Source: Oscillospiraceae bacterium CM (lineage in GTDB: Bacteria; Bacillota; Clostridia; Oscillospirales; Oscillospiraceae). Taken from it: 64,000 bases of DNA. Positions 1 through 64,000 of this stretch are shown here, one piece after another (position 1 is the stretch's first letter; every line of letters begins with the position of its first letter). Both the position numbers and the translations under genes were made by a program. The stretch is from contig CP072107.1 of NCBI GenBank assembly GCA_022870705.1, forward strand, positions 1,796,501 through 1,860,500, read 5' to 3'. The notes below the pieces were generated by a model. It searched no databases. It saw only the letters and a program-made list of their open reading frames with translations, and was not told the DNA's origin.

Positions 1-1
1 G

Positions 2-613
2 TATTACGCCAACGGGCTGCCAACGGTTCTGCGCCTGCCGCCCGATGACGTCATTCAATACGGCTTTCGGGACGTTAGCACGTCCGCCTGGTATTATAAC
101 GATGTGATGTCTATCGCCGAACGCCATTTAATGAGCGGCATCTCCCTAGACGCCTTCGGCCCGGATACACCGCTCAGCCGGGCGATGTTCGTCACAATTC
201 TCGGGCGGCTGGCGGGAGCCGATGTCGACCAGACGGCGGAGACAGGCTTTTCCGACGTTACCGCAGACGGCTGGTCAGCCGGTTATATCGCTTGGGCCGC
301 ATCGGAAGGCCTCGTCAGCGGCGGGAGTGACGGCACCTTCCGCCCTGCCGACGCCATCACACGCGAGCAGATTGCCGTCTTGCTCTACCGTTTTGGGGGG
401 CTACTCGGCTATAACTTAGACACGCCCGATAAAGTCACGGCGGATTATACCGATATAAGCAGTGTATCGCCTTATGCCGTCCAAGCGGTTACGTGGGCGG
501 TAAACAAGGGCATTCTCGGCGGCTCCGGCTGGCGATTAAATCCGAAAAGCAGCGCAACGCGCGCTGAGACAGCCGCTGTTTTACACCGATTCCTTCAGCT
601 TTATGAATCCTGA
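2..613 (+). CDS. S-layer homology (SLH) domain protein, C-terminal part
   Basis: The reading frame is open through the left edge, so only the C-terminal ~203 residues are present. They form three consecutive SLH modules, starting near 'GFRDVSTSAWYYNDV', 'GFSDVTADGWSAGYI' and 'DYTDISSVSPYAVQAV'. Each ends in the usual R-x-x-x-A/V-x-x-L-x-R helix. Triple SLH modules normally anchor exported proteins non-covalently to pyruvylated secondary cell-wall polymer, so this is probably the wall-binding end of a surface protein. The function of the missing N-terminal part cannot be told. dut follows after 18 bp and may be cotranscribed. Confidence 0.9.
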   Translation, partial: YYANGLPTVLRLPPDDVIQYGFRDVSTSAWYYNDVMSIAERHLMSGISLDAFGPDTPLSRAMFVTILGRLAGADVDQTAETGFSDVTADGWSAGYIAWAASEGLVSGGSDGTFRPADAITREQIAVLLYRFGGLLGYNLDTPDKVTADYTDISSVSPYAVQAVTWAVNKGILGGSGWRLNPKSSATRAETAAVLHRFLQLYES

Positions 614-631
614 GATACCGGAGGTATCCCC

Positions 632-1078
632 ATGCCAAACATGACAGTCAAAATAAAAAAACTCTGCCCGGCTGCTATCGCGCCAACGTATGCAACGGCC
701 TCTTCGGCCGGTGCCGACTTGTACGCCTGCCTTGAGACGGACGTCACCATCGTGCCCGGTGAAACAGCAATGATTCCAACAGGGCTCTCACTTGAGTTGC
801 CCCCGTCTCACGCCGGGCTCGTTTTTGCCAGAAGCGGTCTCGCCACAAAAAAGGGGCTCGCCCCCGCCAACAAGGTCGGCGTCATTGACAGCGATTACCG
901 CGGCGAGGTGCTTGTAGCGCTTTTTAATCACGGCAGAGGGCCTGTCACGATCACACCGGGCGAGCGTGTTGCCCAGCTCGTTGTGACGCCTGTTTTGACG
1001 TGTGATTTTATCGAAACAGACACTTTGGACGCGACGGCGCGTGGCACAGGCGGCTTCGGTTCGACCGGCCAAACCTGA
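632..1078 (+). CDS. dut: dUTP diphosphatase
   Basis: Trimeric-type dUTPase (148 aa) that hydrolyses dUTP to dUMP and PPi, keeping uracil out of DNA and feeding dTMP synthesis. All five family motifs are visible in order: SAGADLYA, RSGLATKKG, GVIDSDYRGE, GERVAQLVV and the C-terminal RGTGGFGSTG arm. The length is normal for the family. An rRNA-complementary GGAGGT lies 7-8 bases before the ATG. It sits 18 bp after the SLH gene on the same strand. Confidence 0.95.
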   Translation: MPNMTVKIKKLCPAAIAPTYATASSAGADLYACLETDVTIVPGETAMIPTGLSLELPPSHAGLVFARSGLATKKGLAPANKVGVIDSDYRGEVLVALFNHGRGPVTITPGERVAQLVVTPVLTCDFIETDTLDATARGTGGFGSTGQT

Positions 1079-1174
1079 AATTCGCAAAAAATTTATAAAA
1101 TTATACTCTCCTCCTAAAGATATCAGGAATAAATACGATAGATTTAGTAGAGTTAATCCAAAGGAGGAGAAAGT

Positions 1175-1561
1175 ATGACCTGGAAAGACAGCTTCGCGCT
1201 CGGCATTCCGGCAATCGACAAACAGCACAAGGATCTTTGCGATCAGGTGGACAAACTGTCTGACGCGTGTTCTCACGGCAAAGGTGCCGAAGAGGTTAAA
1301 AAAGTTCTTGATTTTCTCGCAAGCTACACTGTCAAGCATTTTGCCGACGAGGAGGCCTTTCAGCTGAAGATCAAGTATCCGAACTTTCAGCAGCACAAAG
1401 CAAAACACACCGAATTTCTTAATCAGGTGACGAAGCTTAAAAAAGAAGCTTTGGAAGGCGGCGTCAATATCAGCATGGTCATCAAAATCAACCGGATTAT
1501 CACTGAGTGGCTCGTCGATCACATCAAGGCAACCGACAGCGACCTGAAAAACTACGTGTAA
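1175..1561 (+). CDS. Bacteriohemerythrin
   Basis: A 128-aa single-domain hemerythrin, which binds O2 reversibly at a di-iron centre. In anaerobes it is thought to act in oxygen scavenging, sensing or iron storage. The di-iron ligands are recognisable: H in DKQHKDL, H and E in KHFADEE, the two H of QQHKAKH, and H/D in DHIKATD. Start choice is supported by a strong AAAGGAGGAG a few bases upstream of the ATG. It appears to be a single gene with about 95 bp of AT-rich upstream DNA. Confidence 0.92.
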   Translation: MTWKDSFALGIPAIDKQHKDLCDQVDKLSDACSHGKGAEEVKKVLDFLASYTVKHFADEEAFQLKIKYPNFQQHKAKHTEFLNQVTKLKKEALEGGVNISMVIKINRIITEWLVDHIKATDSDLKNYV

Positions 1562-1677
1562 CCGACAGATACAAAAATAATGGCCGGGGATGTCGACAAT
1601 ATCGGCATCCTCGGCTATAATACTTTTATGATCTGAGGCGGGCCGTCTTACCACCCGCTTGAAAGGAGCCCTGACAA

Positions 1678-2229
1678 ATGGACCTTTTTGACGAAATCCG
1701 GCTACAATCGGAAAATTTGGCGTGGGCGCTTTGTGAAGCAGCACATCTCCAGCCGGGACAGCTCGTTGTCGTCGGCTGCTCGTCGAGCGAGATTGCCGGC
1801 GCGCGAGTTGGGAGTCTGTCAAATCCCGAGATTGGTAAAGCTGTCTTCGAGGGAATCTACAACGTCCTGCGTCAGAAGGGTCTTCATCTTGCCGCACAGT
1901 GCTGTGAGCATCTCAACAGGGCGCTCATCCTAGAGCGCGCAGCGGCGGTCGGCTGCGCGCTTGTCAACGTCGTTCCGCAGCCAAAGGCGGGCGGGTCGTT
2001 TGCTACAGCCGCATACCGGGGTTTGACGGACCCTGTCGCCATTGAAGAAATCCGTGCCGACGCCGGGCTCGACATTGGGGGCACGCTGATTGGCATGCAT
2101 TTAAAGCGCGTAGCCGTCCCTCTGCGGCTTTCAATAACGCATATCGGTCAGGCACCTGTCAACGCCGCCAGGACGCGGCCAAAATTTATCGGCGGGGCAA
2201 GGGCCGTCTATGACGAGCGCCTTTTTTAA
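1678..2229 (+). CDS. YwlG/TIGR01440 family protein (DUF436)
   Basis: A 183-aa protein matching the conserved Firmicutes YwlG family (TIGR01440), whose biochemical role is unknown. Recognisable blocks are the N-terminal 'VVGCSSSEIAG', the central 'QCCEHLNRAL' and 'NVVPQPKAGGSFA', and the C-terminal 'RPKFIGGARAVYDE'. The conserved Cys and His residues look as if they could bind a metal or nucleotide, but that is inference. An AAAGGAG precedes the ATG. It ends just before a strong terminator and looks monocistronic. Confidence 0.85.
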   Translation: MDLFDEIRLQSENLAWALCEAAHLQPGQLVVVGCSSSEIAGARVGSLSNPEIGKAVFEGIYNVLRQKGLHLAAQCCEHLNRALILERAAAVGCALVNVVPQPKAGGSFATAAYRGLTDPVAIEEIRADAGLDIGGTLIGMHLKRVAVPLRLSITHIGQAPVNAARTRPKFIGGARAVYDERLF

Positions 2230-2250
2230 AAAGATCGCTACTCTGTATAT

Positions 2251-2286
2251 AATAAATTCCGGCCTTTTCTAGGCCGGAATTTATTA
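2251..2286 (+). terminator. Rho-independent terminator after the YwlG gene
   Basis: AATAAATTCCGGCC and its reverse complement form a long near-perfect stem around a short TTTTCT-type loop. It ends in a T-rich tail, and because the stem is A/T-flanked it could also work for the convergent uppP side. Confidence 0.8.
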
Positions 2287-2365
2287 TACCTCTCGGATAT
2301 AACGTGTATTGAATTAGCATTCAATACAAATTTTTCATTGTGCCGCCCTTCTTACATCAACCTTG

Positions 2366-3235
2366 TTACGTCAAAATCAGAAAGTAAACGAGCACGGCGA
2401 TGCCGAGCGCAATCCTGTACCAGCCGAAAACCTTGAAGTCATGCTTTTTAACGTAGTTCATCAGGAATTTTATCGATATCATTGAAACAATAAATGCGGC
2501 AAGCATACCGATAATCAGCACGGCGGCCTCAAGTCCGGTGAAATTCAGCCCGAATTTAAAGAGCTTTATGAAGCTCGCGCCGAACATGATCGGAATTGAG
2601 AGCACGAACGTGAATTCCGCGGCCACCGTCCTCGACGTGCCGAGCAGGATTGCACCGATAATCGTGGCACCGGAGCGCGACGTGCCGGGAATGAGCGACA
2701 GGAGCTGGAACAACCCGATGAACAGAGCGGTTTTATATGTAAGCTGCGGCAACGCCTTGATCTTGGCGATTTTATCCCTATTGCGGTTTTCGATGACGAT
2801 GAACAGAATGCCGTAAAATATGAGCGCCGCGGCGATGGTAATGGCTGACGAGACGGCGTTGTGGTAAAACAGCTCTTCAATCTTGTCGTTGAACGGGATG
2901 CCGACGATGGCGGCCGGAAGACCGGCAATAATGATTTTCCCCCAGAGCGACCAGGATTCGCGCTTTTCATCGGGCTTCATCGATGGCCTGAACGGAAAGA
3001 TTTTATTCCAGAATAAAAAGACAACGGCCAGAATTGCGCCAAGCTGGATAACGACGAGGAACATGTCGCTGAAGGCCTGCGCCTGGGCCGGATTATCTGA
3101 AACATTGAGTTTCAGGAATTCATCCAGCAGCAGCAGGTGACCCGTGCTGCTGATCGGGAGCCACTCCGTGACGCCCTCGACGATGCCAAGTATGATGGAT
3201 TTGATGATCTCAAGAAAGCCCGATACTAAAATCAT
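2366..3235 (-). CDS. uppP: Undecaprenyl-diphosphatase (UppP/BacA)
   Basis: Membrane phosphatase (289 aa) that recycles undecaprenyl pyrophosphate to the monophosphate lipid carrier for peptidoglycan and wall polymers; overproduction of the family gives bacitracin tolerance. Both signature regions are present: EGVTEWLPISSTGH near the N-terminus and PGTSRSGAT at about residue 185. The rest is a series of hydrophobic helices typical of the family. An AGGAG lies 7 bases upstream of the ATG. It is monocistronic and faces the YwlG gene. Confidence 0.96.
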   Translation of the reverse strand: MILVSGFLEIIKSIILGIVEGVTEWLPISSTGHLLLLDEFLKLNVSDNPAQAQAFSDMFLVVIQLGAILAVVFLFWNKIFPFRPSMKPDEKRESWSLWGKIIIAGLPAAIVGIPFNDKIEELFYHNAVSSAITIAAALIFYGILFIVIENRNRDKIAKIKALPQLTYKTALFIGLFQLLSLIPGTSRSGATIIGAILLGTSRTVAAEFTFVLSIPIMFGASFIKLFKFGLNFTGLEAAVLIIGMLAAFIVSMISIKFLMNYVKKHDFKVFGWYRIALGIAVLVYFLILT

Positions 3236-3358
3236 GGTAATTCTCCTGTTCAGATGTCGGCATATTTCTTCCCTATGTTACCACCAACCGGCAGACCTGT
3301 ACAGGGCAATAATGCGTCGAAATTGTAAAAATTCTGCCGTCAAAGGCCTGTGAAACGC

Positions 3359-3439
3359 AAAAAAAGATTCTTCGGGGCAAAGCCCCTCAGAATGACATAT
3401 CCTGTCATTCCAAGCCGCGAGGCGAAGAATCTTTTTAAT
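3359..3439. repeat. Imperfect palindromic intergenic repeat (AAGATTCTTCG...CGAAGAATCTT)
   Basis: The outer arms AAAAAGATTCTTCG (3361-3374) and CGAAGAATCTTTTT (3424-3437) are perfect complements. Inside are a second inverted pair, GAATGACA (3390-3397) and TGTCATTC (3403-3410), and a small GGGGC-AAA-GCCCC hairpin (3374-3386). It lies between uppP and rplA, about 20 bp past the rplA stop, and has a T-run on the minus strand, so it could double as the rplA terminator. The layout resembles a dispersed MITE-like repeat, but only one copy is in this window. Confidence 0.7.
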
Positions 3440-3456
3440 CGTGCAAACAGGTTGGT

Positions 3457-4149
3457 TTACAGCTGTTTCAGCGCATTGATTTTGACGCCGGGGCCCATCG
3501 TGGAAGCCGTGACGCAGCTTCTGATGTACTGGCCTTTGGCGGCTGAAGGTTTGGCCTTGATGACTGCGGAAATCAGCGCCGTATAGTTATCAACAAGCTT
3601 TTCAACGCCGAAGGAGACCTTGCCGATCGGGCAGTGAATAATGTTCGTCTTGTCGAGGCGGTACTCGATCTTACCGGCTTTAATTTCCTGAATCGCCTGA
3701 GCGAGGTTCGGCGTAACCGTACCGGCTTTCGGCGTCGGCATGAGGCCCTTCGGGCCGAGCACTTTACCAAGTCGGCCGACGACACCCATCATATCGGGCG
3801 TGGCGACGACAACGTCGTAATCGAAAAAGTTCTCTTTCTGGATGCGGTCAACCATGTCCTGTGCGCCGACGTAATCGGCACCGGCATCAAGCGCTTCCTG
3901 CTGGCGCTCTTCTTTACAAAAGACAAGCACCTTGCGGGTTTTGCCGGTTCCGTGCGGGAGGACGATGGCGCCTCTCACCTGCTGGTCAGCGTGGCGGGAG
4001 TCGACACCGAGCTTGATGTGAAGCTCAACCGTCTCGTCAAACTTGGCCTTGGCGGCCTTGATGACAAGGTCAAAAGCGTCTGCCGCTTCATACTGCTGTG
4101 TTCTGTCAACGAGCTTAACGCTCTCTTTATAATTTTTTCCTCTAAACAT
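3457..4149 (-). CDS. rplA: 50S ribosomal protein L1
   Basis: Full-length L1 (230 aa), which binds 23S rRNA at the L1 stalk and helps release E-site tRNA; in many bacteria it also represses its own operon. Family blocks are clear: '[11 protein letters not shown]', '[14 protein letters not shown]' and 'KFEKLVDN'-like '[12 protein letters not shown]'. It follows rplK by 3 bp, with GGAGG before the ATG, so the two are certainly cotranscribed. Confidence 0.97.
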
Positions 4150-4152
4150 GAC

Positions 4153-4581
4153 TTAGCCCTCCAAAACGACGATGCCCATGCTGCGGGCCGTACCGGCAAC
4201 CATGCTCATGGCGGCCTCAATGCTCGCGGCGTTTAAGTCGGGCATTTTCATTTCGGCGATCTTGCGGACCTCGTCCTTGGAGATCTTCGCGACCTTGTCA
4301 CGCTGGGGAACGCCGGAGCCTTTTTCAATCCCGCAGGCCTTCTTTAAAAGGTCGGGGACAGGGGGTGTTTTTGTGATAAAGGAAAAGCTTCTGTCGGAAT
4401 AGACGGTGATGACGACAGGGATCGTCATGCCGAGGTCATTTTTTGTCCGTTCGTTGAATTCCTTTGTAAACAAGCCGATGTTGACGCCGTGCTGACCGAG
4501 CGCCGGGCCAACCGGGGGGGCCGGCGTCGCTTTGCCGGCAGGGATCTGAAGTTTAACGAATCCTGTAACTTTTAGTGCCAC
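4153..4581 (-). CDS. rplK: 50S ribosomal protein L11
   Basis: L11 (142 aa), a GTPase-centre protein that contacts translation factors and is needed for RelA-type stringent response. The proline-rich N-terminal '[20 protein letters not shown]' loop and the C-terminal RNA-binding domain ending '[13 protein letters not shown]' are intact. A GTG start is chosen because AGGAGGTG lies about 9 bases upstream. It heads the rplK-rplA pair. Confidence 0.97.
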
Positions 4582-4717
4582 TGTGTGTGCACCTCCTAAT
4601 TAAGATGTGGTGATACGCGCCTACAGATCGCGCACCTTGGCGGAGCAGTGCTCCTCCCACTTGCCGGGCGCAGCCGGCAAAAACGGTTTCCCGAAAATGT
4701 CTCGTTTGATTGCTGGA

Positions 4718-5239
4718 TTATTTGACGGCCTCGACCTGGTCGAAATCCAAGTCAACAGGTGTTTCGCGCCCGAACATGGAAACGATGACGCGAACGCGGG
4801 ACTTGTCCGTCTCGATTTCCTCAACGGTACCAAGAAAGCCCAACAGCGGGCCGTCGGTGACCTTGACGGTGTTGCCGACCTCATAGCCGACGATGATCTC
4901 ATGCTTTTCGATGCCGAGAGAAGAAATCTCCTCCTCCGTCAGCGGAACTGCCTTATTGGCAGAGCCGACGAAACCGGTCACGCCGCGTACATTGCGCACG
5001 AGATGCCAGCTCTCATCCGTCATGATCATCTTAATGAGGACATAACCCGGAAAAGTCTTGCGCTCCACTGTTTTCGCTTGGGAGTCATGAATTTCCGTGA
5101 CGGTCTCCATCGGGATTTTGACCTCGAGGATCAGATCCTGCATTTTTCTGTTTTCAGCGGCCTTCTCAATTGTCGCGGCAACGGCATTTTCATAACCGGA
5201 GTAAGTGTGGACAACATACCACTTTGCTTCCTCTGACAT
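4718..5239 (-). CDS. nusG: Transcription termination/antitermination protein NusG
   Basis: NusG (173 aa) binds RNA polymerase and modulates pausing, Rho action and coupling to the ribosome. The NGN domain begins 'WYVVHTYSGYENAVA' and the C-terminal KOW domain contains 'VKVTDGPLLGFLGTVEEI'. The start used is the ATG at 5239 (MSEEAKWYV...), because a longer frame would overlap secE and add non-homologous residues; a GGGGGGA stretch lies upstream. It starts 5 bp after the secE stop. Confidence 0.96.
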   Translation of the reverse strand: MSEEAKWYVVHTYSGYENAVAATIEKAAENRKMQDLILEVKIPMETVTEIHDSQAKTVERKTFPGYVLIKMIMTDESWHLVRNVRGVTGFVGSANKAVPLTEEEISSLGIEKHEIIVGYEVGNTVKVTDGPLLGFLGTVEEIETDKSRVRVIVSMFGRETPVDLDFDQVEAVK

Positions 5240-5244
5240 GGCGG

Positions 5245-5508
5245 TTATTTCCCCCCAAGCGTGAGCAGGGCCTGAACGATCTGGGCACCAGCTTGGTCGA
5301 CGCACCAGACGACAATGCTTGAAGCAAGCATTATGACAAGCGCGACAGCCGTGTTGTTAAGCGTCTGTTTTGGTGTCGGCCAGACGACCTTTTTCAGTTC
5401 GCTTTTCATTTCACGCAGCCATTTGATCACGGGATTTCTGCGCTTTTTCTTTTCCTTCTTCTTGTCTTTTCTGCCGTCGGGTGTTTTTGCGAGCTTATCT
5501 TCCGACAT
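5245..5508 (-). CDS. secE: Preprotein translocase subunit SecE
   Basis: Small SecE (87 aa), the clamp subunit of the SecYEG channel. A Lys/Arg-rich N-terminus of about 27 residues is followed by the conserved amphipathic 'WLREMKSELKKVVWPT' and a single transmembrane helix. The short single-helix form is normal for Firmicutes. It lies between rpmG and nusG, the standard order, with AAAGGATG before the ATG. Confidence 0.95.
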   Translation of the reverse strand: MSEDKLAKTPDGRKDKKKEKKKRRNPVIKWLREMKSELKKVVWPTPKQTLNNTAVALVIMLASSIVVWCVDQAGAQIVQALLTLGGK

Positions 5509-5540
5509 TAAAACACATCCTTTCCCTTAGATGTACGGCT

Positions 5541-5690
5541 TTACTTCGTTTCACTGTGGACTGTGTGTTTGCGGCAGAAGCGGCAGTATTTGTTCATCTC
5601 AAGCTTTTCCGGTGTGTTTTTCTTGTTCTTCATCGTGTTGTAGTTTCTCTGCTTGCACTCGTTGCAGCGGAGCACGACTTTGACGCGCAT
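5541..5690 (-). CDS. rpmG: 50S ribosomal protein L33
   Basis: L33 (49 aa) starting [12 protein letters not shown] and ending in [10 protein letters not shown]. The two CxxC pairs make this the zinc-binding type. The start at 5690 is fixed by GGAGGTG nine bases or so upstream and by homology; the frame continues upstream without meaning. It is the first gene of the rpmG-secE-nusG-rplK-rplA cluster. Confidence 0.95.
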
Positions 5691-5798
5691 GGCGGCACCT
5701 CCAATTCGTTTGCCTCCCTGTTTGAATTTGACAGAATCATTTCTTCGCGCGCGAAATTTTGGCACACAAAATAAACCCATCTGCCGACAGGTACAGAG

Positions 5799-5828
5799 AG
5801 TATATCACAGCGAAAAGTAAAAGGTCAA
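5799..5828 (-). promoter_or_regulatory. Sigma-A promoter of rpmG-secE-nusG
   Basis: On the minus strand TTGACC (5823-5828) and TATACT (5799-5804) are separated by 18 bp, about 110 bp upstream of the rpmG start. No other gene lies between. Confidence 0.7.
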
Positions 5829-5996
5829 CTGTTTTTTATAATGTCACCACGGTGTAAAAGATGGCCCTGCTTCCGCCCCGCGCGGCCACAAGCGACATCT
5901 TTATTTTTTAAGAAATGTCAGGTATAATACCGACAAGACATCATGCGGCTGTGAGAGCCTTGTATGCTCAACGCAAACCGAAAGGGATGACCTCCT

Positions 5997-6368
5997 ATGG
6001 ATAAGCTGACTTTTACAATGGAAAATTACTTGGAAGCCATCTATGAGCTCTCCCCCGAAGGGGACGGCGCGCGCGTGACGGATATAGCAGAGCGTTTGGG
6101 CGTTACCAAGGCCAGCACCAACAGTGCCATGTGTACCCTCTCGGAAAAAGGCCTCATCGTTAACGAAAAATATAAGGAAGTATACTTAACGGCGGAAGGC
6201 CTGCGGATTGCCCAGCTTACCGCCAATAAGCATCATATTATTCAGCAGTTTCTGATCCATGTGCTCAAAATCGACGCCGCCGTCGCCAACGAGGACGCCT
6301 GCGCTATTGAGCACGTCATCAGCTCCACTTCCGTTTCGGCGATGGAAGCGTTTTTAAAAACGCTGTGA
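5997..6368 (+). CDS. DtxR/MntR-family metal-dependent transcriptional regulator
   Basis: A 123-aa protein with an N-terminal winged helix-turn-helix (about residues 5-65, 'VTDIAERLGVTKASTNSAM') and a dimerisation/metal domain with 'ANKHHIIQQFL' and 'EDACAIEHVIS', the usual ligand-bearing helices of the DtxR/MntR family. It has no C-terminal SH3-like domain, so it is of the short type. It sits directly upstream of the feo genes, which carry three DtxR-like palindromes, so iron-responsive control of feo is the likely job. Whether the metal in vivo is Fe(II) or Mn(II) cannot be told. Confidence 0.88.
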   Translation: MDKLTFTMENYLEAIYELSPEGDGARVTDIAERLGVTKASTNSAMCTLSEKGLIVNEKYKEVYLTAEGLRIAQLTANKHHIIQQFLIHVLKIDAAVANEDACAIEHVISSTSVSAMEAFLKTL

Positions 6369-6417
6369 GGCACGCCTTGTCAATCATTTACTAAATGGTA
6401 TGAATATCTTTCATCAG

Positions 6418-6449
6418 GCAGCTTTGTTTCAATGCAAAGCTGCTTTTTG
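6418..6449 (+). terminator. Terminator after the DtxR-family gene
   Basis: GCAGCTTTG (6418-6426, allowing one offset base) pairs with CAAAGCTGC (6435-6442) and is followed by TTTTTGT. It separates the regulator gene from the feo promoter. Confidence 0.75.
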
Positions 6450-6478
6450 TATGTTGTGAATAAATTTCAAATACGGTC

Positions 6479-6507
6479 TTGACAACAAGAGTTAGATGCG
6501 TTAAACT
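6479..6507 (+). promoter_or_regulatory. Promoter of the feo operon
   Basis: TTGACA (6479-6484), a 17-bp spacer and TAAACT (6502-6507). A degenerate copy of the operator motif (AGTTAG-N6-TAAACT, 6490-6507) overlaps the spacer and the -10 box, and a perfect copy follows immediately downstream. Confidence 0.75.
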
Positions 6508-6513
6508 TTTATC

Positions 6514-6531
6514 AGTTAGTTCGATCTAACT
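6514..6531. promoter_or_regulatory. Predicted DtxR-family operator 1 (feo)
   Basis: AGTTAG-TTCGAT-CTAACT is a perfect 6-bp inverted repeat with a 6-bp spacer, placed at about the transcription start. It resembles DtxR/IdeR-type iron boxes in its TTAG/CTAA half-sites. Binding by the adjacent regulator is inferred. Confidence 0.75.
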
Positions 6532-6547
6532 GTTTAATTGGCTTTAT

Positions 6548-6565
6548 GGTTAGTATACTCTAACT
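6548..6565. promoter_or_regulatory. Predicted DtxR-family operator 2 (feo)
   Basis: GGTTAG-TATACT-CTAACT has the same half-sites and the same 6-bp spacing as operator 1, and lies 22 bp before the first feoA start codon. Confidence 0.7.
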
Positions 6566-6587
6566 CTCGGCATAGGAGGAACGTGTG

Positions 6588-6797
6588 ATGCCACTGACAT
6601 TTGCAAAGACCGGTGATACAAATTGTATTTTAAAAATCACAGGAAATGACGAGGTTCGTCGCCATCTGGCCGAGCTGGGCTTTGTGGCGGGCGAATGCGT
6701 AACCGTCGTCTCCGAAATGGGCGGCAGCATGATTTTGTCGGTTAAGAACAGCCGTATCGCCCTGGATAGAACAATGACAAACCGTATTCTGATTTGA
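6588..6797 (+). CDS. feoA: FeoA-type protein (first copy)
   Basis: A 69-aa FeoA with the SH3-like fold expected for the family, including 'RRHLAELGFVAGECVTVV'. FeoA proteins interact with or regulate the FeoB Fe(II) transporter. The ATG at 6588 is preferred over the adjacent GTG because AGGAGGA is 7 bases upstream. It is followed 10 bp later by a second feoA. Confidence 0.9.
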   Translation: MPLTFAKTGDTNCILKITGNDEVRRHLAELGFVAGECVTVVSEMGGSMILSVKNSRIALDRTMTNRILI

Positions 6798-6807
6798 GGA
6801 GAACGCT

Positions 6808-7029
6808 ATGAAGACATTGAAAGACATTAAAATCGGTGAAACAGCCACCGTTGTTAAGCTGCATGGCAACGGCCCCGTCAGGCGCCGGATCATGGACATG
6901 GGTGTAACGAAAGGCGCGGCAGTCTATGTGCGCAAGGTGGCGCCCTTGGGTGACCCCGTCGAGGTCACCGTCCGCGGTTATGAGCTGAGCATCCGCAAGG
7001 GTGACGCGGAAATGATTGAGGTCAGTTAG
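6808..7029 (+). CDS. feoA: FeoA-type protein (second copy)
   Basis: A second, divergent FeoA (73 aa) with 'NGPVRRRIMDMGVTKGA' and 'GDPVEVTVRGYELSIRKGDA', closer to the canonical sequence than the first copy. Paired feoA genes before feoB are common in Clostridia. A GAGGAG lies upstream. A third operator palindrome separates it from feoB. Confidence 0.92.
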   Translation: MKTLKDIKIGETATVVKLHGNGPVRRRIMDMGVTKGAAVYVRKVAPLGDPVEVTVRGYELSIRKGDAEMIEVS

Positions 7030-7042
7030 TTTTTGACGCAAA

Positions 7043-7060
7043 GGTTAGAATATTCTAACC
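7043..7060. promoter_or_regulatory. Predicted DtxR-family operator 3, between feoA and feoB
   Basis: GGTTAGAATATTCTAACC is a perfect 18-bp palindrome with the same half-sites as the two upstream operators. It sits 24 bp before the feoB start and no convincing promoter surrounds it, so it may act as an internal roadblock or secondary control site. Confidence 0.72.
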
Positions 7061-7084
7061 GGCACTTGACTGGAGGAAGATAAA

Positions 7085-9253
7085 ATGACCAGAAAAATTG
7101 CGCTGGCGGGCAATCCCAACAGCGGCAAAACAACGATGTTTAACGACCTGACCGGTTCCGCCCAGTATGTCGGCAACTGGCCGGGCGTCACCGTGGAAAA
7201 AAAGGAAGGCAAGCTCAAGGGCTTCAAAGACATTGTCATTCAGGATCTGCCCGGTATATATTCCCTGTCGCCGTACACACTGGAAGAGGTTGTCGCGCGC
7301 GGCTATCTCGTCGGCGAAAAGCCGGATGCCATTATAAATATCATTGACGGCACAAATATCGAACGGAATTTGTATCTAACGACACAGCTGATTGAGCTGG
7401 GTATCCCAACCGTCATCGCCGTCAACATGATTGACCTTGTCCGTAAGAACGGCGATTTGATCAATCTGCAAAAGCTGGGCGAGGCTTTGGGATGTAAGGT
7501 CGTTGAGACGAGTGCGCTGAAGGGCACGGGTTCTCAGGAGGTGGCCTCGATCGCAGCAGAGCTGGCACGCCAAGGCGATTCGGATAGCCGCGCCTTGCCC
7601 GCCGTCTTCAACGGCAGCGTTGAACAAGCCATCGCGCACATTGAGAAATCCATTGAGGGTCACGTTCCGGCACAAAATCTGCGCTGGTATGCCATTAAGC
7701 TTTTCGAACGGGACGCCAAGGTGCTGGAGGAGCTGAAGCTGGACGCGGCGCTGTGGACGCATTTGCAGTCGTATATCACCACCTGCGAACTAGAGCTGGA
7801 CGACGATGCGGAGAGCATCATCACCAACCAGCGCTATGCGTATATTTCAAATATTGTCTCTAATGCCGTTAAGAAAAAGATCCATGCGGGCGGTACCGTA
7901 TCGGATAAAATCGACCGCATTGTCACCAACCGCATTCTGGCACTGCCGATTTTTGCGCTTGTTATGTTCCTTGTCTATTACTTATCCGTCACGACAATCG
8001 GCACGATCGTGACCGATTTTACAAATGACAAACTCTTTGGCGAATGGATCATTGGCAATCTCGGCCCTTGGCTCACCGGCATCGGTGTGGCCGACTGGCT
8101 GACTGGTTTGATTGTGGACGGTATTGTCGGCGGCGTTGGTGCTGTTATTGGCTTTGTACCCCAGATGATCGTCTTGTTTTTAATGCTCTCCATTCTTGAA
8201 GATATTGGCTATATGGCGCGCGTGGCGTTTATCATGGACCGCGTCTTCCGCAAATTCGGACTGTCGGGCAAAAGCTTTATCCCCATGCTCATCGGCTCAG
8301 GTTGCTCCGTCCCCGGCATTATGGCCTCCCGAACCATTGAAAACGAGCGCGATCGTCGTATGACGATTATGACCACCTCCTTAATCCCCTGCGGTGCGAA
8401 AATGCCCATAGTGGCACTTTTTGCCGGGGCGCTATTCGGTGGTGCCGGCTGGGTGGCCACGTCCGCCTATTTCATCGGTGTCGCGGCTGTTGTCATATCC
8501 GGCATCATCCTCAAAAAAACGAAGCCCTTTGCAGGCAGTCCGGCACCATTCGTTATGGAGCTGCCCGCCTATCACATTCCGTCCGCAGGAAATGTGCTCA
8601 GAAGTACTTGGGAGCGTGGGTGGAGCTTTATCAAACGCGCAGGGACCGTCATACTGGCCTCATCCGTTGTCCTGTGGTTCCTGCAAGCCTTTGGCGTTGT
8701 GAACGGCGTGTTCGGCATGGTGGAGGACAACAATACAAGCCTTTTGGCCTCCATCGGCGGCTTTATTGCCCCACTTTTCGCCCCGCTGGGCTTTGGTGAC
8801 TGGAAAGCTGCGGTGGCAACGATCACCGGTCTCATCGCCAAGGAAAATGTCGTCGGTACCTTCGGCGTTCTGTACGGCTTTGCCAAGGTGGCTGAAAACG
8901 GTGCGGAGATCTGGGCCAATCTCTCCACAAGCTTTACCGGCCTCACGGCTTACAGCTTCATGCTGTTCAATCTCCTTTGCGCTCCCTGCTTTGCCGCCAT
9001 GGGTGCCATGAAGCGGGAAATGAACAACGCCAGATGGACCTGGGCGGCCATTGGCTATCTCACAGTATTCGCCTATGCCGTTTCGCTCATGGTATTTCAG
9101 TATGGCCTGCTGTTTACCGGCGGCGGCTTTACACCCGGGACGGCAGCCGCTCTGCTCTGCCTGGCGATTATGCTCTGGCTGCTGTTTCGGCGTAAACGAA
9201 CCGAACGGTCTGAGACGGCAACGCTCAAAGGAAAGGTGACTGAGAATGTTTAG
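7085..9253 (+). CDS. feoB: Ferrous iron transport protein B
   Basis: FeoB (722 aa), the membrane Fe(II) transporter with an N-terminal G-protein domain. G-motifs are visible: GNPNSGKTT (residues 9-17), the DLPG at about 56-59 and NMID near 118. Residues 280-715 carry the paired Gate regions ('IPMLIGSGCSVPGIMASRTI', 'LFNLLCAPCFAAMG') and about ten membrane helices. GGAGG precedes the ATG. It overlaps the next small gene by 8 bp. Confidence 0.97.
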   Translation: MTRKIALAGNPNSGKTTMFNDLTGSAQYVGNWPGVTVEKKEGKLKGFKDIVIQDLPGIYSLSPYTLEEVVARGYLVGEKPDAIINIIDGTNIERNLYLTTQLIELGIPTVIAVNMIDLVRKNGDLINLQKLGEALGCKVVETSALKGTGSQEVASIAAELARQGDSDSRALPAVFNGSVEQAIAHIEKSIEGHVPAQNLRWYAIKLFERDAKVLEELKLDAALWTHLQSYITTCELELDDDAESIITNQRYAYISNIVSNAVKKKIHAGGTVSDKIDRIVTNRILALPIFALVMFLVYYLSVTTIGTIVTDFTNDKLFGEWIIGNLGPWLTGIGVADWLTGLIVDGIVGGVGAVIGFVPQMIVLFLMLSILEDIGYMARVAFIMDRVFRKFGLSGKSFIPMLIGSGCSVPGIMASRTIENERDRRMTIMTTSLIPCGAKMPIVALFAGALFGGAGWVATSAYFIGVAAVVISGIILKKTKPFAGSPAPFVMELPAYHIPSAGNVLRSTWERGWSFIKRAGTVILASSVVLWFLQAFGVVNGVFGMVEDNNTSLLASIGGFIAPLFAPLGFGDWKAAVATITGLIAKENVVGTFGVLYGFAKVAENGAEIWANLSTSFTGLTAYSFMLFNLLCAPCFAAMGAMKREMNNARWTWAAIGYLTVFAYAVSLMVFQYGLLFTGGGFTPGTAAALLCLAIMLWLLFRRKRTERSETATLKGKVTENV

Positions 9254-9425
9254 CTTCATTGCCGAAAATCTGGCGACGATCCTCGTCGGTACCTGCGTTT
9301 TGGCTGTTTTCACAGCCGTCGTTATTAAGCTCATCCGGGACAAAAGGCAGCACAAATCCTCCTGCAGCGGCTGCTCCGGCTGCTCTTGCGCCGGGGACAG
9401 CGTCTGTGGCCGCAACCATCATTAA
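9246..9425 (+). CDS. FeoB-associated Cys-rich membrane protein
   Basis: A 59-aa protein that starts inside the end of feoB (8-bp overlap), so it is probably translationally coupled. It has one N-terminal transmembrane helix (about residues 8-30) followed by a basic stretch and the Cys-rich tail SSCSGCSGCSCAGDSVCG. This matches the small FeoB-associated Cys-rich proteins that occupy the FeoC position in Firmicutes. A role in metal handling or FeoB assembly is inferred. Confidence 0.88.
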   Translation: MFSFIAENLATILVGTCVLAVFTAVVIKLIRDKRQHKSSCSGCSGCSCAGDSVCGRNHH

Positions 9426-9482
9426 TAAACTCTTAAGCCATGGAAGCGACGGCCATCCGCCGCACTTCCCGTACAAATACCA

Positions 9483-9516
9483 AAAACCCCCGCAGTCACC
9501 ACACTGCGGGGGTTTT
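9483..9516. terminator. Bidirectional terminator between feo and tRNA-Thr
   Basis: AAAACCCCCGCAGT and ACTGCGGGGGTTTT form a perfect 14-bp stem with a 6-base loop and T-runs on both strands. It ends the feo operon on the plus strand and tRNA-Thr on the minus strand. Confidence 0.9.
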
Positions 9517-9518
9517 CT

Positions 9519-9594
9519 TGGAGCTGGTAGTCAGACTCGAACTGACGACCTGCGCATTACGAATGCGCTGCTCTACCGGCTGAGCTATACCAGC
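9519..9594 (-). tRNA. tRNA-Thr (CGT)
   Basis: A full cloverleaf of 76 nt with GCTGGTA/TACCAGC acceptor stem, anticodon stem GCGCA/TGCGC around TTCGTAA, T-loop TTCGAGT and an encoded CCA. The anticodon CGT reads ACG. Confidence 0.95.
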
Positions 9595-9753
9595 ATCGCG
9601 CCATTATTAATGGGCGAGGGTTATTATACAGCAAACGGTCTTCGCTTGTCAATCCAAAAAAACGACCGGGTTAAATATCGGCGGGCACGGCGGGCAGCTA
9701 TCTTTTCCACCCGCCGATTATATTTTGAACATATATTCAATATATAATTTTGC

Positions 9754-12120
9754 TCAGCGCCGCACGGCGCCGAGTTCCTTTTCCAGAAGCGCCAGAATAC
9801 TTTTCATTGTCTTGTCGGCGTCATCATCCGTAAGTGTTGTATCGTCGCTACGCAGTTTGAGCGAGAAGGCGACGCTTTTTTTGCCTTGAGGAATCGGCGC
9901 GCCGGTGTAGATATCAAACAGGGCTACTTCCTTTAAAAGCGCACCGCCGCGGCGAATAACATCCGTCAGCGCAGCAACGGTAACGGCGGCGTCGCAGATC
10001 ACGGCAAGATCGCGCGTGACAGCCGGGAAACGCGGCAGCGGCATGTATTTGCTCTCCTCGGAGCGGCAAGCTAAGAGCAGACCAAAGTCAAGCTCCGCCG
10101 CGAAAGCGTCACCGAGGTCATAATTTTTGGCGACGGCTGGGTGAATCTGGCCTATGGTGCCGACGGTTGTCTGCCCGGAAAAAATGAAAGCGCACCGTTC
10201 GGGATGATAGGAGGGGTTTTCCCGGTCCGCTTCAAAGGCAACGGCGGGGATGCGCAAATCGCGCAAAAGGGCCTCAACGGCGCCCTTGAGGGCAAAAAAG
10301 TCCGTCGCGCCGTCAGCGCCCAACGTTAGAATCAGGCGCTCGTCCGGCAACATCTCGCCGGATGGGCGATAGACCTTTGCCATCTCGTACAGCCGGACGT
10401 TTGTATTTCTATAGTTCTCGTTACGCGCAAGCGTCTCCAGCATCGACGGCAGCGACGTGGTTCGCATCACGCTTGTGTCCTCGCCGAGCGGGTTTAAGAT
10501 GACGACGCTGTCGCGCATTTTTGAATTACAATTCAATTTAATTTTATCATAGGCGGACGGGCTGATAAACGAATACGTGTATATTTCGGAAAAACCCATA
10601 CCCCGCAAAAGGTACCCGATATGGCGTTCCAGTGTCTGCTTTTCAGTAAAGCCGCCCGCAACGGTCGCGCCGCCGAACATCGTCGGCTCAATGCTGCTGT
10701 AACCATAGAAGCGTGCGATTTCTTCGGCAAGGTCGGAGTAATGCTCGATATCGCCGCGCCAGGAGGGCACGGTGACGGCAGTGCCCTCAACCGTAAAGCC
10801 GAGGTTTTTAAGCGTTGACGTCATGAAGCCTGTCGGTATATCGGTGCCTAGAAGGCGGTTTATTTTTTCCGGCTCGAGCTGCAGCGTCCGCGGGACGTAT
10901 TGTTTGGCCGTGATGTCAACAACGCCGTCGAGCACTTCCCCGGCGCCGAGTTCTTCAACAAGCTCGCACGCGCGCTGGACAGCCCGGAAGGTGTTTTCCG
11001 GGTCGAGGCCTTTTTCAAAGCGGGACGAGGCGTCTGTGCGCATGCCCAGCGCCAGTGCCGTTTTGCGGATGGAGACGCCGTTAAAATTAGCCGACTCAAA
11101 GACGGCGTAGGCAGTGTTGTCGGTGATTTCGCTGTTTTCGCCGCCCATGACGCCCGCAACCCCAACAGGTTTTTTGGCGTCGGCAATGACGAGCATGTCG
11201 GGCGTTAGAGCGCGGGCTGTTCCGTCAAGCGTGTGAATTGTCTCGCCGGTCTTCGCCGTCCGGACAATAATTTTGCCACCGTCAAGGCAGGCGTAATCAA
11301 ACGCGTGCATCGGCTGGCCGTATTCGAGCATGACGTAGTTCGTGATGTCGACAATATTATTGATGGGGCGGACACCGGCGCTGCGCAGGCGCTGGCGCAG
11401 CCATTTCGGCGATGGCGCGATTTTGATGTTTTTGACCATCCGGGCCGTGTAGCGCGGGCAGAGCGCCGGGCTTTCAATGTCGATGGCGAGGTGCTCTGCG
11501 ATATTTCCGGCGCCGCCTTTAACAACCGGCTCGGGAACGGTAAGCGCCGTTCCAAACGTGACGGCGCTTTCACGGGCAAGGCCGATAACGGACAGGCAGT
11601 CCGGCCTGTTGTTTGTGATTTCAAATTCGACGATGCTGTCGTCGGCGCCGATGACGGGCTTAATATCGTCACCGGGCTGTACGTCCTCGTTGAGAATGAA
11701 AATTCCATCCTCAACAGCGTCCGGGAAGTCATGGCGGTCGAGGTTCAACTCTTTGAGCGAGCAGAGCATGCCGTTTGAAACCATGCCGCGCAGCTTACCC
11801 TTTTCAATTTTCACGCCGCCCGGCAATAGCGACTTGTGCAGGGCGACGGGGACAAGGTCACCGGCTTTGACGTTCTGCGCGCCGGTAATAATCTGGACCG
11901 CCTCCCCCTTGCCGACGTCAACCTGGCAGACCCACAAATGGTCGGAATCGGGGTGGCGCTCGATGGTGTCGACGCGCCCGACGAGGACGTTTTTAATCTC
12001 CTCGGAAGGTTCGTGCGTCATTTCGACCTTAGAGCCGGACATTGTCATCCGTTCGGCATACTCTTTGGAGGACGCCGTTATATTTGTATAGGCTGACAGC
12101 CATTTTCTTGAAAGATTCAT
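9754..12120 (-). CDS. pheT: Phenylalanyl-tRNA synthetase beta subunit
   Basis: PheT (788 aa), the beta chain of the (alpha-beta)2 enzyme that charges tRNA-Phe. It has the N-terminal EMAP/OB-type tRNA-binding domain (about 40-150, 'DSDHLWVCQVDVG'), the B3/4 editing domain, B5 and the C-terminal FDX-ACB anticodon-binding domain ending 'MKSILALLEKELGAVRR'. The start at 12120 (MNLSRKWL) has AGGAGGT upstream; the longer frame runs into pheS. It lies 13 bp after pheS in one operon. Confidence 0.97.
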   Translation of the reverse strand: MNLSRKWLSAYTNITASSKEYAERMTMSGSKVEMTHEPSEEIKNVLVGRVDTIERHPDSDHLWVCQVDVGKGEAVQIITGAQNVKAGDLVPVALHKSLLPGGVKIEKGKLRGMVSNGMLCSLKELNLDRHDFPDAVEDGIFILNEDVQPGDDIKPVIGADDSIVEFEITNNRPDCLSVIGLARESAVTFGTALTVPEPVVKGGAGNIAEHLAIDIESPALCPRYTARMVKNIKIAPSPKWLRQRLRSAGVRPINNIVDITNYVMLEYGQPMHAFDYACLDGGKIIVRTAKTGETIHTLDGTARALTPDMLVIADAKKPVGVAGVMGGENSEITDNTAYAVFESANFNGVSIRKTALALGMRTDASSRFEKGLDPENTFRAVQRACELVEELGAGEVLDGVVDITAKQYVPRTLQLEPEKINRLLGTDIPTGFMTSTLKNLGFTVEGTAVTVPSWRGDIEHYSDLAEEIARFYGYSSIEPTMFGGATVAGGFTEKQTLERHIGYLLRGMGFSEIYTYSFISPSAYDKIKLNCNSKMRDSVVILNPLGEDTSVMRTTSLPSMLETLARNENYRNTNVRLYEMAKVYRPSGEMLPDERLILTLGADGATDFFALKGAVEALLRDLRIPAVAFEADRENPSYHPERCAFIFSGQTTVGTIGQIHPAVAKNYDLGDAFAAELDFGLLLACRSEESKYMPLPRFPAVTRDLAVICDAAVTVAALTDVIRRGGALLKEVALFDIYTGAPIPQGKKSVAFSLKLRSDDTTLTDDDADKTMKSILALLEKELGAVRR

Positions 12121-12133
12121 GGATTCGTACCTC

Positions 12134-13159
12134 CTAAAACTGAGACAAAAAGCGCATATCATTTTCGAAGATGAGGCGCATGTCGTCAATGCTGTAGCGC
12201 AGCATCGTCATGCGCTCAAGCCCGATGCCGAAGGCAAAGCCGGCGTAGACCTCTGGGTCGATGCCGCAGCCGGAGAGCACCTTTTGGTGCACCATACCGG
12301 CGCCGAGGAGTTCAATCCAGCCCTCGCCCTTGCAGACGCGGCAGCCCGCTCCGCCGCAGGCGAAGCATTGCACGTCAACCTCGCACGACGGCTCTGTGAA
12401 CGGGAAATGATGCGGGCGGAAACGTGTCTGCGTCCCTTCTCCGTAAAGTTTACCGACGAGCGCGTTGAGCGTGCCTTTCAGGTCACCCATGGTGATACCG
12501 CGGTCAACGACGAGGCCCTCGATCTGGTGGAACATAGGGGAATGCGTGGCGTCCACCTCGTCCTTCCGGTAAACGCGGCCGGGCGAAATGATGCGGATGG
12601 GCGGCGTTTGCCGCTCCATCACGCGCACCTGAACGGGCGACGTCTGGCATCGGAGATGGACGGTTTCATCCTCTGTGATATAAAACGTGTCGTGCCATTC
12701 ACGCACCGTGTGGCCGACAGGGATATTCAAACGATCAAAATCGTAAACGGACAGCTCGACCTCCGGCCCTTCCGCGACGGAAAAGCCCATGCCGATAAAA
12801 ATGTCCTTCGCCTCGTCAAGGACAATCGACATCGGGTGCCGGTGGCCGACGGCGACTTTCGTGCCGGGTATCGTCACATCAAGCGCTTCGCGCTCAAGGC
12901 GCGCCGTGAGCTCCTGCGCCTCGATGCGCGCAGCGTGCTCTTCAATCGCTTCTTCAATGTCGGCGCGAACTTGATTGGCCAGTTGGCCGATGACAGGCCG
13001 CTCCTCGGCTGAAAGGCCGCCCATCTGCTTTAAAATCACCGTGATTTCGCCCTTTTTTCCGAGAAAACGAACGCGCGCCGTCTCCAGCGCGGCAGGCGTT
13101 TCCGACGACGCGACCGCGGACAAAGCTTCGCTTTTGAGTTTTTCAAGCTGCTGTTTCAT
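12134..13159 (-). CDS. pheS: Phenylalanyl-tRNA synthetase alpha subunit
   Basis: PheS (341 aa), the catalytic class II subunit. The N-terminal ~90 residues form the coiled-coil arm; class II motifs include 'GRVYRKDEVDATHSPMFHQI' and the motif 3 'GIGLERMTMLRY'. The start at 13159 (MKQQLEKLK) is chosen because upstream residues are encoded by the T-box leader and an AGGAG is present 11 bases before it. Transcription is probably controlled by the T-box upstream. Confidence 0.97.
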   Translation of the reverse strand: MKQQLEKLKSEALSAVASSETPAALETARVRFLGKKGEITVILKQMGGLSAEERPVIGQLANQVRADIEEAIEEHAARIEAQELTARLEREALDVTIPGTKVAVGHRHPMSIVLDEAKDIFIGMGFSVAEGPEVELSVYDFDRLNIPVGHTVREWHDTFYITEDETVHLRCQTSPVQVRVMERQTPPIRIISPGRVYRKDEVDATHSPMFHQIEGLVVDRGITMGDLKGTLNALVGKLYGEGTQTRFRPHHFPFTEPSCEVDVQCFACGGAGCRVCKGEGWIELLGAGMVHQKVLSGCGIDPEVYAGFAFGIGLERMTMLRYSIDDMRLIFENDMRFLSQF

Positions 13160-13204
13160 AAAATTCAACTCCTGAATTTGAATAGACAATGCCACAGGGG
13201 CGGG

Positions 13205-13428
13205 CGTAAAAAATAATGCCCTCCGTCCCACAATAAGGGACGAAAGGCGCAGACCTTCCGCGATACCACCCGAATTCGGCCACAAGGCCGCACTCATCAG
13301 TCTGTAACGTGACAAAACGCCGGTGATTAGCCGGAGCTCACGGGCGAACCAAGCGAATTCTGACGCAGGGGGCTTTCAGCCGTCGGCCTCCCCTCTCTTT
13401 GGCGTCTTCCGGCGCTATTTTCCCGATC
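13205..13428 (-). promoter_or_regulatory. T-box riboswitch leader of pheST
   Basis: On the minus strand the leader opens with a long stem I (GCGCCGG near 13410 pairs with CCGGCG near 13320), carries the loop GAGAGGGGAGG, and contains TTC (Phe) triplets at 13355-13357 and 13345-13347 as specifier candidates. The conserved T-box core reads GGGTGGTATCGCGGAAG (about 13255-13271); its UGGU bulge fits a tRNA with discriminator A. A CGTCCC/GGGACG terminator stem (13224-13242) and T-run follow. Uncharged tRNA-Phe should stabilise the antiterminator. Confidence 0.9.
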
Positions 13429-13494
13429 ACAGCCATGACATATGATTCCTGTTTATTAGATATATCATACCCCGGTGCAAAAGGCAACAAAAAA

Positions 13495-13523
13495 TTGACT
13501 ATACCAGGCGTTTGACATATAAT
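13495..13523 (+). promoter_or_regulatory. Sigma-A promoter of nnr
   Basis: TTGACT (13495-13500), a 17-bp spacer and a consensus TATAAT (13518-13523), about 35 bp before the nnr start codon. Confidence 0.85.
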
Positions 13524-13558
13524 GAGGCTAATTGACGGCCATACCCGGAGGTGACGTT

Positions 13559-15082
13559 TTGAAGCTGTGTACCGCCGCGCAAATGCGCGAAATGGATCAT
13601 ATCGCCATCGACAGGCTTGGCGTGCCGTCGACGCTTCTCATGACGAACGCCTCGCGCGCCGTTGCCGAAGCGGCGATGGCTCTGCTGGGTGAAGCCGGAA
13701 CGGCCGCTGTTTTCTGCGGCAGCGGCAACAACGGCGGCGACGGCGTGGCCGCCGCCGTCGCGCTTATAAAACACGGCTGCACCGTTCGCGTTTTCTTAAC
13801 GGGCAATCGCAGCAAAATGACGCCCGATACAGTTGAAATGGTACGCCGCCTCGAAGAGGCCGGCGGCGTTTTAGAAGATTTCGACGACGCGCCGGACGTC
13901 GGCGTATATGTGGCGCGCTGTGGCGTCATAATTGACGCGATGTTCGGCATCGGCCTGAACACCCCGTTGCGCGGGGCATCTCTTGACGCAGTCCGGCTCA
14001 TCAACAGCGCCGCAGCGCGCGTTGTCTCAGCCGATATCCCTTCCGGCGTCGAGGCTGATACGGGGCGCATTTTGGGTGTTGCCGTCCGCGCCGACGTGAC
14101 AGTCACGTTCACCTATCCCAAGCCGGGCCAATATATTGAGCCCGGCTGCACGGTTTGCGGCGATGTCCGCGTCGTCCCGATTGGCATCCCGGACGAGCTC
14201 GTTCAAGCGCTTGAAACGGACTGCCACACTGTTGCAAACGGCGATATTTCGCTGCCGCGCCGCCGCCCCGACACGCACAAAGGCGACTATGGGCGCGACT
14301 TGATCATAGCGGGCAGCGTTGGTTTTACGGGTGCCCCGGTGCTTGCCGCCCGCGCCGCTTCCGCCATGGGAGCCGGGCTTGTTTTTCTCGGCGTACCGGA
14401 GGATGTATATACCATCGCCGCTGTCAAATGCGTGGAGGAGATGGTGTTCCCTCTGCCCGCTCAGAACGGGCAATTGGCAACATCGGCCGAAGGGCCTATT
14501 CTCGACCGGCTGAAATCGTGCGACGTTTGCCTTCTCGGCCCTGGCCTTGGGCGTTCTGAGGCCATATCCGAGCTTGTCACAGCAGTTATCCGCCGGTCTG
14601 CCGTCCCGCTCGTTCTTGACGCTGACGGCATAAACGCTTTGAGCGCGAATATAGATGTATTGGACGAGGCGCGCTGTCCCGTCATTCTCACCCCGCACGA
14701 TGGCGAGTACCTTCGGCTCGGCGGTGACCTCTCCGATGGCGACAGGCTCACGTCCGCGCGCTCGTTTGCAACGGATCACAACTGCATATTGGTACTCAAA
14801 GGCCACAGGACGATCATCGCCCTGCCGGACGGCACGGCTTATATCAACACGACGGGCGGGCCCTCAATGGCCAAGGGTGGCTCGGGCGACGTGCTCTCCG
14901 GTATGATTGCCGCTCTTATCGGGCAGAAATTTCCTTTAAAAGACGCGGTTCTCGCCGCTGTCTTCCTCCACGGGCAATCCGGCGATCGCTGCGCGGCGCG
15001 GTTTGGGGAATACGCCGTCACAGCGTCCGACCTCATCGGCATGCTGCCGGATGTGACGAAAGCGGTCACGACAAACGAATAA
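13559..15082 (+). CDS. nnr: Bifunctional NAD(P)H-hydrate epimerase / ADP-dependent dehydratase
   Basis: Nnr (507 aa) repairs hydrated NADH and NADPH. The N-terminal YjeF_N epimerase domain (about 1-210) has GSGNNGGDGVAAA. The C-terminal ribokinase-like dehydratase domain (about 220-505) has GPGLGRSE and GGSGDVLSGMIAAL. A TTG start at 13559 is preferred because GGAGGTG lies 5 bases upstream; the earlier in-frame TTG overlaps that site. It heads a plus-strand run with the lipoprotein and alr. Confidence 0.94.
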   Translation: MKLCTAAQMREMDHIAIDRLGVPSTLLMTNASRAVAEAAMALLGEAGTAAVFCGSGNNGGDGVAAAVALIKHGCTVRVFLTGNRSKMTPDTVEMVRRLEEAGGVLEDFDDAPDVGVYVARCGVIIDAMFGIGLNTPLRGASLDAVRLINSAAARVVSADIPSGVEADTGRILGVAVRADVTVTFTYPKPGQYIEPGCTVCGDVRVVPIGIPDELVQALETDCHTVANGDISLPRRRPDTHKGDYGRDLIIAGSVGFTGAPVLAARAASAMGAGLVFLGVPEDVYTIAAVKCVEEMVFPLPAQNGQLATSAEGPILDRLKSCDVCLLGPGLGRSEAISELVTAVIRRSAVPLVLDADGINALSANIDVLDEARCPVILTPHDGEYLRLGGDLSDGDRLTSARSFATDHNCILVLKGHRTIIALPDGTAYINTTGGPSMAKGGSGDVLSGMIAALIGQKFPLKDAVLAAVFLHGQSGDRCAARFGEYAVTASDLIGMLPDVTKAVTTNE

Positions 15083-15099
15083 AGTGTGGTGAAAACGCG

Positions 15100-15675
15100 T
15101 TGAAACACGTGAAAACACTTACACGAATGATACTGCCGATCCTGCTGCTCACATCATGCTCGGCGAAAAACAACGGTGAGGCGTTGGCTCTTAAAATCCG
15201 AGCAAATCTCCTTGAGACGACGGCGCTGACGCTGACGGCGGTCATAACCGCCGACTACGGCGATCGTGTTTATGATTTTACCATTCAGTATACGGGCGGT
15301 GCTGACAAAGGCGATATTGACATTCTGGCACCTCAAGATATCGCCGGGCTGAAAGCGCACGTCTCCATCTCCGGCGGGACGCTTGAATATGACGGTGCCG
15401 TGCTCGACACCGGCGCGTTAACAAAAAACGGGCTTTCCCCGGCGGAAGCCGTCCCGCTTCTGCTCAGCCAGTGGCAACGCGGTTATATCAGCGGCTGTAA
15501 CTATGAAAATCTCGGGGATACGAAAGCCCTCGCCGTGACGACGGATATCACGGAAACAACAACGCAGCGCACGTGGTTTGATGTGAAAACGCTCCTCCCG
15601 CTCCGCTCGGAGCTCAACGAGAACGGCAAAATGGTACTCGCCTGCGTTTTTGAAAACGTCACAGTCGGGCCGTAA
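15100..15675 (+). CDS. Putative lipoprotein, GerS/LolA-like
   Basis: A 191-aa exported lipoprotein: a short basic start, a hydrophobic stretch and the lipobox LLLTSC with the modified Cys near residue 20. The rest is predicted beta-rich, with 'TLTLTAVITADYGDRVYDF' and 'FDVKTLLPLRSELNENGK', resembling LolA/outer-membrane-lipoprotein-sorting folds. In Clostridioides difficile the germination lipoprotein GerS lies directly before an alanine racemase gene, and the same placement here suggests a GerS-like role in spores. A TTG start is assumed; the ribosome site is weak. Confidence 0.65.
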   Translation: MKHVKTLTRMILPILLLTSCSAKNNGEALALKIRANLLETTALTLTAVITADYGDRVYDFTIQYTGGADKGDIDILAPQDIAGLKAHVSISGGTLEYDGAVLDTGALTKNGLSPAEAVPLLLSQWQRGYISGCNYENLGDTKALAVTTDITETTTQRTWFDVKTLLPLRSELNENGKMVLACVFENVTVGP

Positions 15676-15698
15676 AGACAGACAAAGGAAAAAGACAG

Positions 15699-16832
15699 AT
15701 GAGTCATATGCAAATGAGAACATGGGCGGAAGTCAGCCTAAAAAATATCGAACACAACTATAAAGCCATGAAAGCGCGTTTAAGCGATAAAACGCGCTTT
15801 CTCGGCATTGTCAAAGCCGACGCGTACGGCCACGGTGCCGTTCCCGTTGCCAAGCTTCTCGAAGCGCTCGGCTGCGATTATCTGGGTGTTGCATGTATTG
15901 ACGAGGCGCTTCAACTACGAGAAAACGGCGTCACGCTGCCAATTCTAATCATGGGCTATACATCGCCCCAGTTTGTCCATGAGCTTGTTGATAACGCCCT
16001 GACGCAGACGGTATACAGTCTGGAGATGGCAGAGAGCGTCTCCCGCGCGGCGCAGCAGCTCGGCAAATCGCTGAAGGTGCATTTAAAAGCTGACAGCGGC
16101 ATGGGCCGCCTCGGCTTCACTTGTCACAGCGGGCGCGACCCCTATCAGGACATGCTGACTGTTTTAAAGCTGCCCGGCCTTTCCGTCGAGGGTATTTTCA
16201 CGCATTTCGCCGTCTCTGACACACGCGGGGATGTCTTTACCAAGCAGCAGTTTGACGATTTTAAAGCCCTTGTGGACAAGCTGGAAGATAGTGCCGGCAT
16301 CCGTTTTGCGATTAAGCATTGCGCCAACAGCGGTGCGATGATAAACTATGACTGGACATATTTTGATATGGTGCGCCCAGGCCTGTCCCTCTACGGCCAC
16401 TATCCAGACAAGGACACAGGAGGCCTTGACCTGTTGCCCGCCATGGCACTTAAAACGCGCGTGGCACAGATAAAAGTCGTTGAGGCGGGTGACACGATCA
16501 GTTACGGCCGCATTTACTCGGCGCCGGAAAAGAAAAAAATCGCCGTCATCACGATTGGTTATGCCGACGGTCTGCACCGCGTTCTTTCTGGCAAGATGGA
16601 TGTTTTGGTGCGCTCTCACCGAGCCCATCAGGTCGGCCGCATCTGCATGGATATGTGCATGATCGATGTAACGGGGCTTGATGACGTCACTGTCGGCGAC
16701 GAGGTGACAATTTTCGGGCGGGATGGGGATTCTTTTATCCCGGTTGAAGAACCGGCGCGCCTCGCCGGGACGATATCCTACGAGCTTTTATGCGCCGTCT
16801 CACCGCGCGTACCGCGCGTCTATTTGAAATAG
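15699..16832 (+). CDS. alr: Alanine racemase
   Basis: PLP-dependent alanine racemase (377 aa), which makes D-alanine for peptidoglycan. The PLP lysine lies in VKADAYGHG (about residue 40), and the catalytic Tyr region is GDTISYGRIYSA followed by 'ITIGYADG'. The C-terminal 'GRICMDMCMIDVT' block is conserved. It lies 23 bp after the lipoprotein gene. Racemases next to gerS may also act on spore germinants, but which role dominates here is unknown. Confidence 0.96.
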   Translation: MSHMQMRTWAEVSLKNIEHNYKAMKARLSDKTRFLGIVKADAYGHGAVPVAKLLEALGCDYLGVACIDEALQLRENGVTLPILIMGYTSPQFVHELVDNALTQTVYSLEMAESVSRAAQQLGKSLKVHLKADSGMGRLGFTCHSGRDPYQDMLTVLKLPGLSVEGIFTHFAVSDTRGDVFTKQQFDDFKALVDKLEDSAGIRFAIKHCANSGAMINYDWTYFDMVRPGLSLYGHYPDKDTGGLDLLPAMALKTRVAQIKVVEAGDTISYGRIYSAPEKKKIAVITIGYADGLHRVLSGKMDVLVRSHRAHQVGRICMDMCMIDVTGLDDVTVGDEVTIFGRDGDSFIPVEEPARLAGTISYELLCAVSPRVPRVYLK

Positions 16833-16846
16833 GACGATCCAAGGGC

Positions 16847-16877
16847 TTGACACCAACCGTCTTCTACAACATATACT
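16847..16877 (+). promoter_or_regulatory. Candidate promoter upstream of mazF
   Basis: TTGACA (16847-16852) and TATACT (16872-16877) separated by 19 bp, a slightly long spacer, about 165 bp before mazF. The leader between contains no antitoxin-sized reading frame. Confidence 0.5.
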
Positions 16878-17041
16878 GGTAATGGGAGCAATCCCGCCAC
16901 ACGTGATTTTTCTCATTTGCCATGGCAGCAGCTGTATAAATTGTTTTGCTTTGTGAAAGAATTATAGAAGTCCGGTTACATAAATATTCCTGAAATGGGA
17001 AGTAACCGCGGCATCTATACTTCGTCGGAGAGTGAAGCTGT

Positions 17042-17392
17042 GTGTTAATTGGAGTAAAAAGAGGAGACATCTATTACGCCGACCTGAGCCCCGTCGTTGG
17101 GAGCGAACAGGGCGGCCTGCGGCCTGTGCTCATCGTGCAGAATGACACGGGAAACAAGCACAGCCCGACTGTAATCGCCGCGGCGATTACCTCGCAGATA
17201 AACAAAGCACGCCTTCCGACCCACATCGAGCTGGAGGCAAAAAGCTACGGGCTTACAAAAGACTCTGTGGTGCTTTTAGAGCAGATCCGCACGATTGACA
17301 AGCGGCGGCTCAAGGAGCGCATGGGTTCGCTGGATGAACGGCTGATGAATCAGGTTGACAACGCCATCGCCGTGAGCTTTGGACTTGGATGA
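17042..17392 (+). CDS. MazF/PemK (NdoA-type) endoribonuclease toxin
   Basis: A 116-aa protein very close to the Bacillus NdoA/MazF family: '[21 protein letters not shown]', 'RPVLIVQND', 'TKLPTH'-like 'ARLPTHIEL' and '[14 protein letters not shown]'. These proteins cleave single-stranded mRNA at short sequences. The GTG start has GGAGAG upstream. Its place after alr matches the Bacillus alr-ndoAI-ndoA order, but the antitoxin gene that normally lies between is missing here. Confidence 0.92.
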
Positions 17393-17409
17393 AAAATTTT
17401 GGGGCTTTC

Positions 17410-17430
17410 GCGCGGCGCTGCGCGCCGCGC
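17410..17430. repeat. GC-rich hairpin after mazF
   Basis: GCGCGGCGC and GCGCCGCGC form a perfect 9-bp stem with a TGC loop, 18 bp after the mazF stop. There is no T-run, so it is not a classical terminator; it may protect the mazF mRNA end or pause transcription. Confidence 0.5.
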
Positions 17431-17511
17431 GCACCCCAGCTGTCCGGCTCTTTGTTGGACAGGCTTATAGGGCAGCACATGCGCCCGACCGGATCATACG
17501 GAGGATACATA

Positions 17512-18045
17512 ATGAATCGGAAGAAGAAAATCCTAATCGCGCTTGGCGTCATCGTCGCTGTTGTTTTGATATCGGGGGTCAGCATCCTGGCGGCGACGAA
17601 CCTCGGCACATCGTCCGACCCGCTTGTAACGCTGAGCTATCTGACGAACAAGCTGAGGCCTCAGATCATGAGCGATGTAAGCGCCAACATCTCAGCGGCT
17701 GAAGTGTCTATGTCGTCCTCGCTCGACACCAAGCTTGATGCGTTTGAGGCGGATATCAACGCCCGCGTTTCAGGTTCTGGCCAGACCGGTTTTACCGTCG
17801 TCACGCTCAGCAAGGATCAGACCGTTACCTGCGCCGCCGGGGCGGAAGTGATGCTGCGCGTTGGGACAGCGTCGGCTGCCGGGGGCTCTCCAGCCCTTGT
17901 CGACACAACGGCGGGGTCAACGTTAGTTGCCGGCGATGCCCTGACAGCAAATCATTTGTATATGGTAACGATTCAAAGCAGTGGTTTGAAGGCCACAGGT
18001 GCTTCCGTCAAGATCCTCATCCGGGGGACGTATACAGTCAGCTAA
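17512..18045 (+). CDS. Membrane-anchored extracytoplasmic protein, unknown function
   Basis: A 177-aa protein with a basic N-terminus (MNRKKK) and one hydrophobic helix (about 7-28) that is either a signal anchor or an uncleaved signal peptide. It is followed by an Ala/Ser-rich predicted helical stretch (about 45-90) and a beta-rich C-terminal part with 'EVMLRVGTASAAGGSPALVD' and 'LYMVTIQSSGLKATGA'. I do not recognise the family. The start at 17512 is set by GGAGG upstream; a longer frame reaches back into the GC hairpin. A terminator lies 40 bp downstream. Confidence 0.7.
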   Translation: MNRKKKILIALGVIVAVVLISGVSILAATNLGTSSDPLVTLSYLTNKLRPQIMSDVSANISAAEVSMSSSLDTKLDAFEADINARVSGSGQTGFTVVTLSKDQTVTCAAGAEVMLRVGTASAAGGSPALVDTTAGSTLVAGDALTANHLYMVTIQSSGLKATGASVKILIRGTYTVS

Positions 18046-18086
18046 ATGATCGCACCGCCTCTTCATGGACAAATTGACGTCTAAAT

Positions 18087-18127
18087 AAAAATCCCATGCA
18101 TAGAAATAGGCATGGGATTTTGTTTTT
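18087..18127 (+). terminator. Terminator after the membrane-anchored protein gene
   Basis: AAAATCCCATGC pairs with GCATGGGATTTT around a short A-rich loop and is followed by TGTTTTTT. It lies immediately before the ribosome site of the next gene. Confidence 0.8.
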
Positions 18128-18140
18128 TGGAGGGAAAACG

Positions 18141-18938
18141 ATGACGACTTTGACAGGAGAATTTCCCGTCTATATGAGCGGAACGGAAGCCGGCACCGTG
18201 ACGGTCTCCCAAAACGGGCAGACAACTGTTTTTGACTGCGCTTGCACACAAAAAAGCCGTGATATTCTGCGTCTGGCGGCGGTTTGTGAGGGCAAATATA
18301 TTCCGCTTGGCGTGCTGGTACCGGAAGCAGGCGTGCTGCGCCTGAAAAAAAGCTACACAAGAAACGGACTGGCCTTTATCGGCTACCAAGACGCCCAGTC
18401 CTATCACCTCGTCAAACCCGCCGAGGTCTACGCCGACGCGCCTGCTTTAAGGCAAGCCACCGCTGACGCGGGCACCCCGCGGATTGCCGTATCAGCCAAT
18501 ACAACTGAGAAGGCTGATGAAGCGGCCGCCGACACACGCCTCGCGCCGACCGCAAACAGCATTGACACAACCGTGTCGGTACCGGAGGCCCCGCTCCATA
18601 CCACCGAGCACGACGATGCTTTTGAGGAAATGCCGCTTTTAAAAGTTCACGGTGACGCGGAACCTGAATCGACGCCCGATTCGCCAAGCGCCGTCGGTGG
18701 CTGGCGTCCCATTGGCGAGCCGGCCCGCTTGTTTGACGACGAGACGATTTCAGAGGCCTGCCAGGGTATTGAAGGCGCCTTAACTACCGAGCAGGATGGT
18801 CTGACGCTGCTGGCTGTTCCGGTCTCTCCAAGCGCACCTTTTCCGATGATGTCGATTTTCTGCTTTGGCGAACCCTTCGAAATTGGAAGTGGCGAATACC
18901 TTTTGTTTAAAATAAAAAATGGCAGTCTTTCATTCTGA
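18141..18938 (+). CDS. Hypothetical acidic protein
   Basis: A 265-aa soluble protein, not recognised. The N-terminal ~90 residues ('GEFPVYMSGTEAGTVTVSQN', 'RDILRLAAVCEGKYIPLGVL') look like a small beta-domain. A Thr/Glu/Pro-rich low-complexity linker follows (about 100-180), then a C-terminal domain ending 'GSGEYLLFKIKNGSLSF'. The start at 18141 has GGAGGG upstream. It has no signal peptide or membrane helix. It sits just before two coat-protein genes, so a sporulation role is possible but unsupported by its sequence. Confidence 0.7.
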   Translation: MTTLTGEFPVYMSGTEAGTVTVSQNGQTTVFDCACTQKSRDILRLAAVCEGKYIPLGVLVPEAGVLRLKKSYTRNGLAFIGYQDAQSYHLVKPAEVYADAPALRQATADAGTPRIAVSANTTEKADEAAADTRLAPTANSIDTTVSVPEAPLHTTEHDDAFEEMPLLKVHGDAEPESTPDSPSAVGGWRPIGEPARLFDDETISEACQGIEGALTTEQDGLTLLAVPVSPSAPFPMMSIFCFGEPFEIGSGEYLLFKIKNGSLSF

Positions 18939-19037
18939 TGGAGAATATGGTCACCCTTGGCGGGTCATACTAAAACCGGGGCTTCCAGCGGGAAAGCTCC
19001 GGTCAAATTTTTCACAGCCGAAACAGGAGGTAGTATT

Positions 19038-19223
19038 TTGGCAAATCTCACGTCGAAGGAGCTGTCGGCCCTTGAAGATCAGGTCGGGCAGGAACAGACG
19101 CTCGTCAAGAAGTATCAGGCGATGGCCACTATGTGTAAAGACACACAGATTCAGCAGTGCCTCAACGATTATGCAGGCAGGCACCAGCAGCATGTTAATT
19201 CCCTAGTCTCATTTTTACAGTAA
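19038..19223 (+). CDS. Small ferritin-like/CotF-like spore coat protein
   Basis: A 61-aa, almost entirely helical protein ('SALEDQVGQEQTLVKKYQAM', 'CLNDYAGRHQQHVNSLV') that looks like half of a CotF-type ferritin-like helical bundle. The TTG at 19038 is chosen because AGGAGG lies 7-8 bases upstream. It is 14 bp ahead of a clear CotF gene; the pair probably contributes to the spore coat, by inference from the family. Confidence 0.75.
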   Translation: MANLTSKELSALEDQVGQEQTLVKKYQAMATMCKDTQIQQCLNDYAGRHQQHVNSLVSFLQ

Positions 19224-19237
19224 CAGGAGGTACAATG

Positions 19238-19510
19238 ATGAACACAAATCAGGCCACCTCGCTCTTAAATGAACAGCAGATTCTGCAAGATTCGCTCATC
19301 AGCGAGAAGCATATGACGGACAGCTACAATCTTTACGCTGGTGAATGCATCAACCAGCAACTGCGCTCAACGATGCTCAATATTTTAAACGATGTCCATC
19401 AAATACAGTCCGATATTTTCTCAACCATGCAGTCACACGGCTGGTATCAGGTTGAACCGGCCGAGCAGCAGAAAATTCAGAAAGCACGACAGAAGTTTTC
19501 CGCAAGTTAA
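19238..19510 (+). CDS. CotF-family spore coat protein
   Basis: A 90-aa CotF family protein with the typical 'QILQDSLISEKHMTDSYN', 'LRSTMLNILNDVHQIQSDI' and 'SHGWYQVEPAEQQKI' pattern. Two ATGs are adjacent (19235 and 19238); the second has the better spacing to AGGAGG. CotF proteins are coat components in bacilli and clostridia, supporting a spore-former. Confidence 0.88.
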   Translation: MNTNQATSLLNEQQILQDSLISEKHMTDSYNLYAGECINQQLRSTMLNILNDVHQIQSDIFSTMQSHGWYQVEPAEQQKIQKARQKFSAS

Positions 19511-19522
19511 CACAAGACGATC

Positions 19523-19556
19523 AAAAAGCTGTGCCGATTCTGGTACAGCTTTTTTG
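19523..19556 (+). terminator. Terminator after the cotF gene
   Basis: AAAAAGCTGT pairs with ACAGCTTTTTT around a short loop, with a T-run. Confidence 0.8.
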
Positions 19557-19587
19557 CGCCTCGGCTTTGTAACGTTTCAGTGATGAC

Positions 19588-19624
19588 AAAAAATTGCGCC
19601 ACGAATATCGTGACGCAATTTTTT
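19588..19624 (-). terminator. Terminator of the YtxH-like gene
   Basis: AAAAAATTGCGCCACG and CGTGACGCAATTTTTT form a stem around AATAT. T-runs exist on both strands, and it lies 2 bp from the stop of the minus-strand small gene. Confidence 0.8.
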
Positions 19625-19626
19625 AT

Positions 19627-19791
19627 TCAGCTCCACATACCGGTGATGTTGTCAATTACTTCTCCGGCAGCCTTGAGCGCCTTACCGGCAGCGCTTTTTG
19701 TGTTCTTGCTTCTCGGCGCGAGGACCATACCGAGGGCGGTGCCCGTCATGACGCCGATCGTCATACCTTTCACAAACCCTGCTCTTGTCAT
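19627..19791 (-). CDS. YtxH-like small membrane protein
   Basis: A 54-aa protein reading MTRAGFVKGMTIGVMTGTAL at the N-terminus, then 'GMVLAPRSKNTKSAAGKALK' and a helical tail ending in NITGMWS. The Gly-rich hydrophobic segment followed by LAP and a Lys/Ala helix is the pattern of short YtxH-domain proteins, linked to stress responses in Firmicutes. GGAGC lies 7 bases before the ATG and a terminator follows, so it is a real gene despite its size. Longer plus-strand frames here are non-coding. Confidence 0.75.
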   Translation of the reverse strand: MTRAGFVKGMTIGVMTGTALGMVLAPRSKNTKSAAGKALKAAGEVIDNITGMWS

Positions 19792-19894
19792 AATTATTGC
19801 TCCATTTCTGCCGCTGCGCCCGGCATTTTTTAATTCAGAAGCGCCCGAATCTGCGCAGTCAAATTCCCCATTTCAGGACGTTTTTAGTATGTGC

Positions 19895-19923
19895 TTGCGA
19901 AAAATTTTTTATTCCTATATAAT
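19895..19923 (+). promoter_or_regulatory. Promoter of pyrC-pyrF
   Basis: TTGCGA (19895-19900), a 17-bp spacer and TATAAT (19918-19923), about 48 bp before the pyrC start. Confidence 0.75.
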
Positions 19924-19970
19924 TCAACGCAAGAATTGCCGGATTTTCGACCAAAGTGAGGGGCACTGGC

Positions 19971-21257
19971 ATGTTATTGATTCAAAACGGGCGCGTCGTC
20001 GGCTTTGGCGCGCAGGAGCCGAGCCGACGCGACATTTTTATTAATAAAGGCAAAATTGCGCCATTGAGCGACATGCCGAAGGACCTTCGAGACGTCACGG
20101 TGCTTGACGCCGCCGGTTGTATCGTCGCGCCCGGCCTTGTCGATATGCATGTCCATCTGCGTGACCCCGGCCAGACCGACAAAGAAGATCTTTTGAGCGG
20201 TGCACTGGCCGCTGCTGCAGGCGGCGTGACAACTGTTGCCTGCATGCCCAACACCTCCCCCGTCATCGACACGGCCGACAGCGTTCGTGATATCGTTTTA
20301 CGGGCTAAAAAGGCTGCCGTCAACATCCTGCCATATGCGGCCGTAACAGTCGGGCAAAAAGGGACGGCACTATCCGATTTCGCCGCTGTCAAGGCCGCCG
20401 GTGCCTGTGCTTTATCGGACGACGGCGTGCCGGTCATGAATGCCGCTGTTTTGCGCCGCGCGATGCTGGAAGCGAAAAATAACGGGCTTTTCATCAGCAG
20501 CCACTGTGAGGACGCCGATCTGGTGAAAAATTACGCCGTCAACGATGGGGCCGTTTCCCGCCGTCTCGGCATGCCGGGCCGACCTGCCGTCGCCGAGTCT
20601 TTGATGGCGGCGCGGGACGTGATGCTTGCGCATGAAACGGGCTCCCGTCTGCACATCGCGCATGTCAGTGCCGCCGAAACCGTTCATATCATCCGCCGGG
20701 CCAAGGCGCTCGGCATTTCTGTCACGGCTGAGACGTGCCCGCAATATTTCACACTGACGGAAGACGAAGTGCTCCGTCAGGGCGCGCTGGCCCGCGTCAA
20801 TCCCCCGCTCCGGACGGAGACGGACATTGAGGCTGTGATTGAAGGCTTGTGTGACGGGACGCTCGACGCCATCGCCACTGACCACGCGCCGCACTTGTCA
20901 GCAGAAAAAGCGCGCCCTCTCCCCGACGCGCCAAGCGGCATGGTCGGGCTTGAGACGTCCCTCGCCCTTTCACTGACGGCGCTTTGCCACACTGGCCGCA
21001 TGTCAGTCGGAACACTGATCCGCCTGATGAGCGAAAACCCTGCCAAAATCCTCGGTCTTTCTAAAGGCCGTCTCGATGTCGGCAGCTGCGCCGACGTCGT
21101 CATCTTCGACCCGGACGAAGCGTGGACGGTTGACAGCGGCCGTTTTTACTCCAAAAGCCGCAACACACCGTTTAACGGCATGTCTGTCAAGGGCCGTGTC
21201 AAATACACCCTTGTCGCTGGGGAGATTGTTTTTAAGGAGACTGACCATGTCATTTGA
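19971..21257 (+). CDS. pyrC: Dihydroorotase
   Basis: Class I dihydroorotase (428 aa), converting carbamoyl-aspartate to dihydroorotate in pyrimidine synthesis. Metal ligands are visible: DMHVHLRDPG (about residue 57-66), 'SSHCEDADLV', 'HIAHVSAAE' and 'ATDHAPH'. The ATG at 19971 is used because GAGGGG lies 7 bases upstream; the GTG further up overlaps that site. Its last 11 bp overlap pyrF, indicating translational coupling. Confidence 0.96.
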   Translation: MLLIQNGRVVGFGAQEPSRRDIFINKGKIAPLSDMPKDLRDVTVLDAAGCIVAPGLVDMHVHLRDPGQTDKEDLLSGALAAAAGGVTTVACMPNTSPVIDTADSVRDIVLRAKKAAVNILPYAAVTVGQKGTALSDFAAVKAAGACALSDDGVPVMNAAVLRRAMLEAKNNGLFISSHCEDADLVKNYAVNDGAVSRRLGMPGRPAVAESLMAARDVMLAHETGSRLHIAHVSAAETVHIIRRAKALGISVTAETCPQYFTLTEDEVLRQGALARVNPPLRTETDIEAVIEGLCDGTLDAIATDHAPHLSAEKARPLPDAPSGMVGLETSLALSLTALCHTGRMSVGTLIRLMSENPAKILGLSKGRLDVGSCADVVIFDPDEAWTVDSGRFYSKSRNTPFNGMSVKGRVKYTLVAGEIVFKETDHVI

Positions 21258-22170
21258 TATTCTGCAGGAGAAAATTCTGGCACGCAATAACCCCACCGTC
21301 GTCGGCCTTGACCCAAAACCGGATTATATCCCGCCATTCATCCTAGAAAAGCACATCGCCGAAAAGGGCGAAACGCTGGCAGCCGCAGCCGATGCGTTTG
21401 TGGAATTCAACCGCGGTCTGATTGACGCCGTCTGTGACATTGTTCCAGCCGTTAAGCCGCAGTCGGCTTATTATGAGCTTCTCGGCTTTGAGGGTGTGCG
21501 GGCGCTGAAGGAAACAGCAGATTACGCGAAATCCAAAGGACTGTACACCATTGCCGATATCAAACGCAACGACATCGGTTCAACGGCCGAAGCCTACAGC
21601 GCCGCCTATCTCGGCAGTGTGACAGTCGGTACACGCCAGCTTTTCCCGTTTGACTTTGACGCGGTGACGGTTAATGCTTATCTTGGCTCAGACGGCGTGA
21701 AGCCTTTTATCGAGACGTGCCGCCAAAACAATAAGGCCATCTTTGGGCTTGTCAAAACGTCCAACCCATCCAGTGCGGAGCTGCAGGACCTGATGGTTCA
21801 TGACCGCCGGGTCTACACTGTCGTCGGCGAGCTTCTGGAGGGACTTTCTTCAGATACCGTAGGTGCATACGGCTATTCGTGTGTCGGCGCCGTCGTTGGT
21901 GCAACGTATCCGGAAGAGCTGCGTTATTTGCGTGAGCATTTGAGCAAAACGTTTTTCCTTGTTCCCGGTTATGGCGCGCAGGGTGGCAGCGCCAGCGATG
22001 TCGCGCATGCCTTCAGTGAAAAAGGCCGCGGCGCCATCATCAACTCCTCCCGCGCGATCATCTGTGCCTGGCGGAAAACAGGCCACGACGGCCGCGATTT
22101 CGCCGAGGCCGCCCGCGCGGAAGCCCTGTCCATGCGCGACGCGCTCCGCGCTGTTATTCATATGGCTTAA
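21247..22170 (+). CDS. pyrF: Orotidine-5'-phosphate decarboxylase (type 2)
   Basis: OMP decarboxylase (307 aa), making UMP. The length and the 'NPTVVGLDPKPDYIPP' start are typical of the longer type 2 subfamily. The catalytic charged network is in 'DIKRNDIGSTAEAYS', and the phosphate-binding end includes 'NSSRAIICAW'. The start at 21247 lies inside the end of pyrC, with AAGGAGA upstream. The frame extends further upstream without homology. Confidence 0.96.
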   Translation: MSFDILQEKILARNNPTVVGLDPKPDYIPPFILEKHIAEKGETLAAAADAFVEFNRGLIDAVCDIVPAVKPQSAYYELLGFEGVRALKETADYAKSKGLYTIADIKRNDIGSTAEAYSAAYLGSVTVGTRQLFPFDFDAVTVNAYLGSDGVKPFIETCRQNNKAIFGLVKTSNPSSAELQDLMVHDRRVYTVVGELLEGLSSDTVGAYGYSCVGAVVGATYPEELRYLREHLSKTFFLVPGYGAQGGSASDVAHAFSEKGRGAIINSSRAIICAWRKTGHDGRDFAEAARAEALSMRDALRAVIHMA

Positions 22171-22230
22171 AAACGCTTTTTGTGCGCGGCTGTTCGGCTT
22201 GACATGTCTATGAGCTTTTTTTACAAGACC

Positions 22231-22277
22231 CAAACCGGTGACGGGATCAATGACCCGCCACCGGTTTATTTTTTTCT
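22231..22277 (+). terminator. Terminator of pyrC-pyrF
   Basis: CAAACCGGTGACGGG pairs with CCCGCCACCGGTTT around ATCAATGA, followed by a TTTTTTT tract. Confidence 0.85.
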
Positions 22278-22467
22278 GAGCAAGCACATTTTTTTGCATC
22301 ATTATATTTACATTTTTTAGCAATAGTTATATATTGAATTAATATTCAGTGTATAAGCGTCAGTGATTATATTTTAACGTTCGTTATATTACGTGCTGTT
22401 ATTGTTCTTAAATTTTTTCATATTCGTGATTATTGAGTATCTTTTATCTCGTTTAATATTGTAGCAA
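22278..22467. other. AT-rich intergenic stretch with no recognised feature
   Basis: Between the pyrF and fabI terminators lies an AT-rich tract with short ATTGAATTAATATTCA-type palindromic patches. I see no gene, RNA or clear promoter pair in it. Confidence 0.5.
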
Positions 22468-22496
22468 TAAGAAACCCGCCATAAGGCGGGTTTCTT
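22468..22496 (-). terminator. Terminator of fabI
   Basis: AAGAAACCCGCC and GGCGGGTTTCTT form a perfect 12-bp stem with an ATAA loop. Confidence 0.85.
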
Positions 22497-22514
22497 TAAG
22501 CAAACGTTGTAATT

Positions 22515-23285
22515 TTACAGCCCCATGATGTTAAAGCCGCAGTCGACATAGGTCACTTCGCCGGTAATACCGGACGAGAGGTTGCTTAAATAGAATACGG
22601 CGGCGTTTCCGAGGTCTTCAATCGTCACACGGCGCTTGAGCGGCGCCTTCTCATCGGTCGTCGTCAGAATCGTGTTGAAGTTCTTAACGCCTTTGGCAGA
22701 CATTGTCTTGACAGGGCCTGCCGAAATCGCATTGACGCGAATGTTCGCCGGGCCGAGGTCGGACGCTAGATAGCGGACGCTGGCTTCTAAGGCGGCTTTG
22801 GCAACACCCATAACATTGTAGCCTGTAAAGACTTTTTCCGAGCCCATATAAGTGAGCGTTACGATACCGCCGCCCTCTGTCATCAGGTCCTTTGCCTTAC
22901 GGGAAACGGCGACGAGAGAATAGGCGCTGACATCGAGCGCGTGGGCGAAGCCCTCTCTAGAGGTGTAGATGAAATCATTCGTCAAATCCTCGGGATTGGC
23001 GTGCGCAATCGCGTGGACAACGCCATGGAGGACGCCGTACTTTTCCTTAATGACGTCAAAAGTCGCATTAATATTGTCGTCTGACGAAATGTCGCAGATA
23101 TACACGCCGAACGCGCCGAGCTCCGCTGTCAGCTTTTCCGTCTCTTCCTTTTCCCGCTCGCTTAAACAGGTAAAAATCAGATTGGCGCCCTCAGCGGCGG
23201 CGGCTTGTGTAATGCCCCAGGCAATGCTCCATTTGTTGCGCAGTCCCATGATTAAAATATTTTTATTTTCCAATAAAGTCCCCAT
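22515..23285 (-). CDS. fabI: Enoyl-[acyl-carrier-protein] reductase (NADH), FabI type
   Basis: FabI (256 aa), the last reduction step of fatty-acid elongation and the triclosan target. It is a divergent SDR: the NAD-binding GLRNKWSIAWG near the N-terminus, and the Y-x6-K catalytic pair in 'FTGYNVMGVAKAALEASVRY'. The substrate-binding 'AISAGPVKTMSAKGV' block is also typical. The second ATG (23285) is preferred because AAGGAG is 8 bases upstream of it and only 2 from the first. Single gene with its own promoter and terminator. Confidence 0.95.
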   Translation of the reverse strand: MGTLLENKNILIMGLRNKWSIAWGITQAAAAEGANLIFTCLSEREKEETEKLTAELGAFGVYICDISSDDNINATFDVIKEKYGVLHGVVHAIAHANPEDLTNDFIYTSREGFAHALDVSAYSLVAVSRKAKDLMTEGGGIVTLTYMGSEKVFTGYNVMGVAKAALEASVRYLASDLGPANIRVNAISAGPVKTMSAKGVKNFNTILTTTDEKAPLKRRVTIEDLGNAAVFYLSNLSSGITGEVTYVDCGFNIMGL

Positions 23286-23325
23286 CTGCATAACTCCTTC
23301 GGTCAGTAATCACGGTGTTTGAGTC

Positions 23326-23354
23326 ATTATACAAGATTCCAGCAAAATTTTCAA
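23326..23354 (-). promoter_or_regulatory. Promoter of fabI
   Basis: TTGAAA (23349-23354) and TATAAT (23326-23331) with a 17-bp spacer on the minus strand. An inverted repeat CAAAAT-TGAAA-ATTTTG overlaps the -35 region and could be an operator for a fatty-acid regulator. Confidence 0.8.
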
Positions 23355-23452
23355 TTTTGATTTTTAGCAGGATAAGATGCCAAAACAAGCGGGGGCGGCG
23401 GGCGGTGTTTCCACCTGCCCGCCGCTCTCGCGATGTGTCGATTTAATACGTC

Positions 23453-23692
23453 TTACAAACCAGCACGGCTGACAATCGTCTCGCCGACGTCCTCAGCCGA
23501 TTGAAACGGAAAATCGTCGGCCTTGAGCAGTTTGCCGGCCTCTCCGGCTGTCACCTTCAGGTCCCCGGCCTGGCATGTTGTATCCGCACCGTTAGGAAAG
23601 GCAGCCAGCAAAGCTTCCGGTGTCGCGATTGGGAAAGATGCGTTTTTAAGCGCACCGACGATCTGGCCTTTGATTGTCTGACGAACATCCAT
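23453..23692 (-). CDS. MTH865-like family protein
   Basis: A 79-aa protein matching the MTH865-like family, small predicted helical proteins of unknown function found in archaea and some bacteria. Typical pieces are '[19 protein letters not shown]', '[20 protein letters not shown]' and '[10 protein letters not shown]'. The ATG at 23692 has GAGG eight bases upstream; a GTG three codons earlier overlaps that site. Single gene. Confidence 0.85.
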
Positions 23693-23760
23693 AATATGCA
23701 CCTCTTTAATTAAGATGTTGTCAGTTTACAGTATTAATGCGCGTATTTCCGTCAAGTGTT

Positions 23761-24459
23761 TTACAAAATAGAATTCTTTCTGCCGGCAGCGGCAACTTTA
23801 TCCTCATGATGGGTTGGCAGAATAAAGCGGCGCTGATGGCTGATGATTCTGCCTTCCTGCCGCAGCGCGTTGATTGAATTTGTCACCATAACGCGCGAGG
23901 CGTTGACGAGATGCGCGATATCCTCATGGCTGAGGCGAACCGTCAGCTGGGTGCCTTCTGGCGTTACGGTGCCGTATTTCCGACTCAGCCGGACGAGCGT
24001 ATTGAGTACTCTGTTCTTCACATCGCAAAAAGCCATGTCCGACATAGAGTTCGTGTAGCTGTTGAGCCTGTCCGTCAGCGCTTTGATGAGTTTTATCGAG
24101 ATTTCCGGGTTCTTCAATAGCTTCACAAAGTCGTTTTTATAGCAGCGACAGACAAACGTCTCCTCCAGCGCCCGGGCATTGAGCGTCTGGAACATATCGT
24201 CAAAAATCGTGTTTTCCCCGATTATATCGTTTTCCTCGAGAATATCGAGCGCGATTTCCTTGCCTTCTTCGGAGCATTTGTACAAAAGCACCTTGCCGTA
24301 GCGCACTAGAAAAATTGTATCCGCCGGGTCTCCCTCAGCGAAAATGCGGTCGCCTTTGGCGTAGCGCCTGCCTTTTGCCAGCTTAATAATCTGCTGCTTT
24401 TCCGTGTCGTTAAGCGCCTGAAACAGGTCCAGATCCTTCATACATTTGAAATTTTTCAT
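23761..24459 (-). CDS. Crp/Fnr-family transcriptional regulator
   Basis: A 232-aa regulator with an N-terminal cyclic-nucleotide-binding fold (about 10-130, 'GDRIFAEGDPADTIFLVRYG') and a C-terminal winged helix (about 150-220) with 'LSHEDIAHLVNASRVMVTNS'. There is no Cys cluster for a Fnr-type iron-sulfur centre at the N-terminus, only single cysteines, so the effector is unknown. The start at 24459 has GGGAG upstream and a strong promoter lies 30 bp before it. It is divergent from the cation antiporter and could regulate it. Confidence 0.88.
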   Translation of the reverse strand: MKNFKCMKDLDLFQALNDTEKQQIIKLAKGRRYAKGDRIFAEGDPADTIFLVRYGKVLLYKCSEEGKEIALDILEENDIIGENTIFDDMFQTLNARALEETFVCRCYKNDFVKLLKNPEISIKLIKALTDRLNSYTNSMSDMAFCDVKNRVLNTLVRLSRKYGTVTPEGTQLTVRLSHEDIAHLVNASRVMVTNSINALRQEGRIISHQRRFILPTHHEDKVAAAGRKNSIL

Positions 24460-24489
24460 AAGCGGCTCCCAATCAATTTCGATAACACC

Positions 24490-24518
24490 ATTATATTTCG
24501 TCTGTCCGCCTATTTCAA
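24490..24518 (-). promoter_or_regulatory. Promoter of the Crp/Fnr gene
   Basis: TTGAAA (24513-24518), a 17-bp spacer and TATAAT (24490-24495) on the minus strand. Confidence 0.8.
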
Positions 24519-24620
24519 TCGTGTTTTGGCGTGCGTCTGTCTTGACCGGCACAGTCAGATTTTTCCCGATTTGCGCCAGTCAAATAAGCAATTAAACCGC
24601 TAAATGGCAAGGTTGTTGAG

Positions 24621-24649
24621 TTGACATCCGAAAAAATATATTATAATAT
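24621..24649 (+). promoter_or_regulatory. Promoter of the cation antiporter gene
   Basis: TTGACA (24621-24626), a 17-bp spacer and TAATAT (24644-24649), about 38 bp before the start codon. It is divergent from the crp-type promoter. Confidence 0.7.
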
Positions 24650-24686
24650 ACGATAATCAAAAGTTATTCGGAAGGGTGCAATTTTC

Positions 24687-25922
24687 GTGTTATTAATTTT
24701 TCACAACATCTACGGCTCCATGTTATTGCTCTGCATTTTCGCGTTATTTACACCGGTCCTCTCCGCCAAAATGAAACTTTTTAAGATCCCAACCCTCATT
24801 TTGGAAATTATTGTAGGTATCATCCTTGGCAAAAGTTTTCTCGATTTATTCGCCTCACAGCATGAGCAGCTCCGTTATTTGTCGGAAATCGGCGTTCTGT
24901 TCTTTATGCTTGTATTAGGGTTAGAAATCAATCCTGATATTATTTTCCGTAAATCCAACGGCCCAAAAACAACAAACCCGCTTGTCTTAGTCCTCATCAT
25001 CTTTGTCTCCTCACTTGTCATTTCCTTCGCGTTTGGTTACATACTGTACCATTTCGGCATCATTAAGAATATCTATATTATCAGCGTCATCATCGCGGCA
25101 ACGGCACCCGGTATTGTCATCCCGGTTCTGAAAGAAAACAATATTTCGGATACCTTTTATGGCCAGACAATCGTGTTGTATATGACAATCAGCGAAGTTA
25201 TCTGCCTATTCTTGATTTCCTCATACAGCCATTTGTCGCTGATGGGTCTTGTCTATAATATCCTCATCGTGCTCGGCATCTTCGTCACTGTTAAAGTCTT
25301 TAAAACGGTGAAAGACAAAGTCGGTGACCGCTACACCACCTTAAAGGTCAACAGCTTTTTTAACTTAGAATCGCGGTTTGCCTTGGCCATCATGTTCATC
25401 TTCGCAACAATTTTCTACATGCTCAATTATGATGTCGTGCTCGGTGCCTATCTGGCTGGTATCACGCTGGCGATCGTTTTAAAGAAAAGCGAAAAGGAAG
25501 TCATTCACAAGCAGCTCGACACGATCGGCTTTGGATTTTTTATCCCGCTCTTTTTTATCATCACAGGGTCAAATCTCAATATTCCGGCCGTTTTCAGCTC
25601 GTGGAACGTCATCGTGCTGATTCCCTGCCTCTTTGGTCTGATGTTCCTAGCGAAGTTTATTCCGGCCTTCCTTTTCACAAAGGTGTTCGGCAAAAAGCTT
25701 GCCATGCATACCGGTTCACTGCTGGCGGCGCAGTTTAGCCTTTTGCTGATCGGCTCTGCAATCGCCTTGGAGAATCATATTATTGACGAAACTTTCTACT
25801 CGGCGCTTGTTGTCACCGCTCTCATATCCAGCCTTGTGCTTCCGGTTATCTTCCTGAAGTTTATCAATAAAAATAAGCAAAAGCTCAATCTTGACAGCCC
25901 AGCGGTGTCAACCTCCATGTAA
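24687..25922 (+). CDS. Cation:proton antiporter, CPA2/Kef type
   Basis: A 411-aa integral membrane protein with about 11-12 helices matching the Na+/H+ exchanger (CPA2) domain. 'LSEIGVLFFMLVLGLEINPD' is the conserved helix, and 'VVLGAYLAGITLAIVL' and 'FFIPLFFIITGSNLN' are later family blocks. It has no TrkA-N/RCK domain at the C-terminus. The start is a GTG with GGAAGGG about 10 bases upstream. The transported ion (Na+ or K+) cannot be inferred; a Kdp system follows on the other strand. Confidence 0.88.
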   Translation: MLLIFHNIYGSMLLLCIFALFTPVLSAKMKLFKIPTLILEIIVGIILGKSFLDLFASQHEQLRYLSEIGVLFFMLVLGLEINPDIIFRKSNGPKTTNPLVLVLIIFVSSLVISFAFGYILYHFGIIKNIYIISVIIAATAPGIVIPVLKENNISDTFYGQTIVLYMTISEVICLFLISSYSHLSLMGLVYNILIVLGIFVTVKVFKTVKDKVGDRYTTLKVNSFFNLESRFALAIMFIFATIFYMLNYDVVLGAYLAGITLAIVLKKSEKEVIHKQLDTIGFGFFIPLFFIITGSNLNIPAVFSSWNVIVLIPCLFGLMFLAKFIPAFLFTKVFGKKLAMHTGSLLAAQFSLLLIGSAIALENHIIDETFYSALVVTALISSLVLPVIFLKFINKNKQKLNLDSPAVSTSM

Positions 25923-25936
25923 ATCCAACAGTGTTT

Positions 25937-25973
25937 AGCGGCGGGACGTTAGAAAACGTCCCGCCGCTTTTTT
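25937..25973 (+). terminator. Terminator of the antiporter gene
   Basis: AGCGGCGGGACGTT and AACGTCCCGCCGCT form a perfect stem with an AGAA loop and TTTTTT tail. Confidence 0.9.
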
Positions 25974-26034
25974 AGATCATTTTCAGGGAAGTAAGCAAGC
26001 TCAATTATGTTCTTCCAAGGGTATTCGCAAAAAT

Positions 26035-26748
26035 TTAATCCTCAACCATCCGATACCCGACGCCAACTTCAGTATCAATATACCGTGGTTCAGCGGGGTT
26101 AATCTCCAGTTTCCTCCGGATATTGGCCATATTTACACGAAGGGCTTGTACTTCACTCAAAAATGTATCACTCGTATAAGGCCCCCAGACTTCTTTGATG
26201 ATAAAATCGTGTGTCAAAACTTTCCCGGCATGTTTTGAAAGTAACACGAGGATTTTATATTCAATCGGTGTAAGATGTAGCTCTTTTCCTGATAAGGCGA
26301 CGAGTCTCTTTTCAAAATCGATTTCAAGGTCTCCGACGGCGAACTTACCCTTTTCAAGGACTGAGGATTCCGTTGACTTTAGACAGTGTCGCAAGGCAGT
26401 TCTGATCCGAGCCAACAATTCCGCTGTTCCGAATGGCTTCGTGATATAGTCGTCTGCGCCAAGGTCAAGCGCCTCAACCTTCTCACGTTCATGTCCCCGT
26501 GCAGAAACAACAATAATCGGAAGCCCTGTCCATTGCCGAATAGTTTTCAGGACTTCAAGTCCGTCCATATCGGGCAGACCGAGATCAAGCAAAATCAGAT
26601 CTGGTACATGTGAGGCTGCCATCGAAATAGCTTCCTTGCCTGTTGCCGCTTTTATAACATTGAAATCATTTGATGTTAGCACGGCAGACATGAAATTGCA
26701 GATGCTTCCCTCGTCATCAACAATCATCACGAGTGTCTTATTCTCCAT
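26035..26748 (-). CDS. kdpE: KdpE response regulator
   Basis: OmpR/PhoB-type regulator (237 aa) with a receiver domain (about 5-118; acidic 'DDEG', phosphorylated Asp in 'DLILLDLGLPD', Lys in 'YITKPFG') and a winged-helix DNA-binding domain (about 135-235). It should be phosphorylated by KdpD and activate kdpFABC under potassium limitation. It overlaps the end of kdpD by 11 bp, so the two are coupled. Confidence 0.95.
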   Translation of the reverse strand: MENKTLVMIVDDEGSICNFMSAVLTSNDFNVIKAATGKEAISMAASHVPDLILLDLGLPDMDGLEVLKTIRQWTGLPIIVVSARGHEREKVEALDLGADDYITKPFGTAELLARIRTALRHCLKSTESSVLEKGKFAVGDLEIDFEKRLVALSGKELHLTPIEYKILVLLSKHAGKVLTHDFIIKEVWGPYTSDTFLSEVQALRVNMANIRRKLEINPAEPRYIDTEVGVGYRMVED

Positions 26749-29446
26749 CTTTTTGTTCCTCTACAAGTGGCAAGGTGAATTTAAACGCTGCGCCGCCTTT
26801 TTTTCGGTTAGTGGCCTCCATACTTCCGTTATGAGACTTTATAATGGACATGCAAATTGACAAACCGATTCCCATATTTCTAGATGAATCGGCGCTTCGC
26901 TTTCTATCAGGTGCATAACTATCGAAAACGTAAGGTAAGTCCTGCTCTGAAATCCCTTCGCCGTTGTCAAGCACTTCAAAGACAGCGTCTTCAGCGTTTT
27001 TACTGACAATAACATCAATATTAGTTTCATTACCTGAGTGCTTTACCGCGTTTTCGAGCAAGTTTATAAGTACCTGTTCAATGAGTGTTCCATCCATCGG
27101 GACGATCAAGAGCTGATCTGGGACCTTAACCGCGATTTTACGTTCCGGAAATCTTTTTCGAATTCGGCTGATTGCTTCAGCGACAATTTCTTCAGCGGCC
27201 TCCGGTGTTTTGATAACACTGGAAGTACCTTCATTGATCCGTGTAACGGACAAAATATTTTCTACCATACGAATCAGCCACTGCGATTCTTCTTTAATAT
27301 CTGTCAATAGCTTAACGTGGGTCTCCCGATCAAGTGACTCGCCACTTTCTAGAATCGCCTGACTTGATCCGAATATGCAAGTCAATGGGGTCCTCAGATC
27401 GTGTGAGATAGCACGTAGCAAATTGCTGCGCATTTTTTCTTTTTCGGAATCGATAAGGATTTTTCGTTGCTCGTCCGAGAGAATCTGCCGTTCAAGGGCT
27501 AGAGCAACCTGTGAGACAATCATTTGTAGGTACAGCCGACGGTCCTGACTCAGTTTTCCGTTCAAACAAGAAACGCCGATAACGCCTAGTGGCTTGCCCT
27601 GCGCGATCACAGGCACATAATATCCACTTGCACCCATCAGCGTATCGGTTCCAGCACCGGCATTTTTGAGATTTAGAAAAACCCAGTGCGCAACAGCACG
27701 TTCGTCAGCCGAAAAAAGTACTGATGCATCGGTCTCTGCTTCGGCTTGTTTGAACGAGAACTGCTTGTTATTTTCCGGGTCTTGTGTATAGAAAACGGCG
27801 GAGCGTGAAAAAAGCTTTGTAATATAATCGGTAGTCAGCGCAGTTATATTATCATTTCCTCGTGTGACAAGCAGCTTTTTGTTGATTTCATAAAGGACCT
27901 TAGTGCGCCGCTCTCTTTCCACAGCTTGCTGCGCGTTTGTTTTGACCCGAACAGTCATGGCGCTCGTGACGAGAGCGACAAGCAGCATGACAGCAAAAGT
28001 GACTGGGTAACCCGGTTGGATGGCGTTAAAGGTATAATAAGGTACGGTAAAGAAGAAATTGAAGACCAAAACACTCAGGATTGAAAAGAATACACCGTAA
28101 AAATACCCTTGAGTCGTCCGTGAAATCGTAAGGACTGACAGGATGTATACCATGATGATATTCTGGTCACCAATCTCAAGCGCTTTCAGGACAAAACAGA
28201 GAAGTGTCGCCAGCACTAAATAGCCTAGGGCTTTTATCGTATCCGACCAAGATAAGGAGATGTTTTGAGACAGTATTTTACGCCGCGGCTTTTTATATCT
28301 TTTCTGCCCAGGGATACCAGGTATGATATGAAGCTCGACAGTTGGCAGAAGGGCTATTAGTTTATCTTCAAGATCAGTTTCAAAGTAAGACAAAAATGTT
28401 TTTTTGTTCCGGCTTTTGCCGACAACGATATTTGTTATCCCTGATAGCTTAGCATAACTGGCAATGATCGTTGCAATATCGTCGCCATTGAGGGTGACAA
28501 TTTCACCGCCGAGCTCCTCGGCTAGATCCATGTTCAACCGGATATTTTTCTTATCTTCTTCCGATATGTTTTGACTGTCCAAACAGTCGACATAGGCTGC
28601 TACCCAGGGGGCGTGGAATGAATCTGCAGTCCTCGCCGTCCAGCGGATACATTTTGCGGAGGAAGGGGATGGCCCAATGCAAACCAGCAGCCTTGTGCTG
28701 GCCATTTTCTCTGCCATATGTAATTCGTTCTGATTGTCGTGGCTGACGCGGTCAGTTGCTTTTCGCATGGCTATTTCACGGAGAAGACGCAGATTCCCCT
28801 TCGTGAAAAAGTTATCCATTGCCGTGCGGGCTCGCTCGGGACGGTATATTTTGCCTGCTTCGAAACGCCTAAGCAGTTCATCCGGTTCGATATCAATCAG
28901 CTTGACCATATCGGCCCGATCGAAGATGGCGTCGGGGATCGTTTCGCGGACTCGTACCTTCGTAATATTCTGCACAATGTCGTTTAAACTCTCGATATGC
29001 TGAACATTGACTGTCGTATAGACATTGATGCCAGCCTTCAGCAATTCTTCAATATCCTGATACCTTTTTTTGTTCCGAACCCCTTCCGCGTTTGTATGCG
29101 CAAGCTCGTCGACAAGTATCAGCTCCGGCTGGCGTTTCAGCGCGGCATCAAGGTCGAATTCTTTGAGCTGAATGTTCCGATACTGGATTGTTTGGGGCTG
29201 TAGCACCGGCAGACCCTCCAGCAAAGACATTGTCTCCGGCCTTGTGTGCGGCTCTAGATAGCCGACAAGAACATCCACGTCGTTTTTTTGTTGTTCTCTG
29301 GCGTCATCAAGCATGGCATATGTTTTGCCAACACCGGCGGCGAAGCCAAAAAATATTTTCAATTTTCCTTCTTTTCTCGGTTCGCTTAAATGAATACTTT
29401 CCAGCAATGCGTCCGGATCGGGCCGCCCATCATTGACTTCAGACAT
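26738..29446 (-). CDS. kdpD: KdpD sensor histidine kinase
   Basis: KdpD (902 aa), the potassium/turgor-responsive kinase. Domain order: N-terminal KdpD domain with Walker A GFAAGVGKTYAML, a Usp-like domain, four transmembrane helices (about residues 400-500), a GAF-like segment, then the kinase core with 'LLRAISHDLRTPLTCI' (phosphorylated His) and the N, G1 ('DNGEGI') and G2 ('GIGLSI') boxes. The ATG at 29446 is chosen because the earlier ATG lacks any ribosome site. It follows kdpC by 46 bp. Confidence 0.95.
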   Translation of the reverse strand: MSEVNDGRPDPDALLESIHLSEPRKEGKLKIFFGFAAGVGKTYAMLDDAREQQKNDVDVLVGYLEPHTRPETMSLLEGLPVLQPQTIQYRNIQLKEFDLDAALKRQPELILVDELAHTNAEGVRNKKRYQDIEELLKAGINVYTTVNVQHIESLNDIVQNITKVRVRETIPDAIFDRADMVKLIDIEPDELLRRFEAGKIYRPERARTAMDNFFTKGNLRLLREIAMRKATDRVSHDNQNELHMAEKMASTRLLVCIGPSPSSAKCIRWTARTADSFHAPWVAAYVDCLDSQNISEEDKKNIRLNMDLAEELGGEIVTLNGDDIATIIASYAKLSGITNIVVGKSRNKKTFLSYFETDLEDKLIALLPTVELHIIPGIPGQKRYKKPRRKILSQNISLSWSDTIKALGYLVLATLLCFVLKALEIGDQNIIMVYILSVLTISRTTQGYFYGVFFSILSVLVFNFFFTVPYYTFNAIQPGYPVTFAVMLLVALVTSAMTVRVKTNAQQAVERERRTKVLYEINKKLLVTRGNDNITALTTDYITKLFSRSAVFYTQDPENNKQFSFKQAEAETDASVLFSADERAVAHWVFLNLKNAGAGTDTLMGASGYYVPVIAQGKPLGVIGVSCLNGKLSQDRRLYLQMIVSQVALALERQILSDEQRKILIDSEKEKMRSNLLRAISHDLRTPLTCIFGSSQAILESGESLDRETHVKLLTDIKEESQWLIRMVENILSVTRINEGTSSVIKTPEAAEEIVAEAISRIRKRFPERKIAVKVPDQLLIVPMDGTLIEQVLINLLENAVKHSGNETNIDVIVSKNAEDAVFEVLDNGEGISEQDLPYVFDSYAPDRKRSADSSRNMGIGLSICMSIIKSHNGSMEATNRKKGGAAFKFTLPLVEEQKDGE

Positions 29447-29492
29447 GTCTTTCACCAGCCTCTCGTATATGCAGTATGCCATTGTTTAACAG

Positions 29493-30053
29493 CTAAATCA
29501 AGCCGTCAAGCGCCATATTGACCTTCAGGACATTAACAGCGTCTTCGCCCCAAAAACCGAGAAATTTACCGGTTGTATATTTACTAATGATCTCTCGAAC
29601 CGACTTCTCACTCATCCCGCGCTCACGCGCGATTCTGGCAACTTGGTACTCAGCCGCTGCGGGGGAAATATTTGGGTCTACACCGCTGGCAGAGCCAGTG
29701 ACGAGATCCATCGGGATAGGTGCGGTATTGGTGGGATCAAAGGCGTGCCACCAGTCAATGCGCTCCTGAACCAGCTTTTTTTCATCGCTGCTGGCAGGGT
29801 TCAGATTCGTTGTACCAAGCGCTCGTCCAATTAAATACTGTGGTTTCGAAAACTCCTGCTCGATCAGTGCCGAGCCATATTCCTTTTTTGACCCGTCTTT
29901 CAGCGTCACCGTCATAATACTCCCATTAGCCTGCGCAGGAAATACCGCTTGTGCAACAACGGTGATAACACCTGGGTAAACGACGCCACACAGCATTGTC
30001 ATGATGAAAAAACAGACAAGCACGGGCCGCAATGATTTTAAGATTCTTCTCAC
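29493..30053 (-). CDS. kdpC: Potassium-transporting ATPase subunit C
   Basis: KdpC (186 aa), the single-span subunit that stabilises KdpFABC and raises ATP affinity. One N-terminal helix ('VLVCFFIMTMLCGVVYPG') is followed by an external domain with 'GSASGVDPNISPAAAEYQVA' and 'VNVLKVNMALDGL'. A GTG start with GAGGTG upstream. It lies 11 bp after kdpB. Confidence 0.96.
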   Translation of the reverse strand: MRRILKSLRPVLVCFFIMTMLCGVVYPGVITVVAQAVFPAQANGSIMTVTLKDGSKKEYGSALIEQEFSKPQYLIGRALGTTNLNPASSDEKKLVQERIDWWHAFDPTNTAPIPMDLVTGSASGVDPNISPAAAEYQVARIARERGMSEKSVREIISKYTTGKFLGFWGEDAVNVLKVNMALDGLI

Positions 30054-30064
30054 GTTATTTCACC

Positions 30065-32122
30065 TCACACGATATGACAGACAGTTAAAATGATATCAAT
30101 CAGTTTGATTGCGATAAATGGCGCGATTATTCCACCTAAACCATAGACACCGAGATTACGTTTTAGCAGGTTTCCAGCGGATGTTTCCTGATATTTGACG
30201 CCTTTTAGAGACAATGGGATAAGCGCGATAATAATCAATGCATTGTAGATAATTGCTGACAAGATCGCACTCGTAGCGCTTGTCAAGCCCATGAAATTAA
30301 GAACGGCAAGTTGAGGATATATCCCAAAAAACAAAATGGGAATGATGGCAAAATATTTAGCGATATCATTTGTAACGCTAAAGGTCGTCAGCGCGCCACG
30401 CGTCATAAGAAGCTGTTTGCCAATACGTACGATATCGATGAGCTTTGTCGGGCTGGAATCTAGGTCGACCATGTTGCCTGCCTCTTTGGCGGCTTGCGTC
30501 CCGGTATTCATCGCAACAGCCACGTCCGCTTGGGCTAGAGCTGGCGCGTCGTTTGTACCGTCGCCGGTCATGGCTACGAGATGCCCCAGTGCCTGATAAT
30601 CGCGGATGAGATTGAGCTTGGCATCCGGCGTGGCTTCAGCCAGAAAATCATCGACACCTGCCTCGGCAGCAATGGCGGCAGCTGTCATGGGGTTGTCGCC
30701 AGTGATCATAATCGTCTTTATGCCCATCTTCCGAAGATCGTCAAAGCGCTCCTTAACGCCATTCTTAACGATATCTTTTAAGTAGATTACACCGAGAACG
30801 GCCCCGTTTTTTGCCACAACAAGCGGTGTACCGCCTTTGCCGGCGATCTGCTTGACGATTTGATCACATTCGTCGGGATAGTCTTCGCCTTTATCAAGAA
30901 CATAATTCTTGACAGCGTCAGCGGCGCCTTTTCTGATTTCATTACCCTTGTAGTCAATCCCACTCATTCTTGTCTTTGCGGTGAATTCTATGAAGGATGC
31001 GCCGAGATTTGACATGTCGCGCCCCCTTATATTGAAGCGCTCCTTGGCGAGGATGACGATGCTGCGTCCTTCTGCTGTTTCATCAGCCAGTGAAGACAGT
31101 TGTGCTGCGTCTGCCAGCTCCTGTTCTGAAACGCCTTTTACCGGGAAAAACGCACTTGCTTGCCTATTGCCGAGTGTAATGGTGCCAGTCTTATCCAACA
31201 GTAAGACATCAACATCACCCGCCGCTTCAATGGCACGCCCGCTCATCGCCAGGACATTCGCCTGATTGAGCCGACTCATACCCGCAATACCGATAGAGGA
31301 CAATAATGCACCGATTGTCGTTGGTGCCAAGCAAACAAGAAGGGCAATAACATTGGTGATTGAAACAGCATGACCTGCACCGGCTTGTTTGCTGGCAAAA
31401 TCGGAGAACGGAAGAAGTGTCGCTGTCACGACGAGAAATATAATTGTCAGTGTTACCAGCAAAATCTGCAGAGCGATTTCGTTGGGCGTTTTCTTTCTGG
31501 AAGCACCTTCGACCATGGCGATCATCTTGTCAAGGAAGCTCTCGCCTGGGTCAGCTGTTCCTTTGATAATCAACCAGTCGGAAACCAACGTTGTACCACC
31601 GGTCACGGCACTGCGGTCGCCGCCTGACTCGCGGATGACTGGAGCAGATTCACCAGTGATGGCGCTCTCGTCAACGGAGGCTGCGCCGTCAATGACTTCA
31701 CCGTCAATTGGAATCTGTTCACCCACCTTCACATAAACGATATCGCCCTTTTTAAGGGTGCTTGATATCACCTCTTCATAATCATCCGGGTTACATGATG
31801 TTTTTAATTTCCGCGCCTTGACGTCCTTACGTGATTTCCGAAGCGTATCGGCCTGAGCGCGTCCGCGGCCTTCGGCAATCGCCTCGGCAAAATTCGCAAA
31901 AAGCACCGTAAACCAAAGGATTAACGCAATGGCCAATGTATATCCCGTGCTTTCATCTCGAATTCCGACAAAAGTCAGAAGCCACAGTGCCGTTGTCAGA
32001 AAAGCTCCAATATAGACGACAAACATGACGGGATTTTTAATCTGAACAGCCGGCGTCAATTTTTTAAAGGATTGAACAATAGCGTCCGCATAGATTTTTG
32101 ACTTTGTATGGTTTGTTTTCAT
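30065..32122 (-). CDS. kdpB: Potassium-transporting ATPase ATP-binding subunit B
   Basis: P-type ATPase subunit (685 aa) that powers K+ uptake by KdpFABC. The phosphorylation site [10 protein letters not shown], the actuator TGES (in '[11 protein letters not shown]') and the hinge '[19 protein letters not shown]' are all present. The TGES serine is the residue phosphorylated to inhibit the E. coli enzyme. GAGGTG precedes the ATG. It lies 10 bp after kdpA. Confidence 0.97.
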
Positions 32123-32132
32123 TGTTCACACC

Positions 32133-33821
32133 TCATCTTACAGCTGTAAAGTAGTCTGCGATCGGTCCAAGGGCTAGCGCTGGTAAAAAAGTCAGCGCGC
32201 CGACGATCAGGATAATAGCAATCAGGAGACCGACGAACAATGCGTTGCTTGTTGATAGTGTCCCTTCCCCGGCGGCAACGATTTTTTTATTGGACAGATT
32301 GCCAGCTAAAAATATCACCGCAGTCATTGGCACAAAACGCGTGATCAGCATTATGATGCTGCCGATGACATTGGTAAAAACGGTATTTGCCGCATATCCG
32401 CCAAACGCGCTGCCGTTATTTGCCCCCATGGAAGTAAATGCATAAAGGATTTCTGAGAAACCGTGCGCGCCCGGATTTGTCAGCCACGTTGTGACCTGCG
32501 GCATTAATACGGCTGCCAGAGTGCCAAACAAGATGAACAAAGCCGGTGTCAGAATAATAATGCAGACCATTTTCATGTCAAACGGCTCTATTTTTTTACC
32601 GAGATATTCCGGTGTTCTCCCGACCATAAGACCTGCAATAAACACGGTGAGAATAATAAAACCAAGCATGCCATACAAGCCGCTCCCAACGCCGCCGAAG
32701 ACAACCTCGCCGATGTGCATCAGGAACATAAGCACAACACCACTCAGGGGTGTAAAACTATCAAGCATTGCGTTAACGGAACCGTTTGAAGCCGCCGTTG
32801 TAGCCGTCCCCCAGAGCGCCGAAGTCGCGACGCCGTGTATAACCTCTTTGCCCTCCATACTTCCGGATGATACAACGCCACCGAAAACGGGCGCGCCATA
32901 AAGCTCACTGGCAGTAATGCCAACGAGGCAAACGACAAACAATATAAGCATCGCGGCATAGATAGATCGGCCTTGCTTACTATTCTTGACTGCTTTACCG
33001 AAGGAAACACAAAGCGCAGCGGGGATGAGAAGAATGGAGAGAAGCTGCAGCAGATTTGAAAGAGCTGTGGGATTTTCGAGTGGGTATGCCGAATTCATGC
33101 CGAAGAAGCCGCCGCCGTTTGTACCCAGCTCTTTAATGGCAATCTGGCTGGCCGCAGGGCCAAGCGGAATCGTCTGAACTGCTCCGCGCTCAAGCGTTGT
33201 CGTGTGTGTATATGAACTTAGTGTCTGAACAACGCCCTGTGAGACGAGAATGACGGCGAGCACGAGAGACAGCGGAATCAGGACATACAGCGTGACACGA
33301 ACAAGATCCTTCCAGAAGTTGCCGATGGTCACTTGTTGTTTCTGAATGAAGCCGCGGATCAGCGCAAAAAGGACAGCAATGCCGACACCAGCCGACAGGA
33401 AATTCTGAACAGTCAATCCAAGACTCTGCGTGAAATATGATAATGTACTTTCGCCGGAATAGGCCTGCCAGTTTGTATTGCTTACAAAGCTGGCCGCGGT
33501 GTTCAATGCCAAATCCCAACTCACATTTTTTATATGTTCTGGATTGAAGGGTAAAACATTTTGCAGGAGCTGAATCAAAAAGACAACGACAAAGCTGAGA
33601 AGGCTTATAGAAATAACAGAAAACGCGTACGTCTTCGGCGTCATGTCGCCCTCTCCGCGCACGCCCATCAGTTTGTAAATGCCCTTTTCAACAGGGGATA
33701 GAATGCGCGTTAGGAAAATGCGCTGGCTTGTCATGACTTTGTAAATATACAAACCAAGCGGAATAGACAAGCCAATCAACACGAGGATGTAGAACAAATC
33801 CGATACAAAAATATTACTCAT
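32133..33821 (-). CDS. kdpA: Potassium-transporting ATPase subunit A
   Basis: KdpA (562 aa), the channel-like K+ subunit with ten or so membrane helices. The four filter-like segments are recognisable, e.g. '[19 protein letters not shown]', '[20 protein letters not shown]' and '[20 protein letters not shown]'. Its ATG overlaps the kdpF stop (ATGA), so it is translationally coupled to it. Confidence 0.97.
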
Positions 33822-33907
33822 AGATTCTCACCCCTGAACAGAACATAAAACAGATACCCGAGGAGGGCTAACGCAATAATTGCTGCAATAATAAGGATAG
33901 CTTCCAT
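33818..33907 (-). CDS. kdpF: KdpF, small K+-transporting ATPase subunit
   Basis: A 29-aa membrane peptide, [20 protein letters not shown] followed by YVLFRGENL, encoded just ahead of kdpA with a 4-bp ATGA overlap. KdpF stabilises the complex in E. coli. It is too short for most gene finders, but position, hydrophobicity and overlap make the call firm. Confidence 0.92.
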
Positions 33908-33947
33908 AACACCCACACTTTTTTCTAATCAAGTTTTCGCACTTTTG

Positions 33948-33980
33948 ATTATAATTATTTTCTCCTAAAGTTGGTGTAAA
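33948..33980 (-). promoter_or_regulatory. Candidate kdp promoter
   Basis: On the minus strand TTTACA (33975-33980) is 17 bp from TAATTA (33952-33957) and 21 bp from TATAAT (33948-33953). The poor fit is consistent with an activator-dependent promoter. Confidence 0.5.
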
Positions 33981-33995
33981 GGACACCATGGTACG

Positions 33996-34012
33996 TATAA
34001 AGATTGTATAAA
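33996..34012 (-). promoter_or_regulatory. Predicted KdpE-binding box
   Basis: TTTATA-CAATC-TTTATA on the minus strand, a direct repeat with an 11-bp period. It lies 15 bp upstream of the candidate -35 box, matching the TTTATA-N5-TTTACA-type site known for KdpE. Confidence 0.75.
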
Positions 34013-34093
34013 GACGCTTTTTAAGCACAGTTTTTGCCTGCGGAATCACTAAACGCAGAAAAGTCCTTGGCTTAAGCAGTTTTCGCCCAATAA

Positions 34094-34135
34094 AACCAAT
34101 AAAGGCTGACTCATAAGAGTCAGCCTTTATTGGTT
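34094..34135 (-). terminator. Terminator after tRNA-Val
   Basis: AACCAATAAAGGCTGACTC and its perfect reverse complement form a 19-bp stem with an ATAA loop (TTAT on the minus strand). The T-run on the minus strand is interrupted (TTGGTTTTATTGG), so termination strength is uncertain. Confidence 0.65.
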
Positions 34136-34153
34136 CAAAGACAATTTTTAATT

Positions 34154-34229
34154 TGGTGGACGGTACAGGACTCGAACCTGTGACCCTCCGCACGTCAAGC
34201 GGATGCTCTACCAGCTGAGCTAACTGTCC
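34154..34229 (-). tRNA. tRNA-Val (GAC)
   Basis: A 76-nt cloverleaf with anticodon stem TCCGC/GCGGA around TTGACGT, T-loop TTCGAGT and encoded CCA. The acceptor stem GGACAGT/ACCGTCC has one A-C mismatch at pair 5-68. Confidence 0.93.
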
Positions 34230-34382
34230 ATGTCAGCGAACGTTATTTTACAACGAATGCGGCAAATTGTCAAGCCCTTAATTTCATTCCGGGGGCTTGT
34301 AACGACCCCCGGAATCAAGGGCAAATGGGACCTCGCGGCAGCGCGAAACAGCTTCTACCACCGGTGGCAGGACCTCTGTTGC

Positions 34383-35987
34383 CTATCCTTTTTCTTGCAC
34401 GCGCTTCATATCAATATACTCGTCATACGTCATATTCCGGTCGATAATCTTCCCATCGTCCGTAAACTCGATGATCCGGTTTGCCACCGTCTGGATGAGC
34501 TGATGGTCGTGGGTTGTGAAAATGATGTTGCCCTTAAACTCGTCCATACCATTGTTGAGCGCCGCAATGGATTCCAAGTCAAGGTGGTTCGTCGGCTGGT
34601 CGAATATCAGAACGTTTGCGCCTGAGAGCATCATCTTCGACAGCATACACCGGACTTTTTCGCCACCCGACAGCACCTTAACGGCTTTATAAACGTCATC
34701 CCCCGAAAAGAGCATCCTGCCGAGGAAGGTGCGTAGATAGCTCTCGCGCTTATCCTCGGAGAATTGGCGCATCCAGTCCATAATGCCCAGATCGCAGTCG
34801 TTGAAGTACGCCGAATTGTCCTTCGGGAAATACGCCTGTGTCGTTGAAACGCCCCACTTCACCGTCCCCTCGTCCGGCTCGAGTTCCCCGGCGAGAATTT
34901 TATACAGCGTTGTGATGGCGATCTCGTTGGCACCGATGAGGGCAATTTTATCGTCCTTGCCCATAATGAAGCTGACCTTGTCAAGGAGTTTCACGCCGTC
35001 TACTGTCATCGAGACATCTGTGACAAAGAGCCTGTCCTTACCCGGTTCGCGTTCCATTTTAAACCCGACCCACGGATAGCGTCGCGAGGAGGCCGGAATC
35101 TCGTCCATCGTTAGCTTATCGAGCATTTTGCGGCGCGATGTCGCCTGGCGGGACTTTGATTTGTTCGCCGAAAACCGGCGGATAAATTCCTCAAGGTCCT
35201 TGATTTTATCTTCATTTTTGCGGTTTTGATCCTTGATAAGCTTCTGCATAAGCTGGCTGGCGTCATACCAGAAGTCATAGTTGCCGACGTACATTTTGAT
35301 CTTGCCGTAATCAATATCGACAATATGGGTACAGACCGTATTGAGGAAATACCGGTCGTGCGAGACGACGATGACAGTGCCCGCGTAATCGAGCAGAAAA
35401 TCCTCCAGCCAGACGACAGAGTTCACGTCGAGATTGTTCGTTGGCTCATCGAGCAAAATGATATCGGGCGTGCCGAAGAGCGCCTGCGCGAGCAGCACCT
35501 TCACCTTTTGGCGCGGCTCCAAGTCCCGCATCATCTGCTCGTGCTGCGCCGTGGCGATCCCCAGCCCCTGCAACAACTGCGAGGCGTTTGATTCGGCTTC
35601 CCAGCCGCCCAACTCGGCAAACTCTTCTTCAAGCTCGGCTGCACGGATGCCGTCGGCGTCTGTAAAGTCTTCTTTTAAATACAGCGCGTCCTTTTCCTTG
35701 CCGCACGTATACAGGCGCATATTGCCCATGACGACGGTCTCGGTGACCGTATAGTCGTCATACATATTCTGATCCTGCTTGAGGACGGACATGCGCACCT
35801 TCTGCTTGATTTCAACGCTGCCGCTTGAGGGCTCAAGCTCTCCGGCGAGAATTTTTAAAAACGTGGATTTGCCGGAGCCGTTGGCACCGATCACACCATA
35901 GCAATTACCGGCGGAAAACTGTAGGTCAACGCGGGAAAACAAGGAGGTTCCACCGTATTGCAGGCTGAGGTTCGAGACAGTTATCAT
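34383..35987 (-). CDS. ABC-F family ATPase (YkpA/YbiT-like) with atypical second site
   Basis: A 534-aa protein with two ABC ATPase domains joined by a charged helical linker (about 245-300) and no membrane helices, as in ABC-F translation factors that act on the ribosome. The first domain has GANGSGKST and 'IILLDEPTNNLD' but EPRQKVKV in place of an LSGGQ signature. The second has LSGGEKVR but the Walker A reads GANEIAITT (no Gly-Lys) and the catalytic Glu is Gln (LIFDQPTNHLD). Function is probably ribosome-related, not antibiotic export. Confidence 0.88.
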   Translation of the reverse strand: MITVSNLSLQYGGTSLFSRVDLQFSAGNCYGVIGANGSGKSTFLKILAGELEPSSGSVEIKQKVRMSVLKQDQNMYDDYTVTETVVMGNMRLYTCGKEKDALYLKEDFTDADGIRAAELEEEFAELGGWEAESNASQLLQGLGIATAQHEQMMRDLEPRQKVKVLLAQALFGTPDIILLDEPTNNLDVNSVVWLEDFLLDYAGTVIVVSHDRYFLNTVCTHIVDIDYGKIKMYVGNYDFWYDASQLMQKLIKDQNRKNEDKIKDLEEFIRRFSANKSKSRQATSRRKMLDKLTMDEIPASSRRYPWVGFKMEREPGKDRLFVTDVSMTVDGVKLLDKVSFIMGKDDKIALIGANEIAITTLYKILAGELEPDEGTVKWGVSTTQAYFPKDNSAYFNDCDLGIMDWMRQFSEDKRESYLRTFLGRMLFSGDDVYKAVKVLSGGEKVRCMLSKMMLSGANVLIFDQPTNHLDLESIAALNNGMDEFKGNIIFTTHDHQLIQTVANRIIEFTDDGKIIDRNMTYDEYIDMKRVQEKG

Positions 35988-36213
35988 GTTATCTAATCAT
36001 CCGTTTCTTTTGTTTGGCTTTATTATGCATCGCTGTCTGCGCATACATATGATGATTATAGCAAATCCTGCGGCAAAACAAAAGTTTGATTTATTCGGTC
36101 GCGTTGGCACTGTCAAATTCCTCAATTTTTGTCGGGAAAAGGCTCAATGCGTCTGGACAAGAAGCCAAATGTATCCTATAATATTTCTTACCGAAAGGCA
36201 GGTGCGAATGCCA

Positions 36214-37467
36214 ATGAAGAAAAGCCGTTTCGCAGCGTTTTTTCTCTGTTTGCTGCTATGCGCCCCGTGCGAGGTGGCCTTGGCCGCTCAGGAACCCGAA
36301 GCACCGGTGCTCCGCCAGTATACGGCCGAGCTGACTGCGTTGACGAGTTCAAAATACTATTGGGATGACGATACACAGCGTTATCTTGATTATAAGGTGC
36401 TCCATCCTGACGCGTCATGGGTATCCGTCATAACAAATGTCAATATCGGTCTTGATCACGATTTTTATACCGACACGGTCAGCGCTATAAATATCGGCAG
36501 TACGAACGTGCTCGTCAACAAATACCACGCGCTGCCGAAAACGTATGTCCCAAAGGGCCTAGAGACGATTAACGCCAAATACAGCGTTGGGACACAAAAA
36601 CTCACCCGCTCCGCCCGGCTCGCTTTTGAAAAAATGTGCGCAGACGCCAAAAAGCTTGGGTATAAAATCTTTGCCACATCTTCCTACAGAAGCTACGACA
36701 AGCAAGCGGCCGTCTACGACAGCTTTTATACGCCGGATGACCCAACGGTGCAGGACCGTCTGGCGGCACGCCCCGGCTACAGCGAACACCAGACAGGCCT
36801 TGCCGTCGACGTTATTCGTTCCAGCACCGCTCTTACAAACACATCAACCTATAAATGGTACGTAAAAAACGCCTATAAATACGGCTTTATTATCCGCTAT
36901 CCCGACGGAAAAGAGTCTGTCACCGGGTACAGCTTCGAGCCCTGGCATCTGCGTTATGTCGGTGTTAAGCTGGCGACTGCCGTTTTTAAAAGCGGCCTGA
37001 CGTTTGACGAATACTACGCGCAGGAAATCGCGCTGCCCGTTAAATCGGGCGTCGTTAAGGCCGTTGGTCTCACGGTGACAGCCCAAATTTCCGTTGCCGG
37101 TCTGATTACGCAACTGTCAACAATTGAGGTTAACGGGAATACATATTTCAAATTGCGGGACATTGCTGCATTGCTGAACAAAACGTCCCTTCAGTTTGAT
37201 GTAGCGTGGGACCCGGCGGCGCAAAAAATTGTCCTTTTAAAGGGCAGCCCGTACACTGGAGACCCGACGATCACGGTTGTGGACGCGAACAAGACCGCTC
37301 TTGTCACATCGTCAATACCAGCACTCGCCCTCGGTGACGTCATCAGTCCTGCAAGCGCCATCAACACCGGCGGCACGACCTACGTCACGCTGCCAGACCT
37401 TGCCGCGCTCCTTGGTTTTACATACATGATTGACGAAGGTGGCGTCATTTATCTCAGCGGTGTTTAG
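36214..37467 (+). CDS. VanY-type D-alanyl-D-alanine carboxypeptidase with stalk-like C-terminal domain
   Basis: A 417-aa exported protein. Signal peptide about 1-29 (ending ALAAQ). The peptidase M15B domain (about 130-270) has the zinc-site signatures 'SSYRSYDKQAAVY', 'RPGYSEHQTGLAVDV' and 'FEPWHLRYVG'. Residues ~285-417 ('GNTYFKLRDIAALLNKTSLQ', 'TYVTLPDLAALLGF') match the copper-amine-oxidase-N/stalk domain often found on surface proteins of Clostridia. It should trim D-Ala from peptidoglycan stems. The start is the second of two close ATGs, which has better spacing to AGGTG. Confidence 0.9.
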   Translation: MKKSRFAAFFLCLLLCAPCEVALAAQEPEAPVLRQYTAELTALTSSKYYWDDDTQRYLDYKVLHPDASWVSVITNVNIGLDHDFYTDTVSAINIGSTNVLVNKYHALPKTYVPKGLETINAKYSVGTQKLTRSARLAFEKMCADAKKLGYKIFATSSYRSYDKQAAVYDSFYTPDDPTVQDRLAARPGYSEHQTGLAVDVIRSSTALTNTSTYKWYVKNAYKYGFIIRYPDGKESVTGYSFEPWHLRYVGVKLATAVFKSGLTFDEYYAQEIALPVKSGVVKAVGLTVTAQISVAGLITQLSTIEVNGNTYFKLRDIAALLNKTSLQFDVAWDPAAQKIVLLKGSPYTGDPTITVVDANKTALVTSSIPALALGDVISPASAINTGGTTYVTLPDLAALLGFTYMIDEGGVIYLSGV

Positions 37468-37487
37468 ATAAGATTTGAGGTGATGAC

Positions 37488-38336
37488 GTGACCGCGGGAA
37501 CAATAAATTGGCTCTCTTCAAACCTCTCCGGCGTTGTCGCCTTGACAGCCTTTCTCGTGACAGCCGTCGGCTACTACCTGTCATTAAGCGAGTACTATAA
37601 CAAAAAAGCCTATTGGGACTATTTTTATATCCATGACCTGTGCCGGACAAGCATGCGCTCCGGCTTTCACCCGGAATATTTGTCGCTTGCCGCCGTCATC
37701 CTGCTGGTCGCCAGCTTGATTATCTGCTACTTATTTCAAAACAAAGCTTTTTTTATCATCGATTGGCCTGTCAAGCTCCTGATTCTGTGTATCGCCATTT
37801 TTGCCGTCGTGTCTCTCGCGCTGTTCTTGATTCTTTGGAAATTCCTGCTGCCAGAAGTCAATGAGCAGGGAATCTGGAAAAAGCGCCAATTTCTCAAGCA
37901 TATTGGGCTTCAGGCTTTATTCATTGCCATCGGGATAACAGGCGCGTGCCTTGTTTTTCTCCTTGCCATTGTCTTTTTCATGCTTCAAGGCTTCAATTTG
38001 GTTTCAATCGTTCTCATAGCCTTCGTCCTTGTCGCTTTGCAATTTGCCAATTACTCTTATAATCAGCGGCAGCTTGCCCACAAAAAGTGGCTGTTTATAA
38101 CGACATACCAGAATTCAACCTTTGCCGTGATAGAAACAAACAGCGACTTTATGCAGCTTGTGGCGTGCCACATCACCGGCGACCGGAAGCAATGCGCCGA
38201 GCTTGTGCTTGATGACGTTGTATTGTTGAAGACAAGGACAATCGCGTTTGAGAAAATGTATTTTGCCCAAATAAACCGCCGGATCAATCATAAAACCCGC
38301 CGCCGGAAAAGAAGCATCTTTAAAATTTTTGAATAA
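37488..38336 (+). CDS. Integral membrane protein, unknown function
   Basis: A 282-aa protein with about five transmembrane helices (near residues 12-32, 65-85, 94-118, 145-170 and 172-190) and a basic C-terminal domain of about 85 residues ending KTRRRKRSIFKIFE. GAGGTGAT precedes a GTG start. It lies 20 bp after the VanY-type gene and may be cotranscribed with it. I do not recognise a family. Confidence 0.7.
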   Translation: MTAGTINWLSSNLSGVVALTAFLVTAVGYYLSLSEYYNKKAYWDYFYIHDLCRTSMRSGFHPEYLSLAAVILLVASLIICYLFQNKAFFIIDWPVKLLILCIAIFAVVSLALFLILWKFLLPEVNEQGIWKKRQFLKHIGLQALFIAIGITGACLVFLLAIVFFMLQGFNLVSIVLIAFVLVALQFANYSYNQRQLAHKKWLFITTYQNSTFAVIETNSDFMQLVACHITGDRKQCAELVLDDVVLLKTRTIAFEKMYFAQINRRINHKTRRRKRSIFKIFE

Positions 38337-38372
38337 CAGAAATTTTCAGAAAGTAATAAATCACCAAAGAAA

Positions 38373-38408
38373 AGAGAGCTTGCAATCACTTGCAAGCTCT
38401 CTTTTTTG
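38373..38408. terminator. Terminator next to the truncated tRNA-Lys copy
   Basis: AAGAGAGCTTGCAA and TTGCAAGCTCTCTT form a stem with a TCAC loop and T-runs on both sides. It abuts the duplicated tRNA-Lys 3' end exactly where the tRNA cluster terminator abuts the intact tRNA-Lys. Confidence 0.85.
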
Positions 38409-38456
38409 GTGACCCGTCCGCGACTCGAACACGGGACACCCTGCTTAAAAGGCAGT
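38402..38456 (-). pseudogene. Truncated tRNA-Lys copy (attachment-site remnant)
   Basis: 55 bp identical, except for one base, to 39805-39859. It covers tRNA-Lys nucleotides 28-76 (anticodon arm to CCA) plus a T-run, while the 5' half of the tRNA is absent. This is the pattern left by site-specific integration into a tRNA gene. Confidence 0.9.
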
Positions 38457-38569
38457 ATTTTATTATATCAGACTACCTCAATTTTACACCTGTTTTTCTA
38501 TGGTCAAACTGCAGCCGAATTATTTTAAGTATTTCGTGTATGTCGGTGAATTCCGTTCCATATCAGCCT

Positions 38570-39484
38570 TTACCGCTTTTTTGTTGTCATTTGTGTGGAA
38601 ACTAGGTTATTTGTAGTATCTAGTTTTTCAGTACTGTTTAATAAGTCTGTCCAATTTGTAGGAAATCCAATATGGTTAAGTTTAATAACACCATCGTACT
38701 CATTTATCAGAGCCTCAAGTGCCGTTAATGTCTCACTATTCCATCGTTGTTTATCTGGAAATAGGTATTTTATTATGCAAATATAATCAAATACTGTATT
38801 GCTCAGTTGGCGGTATCTTTCTGGCGTTTTTGGAAATTTTGAAAATCTCCGGTAATATAACCGCCCATAATGCGCGCAAATATTTCGTATGTCCGTACAG
38901 CAAGCCAGCCAGCTCTGTAATACATCTGCATTAACGGCAAAATCATTTTCTGCAACTGATCGACGGTCTACACCCTTTAAATCAGCAAAGAAAAATGATA
39001 ACATCCCAAATGTAAACAATTCAACTGCAACCCATATCGGGAATTGACCCTCATAGTTCTCGAGGTGGTGCTTAACGTATAGGACATTTCTATTATTACT
39101 AATTTCAGCCTTAATCTTATTTTCAAAAAGTTCATGTTTGTGTTTCTGGTTGAAGTTGTTGCTGTCTTTATAGCCCAACGCGCCATATTCATGCGAGTGA
39201 TAGTACGCTAATCTTGTCCTAAGTTTTATTTCAATCTCCTCTATAGCAGTTAAAAGGATTCGTCGCAATTTCCGGTCAAATTCGTAAATGTTATATATTC
39301 GTTCAATAGTGACGTCAAAATATGTATCATCAGCTTTTTTGAAGGGTAAAAAATATGCGGTAAGTCTATAGTAGTTGACATTTTGAAGAATTTTTTGGCA
39401 TTCCCCATCATCAGAAATCTGGCACCCACGAGCTCTTAATTTTATTATTTGCTGCTCGTATGTTGTCGGTTGCTTTACCTCCAC
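38570..39484 (-). CDS. Abi_2 family (AbiD/AbiF-like) abortive infection protein
   Basis: A 304-aa protein matching the Abi_2 family: N-terminal 'TTYEQQIIKLRARGCQI', the tyrosine-rich 'VNYYRLTAYFLPF', 'IEEIEIKLRTRLAYYHS' and the hallmark 'DIRNICAHYGRLYYRRF'. The R-N-x-x-A-H motif is HEPN-like and suggests RNase activity. Lactococcal AbiD/AbiF proteins abort phage infection. It is a GTG start preceded by GAGAGG, AT-rich compared with neighbours, and the sole gene of the island. Confidence 0.9.
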   Translation of the reverse strand: MEVKQPTTYEQQIIKLRARGCQISDDGECQKILQNVNYYRLTAYFLPFKKADDTYFDVTIERIYNIYEFDRKLRRILLTAIEEIEIKLRTRLAYYHSHEYGALGYKDSNNFNQKHKHELFENKIKAEISNNRNVLYVKHHLENYEGQFPIWVAVELFTFGMLSFFFADLKGVDRRSVAENDFAVNADVLQSWLACCTDIRNICAHYGRLYYRRFSKFPKTPERYRQLSNTVFDYICIIKYLFPDKQRWNSETLTALEALINEYDGVIKLNHIGFPTNWTDLLNSTEKLDTTNNLVSTQMTTKKR

Positions 39485-39515
39485 AAAATTTCCTCTCCGT
39501 CTATAAAAAATAAAT

Positions 39516-39562
39516 GCCCCCCCGGGGACACTTCACACATTTCTGTGGAGAGGTGCGGGGGG
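39516..39562. repeat. Imperfect hairpin upstream of the Abi gene
   Basis: CCCCCCC (39517-39523) can pair with GGGGGG (39557-39562), and ACTTCACAC with GTGGAGAGGT inside it. It lies 30 bp before the Abi start in the 5' leader and may be a regulatory or terminator-like structure. Confidence 0.5.
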
Positions 39563-39773
39563 TCCTGTTATCTTTATTATACACAGGATGAAAGGATTTG
39601 CAACACAATGCAATTTTGCACTGTGAATTTGGGCACTATATATTGTGCTTTAGCGAAAATTTTTGTCAATTATTTAAAAATTTTTTTAAATATGCAAAAA
39701 AACCACTGGACATTACGGGATTCAAGTTGCTGCCGATGGTTGCTAAACGTTACTAACAAATCTATATAAAAAC

Positions 39774-39810
39774 AAAAAGTCCTGTAGTTCTTGTAACTAC
39801 AGGACTTTTT
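39774..39810 (-). terminator. Terminator of the tRNA cluster
   Basis: AAAAAGTCCTGTAGTT pairs with AACTACAGGACTTTTT around a short loop, and lies directly 3' of tRNA-Lys on the minus strand. Confidence 0.88.
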
Positions 39811-39886
39811 TGGTGACCCGTCCGCGACTCGAACGCGGGACACCCTGCTTAAAAGGCAGGTGCTCTGCCGACTGAGCTAACGGGTC
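39811..39886 (-). tRNA. tRNA-Lys (TTT), integration target
   Basis: A 76-nt tRNA with GACCCGT/ACGGGTC acceptor stem, anticodon stem CCTGC/GCAGG around CTTTTAA and encoded CCA. Its 3' 49 nt are duplicated at 38408-38456. Confidence 0.96.
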
Positions 39887-39892
39887 ATATAA

Positions 39893-39964
39893 CTGGGATG
39901 GCAGGGTTCGAACCTGCGAATGCCAGAGTCAAAGTCTGGTGCCTTACCGCTTGGCTACATCCCA
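39893..39964 (-). tRNA. tRNA-Gln (TTG)
   Basis: Cloverleaf with TGGGATG/CATCCCA acceptor stem and anticodon stem CCAGA/TCTGG around CTTTGAC. No CCA is encoded. It is 6 bp from tRNA-Lys. Confidence 0.94.
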
Positions 39965-40059
39965 TGATCGGGACCTCTGGCTGGACTGGCGCTTGAGACG
40001 GGTGACGGGGCTTTGCATTATTTCAGTCCTTTTCGGGCGAAAAGGACTGAAAAGATAAG

Positions 40060-40134
40060 GGTGGATGAAGGGATTCGAACCCTCGACCCTCGGAACCACA
40101 ATCCGATGCTCTAACCAACTGAGCTACACCCACC
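40060..40134 (-). tRNA. tRNA-His (GTG)
   Basis: Anticodon stem TCGGA/TCCGA around TTGTGGT. The extra 5' G(-1) opposite C73 typical of tRNA-His is present. No CCA is encoded. Confidence 0.94.
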
Positions 40135-40170
40135 ATTTGGGGAATGAAACCATTCCCTTTTTGGCCCTGC

Positions 40171-40247
40171 TGGCACGCCAAAAGGGATTCGAACCCCTGA
40201 CCTACTGCTTAGAAGGCAGTTGCTCTATCCTACTGAGCTATTGGCGC
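40171..40247 (-). tRNA. tRNA-Arg (TCT)
   Basis: Acceptor stem GCGCCAA/TTGGCGT, anticodon stem ACTGC/GCAGT around CTTCTAA, encoded GCCA end. Confidence 0.94.
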
Positions 40248-40279
40248 GTATTAAAAAACGCCGTCTACTTTAAATTGAT

Positions 40280-40353
<74 letters not shown>

Positions 40354-40479
40354 ATGCGTCGGAAACTGAAACGGCGCTCCCACCGCTTCGCCCAGACGCA
40401 GCGGCAGCTGCCTGCGCGAAGGCCGGTTTTTTGTAACGCGGCCGTAAAACGACGGCTTAAAAATAATAGCATTCGGCCA

Positions 40480-41538
40480 TTAAAATGTCAATATCTTTTT
40501 ATCACAGTAGGCGCAGCTGCCCGCTTTAACAAGCGGCGGCAAATAGAGCTCTGAGGCCGTAATACATCTGGAATTTTGGCAGCAGCGCGGCGTGTCAAAA
40601 CCGGCCGGGCCTGTTGCCTGCCGCTCGAAATGGCTCATTTTATAGAGCAGCGCCATGCGGATAAACATACCGTAGCGCGCCTGCTCAAAGTAAACGGCAC
40701 GCGGGTCGTCATCCACGTCGCGTGCGATTTCGTCCAGCCGTGGCAGCGGGTGCATGACAAGCATGTCCGCCTTGGCGTGACGGAGCTTATCCCGCGTCAG
40801 AACGTAAATGCTTTTAAGACGCTCGAACTCGGCAGGATCATTAAACCGCTCGCGCTGGATGCGTGTCATATACAAAACGTCAAGCTCCGGCAGCGTCTCT
40901 TCCAGATTCGTCACTTCGACAAAGTTCTGATGGTTGGCCTTTAAATACTCCGTCATATAGTCCGGCATGGCCAGCTCGCGCGGGGCTATAAGGTAAAACT
41001 TAATGTCCGGGAATTTGGAAAGCGCCAGAATGAGTGAGTGCACCGTCCGCCCGTTTTTCAAATCGCCGCAGAGACCAACGTGCAGATTCTTGATGCCGCC
41101 GCGCTTTTGCGATATCGTCGTAAGATCCGTCAGCGTTTGGGTCGGGTGGAAATGGCCGCCGTCACCGGCATTGATGATCGGCACCTCGGAGTAAAGCGAC
41201 GCCGCGAGCGCCGCGCCTTCGTGTGGGCTGCGGATAACGATGGTGTCGGCGTATGAGCTCATCATGCGCACCGTATCGGCAAGCGATTCCCCCTTGGCCA
41301 TTGACGTCGCGCTCGGCTCTGAAAAGCCGAATACACTGCCGCCAAGACGCATCATGGCCGACTGAAAGGAGAAATTCGTCCGCGTACTCGGCTCGTAAAA
41401 GAGCGAAGCCATTACCCTGCCGCTGCAGGAGAGGCTAAAGTCGTTCGGATGTGCAATGATGTCGCAGCAGAGGGCGTACAGCTCGTCCCACCACGATACG
41501 GTGACATCCTCAATGCTGATGAGATGCCGCAGTGCCAA
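40480..41538 (-). CDS. pyrB: Aspartate carbamoyltransferase with PyrI-type zinc-binding tail
   Basis: A 352-aa protein whose first ~305 residues are the catalytic chain: carbamoyl-phosphate loop 'YEPSTRTNFSFQSAMMRLG', Lys loop in 'SMAKGESLADT', and 'HPLPRLDEI'. The last ~45 residues carry C-x4-C-x16-C-x2-C (CQNSRC ... CAYC), matching the zinc domain of the regulatory chain PyrI, which in E. coli docks onto PyrB; the allosteric nucleotide-binding domain of PyrI is absent. A TTG start at 41538 is chosen because GGGGAGG lies 9 bases upstream. It is not linked to pyrC-pyrF at 20-22 kb. Confidence 0.93.
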   Translation of the reverse strand: MALRHLISIEDVTVSWWDELYALCCDIIAHPNDFSLSCSGRVMASLFYEPSTRTNFSFQSAMMRLGGSVFGFSEPSATSMAKGESLADTVRMMSSYADTIVIRSPHEGAALAASLYSEVPIINAGDGGHFHPTQTLTDLTTISQKRGGIKNLHVGLCGDLKNGRTVHSLILALSKFPDIKFYLIAPRELAMPDYMTEYLKANHQNFVEVTNLEETLPELDVLYMTRIQRERFNDPAEFERLKSIYVLTRDKLRHAKADMLVMHPLPRLDEIARDVDDDPRAVYFEQARYGMFIRMALLYKMSHFERQATGPAGFDTPRCCQNSRCITASELYLPPLVKAGSCAYCDKKILTF

Positions 41539-41727
41539 AACATCTCGCCTCCCCGTGTCAATATGTAAAAAGTATACCACATTTTATGGTTTTCGACAAG
41601 CAATCTTCCGCAAAATACATGCACTTACTCAAAGCAACCGCCGCCTGACGAAAGGGGACAAAGCGCTTATAAAACCAGCGGTGTTGCGGCCGGTACGCGG
41701 CGGTCTGTCCCCGTTTGAGCGCCGCCC

Positions 41728-43005
41728 TCAGACGACCTTGTTGATGCGGTACATCGCGTTGAGCACGAGAAATTGCGCTCTGAAGAGATCGTCAAGCGTC
41801 CAGTAGCTCAGGCCGCCAAGGCCATATTCATTCATGAGCCGGAGCCGTGCCTGAATACTGCGCGCGTCGTCAAACCACACCTCGTGCCGTTTGCCCTGCC
41901 GGTCATAATAGTTGAAAAATGGTGCCTGCGACTTTTCGTCGTAGCGGATCAGGGCACCCACGTCTGAAGCCAGTTCAACCGCCTCGGTGTTGGAAAGCGG
42001 CCGGGCTGTCGACCCCTGTACAAACGGCAGTGTCCAGTCATACCCGTAGTTCGGCATCCCCATCAGTATTTTCCGCGCCGGAATAGCGGTGACGGCGTAA
42101 TCAAGCACTTTCCGAACCTGATCGATCGGGGCAACTGCCATCGCCGGCCCGGCGATATACCCCCATTCATACGTCATGATGATGACAAAATCAACGAGCG
42201 CACCGTGCACGGGATAGTCATGCGCCTCATATAGCGTGCCGACCTGTGATGCCGAGAGCTTCGGGGCGATGGCCGTCATGACGATGTATCCCTCGTTATG
42301 CAGCAGCGGGACGACACGGCGCAAAAACTGATTGTAGCTTTCGCGGTCATAAGGATAGATATACTCAAGATCAAAGATGACGCCTTCATAATCCCGCTGG
42401 CGGAGGGCCGCCATCATGTTCGTTATAAATGTATCCTGAACCGTTTCATCTGTTAAAAGCGCGTGGGCTATGTCGCTGGAAAAGCCGCCGCTTGGCTGGA
42501 TATTGGTGACACACAGCATTGGCGCGACACCGGCGCGTCTGGCCTCTTGCCGGAGCACATCGTCTTTGACCGGCGTAATACCGCCGCCTTCATCGGCCAT
42601 CCAGGAGAAGAGGCTTATGTACGTCAGAGACGGATACGATTCCCGCAACGCCTCCTTCGGTGCGGTGACGGTAAAACCGTTGACGCTGACAGACCCGAGC
42701 ATGACGTCCGGGAACGGTATGGTGATCGTCTGGCCGGGGTATAATCTGGAACGGTCCGTCAGGGACGGATTGGCGGCGACAAGGGCGGCGACGCTGGTGC
42801 CGTAAGTACGCGCAATGGTATAAAGGCTATCGCCCGGCTTCACCTGATAGGCAACGCTCGTCACGGGGATGAAAAGTGCCTGGCCCTCCACAAGGCGCAG
42901 CGGGTCGCGAATCTGATTGTCATAGACGAGCGCGTCAACCGATACGCCATATTTATTGGCAATAGCATACAGGCTGTCACCCCGCCTGACGGTGTATATG
43001 GTCAA
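41728..43005 (-). CDS. LysM-GH18 spore cortex-lytic type enzyme (SleL/YaaH-like)
   Basis: A 425-aa protein with two N-terminal LysM repeats ('YTVRRGDSLYAIANKYGVSV', 'YQVKPGDSLYTIARTYGTSV') and a glycoside hydrolase family 18 domain (about 105-420) whose catalytic segment is GVIFDLEYI. This order is that of SleL/YaaH N-acetylglucosaminidases that degrade cortex fragments during germination. There is no signal peptide, as in spore-surface homologues. The TTG at 43005 is preferred because AAAGG abuts the nearby ATG and sits nine bases before the TTG. Confidence 0.9.
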   Translation of the reverse strand: MTIYTVRRGDSLYAIANKYGVSVDALVYDNQIRDPLRLVEGQALFIPVTSVAYQVKPGDSLYTIARTYGTSVAALVAANPSLTDRSRLYPGQTITIPFPDVMLGSVSVNGFTVTAPKEALRESYPSLTYISLFSWMADEGGGITPVKDDVLRQEARRAGVAPMLCVTNIQPSGGFSSDIAHALLTDETVQDTFITNMMAALRQRDYEGVIFDLEYIYPYDRESYNQFLRRVVPLLHNEGYIVMTAIAPKLSASQVGTLYEAHDYPVHGALVDFVIIMTYEWGYIAGPAMAVAPIDQVRKVLDYAVTAIPARKILMGMPNYGYDWTLPFVQGSTARPLSNTEAVELASDVGALIRYDEKSQAPFFNYYDRQGKRHEVWFDDARSIQARLRLMNEYGLGGLSYWTLDDLFRAQFLVLNAMYRINKVV

Positions 43006-43152
43006 TATGATCATCCTTTCTGCCAATTGACATGGCATAATATTTTATTGTATTCCTGACCACGCGGTATTGACTCTTGGACGAAGCGCGCCGATAATAA
43101 TAAAAGCGGGGCAACGCGGCCCCGACGGATGCAATTAGAGGTGACACAGCAG

Positions 43153-44529
43153 ATGATACGCGATCAATACACGCTCATAGACGATCTTTTCAAGCAGCCG
43201 CCCGCTGACGGTGACGATGTTGCCCTACGCGGCTGGATTCGTACAAACAGAGATAACGGCCATATCGGCTTTATCGATTTAAACGACGGGTCGTGCTTCT
43301 TAGGCTGTCAAATCGTCTATGATATGGACGAAAACAATATATTGAAGGACGCTTCAAAGTTTCCAACAGGAGCCGCCATTCGTGTATCCGGCCGATTTGT
43401 CGCAACGCCGGGGGCCAAGCAGCCCTTTGAAGTCCGCGCGGCGGCTATAACGCTATTCGGCGGGTGTGACCCGGATTACCCGATGCAAAAAAAGCGGCAT
43501 TCGCTTGAGTTCCTCCGGGAAATACCGCACTTAAGGCCGCGCACGAACACGTTTTCCGCCCTCTTTCGGGTGCGTTCTCTCGTCTTTGGCGCGGTCCACG
43601 CGTATCTGCAGTCACATGGCTTTCTCTATATCACGCCGCCCATCATCACCGGCAACGACGCCGAGGGCGCGGGTGAAATCTTTACCGTCACGACGCGCGC
43701 CGACAGCGACTATGAAAAGGATTTTTTTGGCCGCCATGCCTGCCTGACCGTATCCGGCCAGTTGCACATTGAGCCGTTTGCGCTCAGCTGTGACAAGGTC
43801 TATTCCTTCGGCCCAACCTTTCGGGCGGAAAATTCCAACACGACGACGCACGCCAGCGAATTTTGGATGGCCGAGCCGGAGATGGCGTTTGCCGACCTTG
43901 ACGACGACATGGCCGTTATGGAAGACCTTATCCGATCCTGCGTGAAAACTGTCCTTCAAGGGGCAGGGGCGGAGCTGCGCTTCTTTAACGATTTTATTGA
44001 CAAGGACAAATCACTTATAAGCCGCTTGCAGGCGGTGGCCGAAACGCCCTTTCAGGTCATCACCTATACTGAGGCGATTGATCGCCTGAAAAAGTCCGGT
44101 GAAAGCTTCCGCTACCCCGTCGAGTGGGGTACCGATCTTAAAACGGAGCATGAGCGCTATATCTGCGAAAAAGTTGCGCAAGGCCCCGTCTTTATCACCG
44201 ATTATCCGAAGGACATCAAGGCCTTTTACATGCGTTTGAATGACGACGGGAAGACGGTTGCCGCCTGCGACCTCTTAGTACCCGGCGTCGGCGAGCTCAT
44301 CGGCGGGTCCCAGCGCGAGGAGCGCCATGATGTGCTTTTGCGCCGCATGCAGGAGATGAACGTTCCCGCCGATGCGCTCTCCTGGTATACGGACTTGCGG
44401 CGCTTCGGCTCTGTCCCCCACGCCGGTTTCGGTGTCGGTCTGGAGCGGCTTGTGATGTATCTGACCGGCATCGGCAACATCCGCGATACGATTCCATACC
44501 CCCGTACGCCGGGAAATCTCATCTTTTAG
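43153..44529 (+). CDS. asnS: Asparaginyl-tRNA synthetase
   Basis: Class IIb synthetase (458 aa): an N-terminal OB-fold anticodon domain ('VALRGWIRTNRDNGHIGFI') and a catalytic domain with motif 2 'FGPTFRAENSNTTTHASEFW' and motif 3 'GFGVGLERLVMYLTG'. THASEFW distinguishes Asn from Asp enzymes. The start is taken at 43153 because GAGGTGA lies 8 bases before it; an earlier in-frame ATG at 43129 has no ribosome site and could add eight residues. Confidence 0.95.
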   Translation: MIRDQYTLIDDLFKQPPADGDDVALRGWIRTNRDNGHIGFIDLNDGSCFLGCQIVYDMDENNILKDASKFPTGAAIRVSGRFVATPGAKQPFEVRAAAITLFGGCDPDYPMQKKRHSLEFLREIPHLRPRTNTFSALFRVRSLVFGAVHAYLQSHGFLYITPPIITGNDAEGAGEIFTVTTRADSDYEKDFFGRHACLTVSGQLHIEPFALSCDKVYSFGPTFRAENSNTTTHASEFWMAEPEMAFADLDDDMAVMEDLIRSCVKTVLQGAGAELRFFNDFIDKDKSLISRLQAVAETPFQVITYTEAIDRLKKSGESFRYPVEWGTDLKTEHERYICEKVAQGPVFITDYPKDIKAFYMRLNDDGKTVAACDLLVPGVGELIGGSQREERHDVLLRRMQEMNVPADALSWYTDLRRFGSVPHAGFGVGLERLVMYLTGIGNIRDTIPYPRTPGNLIF

Positions 44530-44537
44530 GAGCTTTT

Positions 44538-44750
44538 ATGGAACAGGTAAAAATCGACAGGCTGAATGAACTGGCCCGCAAAGCGAAAACAACATTGCTG
44601 ACGGATTCGGAGAAAGAAGAGCAGAAAGCGCTGCGTGCGGAATACTTGTGCGCCGTCCGTGCCTGCCTGGAAGAGACGCTTGACAACACCGTCATAGAGC
44701 GCCCCGACGGCACGAAGGAAAAGCTCAAACGCCGGGAGCAATCATCATGA
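44538..44750 (+). CDS. DUF896 (YnzC-like) small protein
   Basis: A 70-aa protein with the DUF896/UPF0291 pattern 'IDRLNELARKAKTTLLTDSE' and 'EEQKALRAEYLCAVRACLEE'. Two helices form the known YnzC hairpin. Family function is unknown, with a suggested SOS or stress link in Bacillus. AGGAG precedes the ATG, 8 bp after asnS, so it is probably cotranscribed. Confidence 0.9.
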   Translation: MEQVKIDRLNELARKAKTTLLTDSEKEEQKALRAEYLCAVRACLEETLDNTVIERPDGTKEKLKRREQSS

Positions 44751-44782
44751 AGAGATACGGCTTTTGAGAGCACATCAACAGC

Positions 44783-44819
44783 AAAAAAGATGGTAGGCAC
44801 AAAACGTGTCTACCATCTT
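44783..44819 (-). terminator. Terminator of the clpE-type gene
   Basis: AAGATGGTAG-x-CAC and GTG-x-CTACCATCTT form a stem around AAAAC, with TTTTTT following on the minus strand. It lies between two convergent genes. Confidence 0.8.
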
Positions 44820-44843
44820 CTCATGCAATCAATTAAAGGCTCA

Positions 44844-47138
44844 TTACGCAGCCAGGATTTCAATCTCGCCGCTGACGGCGGTGAGGCCAATGCGGCTCGT
44901 CTGGCGGGTATAATTGGCGATGATCTCAGAGGCGATCCGGTCTTCCACCTCACGTTGGATGAGGCGGCGCAGATTTCGGGCGCCGTATGTTTGTGAAAAC
45001 GACTTTTTGACAAGATAATCAATAAGGCTGTCGTCATACTGGAGTTCAAGCTTCTTCTCAAGCATCACATCACGCAGCTCGTCAAGCATGAGGCGGGCGA
45101 TCTTCTTGAAGTCCTCTTCGGAGAGATGATTGAAGTAGACGAGCTCGTCGATACGGTTGATGAATTCCGGGCGCAGGAAATCGTTGAGCGCCTTGATGGC
45201 TTTTTCCTTCCCCTGCTCATTGATCGAGCGGTTAAAGCCGACGGCCCCGTCCTTCCGGTCGCTGCCGGCATTCGTCGTCATGATGATGACGGTGTTTTCA
45301 AAGTTAACGGTGCGGCCGTGTGCATCGGTAATATGGCCGTCGTCCAGAATCTGAAGAAGGATATTCATCACGTCGGGGTGTGCCTTTTCGATTTCGTCAA
45401 ATAAGATGACGCTGTAAGGCCGCCGCCGGATTTTCTCTGTCAGCTGTCCCGCCTCGTCGTATCCCACATAGCCCGGGGGCGAGCCGATAATGCGAGAGAC
45501 GGCGTGCTTTTCCATAAACTCCGACATATCAAGCCGGATGAGCGCCTCCGGCGCGTCGAACAAGTCCTCCGCCAGGCGCTTGACGAGCTCGGTCTTGCCC
45601 ACGCCCGTCGAGCCGATGAAGATGAAGGAGACCGGCTTATGCTTTGCCGATATGCCGACGCGGTTGCGGCGGATGGCGGCACAGACGGCATCTACCGCCT
45701 CGTCCTGCCCGATAATGTGCGTTTTCAGGCGCTTATCGAGCTCGTTGAGGCGTTTATATTCGTCCTCGCGGATACTCGCTGCGGGAATTTTTGTCCACAG
45801 CTCGATCACGCGGGCGAGGTTATCAATGGTGAGCTCTGGGTTTCCCTTCGTCTCCAGGCGCGCCAGCTCATCAGATATCTGCATATCACGGCTGCGGATC
45901 GTGGCAAGACGGGCATAGTCATCCCCGCTCTCCGCGCTCGACAACAGAAGCTCACGCTCTTTCAAAAGGTCGGCCTTTTCCTTGCGGATCATATCCATAC
46001 GGGCGATCTGCTCACTTTTCAGGTTCATATCGGAGCAGGCCTCGTCAATAAGATCAATCGCCTTATCGGGCAGGAAGCGGTCAGTAATGTACCGCTCGGA
46101 GAGGACGACCGCCTGCCGGGCGATCTCGTCGGAAATCTTCACACCATGGAATTTTTCGTAATAGTGCTTGATGCCCTTGATGATCTCCACCGATTCGGCA
46201 ATCGAGGGCTCGTTGACGGTGACCGGCTGGAAGCGGCGCTCTAAGGCCGTGTCCTTTTCGATGTGCTTTCTGTACTCAGTAAACGTCGTGGCGCCGATGA
46301 CCTGAATCTCGCCGCGCGAGAGGGCGGGCTTTAAAATATTGGCCGCATTCATCGAGCCTTCGGCATCTCCCGCGCCGACGAGATTGTGCACCTCGTCGAT
46401 CACAAGGATGATGTTCTGCTGTGCTTTAATCTCCTCGATAAGGCCCTTCATGCGGCTTTCAAACTGGCCGCGGAACTGCGTCCCGGCGACGAGCGCCGTC
46501 AGGTCAAGGAGATAGACCTCTTTGTCACGCAGCTTATACGGCACCTGCCCGTCGCAGATGCGCTGTGCGAGGCCCTCGGCAATCGCCGTTTTACCCACGC
46601 CGGGCTCACCGATGAGACAGGGGTTGTTTTTCTGCCGCCTGTTTAAAATTTGAATGACGCGCTCTGTCTCCACCGCCCGCCCGACCATGCGGTCAAGCTT
46701 GCCCTCGCGGGCGCGCTGCGTCAGGGAGATGCAGTAGCTCTCCAGATACTTTTTCTTTTTGCTGTTTTGGCCGGCGGAATCCTTTTCTTTTTGCTCCCGG
46801 CCGGGGCGCGGGAATTCATTCGGCGCGGCCGGATCGTCCGGCCCGCTGAAGAGCCTGTTCAAAAATGGAAAGGTGGCCGTCTTGCCTTCCTCCTCGCCGT
46901 TTTCCGATTCCGTCAGACTTTCAACGCCGCCCATAGCTTCCATCATCTCATCAGTCAGACTGTCTAGGTCTTCGTCGGTCAGCCCCATTTTTTTGATGAT
47001 ATCTTCAACCGGCTTGATATTGAGTTCCTTGGCACATTTTAAGCACAGGCCCTCGTTTGTCGATACGCCGTTCTCAATTTTTGTTATAAAGATCACAGCG
47101 GCATTCTTTTTGCATCGTGCACAAATTGTTGGTCGCAT
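44844..47138 (-). CDS. Clp ATPase with N-terminal zinc finger (ClpE-like)
   Basis: A 764-aa AAA+ unfoldase. Instead of a Clp N-domain it begins with a zinc finger (CARCKKNAA ... CLKCAKEL, about residues 7-36), as in ClpE. D1 carries GEPGVGKTA and D2 GSTGVGKTE, separated by a coiled-coil middle domain of ClpC/ClpE length (about 390-450). A UVR-like region is not visible. It should work with ClpP on damaged proteins. GAGGTAA precedes the ATG. A MecA-like adaptor lies about 9 kb away. Confidence 0.9.
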
Positions 47139-47178
47139 TCAGATTACCTCTTCAAAGCTGTTTTGCAATTATATATAT

Positions 47179-47721
47179 TCAGCCGCCGCGCTTCTTCATG
47201 ATATGAATAAAGGTGATGGTATAGCTAAACAGCGCCGTCAGCATCAAAAGGATGGCGGCGGAGATCATAGCCGTTGCGGCAGGCTCCGGTATGTCCTTAA
47301 CTAACATCAGTGTAACACAGATCACGAAAAACACAACGGTGGAAGTCTTCCCAATAATATTGGACGGCGGAATTTCTCCGCCTCTTTTTTGGCGGATGAT
47401 GAAGCCGCCGATGAGCATCATCATCTCTTTTATTAAAACGACGACGACAGCCCAAACGGGTATGACACCGCTGATGGTGATGCAGATCAGGGCAGCGAGC
47501 GTCATCAGCTTATCACCAACCGGGTCGAGTATCTTGCCAAGATTTGTAATCAAATGATATTTCCTGGCGACATAACCGTCCAGAAAATCCGTAAACGAGG
47601 CCACGGCATAGACTGCCGCCGCGTAAACCTTGATCGCCCCCGATTCGTAAAAGTATATCATGACGAAGGCGGGAACAAGGAAGATCCGGATGATCGACAG
47701 GATGTTCGGTACGTTTTTCAT
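47179..47721 (-). CDS. pgsA: CDP-diacylglycerol--glycerol-3-phosphate 3-phosphatidyltransferase
   Basis: PgsA (180 aa), committing CDP-DAG to phosphatidylglycerol. The CDP-alcohol phosphotransferase motif D-G-x2-A-R-x8-G-x3-D-x3-D is complete (in 'DGYVARKYHLITNLGKILD' and following). Four to six membrane helices. The ATG at 47721 is preferred over an upstream GTG that overlaps the ribosome site. Confidence 0.93.
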   Translation of the reverse strand: MKNVPNILSIIRIFLVPAFVMIYFYESGAIKVYAAAVYAVASFTDFLDGYVARKYHLITNLGKILDPVGDKLMTLAALICITISGVIPVWAVVVVLIKEMMMLIGGFIIRQKRGGEIPPSNIIGKTSTVVFFVICVTLMLVKDIPEPAATAMISAAILLMLTALFSYTITFIHIMKKRGG

Positions 47722-47746
47722 CAGCACCACCTACTGCACAAGTCTG

Positions 47747-48448
47747 TTATATGCCGAGAATACTTGAGAGCGGATTAACGTTGAGTATGTATTTCAGCAC
47801 CGTCGTTTTTTCAATCGTCCCGGCGGACAAAATGCCGAGATAACGGACAATGACAGCCAGCGCAAACACGATGAGAACGCCCTTTGCAAAGCCAAGAATC
47901 AGCCCGATGACCTGATCCGGTAGCGCAACGCCCGGGATCGAAAAGGCAAGGTTTATGATATTCCCCACAAACGCGAATATAACGGTCAGCAGCAAAAACG
48001 CCAGCGCAAAGACAATCACGTACGACAGCGCATCACTCAGGCGATTCGTCAGATAGTCCGTCATCTGCCGACCAACCGTCGTAATTTCCGCGCTGACCTT
48101 TTCAGCCAGATGAGAAGCCGCGCTTTTGGCAACACCCACGTCTCGGAGCATCGCAAAGCTGACCTTGTAAACGTCTGTTTTGTCGGTTTCCTTAATAACG
48201 GCGTCCTGCGTTTTAGCCTCACCGCTTTTGAGCACGTCTGTTGAAGCCTTGTCGACGACGCCCGCGACGAACGGTTCGATCATACCGGTCACTTCACTGG
48301 AAAAAGCCGAGGCCGCCAGTGATGCGCCATAAATTGCAGCAATAATGGAAAGAAGCCCGAAGATACCGCGGATGAAGCCGTTTTTGTACCCTCTCCAGGC
48401 GGAAAACGCAACAAGTAAGACGAGAATGATGTCAATGGCAATGCTCAA
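47747..48448 (-). CDS. CvpA-family membrane protein
   Basis: A 233-aa protein with the CvpA (colicin V production) pattern: N-terminal 'IDIILVLLVAFSAWRGYKNG' followed by a G-rich helix, and a C-terminal pair of helices with 'PDQVIGLILGFAKGVLIVF'. A long amphipathic insertion lies between the helices. A TTG start has GGAG 8 bases upstream. It lies between a DUF5711 gene and pgsA. Confidence 0.85.
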   Translation of the reverse strand: MSIAIDIILVLLVAFSAWRGYKNGFIRGIFGLLSIIAAIYGASLAASAFSSEVTGMIEPFVAGVVDKASTDVLKSGEAKTQDAVIKETDKTDVYKVSFAMLRDVGVAKSAASHLAEKVSAEITTVGRQMTDYLTNRLSDALSYVIVFALAFLLLTVIFAFVGNIINLAFSIPGVALPDQVIGLILGFAKGVLIVFALAVIVRYLGILSAGTIEKTTVLKYILNVNPLSSILGI

Positions 48449-48473
48449 GCAAAAATCTCCTCTCCAGTCCGTA

Positions 48474-49598
48474 TCAGCCGCAGACGGCCGCGGAATGCGT
48501 TGTGATTAATAGGGCTGTGCCACCCGAACGCATAATCGTTTTGACGGCGCCCGTTGTCTCATCAAAGCGGACGCGCTCCTTGAGATTCTTTGTGTAGATC
48601 ACGAGACCGTCGTCGTATAAAACGGCCACGCTGTCATCCTTCGCTGAGACGGACAGTACCTTTCGCGTTGTCTCAAGTGTTCCGAGTGTTCTGCCGGTGG
48701 CGTCAACAGTCGTCAGTGTGCCCTGACTGCCGACAAGATAGTCGCTTAACAAGAGCACCGCAAAGCCGTCTCCCCCGTTATCAAATGTCTTAAGGTATTT
48801 ATCGGTATAATCTTTTAATTCCTCGGCCTTGCCGTTATCTCGAACAAGACGCAGCGCGCTGCCGGAAACCAGCAGCACACTGCTGTTATCAGTATACTGT
48901 ATGCCAAGCGCCACTTCGCCGGGCAGCGTGCAAGACGCTTTTTCATCGGTGCTTGACAAAGAAAAGAAGACGACGCGGCTGCCGCTGTCTGTCAGCGTCA
49001 GAACGGCAAGGCTTTTATGATCCGGCGAAACCTGCGCTGTCAGCACATACCCCTGACCGGAGTGCAGGTTGTAAACCTCATCTCCCTTGGCATTATAGAC
49101 CGTCACAAGGCCTTTATAACCGGACTCCTCCGTGCTGAGCGCGACATAGCCGCTTTTGCTGACGGTTGCGGCGATGATCCGGCCGTTTGTTGTCAACGAT
49201 TTTGTCTCACCGGCTGTGGTGAAAAATTTTAAAATTCTGCCGCCCTGATCATACGCAACGGCAACCTCGCCGTTTGACGCAACGGCGGGACTTTGCAGTG
49301 CGACTGTTTCGCCGAACGCTTTTTCACCATTTTTATCATAGACGGCGATGCCGACATTTGAGCAGACGGCAAGGCTGCCGCCAAGGTCTGCAAAAGCGTC
49401 ACCGCTGGACGCATCAAAGGCGAAGCGCGACGTAATCGTACCGCCGCCTGAAAAAAGCCGTCGGAAACCGTCTGCACTCAGGCTGCCGGTCTTAATCAGA
49501 ACGGCGGCGACAAGGGAGACGGCGGCGAGGATAAAAACGGATACGGCGAGCCGCAGTGCCCGGCCTTTCTTCTTTTTTCTCATTTTGCTGTGTGCCAT
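48474..49598 (-). CDS. DUF5711 family membrane-anchored beta-propeller-like protein
   Basis: A 374-aa protein with a basic N-terminus, one transmembrane helix (about 12-35) and a repetitive extracytoplasmic domain ('YVALSTEESGYKGLVTVYN', 'SVAVLYDDGLVIYTKNLKE') that resembles a beta-propeller. This matches DUF5711, a Clostridia family of unknown function. The start at 49598 has GAGG seven bases upstream. It is 25 bp before cvpA on the same strand. Confidence 0.8.
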   Translation of the reverse strand: MAHSKMRKKKKGRALRLAVSVFILAAVSLVAAVLIKTGSLSADGFRRLFSGGGTITSRFAFDASSGDAFADLGGSLAVCSNVGIAVYDKNGEKAFGETVALQSPAVASNGEVAVAYDQGGRILKFFTTAGETKSLTTNGRIIAATVSKSGYVALSTEESGYKGLVTVYNAKGDEVYNLHSGQGYVLTAQVSPDHKSLAVLTLTDSGSRVVFFSLSSTDEKASCTLPGEVALGIQYTDNSSVLLVSGSALRLVRDNGKAEELKDYTDKYLKTFDNGGDGFAVLLLSDYLVGSQGTLTTVDATGRTLGTLETTRKVLSVSAKDDSVAVLYDDGLVIYTKNLKERVRFDETTGAVKTIMRSGGTALLITTHSAAVCG

Positions 49599-49719
49599 AC
49601 GTGCGCCTCTGGTCATTGACGTTCCGGTTGTCAGGCATCTAACTGCCTCAGGAACAGTTTACCATTATTCATCCATAAAAGATACTGTTTTCCGTGCACC
49701 TTTTTAAATAATCGAAAGG

Positions 49720-50484
49720 CTATTCCCGCATCATTGCGCCGACGAGGCCGTCATACCACAGCCGTGTCAGGTACAGCCCGCCGGGCGGGACGGTGGGGCC
49801 TGTTAAACGCCTGTCGCCTGCCTCCAAAAGCCCCGGTATCTCACTTGGCTCTATTTTCCCCTCGGAGACATACAGGAGTGTTCCCGCCATGGCACGCGCC
49901 ATGTTATATAGGAAGCCGTCGGCGCAAACGCGCAGCTCAACAAGCGGGCCGTTTTGCTCAACGTCAAACCAAAAAACAGTCCGTACCGTCGTCTTCGTTT
50001 CGGTTCCCACGGAGCGGACGGCTTTGAAGTCGTGCGTTCCGACAAAATGGCGCGCCGCCGCCGCCATCGACATGATGTCAAGCGGTACGGGATAAAACAG
50101 CGCCCTGTCGGCATAAAACGGATTACGGCGTCTGTCATTATAGACACGGTAGGTATATTCTTTTTTAACGCAGGACAGGATGGCGTTGAAATCATCCGAT
50201 GTGTCAACGGCAGCTACGGCGGCGATATCGGGCGGCAGCAGCGTATTGAGCGCCAGCGGCAGCCTGTCGGCCGGAATGCGCGCCGTTGTTCTAAAATTCG
50301 CGCAGTAGCACTCAGCGTGAACGCCTGCGTCCGTCCGCCCGCACCCCGTCAGTTTCACGGGATGCTTGCAAAGCGCTTCCAGGGCTGTGCGAACTGTACC
50401 GGCAACCGTCACATCAGTTTTCTGTTCCTGCCAGCCGTGATAGTTTGTCCCGTCGTACATCAAACGCAGCGCAATATTTCTCAT
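49720..50484 (-). CDS. truA: tRNA pseudouridine(38-40) synthase
   Basis: TruA (254 aa), modifying U38-40 in tRNA anticodon arms. The nucleophilic Asp is in GCGRTDAGVHA (about residue 52), with 'YDGTNYHGWQEQ' at the N-terminus and 'FLYNMARAMAGTLLYV' near the C-terminus. It follows ecfT by 20 bp, an order common in Firmicutes (ecfA1-ecfA2-ecfT-truA). Confidence 0.96.
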   Translation of the reverse strand: MRNIALRLMYDGTNYHGWQEQKTDVTVAGTVRTALEALCKHPVKLTGCGRTDAGVHAECYCANFRTTARIPADRLPLALNTLLPPDIAAVAAVDTSDDFNAILSCVKKEYTYRVYNDRRRNPFYADRALFYPVPLDIMSMAAAARHFVGTHDFKAVRSVGTETKTTVRTVFWFDVEQNGPLVELRVCADGFLYNMARAMAGTLLYVSEGKIEPSEIPGLLEAGDRRLTGPTVPPGGLYLTRLWYDGLVGAMMRE

Positions 50485-50504
50485 CTTTCAGCGCTCCCGC
50501 GGCG

Positions 50505-51308
50505 TCACAGCCCAAATATTTTTAAGATAATGACCGCCGCCAGAACAAGTGCTGCCAGAATAAAGGCGGTCGTGTCCCGCGCGCCCAGCTTCAGGACCTT
50601 CATGCGCGTGCGGCCCTCGCCCCCGTGATAGCAGCGGCTCTCCATCGCGACGGCCAGCTCGTCGGCACGGCGGAAGGCGCTGATAAAAAGCGGTACGAGA
50701 ATCGGCAGCATCGCTTTCGCCCGTCGGACAAGGTTGCCCGAATCAAAGTCGGCGCCGCGCGCGCGCTGGGCACTGATGATCTTATCGGTCTCTTCAATAA
50801 GCGTCGGTATAAAGCGCAGGGCAATGCTCATCATCATCGACAGCTCATGAACGGGCACACGGAGCTTTTTCAAAGGATTAAAAAGCCGCTCCATCCCGTC
50901 GGTCAGCGCAATCGGCGACGTTGTATATGTCAGCAGAAACGTCCCCGTAATCAGCATGACAAGGCGGACAACCATTGCCCCCGCCGTGATGACGCCCTCA
51001 TACGTCACCGTGATGATCCAAAAGTGAAACAGTGGTGTGCCGCGGGTAAACAGAACGTTGAGTATAAACGTAAAAATGATGATCACTAACAAAGGTTTGA
51101 CGCTGCGCAGAATCGTCTTGAAGCCGATTTGCGACAGGAGGATGCATGTGAGCAAAACAACAAACATCAGGCTGTAAGAATAGATCCCCTGCGCCGTAAA
51201 AAGGGCCACAATATAGACAAACGTCAGGATAAACTTTGTCCGCGGGTCGAGCCGGTGGACAATGGAATCACCGGGGAAATACTGGCCAAGCGTGATGTCT
51301 TTAAGCAT
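50505..51308 (-). CDS. ecfT: Energy-coupling factor transporter transmembrane protein EcfT
   Basis: EcfT (267 aa), the shared scaffold of group II ECF vitamin transporters. About five membrane helices and the two cytoplasmic ARG-type coupling motifs, here 'AQRARGADF' and the second 'MESRCYHGGEGRT' region. It overlaps ecfA2 by 8 bp. No S component is present in the window, as usual for group II systems. Confidence 0.95.
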   Translation of the reverse strand: MLKDITLGQYFPGDSIVHRLDPRTKFILTFVYIVALFTAQGIYSYSLMFVVLLTCILLSQIGFKTILRSVKPLLVIIIFTFILNVLFTRGTPLFHFWIITVTYEGVITAGAMVVRLVMLITGTFLLTYTTSPIALTDGMERLFNPLKKLRVPVHELSMMMSIALRFIPTLIEETDKIISAQRARGADFDSGNLVRRAKAMLPILVPLFISAFRRADELAVAMESRCYHGGEGRTRMKVLKLGARDTTAFILAALVLAAVIILKIFGL

Positions 51309-52167
51309 CCGGCTGCCCTCCCTTCAGTACCGAGAGGGCTCTTTTAAGCCGGTCAACCGTGTAGATATCGCGTTCGAGCGGCACGCCGAGTGCGCGCAGC
51401 CGCGCCGCCACCATCGCGGCTTTCGGAACGGTGAGGCCCATCCCGGTAAGCTGATCGCTCTTCGAAAACACATCGGCGGGCGTTCCCTTGAGGGCAATGG
51501 TGCCGCTGTCAAAAACGACAAGCCTGTCAACGGTGCGCGCAATATCCTCCATACTGTGGGTAACCATGATGACAGTGGCGTTTGTCGATCGTTGATACTG
51601 GCGGATATTTGCAATAATTTCATCCCGGCCGCGCGGGTCTAGCCCCGCCGTCGGCTCATCGAGGATCAGCACCTCCGGCAGCATGGCTATAACGCCCGCG
51701 ATAGCGGCACGCCGTTTCTGCCCGCCGGAGAGCTCAAAAGGCGATTTCTCAAGGAGGCTCTCTGAGAGCCCGACGAACCCGGCCGCCTCGCGGACGCGCT
51801 CATCAATGTCCCGCTCGGATACGCCCATATTGCCGGGGCCGAACGCGATGTCTTTATAAACTGTCTCTTCAAACAGCTGGTATTCCGGATATTGAAAGAC
51901 AAGGCCAACCTTAAAACGGACGGTGCGCGTTCTCTCCTTCGCGGCATGAATATCCTGCCCATCGAAAAAAACGCGGCCTGCCGTCGGCTTTAATAGGCCG
52001 TTTAAATGCTGTATAAACGTCGATTTCCCAGAGCCGGTGTGGCCAATAATGCCGAGATACTCACCGCGTTCGGCTTCAAAATCAATATCCCGAATCGCCA
52101 CATGCTCAAACGGCGTGCCGATGCTGTAGATGTGGGACAGTTTTTCCGTTTTAATGATTGGTGCCAA
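51301..52167 (-). CDS. ecfA2: Energy-coupling factor ATPase EcfA2
   Basis: ATPase (288 aa) of the ECF module: Walker A GHTGSGKST, Q-loop 'VFQYPEYQLFEETV' typical of EcfA2, signature LSGGQKRR and Walker B 'VLILDEPTAGLD'. A TTG start at 52167 has GGAAGG seven bases upstream; the longer frame overlaps ecfA1 and is not homologous. It pairs with EcfA1. Confidence 0.95.
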   Translation of the reverse strand: MAPIIKTEKLSHIYSIGTPFEHVAIRDIDFEAERGEYLGIIGHTGSGKSTFIQHLNGLLKPTAGRVFFDGQDIHAAKERTRTVRFKVGLVFQYPEYQLFEETVYKDIAFGPGNMGVSERDIDERVREAAGFVGLSESLLEKSPFELSGGQKRRAAIAGVIAMLPEVLILDEPTAGLDPRGRDEIIANIRQYQRSTNATVIMVTHSMEDIARTVDRLVVFDSGTIALKGTPADVFSKSDQLTGMGLTVPKAAMVAARLRALGVPLERDIYTVDRLKRALSVLKGGQPDA

Positions 52168-52228
52168 TCTCTTACCTTCCTTTGCGCGGTGCGTCTCTTC
52201 AACCGATGACGCCCAAAAAACGGGGCGT

Positions 52229-53092
52229 TTAATGCCCAAGCGCCCTGAATATCTCCTGCGCGCAGTCGTCAACGCCGAGCGCGTCAAGCCTCACGTCAAA
52301 CCCATTCTGGCGGAGTTCGTAGAGAAGGCTGACCGTCTCTGGGACGTCGAGTCCCGTCCGGCGCAGCGCGTCCACGTTCTGAAAAACGTCGCGCGGCGTT
52401 CCGTCCATCAGAATCCGCCCGTCGGACATCACAACAAGCCTGTCGGCGTCGATCGTCTCTTCCATATGGTGCGTGATGAGAACAATGGTGACGCGGTGCT
52501 CGTCCCGCAGCTTTTTAATGATGCGCACGATGCTCTCCCGTCCCTTCGGGTCAAGCATGGCCGTCGGCTCGTCGAAAACGATGCATTTCGGCTCCATGGC
52601 CAAAACGCCCGCGATGGCAATGCGCTGCTTCTGGCCGCCCGATAACAGGTGCGGCGCGTGCGTTTTGTACTCATACATACCAACGGTTTTCAAAGCCTCG
52701 TCCACACGGCGGCGGATCTCCACGGGCGGGTGGCCGAGGTTCTCCGGCGCAAAGGCGACATCCTCCTCCACAACGTTTGCAACGATCTGGTTGTCGGGAT
52801 TCTGAAAAACCATACCGACGCACCGGCGGATATCAAGCAGGCGCTCCTCGTCGCACGTGTCCAGCCCGCCGACATAGACATGCCCACCCATCGGCAGCAA
52901 AATCGCGTTGAAATGCTTGGCCAGCGTCGTTTTCCCAGAGCCGTTGTGGCCGAGAATAGCCACAAAGGTCCCCTTTTCGATGGCAAGGTCAATGCCGTCA
53001 AGAACGATTTTCGGCGTCGCCGACTCCTGCTGCTGATAGGCGTAGGAGAGCTTTTCCGTTTTAATAATATGTTCCGTATAAGATGTTTTCAT
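52229..53092 (-). CDS. ecfA1: Energy-coupling factor ATPase EcfA1
   Basis: ATPase (287 aa): Walker A GHNGSGKTT, Q-loop 'VFQNPDNQIVANVVEEDVAF' typical of EcfA1, LSGGQKQR and 'IVFDEPTAMLD'. The ATG at 53092 has AAAGGTGAC upstream. It starts 2 bp after the methyltransferase stop, so the four or five genes form one operon. Confidence 0.95.
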   Translation of the reverse strand: MKTSYTEHIIKTEKLSYAYQQQESATPKIVLDGIDLAIEKGTFVAILGHNGSGKTTLAKHFNAILLPMGGHVYVGGLDTCDEERLLDIRRCVGMVFQNPDNQIVANVVEEDVAFAPENLGHPPVEIRRRVDEALKTVGMYEYKTHAPHLLSGGQKQRIAIAGVLAMEPKCIVFDEPTAMLDPKGRESIVRIIKKLRDEHRVTIVLITHHMEETIDADRLVVMSDGRILMDGTPRDVFQNVDALRRTGLDVPETVSLLYELRQNGFDVRLDALGVDDCAQEIFRALGH

Positions 53093-53094
53093 TG

Positions 53095-53955
53095 TCACCT
53101 TTCCCATCGGCATGTCGCGCCGCAGGGCAAAACGAGGCCGCTTTCCGTCACCGGCAAACCGAGTTCCCGGCTTTCGGCCCGTCCGCCGAAGCGCTTTGTA
53201 TAAACCGTTTCGGCCATATACGTCAGCGTCGCCGGGGAGAGCCCCGTCGTGTACGAATTAATAAGAACGAACAGGGCGTCGTCACTTAAAACGTCCGCCG
53301 TCAGCTGAACTAGCGGAAAAAGGTCGTCCTCCAGCTTCCACACTTCGCCTGACGGCCCTCTGCCGTAAGACGGTGGGTCCATAATCAGCGCGTCATAACG
53401 CCGGCCGCGCCTAATTTCCCGCTCGAGGAATTTCACACAATCGTCGATAATCCAGCGGACTGAGCCACCGTCCAAACCGGATGTGCGGGCGTTCTCCCGC
53501 GCCCATGACACCATGCCGCGTGCCGCGTCAACATGGCAGACCGCCGCGCCCGCCGCCAAAGCGGCAACCGTCGCGCCGCCTGTATAGGCAAACAGATTCA
53601 AAACAGATATCTTTTTTGTTGAACCGCCGATTTTGTCACGAATAAAATCCCAGTTGGCGGCCTGCTCCGGGAAGAGCCCCGTATGCTTAAAGCTCATGGG
53701 CTTGATATTAAATTTTAGGTCGTCGTATGAAATCTGCCAGCTCTCTGGCAGGCTGCTTTTCTCCCACCGGCCGCCGCCGCTGGATGAACGGGCGTAGCGC
53801 GCGTCCGGTTTTTTCCATCCGGGGTGACACTTCGGCGTATCCCAGATGGCCTGCGGGTCCGGACGGACAAGCAGAAAGCTGCCCCACCGCTCCAGTTTTT
53901 CCCCGCCGGAACAGTCGAGCAGTTCATAATCCGTCCACTTGTCGGAAAGCCACAT
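53095..53955 (-). CDS. Class I SAM-dependent methyltransferase (RlmI-like)
   Basis: A 286-aa protein with the Methyltrans_SAM (PF10672-type) fold. The SAM-binding loop is LNLFAYTGGATVAAL, the acidic residue lies in 'HVDAARGMVSWARENA', and the catalytic-type motif is 'IMDPPSYGRGPSG'. It is related to the C-terminal domain of RlmI/RlmK rRNA methyltransferases but lacks the N-terminal PUA domain. The substrate is not known. The ATG at 53955 has AGGAG ten bases upstream. Confidence 0.85.
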   Translation of the reverse strand: MWLSDKWTDYELLDCSGGEKLERWGSFLLVRPDPQAIWDTPKCHPGWKKPDARYARSSSGGGRWEKSSLPESWQISYDDLKFNIKPMSFKHTGLFPEQAANWDFIRDKIGGSTKKISVLNLFAYTGGATVAALAAGAAVCHVDAARGMVSWARENARTSGLDGGSVRWIIDDCVKFLEREIRRGRRYDALIMDPPSYGRGPSGEVWKLEDDLFPLVQLTADVLSDDALFVLINSYTTGLSPATLTYMAETVYTKRFGGRAESRELGLPVTESGLVLPCGATCRWER

Positions 53956-54193
53956 TGCTAAAATTCTCCTGTTTACCCGGCCGCTCGGCGCGAGCTTCAT
54001 AAATTAACGTATTATATCACCGCGTGCCTGTCAAGTCAAACAAAACGCGCCCTTTCGGGCGCGCCGCAGCCTCGACGCATCGAAGCCTTTATGCATCCGA
54101 AAACGCTGTGTTTCCAATAATTTAAACTGGCAGGCCGATGCCTTGCGCGGTATGATGACAGCGTGGTTAACTGCCGCTACGGGAGGTTATATT

Positions 54194-54682
54194 GTGGAAA
54201 TACAAACGATCGGCAACGGGAAGGTTGTCATCTACTTAAACGGAGACGAAATTAAAAAGCTTCCGGCTGCGCCGGGCGATATCACGCCGACGGAGGCCGC
54301 CGATATTTTGCGCCGCGCGCTCGGGGCGACGTATGACGAGAGCTGGGAGAGTGTCTATTTTGAGCTGTTTCCCGGCAGGGATTCGCTTTTGCTGTTTGCC
54401 CTGCGGCATGCCAACTGCCCTTTTTACTTCACGTTTTCAGGCATCGAGCCGCTCATTTCAGCCGCGAAATCCAGCCCGCCCGGGCTGATTTCATATCTGA
54501 CAAATCTTGATGATACATACGTCCTCGTCGTCTATCCGTGGAGCGGCGACTATCCGCCCTTCGCGCTTTTTGAATACGGGCAGGCGCTCTCCCGCCCAGC
54601 TTTATTTGCCCTGCACTTGTCCGAGCACAGCAAAGTGCTTGCCGGCCCTGCCGCCTTGGACGAGCTGCGCGTAATCTTTTAA
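54194..54682 (+). CDS. MecA-like ClpC adaptor protein
   Basis: A 162-aa acidic protein. The N-terminal ~50 residues form a short beta-alpha unit like the substrate-binding end of MecA. The C-terminal part ('YFTFSGIEPLISAAKSSP', 'TYVLVVYP', 'FALFEYGQALS', 'LSEHSKVLAGPAALDELRVI') follows the MecA C-terminal domain, which binds ClpC. MecA recruits substrates to ClpCP. The start is a GTG with GGGAGGT seven bases upstream; an earlier ATG lacks one. The assignment rests on pattern, not a search. Confidence 0.62.
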   Translation: MEIQTIGNGKVVIYLNGDEIKKLPAAPGDITPTEAADILRRALGATYDESWESVYFELFPGRDSLLLFALRHANCPFYFTFSGIEPLISAAKSSPPGLISYLTNLDDTYVLVVYPWSGDYPPFALFEYGQALSRPALFALHLSEHSKVLAGPAALDELRVIF

Positions 54683-54771
54683 ATTGTTGACACTTGTGCT
54701 ATAATAGAGTCACGCAAGCGGATATCCGTTTCCCCGGAATGGTCCGACTCGGTCTGAAAGGTGGTCCGGCC

Positions 54772-55242
54772 ATGTCGCCCAAGGCGCTCGGTTTCAAGCA
54801 GGTCGCGCAGAACAGAAAAGCGTATCACGATTATTTCATTCTCGAGACATTTGAGGCTGGCATCGAGCTTTTCGGGACGGAGGTCAAATCCATCCGGCAG
54901 GGCGCCGTGAATTTAAAGGACGCCTTCGCCTCCGTCAAGGACGGCGAACTTTTTGTCCGCGGCATGCACGTGAGCCCTTATGAAAAAGGCAACATTTTTA
55001 ATAAGGACCCCATGCGCCCGCGGCGGCTTCTCATGCACAAGCGTGAGATCACGCGCCTGTACGGCAAAGTGAAGCAGGAGGGGCTCACACTCGTCCCCCT
55101 GTCCGTCTACTTCAAGGATTCCCGCGTTAAGGTTCAGCTCGGCCTATGCAAGGGCAAAAAGCTGCACGACAAGCGGGATACCGAAGCCGCGCGCGACGCT
55201 GACCGGGAAATGGACAGAACGATTAAGGAAAGGAACATGTAA
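54772..55242 (+). CDS. smpB: SsrA-binding protein SmpB
   Basis: SmpB (156 aa), the tmRNA partner in trans-translation. Signature blocks are '[20 protein letters not shown]', '[18 protein letters not shown]' and the basic C-terminal tail '[19 protein letters not shown]'. The ATG at 54772 has AAAGGTGG 8 bases upstream. Its RNA partner ssrA lies 0.6 kb downstream. Confidence 0.97.
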
Positions 55243-55245
55243 AGC

Positions 55246-55764
55246 GTGGCAAATCCTATTGTAACGATTCAAATGGAAAACGGCGGCACCATCAAAGCCG
55301 AGCTCTACCCCGACATCGCACCGAATACCGTCAATAATTTTATTTCCCTCATCCAAAAAGGCTTTTACGACGGCCTCATTTTTCACCGCGTCATCCCCGG
55401 CTTCATGCTGCAGGGCGGCTGCCCGCTGGGGCAGGGCTATGGTAATCCCGGCTACAGCATCAAAGGCGAATTTAACGCCAACGGCTTTAAAAACGATTTG
55501 AAGCACAAGCGCGGCATTTTATCGATGGCCCGCTCGCAAAATCCGAATTCGGCCGGGAGCCAGTTCTTTATTATGCACAAGGATTCCCCACACCTCGACG
55601 GGCAGTATGCCGCGTTCGGTGCCGTCACCGACGGGCTCGATATTGTGGATGCCGTCGCCGCGGCGGAAACGGATTACAGCGACAGGCCGCTTCAGGAACA
55701 GCGCATGGCAAAGGTCACGGTTGATACGGCGGGCGTTGATTATCCCGAACCCGAAAAAGTTTAA
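55246..55764 (+). CDS. Cyclophilin-type peptidyl-prolyl isomerase
   Basis: A 172-aa cytoplasmic cyclophilin with 'FHRVIPGFMLQGG', 'MARSQNPNSAGSQFFI' and 'LDGQYAAFGAVTDGLDIVD'. No signal peptide. A GTG start lies 3 bp after the smpB stop, so the two are coupled. Confidence 0.95.
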   Translation: MANPIVTIQMENGGTIKAELYPDIAPNTVNNFISLIQKGFYDGLIFHRVIPGFMLQGGCPLGQGYGNPGYSIKGEFNANGFKNDLKHKRGILSMARSQNPNSAGSQFFIMHKDSPHLDGQYAAFGAVTDGLDIVDAVAAAETDYSDRPLQEQRMAKVTVDTAGVDYPEPEKV

Positions 55765-55866
55765 AATTTATTAATCACTCAATATCAGCACTATTCTATA
55801 ATAAGACTAGCCGGAACAATTCTATCGCAAGCCGGTAAAAGCCAGAACACCGCCCCGCAATGATAA

Positions 55867-56225
55867 GGGGCTGTACCGGTTTCGACGGGGGTGTGGCGGC
55901 AAAAATAGCGGGCGGAGGCGTCGCCCTCCTTAAAACGGCATTCTTTATAAATTAAAGAACAATAACGAAGCTTTACCGGTAGCCGCTTAAGGCTGCCCGT
56001 CCCCGCCGGAAGGTCCACGAGCCGGATGGGGGCGTGATTGAGTGGAGAACGTGTGTGCATTAAGCTTTGCGTGTACCATGAACAATGAAGCTACCAAGCT
56101 ATGCTGCGTGACGGCTTGCGCCATAGTAAGGGAAAGGGGCCTCGGCCCGAAATAACCGTCTGCGCCCGGAGAAGTTTTTGTCAAAGTGCTTTCGGACGGG
56201 GGTTCAACTCCCCCCAGCTCCACCA
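55867..56225 (+). ncRNA. ssrA: Transfer-messenger RNA (ssrA)
   Basis: A 359-nt tmRNA: 5' GGGGCTGTACCGGTTTCGAC pairs with 3' CAGCTCC-ACCA to form the tRNA-like end, with T-loop GTTCAACTC. The tag frame ends AAC AAT AAC GAA GCT TTA CCG GTA GCC GCT TAA (55958-55990), giving ...NNNEALPVAA; the exact resume codon is uncertain. It rescues stalled ribosomes with SmpB. A TATAAT lies at 55797-55802. Its 3' end is repeated twice downstream. Confidence 0.96.
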
Positions 56226-56229
56226 AAAG
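56202..56229 (+). repeat. ssrA 3' end, attachment repeat 1
   Basis: 28 bp, from the T-loop GTTCAAC through CCACCAAAAG, identical to 57512-57539. Confidence 0.9.
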
Positions 56230-56265
56230 AAAAACCACTATATCGCAAGATATGGTGGTTTTTTA
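56230..56265 (+). terminator. Terminator of ssrA
   Basis: Stem AACCAC-T-ATATC / GATAT-G-GTGGTT closed by a GCAA tetraloop, followed by TTTTTT. It shares the inner stem and loop with the terminator after repeat 2, but has a different outer stem. Confidence 0.9.
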
Positions 56266-56317
56266 TTTATCGATTGCCTCTATATATTGCATTTCGAAAT
56301 CTTCCAATGCCTGTAGA

Positions 56318-56336
56318 TAGACATTTTGCTAGACAT
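56318..56336 (+). repeat. TAGACAT direct repeats, left end of island A
   Basis: TAGACAT at 56318-56324 and TAGACAT at 56330-56336, spaced 12 bp start to start. They match a second pair at the other end of the island. Confidence 0.6.
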
Positions 56337-56429
56337 TGCGAAAAATCCATGCTAAGAAATGCAGCTAATAGCTGGACTATTGGGGTAATTGAAAGTAGAT
56401 AGTGTAGATACTACACATACTTTTATAAT

Positions 56430-57206
56430 TTAAACATAGCAACGTTCGAAACAAAGATAGATGTTATCGTTATTATTATAATAACCCTTATATTCACTGG
56501 AGTTGCTATAATAATAATAATCATTAGACAAATTTATAAAGACATACTTACCTGTTGAGGATTCCGTTAACCAACCGTACCCTAAATAACTTATTCCTCC
56601 ATACAAGTCATTAAACAGAGTATTAAGCCGCCGTATGTCTGACGCCGGGTACTCCGTTGTTCCAAATGAAACTAGTCTTATTGTGTTATCGGACACCATC
56701 GCCGAGATTTCCCAGGTACAATTAAATAATTCAATATATTTCGAATATTTTGCTTCAGCATATCCTTTCATCCCGCATTTCATCCAACCTTCAAAGTCGA
56801 AGTTCTCTGATGAAACACCAATCAAATTTACTGTTATTTCACTCAATTTATTATAATTTTCAAGGAAAGAAACATTTCTCATCTTGTTTAAATTATTCCA
56901 GAATTCTCCAACAATTTGAGTTTCATTATTTTTGATGTCATCTTCGCTATTACCTTCTTGACTATTCGTAGCCGAGGGTTCAACAGAATCGCAACTATTA
57001 AATGAAGGCGTTTCTTCAACCGGTTGCTTGATCGTTACATTCGCAGATGTCGCAGGTGTTTCCGCTGCTAATGCAACGTCATGATATTCGGTCGTGGATG
57101 TATGTGCTTGATCACTTGATTGTGTGTTGTTTTGATTTGTTGTGTTGTTACAACCAGTAAAACAAATACAAATGATTACCAAAGCTAGAATAATGAATTT
57201 CTTCAT
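56430..57206 (-). CDS. Island lipoprotein, unknown function
   Basis: A 258-aa exported lipoprotein: MKKFIILALVIICICFTGC gives a clear lipobox with the Cys at residue 19. A low-complexity Asn/Thr/Ser/Glu linker follows (about 20-100), then a globular domain with 'NRVSFLENYNKL'-like helices and 'LYGGISYLGYGWLTESSTGK'. The C-terminus is rich in Tyr and Asn. I do not recognise a family. GGGAGGG precedes the ATG. It is AT-rich and the only gene of island A. Confidence 0.8.
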   Translation of the reverse strand: MKKFIILALVIICICFTGCNNTTNQNNTQSSDQAHTSTTEYHDVALAAETPATSANVTIKQPVEETPSFNSCDSVEPSATNSQEGNSEDDIKNNETQIVGEFWNNLNKMRNVSFLENYNKLSEITVNLIGVSSENFDFEGWMKCGMKGYAEAKYSKYIELFNCTWEISAMVSDNTIRLVSFGTTEYPASDIRRLNTLFNDLYGGISYLGYGWLTESSTGKYVFINLSNDYYYYSNSSEYKGYYNNNDNIYLCFERCYV

Positions 57207-57362
57207 ATGTACCCTCCCGATTGGGATTGATGTTATTAATCATTAAACATTATATTACTTATTGTGGAAAACTCAACGGCTATTTTTCGTCTTGATACTT
57301 TTCCTAATTTGCAAGAAGACAAAAAGTGGCCAAAAGTGAACCAACATATCGGGGGTTCTCTA

Positions 57363-57381
57363 GGTAGACAATAGGTAGACA
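57363..57381 (+). repeat. GGTAGACA direct repeats, right end of island A
   Basis: GGTAGACA at 57363-57370 and GGTAGACA at 57374-57381, spaced 11 bp. They echo the TAGACA pair at the left end. Confidence 0.6.
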
Positions 57382-57511
57382 TGACACTTGAATATAGCAA
57401 AAATTCATAGAAGAAAAAAAGTGACTGCAAGGGAAATGGAATAGTCAAAATCCCTGATGTCAAGGGACTTCAAGGGATATCGAGTGACAATAAGTGATAT
57501 GTTGAACGATT

Positions 57512-57539
57512 GTTCAACTCCCCCCAGCTCCACCAAAAG
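57512..57539 (+). repeat. ssrA 3' end, attachment repeat 2
   Basis: 28 bp identical to the ssrA 3' end at 56202-56229. It is preceded by GTTGAAC-GATT, making a perfect GTTGAAC/GTTCAAC inverted repeat at 57501-57518, as expected of a recombinase core. Confidence 0.9.
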
Positions 57540-57566
57540 GCCCCTATATCGCAAGATATAGGGGCT
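57540..57566 (+). terminator. Terminator after attachment repeat 2
   Basis: Stem GCCCC-T-ATATC / GATAT-A-GGGGC with a GCAA loop, then TATTTATTTATT. The outer stem differs from the ssrA terminator but pairing is kept, so it is a diverged copy. Confidence 0.8.
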
Positions 57567-57677
57567 ATTTATTTATTCTCTTTTTAATCTGGGCAATTTA
57601 TTAAAATAACATTAACTTTTCAAAATTAATTTCGATAAACAATATATTAGCATATCCAACATACTCCTCTAAAGATT

Positions 57678-57741
57678 GAGGCAAAGATCGAGGCAAAGAG
57701 GCCTTTAGGAACCTGTTCATACAGGTACCTAAAGGCTTTTT
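57678..57741 (+). promoter_or_regulatory. Leader with direct repeat and terminator-like hairpin before the EAL-GGDEF gene
   Basis: Two copies of GAGGCAAAGA (57678-57687, 57690-57699) are followed by a hairpin GCCTTTAGG-A-ACCTG / CAGGT-A-CCTAAAGGC (57701-57736) and TTTTTATTATT. The ribosome site GGAGGG and ATG follow within 20 bp, leaving no room for a promoter after the hairpin. This suggests attenuation, or read-through from an upstream transcript. Confidence 0.65.
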
Positions 57742-57756
57742 ATTATTGGAGGGTTT

Positions 57757-59583
57757 ATGAACGACGTAAAATCTTTATCTAAACCTCAAAGCATAGAAAT
57801 CCGAGAAATCATTGATCAGAAACGGGTTGTTGCATGTTTTCAGCAGATTGTATCCGTCAGCCGAAAAAAAGTCAGTGGCTTCGAGGGACTAATCCGTGGA
57901 ATAAATCCAAATAGTAATGCGCTTGTTTCGCCCTTGGCGCTCTTTGAAGCTGCAAAGAACGAGAATGTCACATTAGAGCTTGATAGAGTTTGTCGAGAAA
58001 AAATTATCGAAGATTTCAGCAAAATCTATCAAAGCAATAAAAATATTCTTCTCTTTCTGAATTTCGATGCCTCAATTCTAAATGATACCGTGGGCTCTGA
58101 TTATTTATTGAATCAGGTAATTCAAAATAATATCAATCCAAAAAACATCGTTATTGAAATTAGTGAAAGAAAAGTTAACGGAAATGCCGCGCTAAAGAAA
58201 TTTGCCGATACTTATAGACAATACGGTTTTATGCTTGCTTTGGATGATGTCGGAACTGAATTTTCAAATATGGATAGGATTCTGCTGATTAAACCAGACA
58301 TTATTAAAATTGACATATCTATTGTAAAAAACATTGAAAATGATTTTTACAAGCAAGGTGTTTTCAGGTCATTAGTTATTCTCTCCAACAAAATCGGAGC
58401 GATGATAGTTGCAGAAGGCGTTGAGAATGAAAACGAGGCAATTCAGGTGTTACGATTGGGCAGTCACATGATTCAGGGGTATTATTTTTCTGTTCCAGCG
58501 GAGCTAAAAGAGATGAGTACGGATATATATAACGGTAAAATTGATCTGTTAGGCAAACGGTTAAGTGATTATATGAGATTACAGTATTCAAAAGAGAAAA
58601 ATACGAGCATAACTTTAAATAGAATTGTAAACAAGTCTGTAAAGAAGCTACTTAATGTATCCAGTTGTGATTTTGACACGATTCTCGAGGAGATCATAAA
58701 AGAAAATCCGTCAATGGAATGTGCTTATATCATGAATTATTCTGGTATCCAAATCAGTCAAACCGTCTGTTCAGATAATATTGTAAGCCCCAAAAATTTA
58801 ATATTCTATTCAGCAACGCAAGGTACTGATCACTCAATGGAAAAATATTATTACCCGCTTATGAGCGCAAATCTCAAAAAACATATGACAGAACCTTATA
58901 TTTCTCTGGCAACCGGTAATCTATGCATCACAATATCTTCTGTTTTTATTAACAGAGAGAACAACAAATATATTTTATGTGCGGATTTTATTACATTCGA
59001 AGATGGATACAATTTTGAATTGAAAGGGCCGATCGATGACATTCATACAAAATCAAAATTAGAAATATATCAGATTATCAATATGATGAGCGAAGAAATC
59101 AACAAAGACAAATTGACCGATGCATATAACAGGCGGTATATAGAAGAGAGACTCCTGTACGATATTTTAAAATCAGGAGCTGATCAACCTCTTTCTGTTT
59201 TACTCGTTGACATTGACTGCTTTAAAAAAATCAATGATATCTTTGGTCATTTGTGTGGTGATAATACATTAAAAGAATTTGTAGCTATTACTAAGAACTT
59301 TATTAGAAAAAATGAAGATTGGATAGCCCGATACGGCGGAGATGAATTTTTAATTGTTCTAAACGGCGCATCTAAACAAGTCGCACAAAGAGTAGCGGAA
59401 GGAATAAGACGAGCATCTGAAACGCATATTGTTTATTACAGAGATTCAAAAATTAATTTTACGGTAAGTATCGGAACCTACACATCCCAATCAAACAAAA
59501 TGACGCCTGAAGAACTTATAGCGCTTGCAGATGAAAAACTATATCACGCTAAAAACAGTGGGAGAAACATTGCTGTCAGCTAA
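57757..59583 (+). CDS. EAL-GGDEF cyclic-di-GMP protein
   Basis: A 608-aa protein with the unusual order EAL (about 10-255), a middle region (about 270-445) that may be a sensory domain, and a C-terminal GGDEF domain (about 450-608). EAL motifs: 'FEGLIRG', 'EISER', 'ALDDVGTEFSN', 'KIDISIV', 'VAEGVEN', 'QGYYFSVP', so most metal and catalytic residues are kept. The cyclase site RYGGDEF is intact, but the usual RxxD I-site reads KNED. No membrane helix or signal peptide. AT-rich; the only gene of island B. Confidence 0.92.
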   Translation: MNDVKSLSKPQSIEIREIIDQKRVVACFQQIVSVSRKKVSGFEGLIRGINPNSNALVSPLALFEAAKNENVTLELDRVCREKIIEDFSKIYQSNKNILLFLNFDASILNDTVGSDYLLNQVIQNNINPKNIVIEISERKVNGNAALKKFADTYRQYGFMLALDDVGTEFSNMDRILLIKPDIIKIDISIVKNIENDFYKQGVFRSLVILSNKIGAMIVAEGVENENEAIQVLRLGSHMIQGYYFSVPAELKEMSTDIYNGKIDLLGKRLSDYMRLQYSKEKNTSITLNRIVNKSVKKLLNVSSCDFDTILEEIIKENPSMECAYIMNYSGIQISQTVCSDNIVSPKNLIFYSATQGTDHSMEKYYYPLMSANLKKHMTEPYISLATGNLCITISSVFINRENNKYILCADFITFEDGYNFELKGPIDDIHTKSKLEIYQIINMMSEEINKDKLTDAYNRRYIEERLLYDILKSGADQPLSVLLVDIDCFKKINDIFGHLCGDNTLKEFVAITKNFIRKNEDWIARYGGDEFLIVLNGASKQVAQRVAEGIRRASETHIVYYRDSKINFTVSIGTYTSQSNKMTPEELIALADEKLYHAKNSGRNIAVS

Positions 59584-59607
59584 GCAAAATATCACAGGTG
59601 AAAAGCC

Positions 59608-59698
59608 GTGACAACAAGGGAAATGGCAAAGCCAAAAAACGAGACAGTAAGAGACAGTCCGGGAAGATGCGTGACTATAAGTGACATACCCTACGCCA
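59608..59698. repeat. Right-end segment of island B, related to 57421-57511
   Basis: Starts GTGAC-x-x-CAAGGGAAATGG and ends near GTGAC-x-ATAAGTGA-x-AT. The same blocks occur at 57421-57511, each starting exactly 91 bp before its attachment repeat. By eye about 60 percent of positions agree without gaps. Confidence 0.75.
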
Positions 59699-59722
59699 GT
59701 TTAACTCCCCCAACTCCACCAC
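59699..59722 (+). repeat. ssrA 3' end, attachment repeat 3 (degenerate)
   Basis: GTTTAACTCCCC-CAACTCCACCA: like the other two repeats but with two substitutions and one missing C. It probably marks the original chromosomal side. Confidence 0.8.
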
Positions 59723-59725
59723 GAT

Positions 59726-59766
59726 AAAACCAGGTGAACTTGTTGAAAGTTTTCCTGGTTTTATTT
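59726..59766 (+). terminator. Terminator-like hairpin after attachment repeat 3
   Basis: AAAACCAGG and CCTGGTTTT pair around a ~20-base loop, with a T-rich tail. It may be the ancestral ssrA terminator. Confidence 0.6.
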
Positions 59767-59872
59767 TGTCCGTCTCAATTTTCTTTCTCAATGTTGAACG
59801 GTTGCGCGCGATATGTTACGATGACTTCAGTCCAAAAATATAAACCATTCATCGAACGGAGGGCCAGACAGA

Positions 59873-60235
59873 TTGAATGCGGCAATAAGTACCGAGATTC
59901 TCAAAAGGATGGCGCATGTTAATCAGGATTTTGGTGACTGCCGGGATGTCCTCATAGCGCTTGGGGACGAGACAAGACAACTCATCATCATCACGCTTAT
60001 GGATATCGAATGCGGGCAGCCCGGCAAACGTGTTCTTGAAATATCTAAGAGTACGCATTTGTCGCGGCCTGCGGTCTCACATCATCTGAAAATTCTCAAG
60101 GATGCCGGGATCATCGGCGTTCATCGTCTAGGAACTATGAATTACTATTTTTTGGACCCTCGATCCAAACTGTTTCTTCTCAAGCAGCTGATCGCGCATA
60201 TCGAAGATGTGTTCAATGTACAACGAAATGGCTGA
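59873..60235 (+). CDS. ArsR-family transcriptional regulator
   Basis: A 120-aa winged-helix protein: 'VLIALGDETRQLIIITLMD' and the recognition region 'HLSRPAVSHHLKILKDAGII' are typical of ArsR/SmtB. The metal-binding ELCVC motif is absent, so the ligand is not an arsenical by that route. A TTG start has GGAGGG about 9 bases upstream. It precedes a CPBP protein by 27 bp and probably controls it. Confidence 0.88.
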   Translation: MNAAISTEILKRMAHVNQDFGDCRDVLIALGDETRQLIIITLMDIECGQPGKRVLEISKSTHLSRPAVSHHLKILKDAGIIGVHRLGTMNYYFLDPRSKLFLLKQLIAHIEDVFNVQRNG

Positions 60236-60262
60236 TAAGCAGCGCCACCGAGGAGAACTGCT

Positions 60263-61033
60263 ATGAAAAAACTAACCCGTTTTTTATTGTTTGTGCTGCT
60301 CTTTTCAGTCCCGCTGTGGCTAGCGGCCATCCTGCTGGATATGACAAAAATAATACCGGTCAAGCTTCCATTCAGCGCTCTGCAGTTTCTATCAGTCTTG
60401 TTGGCAGCAATAATCGTGATGCGCAAAGAAAAATCAACACGGAAGCTTTTATCACAAGGAATCGATTTCTACCGAATAAAGCAGCCCGTATGGCGCGTTG
60501 TCATTTTTGTCTTGATGCCCGTCATTGTCACAGCTTCCTTCTTTGTTTCGCGCATATTTGCTCAGTCGGCCGACATTCAGATGACGCCGATTTACATTGC
60601 GCCTATTTTCCTCCTGATCTATGGCTTTAGTGGGTATTGTGAACAAATTGGCTGGACGGCAGTCATGACCGAAACACTGCTGGAACGCCGCAGCATTTTG
60701 CTCTCAGGATTGCTTGTCGGAATCACTTGGGCAATTTGGCATATCATCCCTTTTATGCAGACGCACAATACAGCCTCATGGATTTTCTGGCAATGCATCT
60801 TCACCGTTATCTACCGCGTAATGCTGACAAAAGTCTATATTTTGACTAATCGCAGTGTCTTTAGTGCGGTGGCAATGCATGCAACCTATAACACCGCGTT
60901 TTCGCTGTTGCCTTACTATGGTTCGTCGTATCATCCGGCGTCAACAGCGCTTGTAACGCTTATTGCAACAGTATTAATCTATGTACTTCCAGTTCAAAAT
61001 GGTAAGGAATCGGATTTGTTGCCCAGCAACTAG
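60263..61033 (+). CDS. CPBP (CAAX/Abi) family intramembrane protein
   Basis: A 256-aa protein with about seven or eight membrane helices. The CPBP motifs are partly conserved: motif 1 reads 'GYCEQIGWTAVMTETL' where EExxxR is usual (second Glu is Gln, Arg missing); motif 2 'TWAIWHIIPF' and motif 3 'AMHATYNTAFS' keep their His. Family members are glutamic-type intramembrane proteases or bacteriocin-immunity proteins. The changed motif 1 makes proteolysis doubtful. GAGGAG precedes the ATG. Confidence 0.85.
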   Translation: MKKLTRFLLFVLLFSVPLWLAAILLDMTKIIPVKLPFSALQFLSVLLAAIIVMRKEKSTRKLLSQGIDFYRIKQPVWRVVIFVLMPVIVTASFFVSRIFAQSADIQMTPIYIAPIFLLIYGFSGYCEQIGWTAVMTETLLERRSILLSGLLVGITWAIWHIIPFMQTHNTASWIFWQCIFTVIYRVMLTKVYILTNRSVFSAVAMHATYNTAFSLLPYYGSSYHPASTALVTLIATVLIYVLPVQNGKESDLLPSN

Positions 61034-61246
61034 AAACTGAAATATCAATAGAATACTGAAATGCAAGTTATCACACGGAAGCGACTGTCCCCGCAAACCC
61101 TCCAACAATGCAAATTTAGTTCGTATAAGGGTTAAGTCAGCCTACCAAAAAGAACCACCCTAAAGGGTCAGCACAAGAAGTATTGATCTTCCCGTTGGTA
61201 CCAGCTGTTTTCACGTCTACCTTACAGTAAGACATCAAGTAGTTCC

Positions 61247-61576
61247 TTATTCAATTCCGATAAGCAAGTCCGTTCCTTCAATCTTAACGGGGTATACATG
61301 TAGATCATGCACCTTTGCCTTGAAAAATAACAATTTGCCGTTTTGAAGCACCTTTCCTGTCGTAACGTCAAAGATAGACCCGTGTCTGGGGCAGATAATT
61401 TGACTGCCATCGAGGTTCCCATCATAGAGCGACCCTCCCATATGCGGGCAAGTGTTGTCAATCGCATAATATGAGTTCTGAATATTTGTCAAAAGGATTT
61501 CTTTGCCTCCTAAAGATATTTTCTTCTTATTTCCTGCTGTCAAATCGGTCGTATGGGCTACCTTTACAAAATTCAT
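61247..61576 (-). CDS. Rieske [2Fe-2S] domain protein
   Basis: A 109-aa single-domain Rieske protein. Cluster ligands are in CPHMGG (about residues 43-48) and CPRHGS (about 63-68), the ferredoxin-type arrangement of oxygenase-linked or nitrite-reductase-small-subunit-type Rieske proteins. There is no signal peptide. The ATG at 61576 has AAGGAGGG upstream. It stands alone, so the redox partner is not known. Confidence 0.92.
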   Translation of the reverse strand: MNFVKVAHTTDLTAGNKKKISLGGKEILLTNIQNSYYAIDNTCPHMGGSLYDGNLDGSQIICPRHGSIFDVTTGKVLQNGKLLFFKAKVHDLHVYPVKIEGTDLLIGIE

Positions 61577-61819
61577 GTGATACCCTCCTTTTATAATCTG
61601 TCCCAAATTTAAGGGCTTGTCTGAATGTGAGTATACAACTTTTATGCAGATAAGTAAAAGGCTCCGCTTCGATATAATTGCAGCTTGAGCAGGAGATTAA
61701 ATAGCCTTGTCATGCAATTTCGATACTTATAATTATTTATTAAACTATATACAAACGGTTAGAATTAGTATAGACTGATACCGTACGAGTTAAGAATACC
61801 CATCATATATTTGCATATC
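61577..61819. other. AT-rich intergenic stretch upstream of the helicase
   Basis: Between the divergent Rieske and helicase genes. I see scattered TATAAT-like words but no convincing promoter pair, gene or RNA, apart from the hairpin that follows. Confidence 0.5.
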
Positions 61820-61856
61820 AGGGTGGAACGCTCTTTGTGGGTGCTCCGCCCTTTTA
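61820..61856 (+). terminator. Terminator-like hairpin in the leader of the DEAD-box gene
   Basis: AGGGTGGA and TCCGCCCT pair around a long loop and are followed by TTTTATC, about 75 bp before the helicase start. It may end an upstream transcript or act in the helicase leader. Confidence 0.5.
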
Positions 61857-61930
61857 TCACGAAAAACAAACGATAACTGCCGTTGGCCTGCTTTGCAGCA
61901 GGGCGGCGATTAAGGGGAAAACAACTTTAA

Positions 61931-63193
61931 ATGTCCTTTCAAAACCTGAAAATTACAGAACCCATTTTACAAGCTTTAGTCAAGCAGGGCTACACAATGC
62001 CCACGCCGATTCAGGAAGCGGCTATCCCGCCGCTGCTCGAAGGCCGAGACCTGCTCGGCTGCGCCCAGACCGGGACGGGCAAAACAGCCGCCTTTGCCAT
62101 TCCGATTATTCAGCGGCTGTCTCTGGAAAAGAGCGCCGTTAAAGGCCCACGGCATATCAAAGCACTGATCTTGACGCCGACGAGAGAGCTCGCCGTTCAG
62201 ATTGACAACAGCTTTTCGGCTTACGGGCGCTTTGCCGGGCTGAAGCACACCGTTATTTATGGCGGCGTTTCACAAAATCCGCAAATCCAGACACTCCAAT
62301 TCGGCGTTGACGTTCTTGTTGCCACACCGGGGCGGCTTATTGATCTGATGAACCAAAAATTTGTCGATCTGAGCCATATCGGCTATTTCGTTCTCGACGA
62401 AGCCGACCGTATGCTGGACATGGGGTTTCTGCGCGATCTCGAAAAAATCATCCCTGTGCTGCCCACCAATAGGCAGACTATGCTCTTTTCCGCGACAATG
62501 CCGCCGGAAATTGAGGCGCTGACGAAAACGATTCTCAAAGACCCTGTCAAGGTGGCGGTAGCGCCTGTATCATCAACAAGCAACGACATCGAGCAGGTCG
62601 TCTACCACGTCAACAAAACAAACAAAACCAAGCTGCTGATTCACCTTCTCAAAGATTCTGAAATCGTGTCGGCACTTGTGTTTACGCGGACAAAACACGG
62701 TGCCAATCAGCTGACGGAAGCGCTTCGGGCTGCCGGAGAATCGTGCGAGGTCATTCACGCCAACAAGTCTCAGTCCATCCGGCTGCGCGCGTTGGAAAAA
62801 TTCAAATCCGGCAAGGCTCGTGTTTTGGTCGCGACGGATATTGTTGCCAGGGGCATTGATATTGCGGAATTATCGCACGTTATTAATTTCAATATCCCGG
62901 AGTCACCGGAGGATTACGTGCACAGGATCGGCCGCACCGGCAGGGCCGGGCTGACAGGGACGGCTATCTCTTTTTGCGACAGCCTTGAAAAACGGTCCTT
63001 GGCCAGTATTGAAAAACTTATCGGGAAAACGATACCGGTCGTCGCCGAGCATCCGTTTCCGCTCGATGAAACAAAAGAATCCGAACTATTCAGGGCAACA
63101 GAAAGAACGCAAGCTCATAAAAGATGGCAGCATCATAACGCACGCAGTAAAGGTGGCTCGCGATCTGCTTCCCGGCCGTATAAAGCCAAATAG
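61931..63193 (+). CDS. DEAD-box ATP-dependent RNA helicase (RhlE-like)
   Basis: A 420-aa helicase with all core motifs: Q 'PTPIQ', I AQTGTGKT, Ia PTRELA, II DEAD, III SAT and VI HRIGRTGR. It ends in a short basic Arg/Ser/Lys tail, as in RhlE-type proteins involved in ribosome assembly or cold adaptation. The long leader upstream is consistent with post-transcriptional control, which is inferred. GGGGA lies upstream of the ATG at a rather long spacing. Confidence 0.95.
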   Translation: MSFQNLKITEPILQALVKQGYTMPTPIQEAAIPPLLEGRDLLGCAQTGTGKTAAFAIPIIQRLSLEKSAVKGPRHIKALILTPTRELAVQIDNSFSAYGRFAGLKHTVIYGGVSQNPQIQTLQFGVDVLVATPGRLIDLMNQKFVDLSHIGYFVLDEADRMLDMGFLRDLEKIIPVLPTNRQTMLFSATMPPEIEALTKTILKDPVKVAVAPVSSTSNDIEQVVYHVNKTNKTKLLIHLLKDSEIVSALVFTRTKHGANQLTEALRAAGESCEVIHANKSQSIRLRALEKFKSGKARVLVATDIVARGIDIAELSHVINFNIPESPEDYVHRIGRTGRAGLTGTAISFCDSLEKRSLASIEKLIGKTIPVVAEHPFPLDETKESELFRATERTQAHKRWQHHNARSKGGSRSASRPYKAK

Positions 63194-63219
63194 TAATAAT
63201 CAGAATTTGAGGTGTCATG

Positions 63220-64000
63220 ATGGAGTGGGGCATTGTTGTTGACAGCTGTTGCGATATTATCCCCGAGATTTGTGATGATGTTAAACTTGTATCCGTTCCG
63301 TTAACGATTAATCTGGGCGACAGGAGCTTTTCAGACAACGAAGAGCTGGACATGCCGAGTTTTCTTGAAGATATAAAAGATTATCAGGGGAAAATCGGCA
63401 CAGCAGCGCCGGCTCCGCTCTTGTTCAAGGATGCCTTCGTTAAATCCTGCAAAGCATTTGCCGTAACGCTTTCAAGCAATTTGTCCGGCTCTTATGCCAG
63501 TTCGCTTGTCGGGCAAGAGCTGGCGCAGGAAGAGGGCGCAGAAGTCCATGTCTTCGACTCAAAAAGTGCCTCAGCCGGGGAGGTTTTAATCAGCTTGAAA
63601 ATTGGCGAGATGATCCGCGCGGGAGTCTCCAAACAGACAATCATCGAAAAAATAGACGCCTTTATTCAGCAGATGAAAACCTATTTTGTTTTGGAGAATA
63701 TCGATACGCTGCTTAAAAACGGGAGGATCGGAAAAATAACAGGAAAAATTATTACGGCATTAAATATTAAGCCGATTATGGGATCGGATGGCAACGGCAA
63801 TATTGCTCTTTTCTCTCATGCGCGCGGCGAAAAACAGACCATCGAAAAGCTATCCGATATGATCAGGCTGTCCGGTCGGGATATGACGGGTGAATGCATG
63901 GTCATCGCGCACTGCAACAACATTACACTTGCCGAAAAATTAAAAGGAGCCATCCAGCAGAGGCATTCCTTTAAAGACATTCTGATCGTGCCGACGCGGG
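63220..64000 (+). CDS. DegV family protein, N-terminal part
   Basis: The frame runs off the right edge after 260 codons. It begins MEWGIVVDSCCDIIPEI, with the family's fatty-acid pocket segments 'GTAAPAP' and 'LSSNLSGSY' and the helix 'LENIDTLLKNGRIGK'. DegV/FakB-type proteins carry fatty acids for kinase FakA. Two adjacent ATGs exist; the second has better spacing to GAGGTG. It is 26 bp after the helicase. Confidence 0.92.
   Translation, partial: MEWGIVVDSCCDIIPEICDDVKLVSVPLTINLGDRSFSDNEELDMPSFLEDIKDYQGKIGTAAPAPLLFKDAFVKSCKAFAVTLSSNLSGSYASSLVGQELAQEEGAEVHVFDSKSASAGEVLISLKIGEMIRAGVSKQTIIEKIDAFIQQMKTYFVLENIDTLLKNGRIGKITGKIITALNIKPIMGSDGNGNIALFSHARGEKQTIEKLSDMIRLSGRDMTGECMVIAHCNNITLAEKLKGAIQQRHSFKDILIVPTR

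What the first reader, a model, noticed from the sequence alone, without database searches (positions are those of the whole stretch)
38402..39859. 1.35-kb tRNA-Lys island with only an Abi_2 defence gene
The 3' 49 nt of tRNA-Lys plus flanking bases are duplicated (54 of 55 bp identical) on either side of an AT-rich segment whose only gene is Abi_2. The intact tRNA lies on one side and the truncated copy on the other, as after site-specific integration starting in the anticodon arm. It is an unusually minimal defence island without its own recombinase.
Basis: partly seen in the sequence, partly recalled or inferred. Interest (0 to 1): 0.66.

Follow-up and report, generated by a model that had tools for sequence, protein, structure and literature searches.

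The report
Prophage scar keeping an RNA-controlled toxin
The small tRNA-bounded island is most likely what is left of a bacterial virus that once sat in the lysine tRNA gene; its one surviving gene is an RNA-cutting defence toxin, and next to it lies the small RNA that should keep the toxin silent, an RNA whose relatives also occur alone in phage genomes.

Summary
A 55-bp direct repeat (54/55 identical) brackets a 1,349-bp, 36% GC segment. One copy lies in intact tRNA-Lys; the other begins at tRNA position 28, in the anticodon arm.

The reading needs two changes. (1) The intact-tRNA end is the attachment-site arm of a known kind of prophage integrase. TTTGTTAGTAACGTTTAGCAACC (39738-39760) matches the arm repeats of tRNA-Lys-targeting phages. 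One of these (L185) carries a complete attP: integrase, tRNA-Lys 3' fragment starting at the same base, a similar terminator, and arms. Another (L093) sits at the same tRNA array. The island is therefore best explained as a prophage that lost its integrase and body.
(2) Abi_2 is not alone. Upstream of this AbiD/AbiF-type HEPN RNase (RNICAH motif; homolog of PDB 8VZ6) lies a promoter-driven structured RNA (39511-39569). The RNA is conserved and covarying at other AbiF genes, so the cargo is a toxin-antitoxin pair. Rfam's abiF model misses this RNA subclass.

By-product: the same RNA occurs without any AbiF in several phages and prophages, often just upstream of the terminase genes. These may be RNA decoys against AbiF (untested).

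No exact empty site was found. A trans-mobilised mini-element is not excluded.

The parts
39811..39886 (-). intact tRNA-Lys(TTT), the integration target, first of the array Lys-Gln-His-Arg-Gly
   Evidence: ARAGORN, Rfam tRNA 67.6 bits; same array in congeners G002, G004, G005 and in prophage contig L093
39805..39859 (-). right copy of the 55-bp att core, inside the intact tRNA-Lys
   Evidence: direct repeat 54/55; phage attP in L185 carries a tRNA-Lys fragment starting at the same CTGCCTTTTAAGCAGG
38401..38455 (-). left copy of the att core: truncated tRNA-Lys (positions 28-76)
   Evidence: not called as a tRNA
39774..39810 (-). terminator behind intact tRNA-Lys, CCTGTAG type, probably element-borne
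   Evidence: 16-bp perfect hairpin; similar terminator in the L185 attP and behind tRNA-Lys in G002, G004, G027
38370..38405 (-). different terminator hairpin behind the truncated copy
   Evidence: 16-bp perfect hairpin
39738..39760 (-). arm-type direct repeats TTTGTTAGTAACGTTTAGCAACC of a phage tyrosine-integrase family
   Evidence: one site in the window, none in 100 shuffles; same repeats beside integrase and tRNA-Lys in L093/L182, L184, L185 and G034
39576..39603 (-). sigma-70 promoter, TTGCAA-16-TATAAT, 6 nt before the RNA
   Evidence: sequence; TATAAT-like box at the same place upstream of relatives' RNAs
39511..39569 (-). AbiFr-like antitoxin RNA: 6-bp outer helix, 3' bulge, 4-bp inner helix, CUCUC loop; U-run follows (terminator/attenuator)
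   Evidence: CM R1 64.3 bits, but the window sequence is in R1's training set; covariation; fold; not matched by Rfam abiF RF03085
38570..39484 (-). AbiD/AbiF-type toxin, 304 aa, GTG start, SD GGAGAGG; HEPN motif RNICAH at residues 200-205
   Evidence: Pfam PF07751 and PADLOC AbiD; PDB 8VZ6 AbiF E 5e-31; motif position
38456..38569 (.). 114-bp non-coding stretch between toxin stop and truncated tRNA; no arm repeat, no integrase trace
39604..39737 (.). non-coding stretch between promoter and arm repeat; inferred main deletion junction (DNA similarity to the G005 prophage ends near 39610)
   Evidence: match covers query 311-1271, window 38650-39610; inference

Best explanation
A temperate phage (or phage-like element) with a tRNA-Lys-specific tyrosine integrase integrated in the anticodon arm of tRNA-Lys. 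It restored the tRNA from its own attP and left the original 3' half as the truncated copy. Deletion then removed the integrase and nearly everything else. What remained is the attachment arm beside the tRNA, the truncated copy, and a cargo pair at the far end: an AbiF-type HEPN RNase and the structured RNA transcribed just before it. By homology the RNA binds and silences the toxin, and its terminator-like fold limits read-through into the gene. When the balance is upset, for instance by phage infection, free dimeric toxin would cut RNA and stop growth. Shown here: repeat, att layout, missing integrase, toxin family and motif, RNA conservation with covariation. Inferred: the deletion history, toxin silencing by this RNA, the trigger, and present activity.
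For: Att: the arm repeat at 39738-39760 has no chance match in shuffles. A scan of 2.9 million viral contigs with this arm pattern gave 4 sites; 3 adjoin both a family integrase and a tRNA-Lys gene or fragment. L185 holds a complete attP whose tRNA-Lys fragment starts at the same base, with terminator and arms aligned to the window. L093's integrase lies next to tRNA-Lys of the same array, with its arm about 59 nt from the tRNA end (51 nt in the window). G034 has intact and truncated tRNA-Lys with integrase and arms. Loss: no integrase remnant in the island, no integrase of this family in the genome. Cargo: the congener G005 homolog (67% aa) lies beside an endolysin gene in a prophage, with the same RNA upstream. 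Codon-position differences between the two genes are 27/15/58%, pointing to purifying selection. RNA: outer helix 100% paired in 17 sequences, 15 compensatory cells, covariation score 0.268 against 0.100 shuffled, 0/500 shuffles as high. Toxin; a C. difficile relative (the phiC2 homolog is about 40% identical) is toxic and silenced by its upstream RNA (PMC12373285).
Against: No intact prophage or exact empty site at this chromosomal position was found. The second arm expected near the truncated copy is missing. The terminator on the intact-tRNA side resembles those of relatives, so it does not by itself mark element DNA. The window RNA has C where all 20 other aligned sequences have A in the 3' bulge (A46), which could weaken binding. 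The RNA alone folds only moderately better than shuffles (z -1.7; -3.4 with flanks). The R1 hit in the window is circular because the window sequence helped build R1. No expression or toxicity data exist for this locus.
Confidence: 0.66

Rival explanations
1. Compact non-autonomous element: AbiF plus its RNA between minimal att ends, moved by a helper prophage's integrase acting in trans.
For: Very compact; nearly identical att copies; intact toxin gene and RNA; no phage debris; integrase family of the right specificity exists in relatives.
Against: Only one arm is present. No helper integrase of this family in the genome. None of the 14 other AbiF loci examined in their surroundings lies in such a mini-island.
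Confidence: 0.2
2. No integration: an old partial tRNA-Lys duplication or rearrangement placed the Abi gene between two copies.
For: The left flank differs from that of congeners and its 282-aa gene is not found in the genus; no exact empty site.
Against: The repeat starts where phage attP starts, and the integrase arm repeats sit at the expected distance; GC contrast.
Confidence: 0.06
3. Abi_2 here is a plain single-gene abortive-infection protein and the upstream hairpin is only a transcription attenuator.
For: The hairpin is followed by a U-run in front of the gene; older descriptions treat AbiD/AbiF as single genes.
Against: Conserved loop and bulge bases beyond helix needs, covariation, copies without any AbiF gene, and experimental RNA antitoxin in AbiF of C. 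difficile (PMC12373285).
Confidence: 0.08

Closest known systems
AbiF-Cd / RCd22 of Clostridioides difficile prophages (phi027, phiC2, phiCD2301)
   Same: Abi_2 HEPN protein (about 40% identical to the phiC2 homolog; RNxCAH motif), promoter-driven RNA directly upstream with a terminator before the gene, prophage lysis-region location
   Different: One RNA motif instead of two; the RNA subclass is not matched by RF03085, which does match phiC2 (37.6 bits); here in a 1.35-kb prophage scar
PbAbiF-AbiFr (PDB 8VZ6), relative of the ancestor of Cas13
   Same: Same protein family by sequence (E 5e-31); RNA bound per monomer in the known complex (PMC12737573)
   Different: Structure and complex of the window pair not determined
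Abi_2 genes next to prophage lysis modules (G005 prophage; lactococcal t712 prophage, PMC12373285)
   Same: Cargo gene beside endolysin near the prophage end
   Different: In the window the rest of the prophage is gone
Integrase-less genomic islets and prophage scars at tRNA genes
   Same: Truncated tRNA copy on one side, intact tRNA on the other, no recombinase
   Different: Only cargo is a toxin with its RNA; arm site still recognisable

Membership tests
AbiD/AbiF (Abi_2) toxin | Full-length Abi_2/AbiD profile match | tested here: met
   PF07751 179.9 bits over positions 1-183/184; PADLOC AbiD 342 bits
AbiD/AbiF (Abi_2) toxin | HEPN RxxxxH catalytic motif | tested here: met
   RNICAH at 200-205; R202/H207 RNQCAH in AbiF-Cd (PMC12373285)
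AbiD/AbiF (Abi_2) toxin | Toxic RNase activity | not testable with these tools
   needs expression
AbiF-AbiFr RNA toxin-antitoxin | Structured RNA directly upstream, own promoter, conserved with the gene | tested here: met
AbiF-AbiFr RNA toxin-antitoxin | Match to Rfam abiF RF03085 | tested here: not met
   no match at E<=10, positive control phiC2 matches; same layout of helices and 3' bulge but different sequence, hence called AbiFr-like
AbiF-AbiFr RNA toxin-antitoxin | RNA neutralises toxin | not testable with these tools
   known for C. difficile (PMC12373285) and Prevotellaceae (PMC12737573) only
tRNA-integrated prophage remnant | tRNA 3' part duplicated at the ends | tested here: met
   54/55
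tRNA-integrated prophage remnant | Att arm sites of a matching integrase family | tested here: met
   met on the right end; absent on the left end
tRNA-integrated prophage remnant | Exact empty site in a relative | tested here: inconclusive
   G002, G004, G005 have single copies but other downstream genes
autonomous integrative element | Own integrase | tested here: not met

The most novel reading that the evidence does not exclude
The RNA beside this gene belongs to an AbiFr subclass that Rfam misses. Phages repeatedly carry it without any AbiF, typically just upstream of the terminase small-subunit gene, as an RNA decoy that disarms AbiF during infection: an RNA anti-abortive-infection factor comparable to RNA anti-CRISPRs. 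The window pair would be the toxin side of that contest.
Probability: 0.4. Interest if true: 0.78.

Novelty: new variant of a known kind. Interest (0 to 1): 0.56.

Why it matters
It turns an apparent one-gene defence island into a toxin with its RNA antitoxin left at a prophage scar, and shows where it came from. The conserved RNA gives a search model for an AbiFr subclass outside Rfam. Its copies without AbiF in phages give a directly testable idea of how phages could escape AbiF, the protein family from which Cas13 is thought to derive.

Tried and rejected
Rfam at gathering and permissive thresholds on the island: only tRNAs and chance hits. Integrase remnants inside the island: none. Helper integrase in the same genome: only 25-41% identical relatives. 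Island DNA in annotated phages: no match. Other AbiF loci in tRNA-flanked mini-islands: none of 14 non-window loci examined. Polarity test by terminators: the intact-side terminator resembles those of relatives, which at first suggested that this side is native; the L185 attP carrying a similar terminator removed that argument. Left-flank genes in congeners: the 282-aa gene is absent from the genus and the CotF-like gene next to tRNA-Lys in G002/G004 is absent from this genome, so no clean empty site. Close relatives of the protein in viral contigs by peptide patterns: none; the RNA pattern was far more productive. Structure prediction was not run because the sequence match to 8VZ6 was already clear.

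Full report
Observation. The 55-bp repeat is at 38401-38455 and 39805-39859, 54/55 identical, 1,404 bp apart. The right copy lies in intact tRNA-Lys(TTT) 39811-39886(-); the left copy is not a tRNA. On the tRNA strand the repeat starts at position 28, inside the 5' strand of the anticodon stem. Each copy has its own terminator hairpin, so this is not a tandem duplication with flanks. The enclosed 1,349 bp is 36% GC against 49-55% around it. The window is part of a complete 2.19-Mb genome.

What integrated. On the tRNA strand, the intact tRNA is followed by a terminator and then TTTGTTAGTAACGTTTAGCAACC (39738-39760), which occurs once in the window and in none of 100 shuffles. In genome G034 of the same family, an element at tRNA-Lys has a 364-aa tyrosine integrase followed by TTTGTTAGTAAC and a truncated tRNA-Lys. 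Intact tRNA-Lys, a terminator and TTGTTAGTAACCCGGAAGTAAC lie on another contig. Viral contigs with 70-81% identical integrases show the layout integrase, TTTGTTAGTAAC, tRNA 3' fragment with terminator, TTGTTAGTAAC. A scan of all viral contigs with the window-type double arm gave four sites. Three adjoin a family integrase plus a tRNA-Lys gene or fragment (L182/L093, L184, L185). The fourth, on the same contig as L093, lies behind an endolysin gene. L185 has a complete attP whose tRNA-Lys fragment begins CTGCCTTTTAAGCAGG, the same first base as in the window. A CCCTGTA-type terminator and TTTGTTAGTAACGTGTTAGTAACC follow. L093 sits at the same array Lys-Gln-His-Arg-Gly, with its integrase beside tRNA-Lys. 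The right end of the island is therefore the attachment arm of this integrase family.

What is missing. No integrase trace is in the island and no integrase of this family is in the genome. The stretch between toxin stop and truncated tRNA has no arm. DNA similarity to the G005 prophage covers gene, RNA and promoter and stops near 39610. The simplest history is deletion of the prophage between the right arm and the RNA promoter, with loss of the left arm. Single tRNA-Lys copies with eroded arm-like repeats in G002 and G005 suggest that the site has been used more than once. This history is inference; no intermediate was found.

Cargo. The gene at 38570-39484(-) is Abi_2/AbiD and matches the solved Abi family protein 8VZ6 at E 5e-31. 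It has the HEPN motif RNICAH. The congener G005 homolog (67% aa) lies beside an endolysin gene in a prophage, as in phiC2 and as reported for other AbiF genes (PMC12373285). Between the two genes, differences per codon position are 27%, 15% and 58%, which indicates purifying selection.

The RNA. Directly upstream of AbiF genes in the window, L033, L037, L095, L096, L125, L126, L129, L138, L139, L143 and L144 runs AACAGRACnnnnCGCACCUCU...GUGUCCC, generally behind a TATAAT-like box. In 17 aligned sequences the 6-bp outer helix is paired in every cell, with 15 compensatory cells and a covariation score of 0.268 against 0.100 in shuffles. Sliding the partners destroys this. A covariance model found further members it was not built from, such as the RNA upstream of a plasmid AbiF (L127, 32 bits); its hits on its own training sequences, the window included, are not independent. 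Rfam's abiF model finds the phiC2 RNA (37.6 bits) but nothing here. Both fold as outer helix, inner helix with a CUCU-bearing loop, and 3' bulge. In the window one bulge base differs from all 20 other aligned members.

Copies without a toxin. The RNA pattern was found in 15 viral contigs; three have an AbiF match behind it (L129, partial; L138, L139) and one has an AbiF-like start ending early (L134). The rest, counting near-identical contigs once, are at least eight lineages without AbiF in the DNA held. In L130, L132, L136, L137 and L147 the next packaging gene is a terminase small subunit. In MT835513 (L147/L181) the whole 43.9-kb record has the RNA and no AbiF. In 394 genomes of the order the model gave 14 copies in 12 genomes. 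G088 and G103 carry copies with a consensus promoter, near terminase small-subunit and HNH genes (shown for L149 and L150), and had no AbiF in the protein search. G410 keeps the RNA before a collapsed abi gene. A lytic cyanophage with an abiF RNA has been reported (PMC9964418), and RNA anti-CRISPRs show that such decoys exist (PMC10651486). The decoy function is a hypothesis.

How it most likely works. By homology, one promoter makes the RNA and, by read-through, the toxin mRNA; the RNA binds the toxin dimer and blocks its RNase. Loss of that balance frees the toxin and stops growth. The toxin-antitoxin nature could also explain why this piece outlasted the prophage, but that is not shown.

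Verdict. Real, and more informative than described: a prophage scar in tRNA-Lys with an AbiF toxin and an AbiFr-like RNA. The scar is ordinary; the RNA subclass and its toxin-free phage copies are the interesting part.

Noticed in passing
L130:776, L132:553, L136:5250(-), L137:369, MT835513 (L181):17039: Antitoxin-like RNA without any AbiF gene, followed by the terminase small-subunit gene, in several phage lineages; two of them have a tRNA between RNA and terminase (L130 tRNA-Ile, L147 tRNA-Gly).
   Followed up: partly
L149, L150, L160 (G088, G103): The same RNA with a consensus sigma-70 promoter, in genomes with no AbiF found; prophage terminase small-subunit and HNH genes lie nearby in L149 and L150.
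   Followed up: partly
L155 (G410), L158 (G311), L134: RNA intact but the abi gene behind it collapsed or stopped early, suggesting the RNA outlives the toxin.
   Followed up: partly
L131:3340-3441: Two tandem copies of the RNA in one viral contig, behind a recombinase-like gene.
   Followed up: no
G002 (L034) and G005 (L032), just downstream of tRNA-Lys: Eroded integrase arm repeats behind single-copy tRNA-Lys, possibly scars of earlier prophages at the same site.
   Followed up: partly
window 37488-38336: 282-aa membrane-like protein gene next to the truncated tRNA with no relative in the genus and no Pfam match.
   Followed up: no
window 39511-39569: The RNA has C at the conserved A of the 3' bulge (A46), unlike the other 20 aligned sequences; the congener prophage copy keeps A.
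   Followed up: no
L126 (MT836843): 8.5-kb record with 124-bp end repeats (probably circular) carrying AbiF, the RNA and an integrase-like gene, perhaps a small satellite-like carrier.
   Followed up: no
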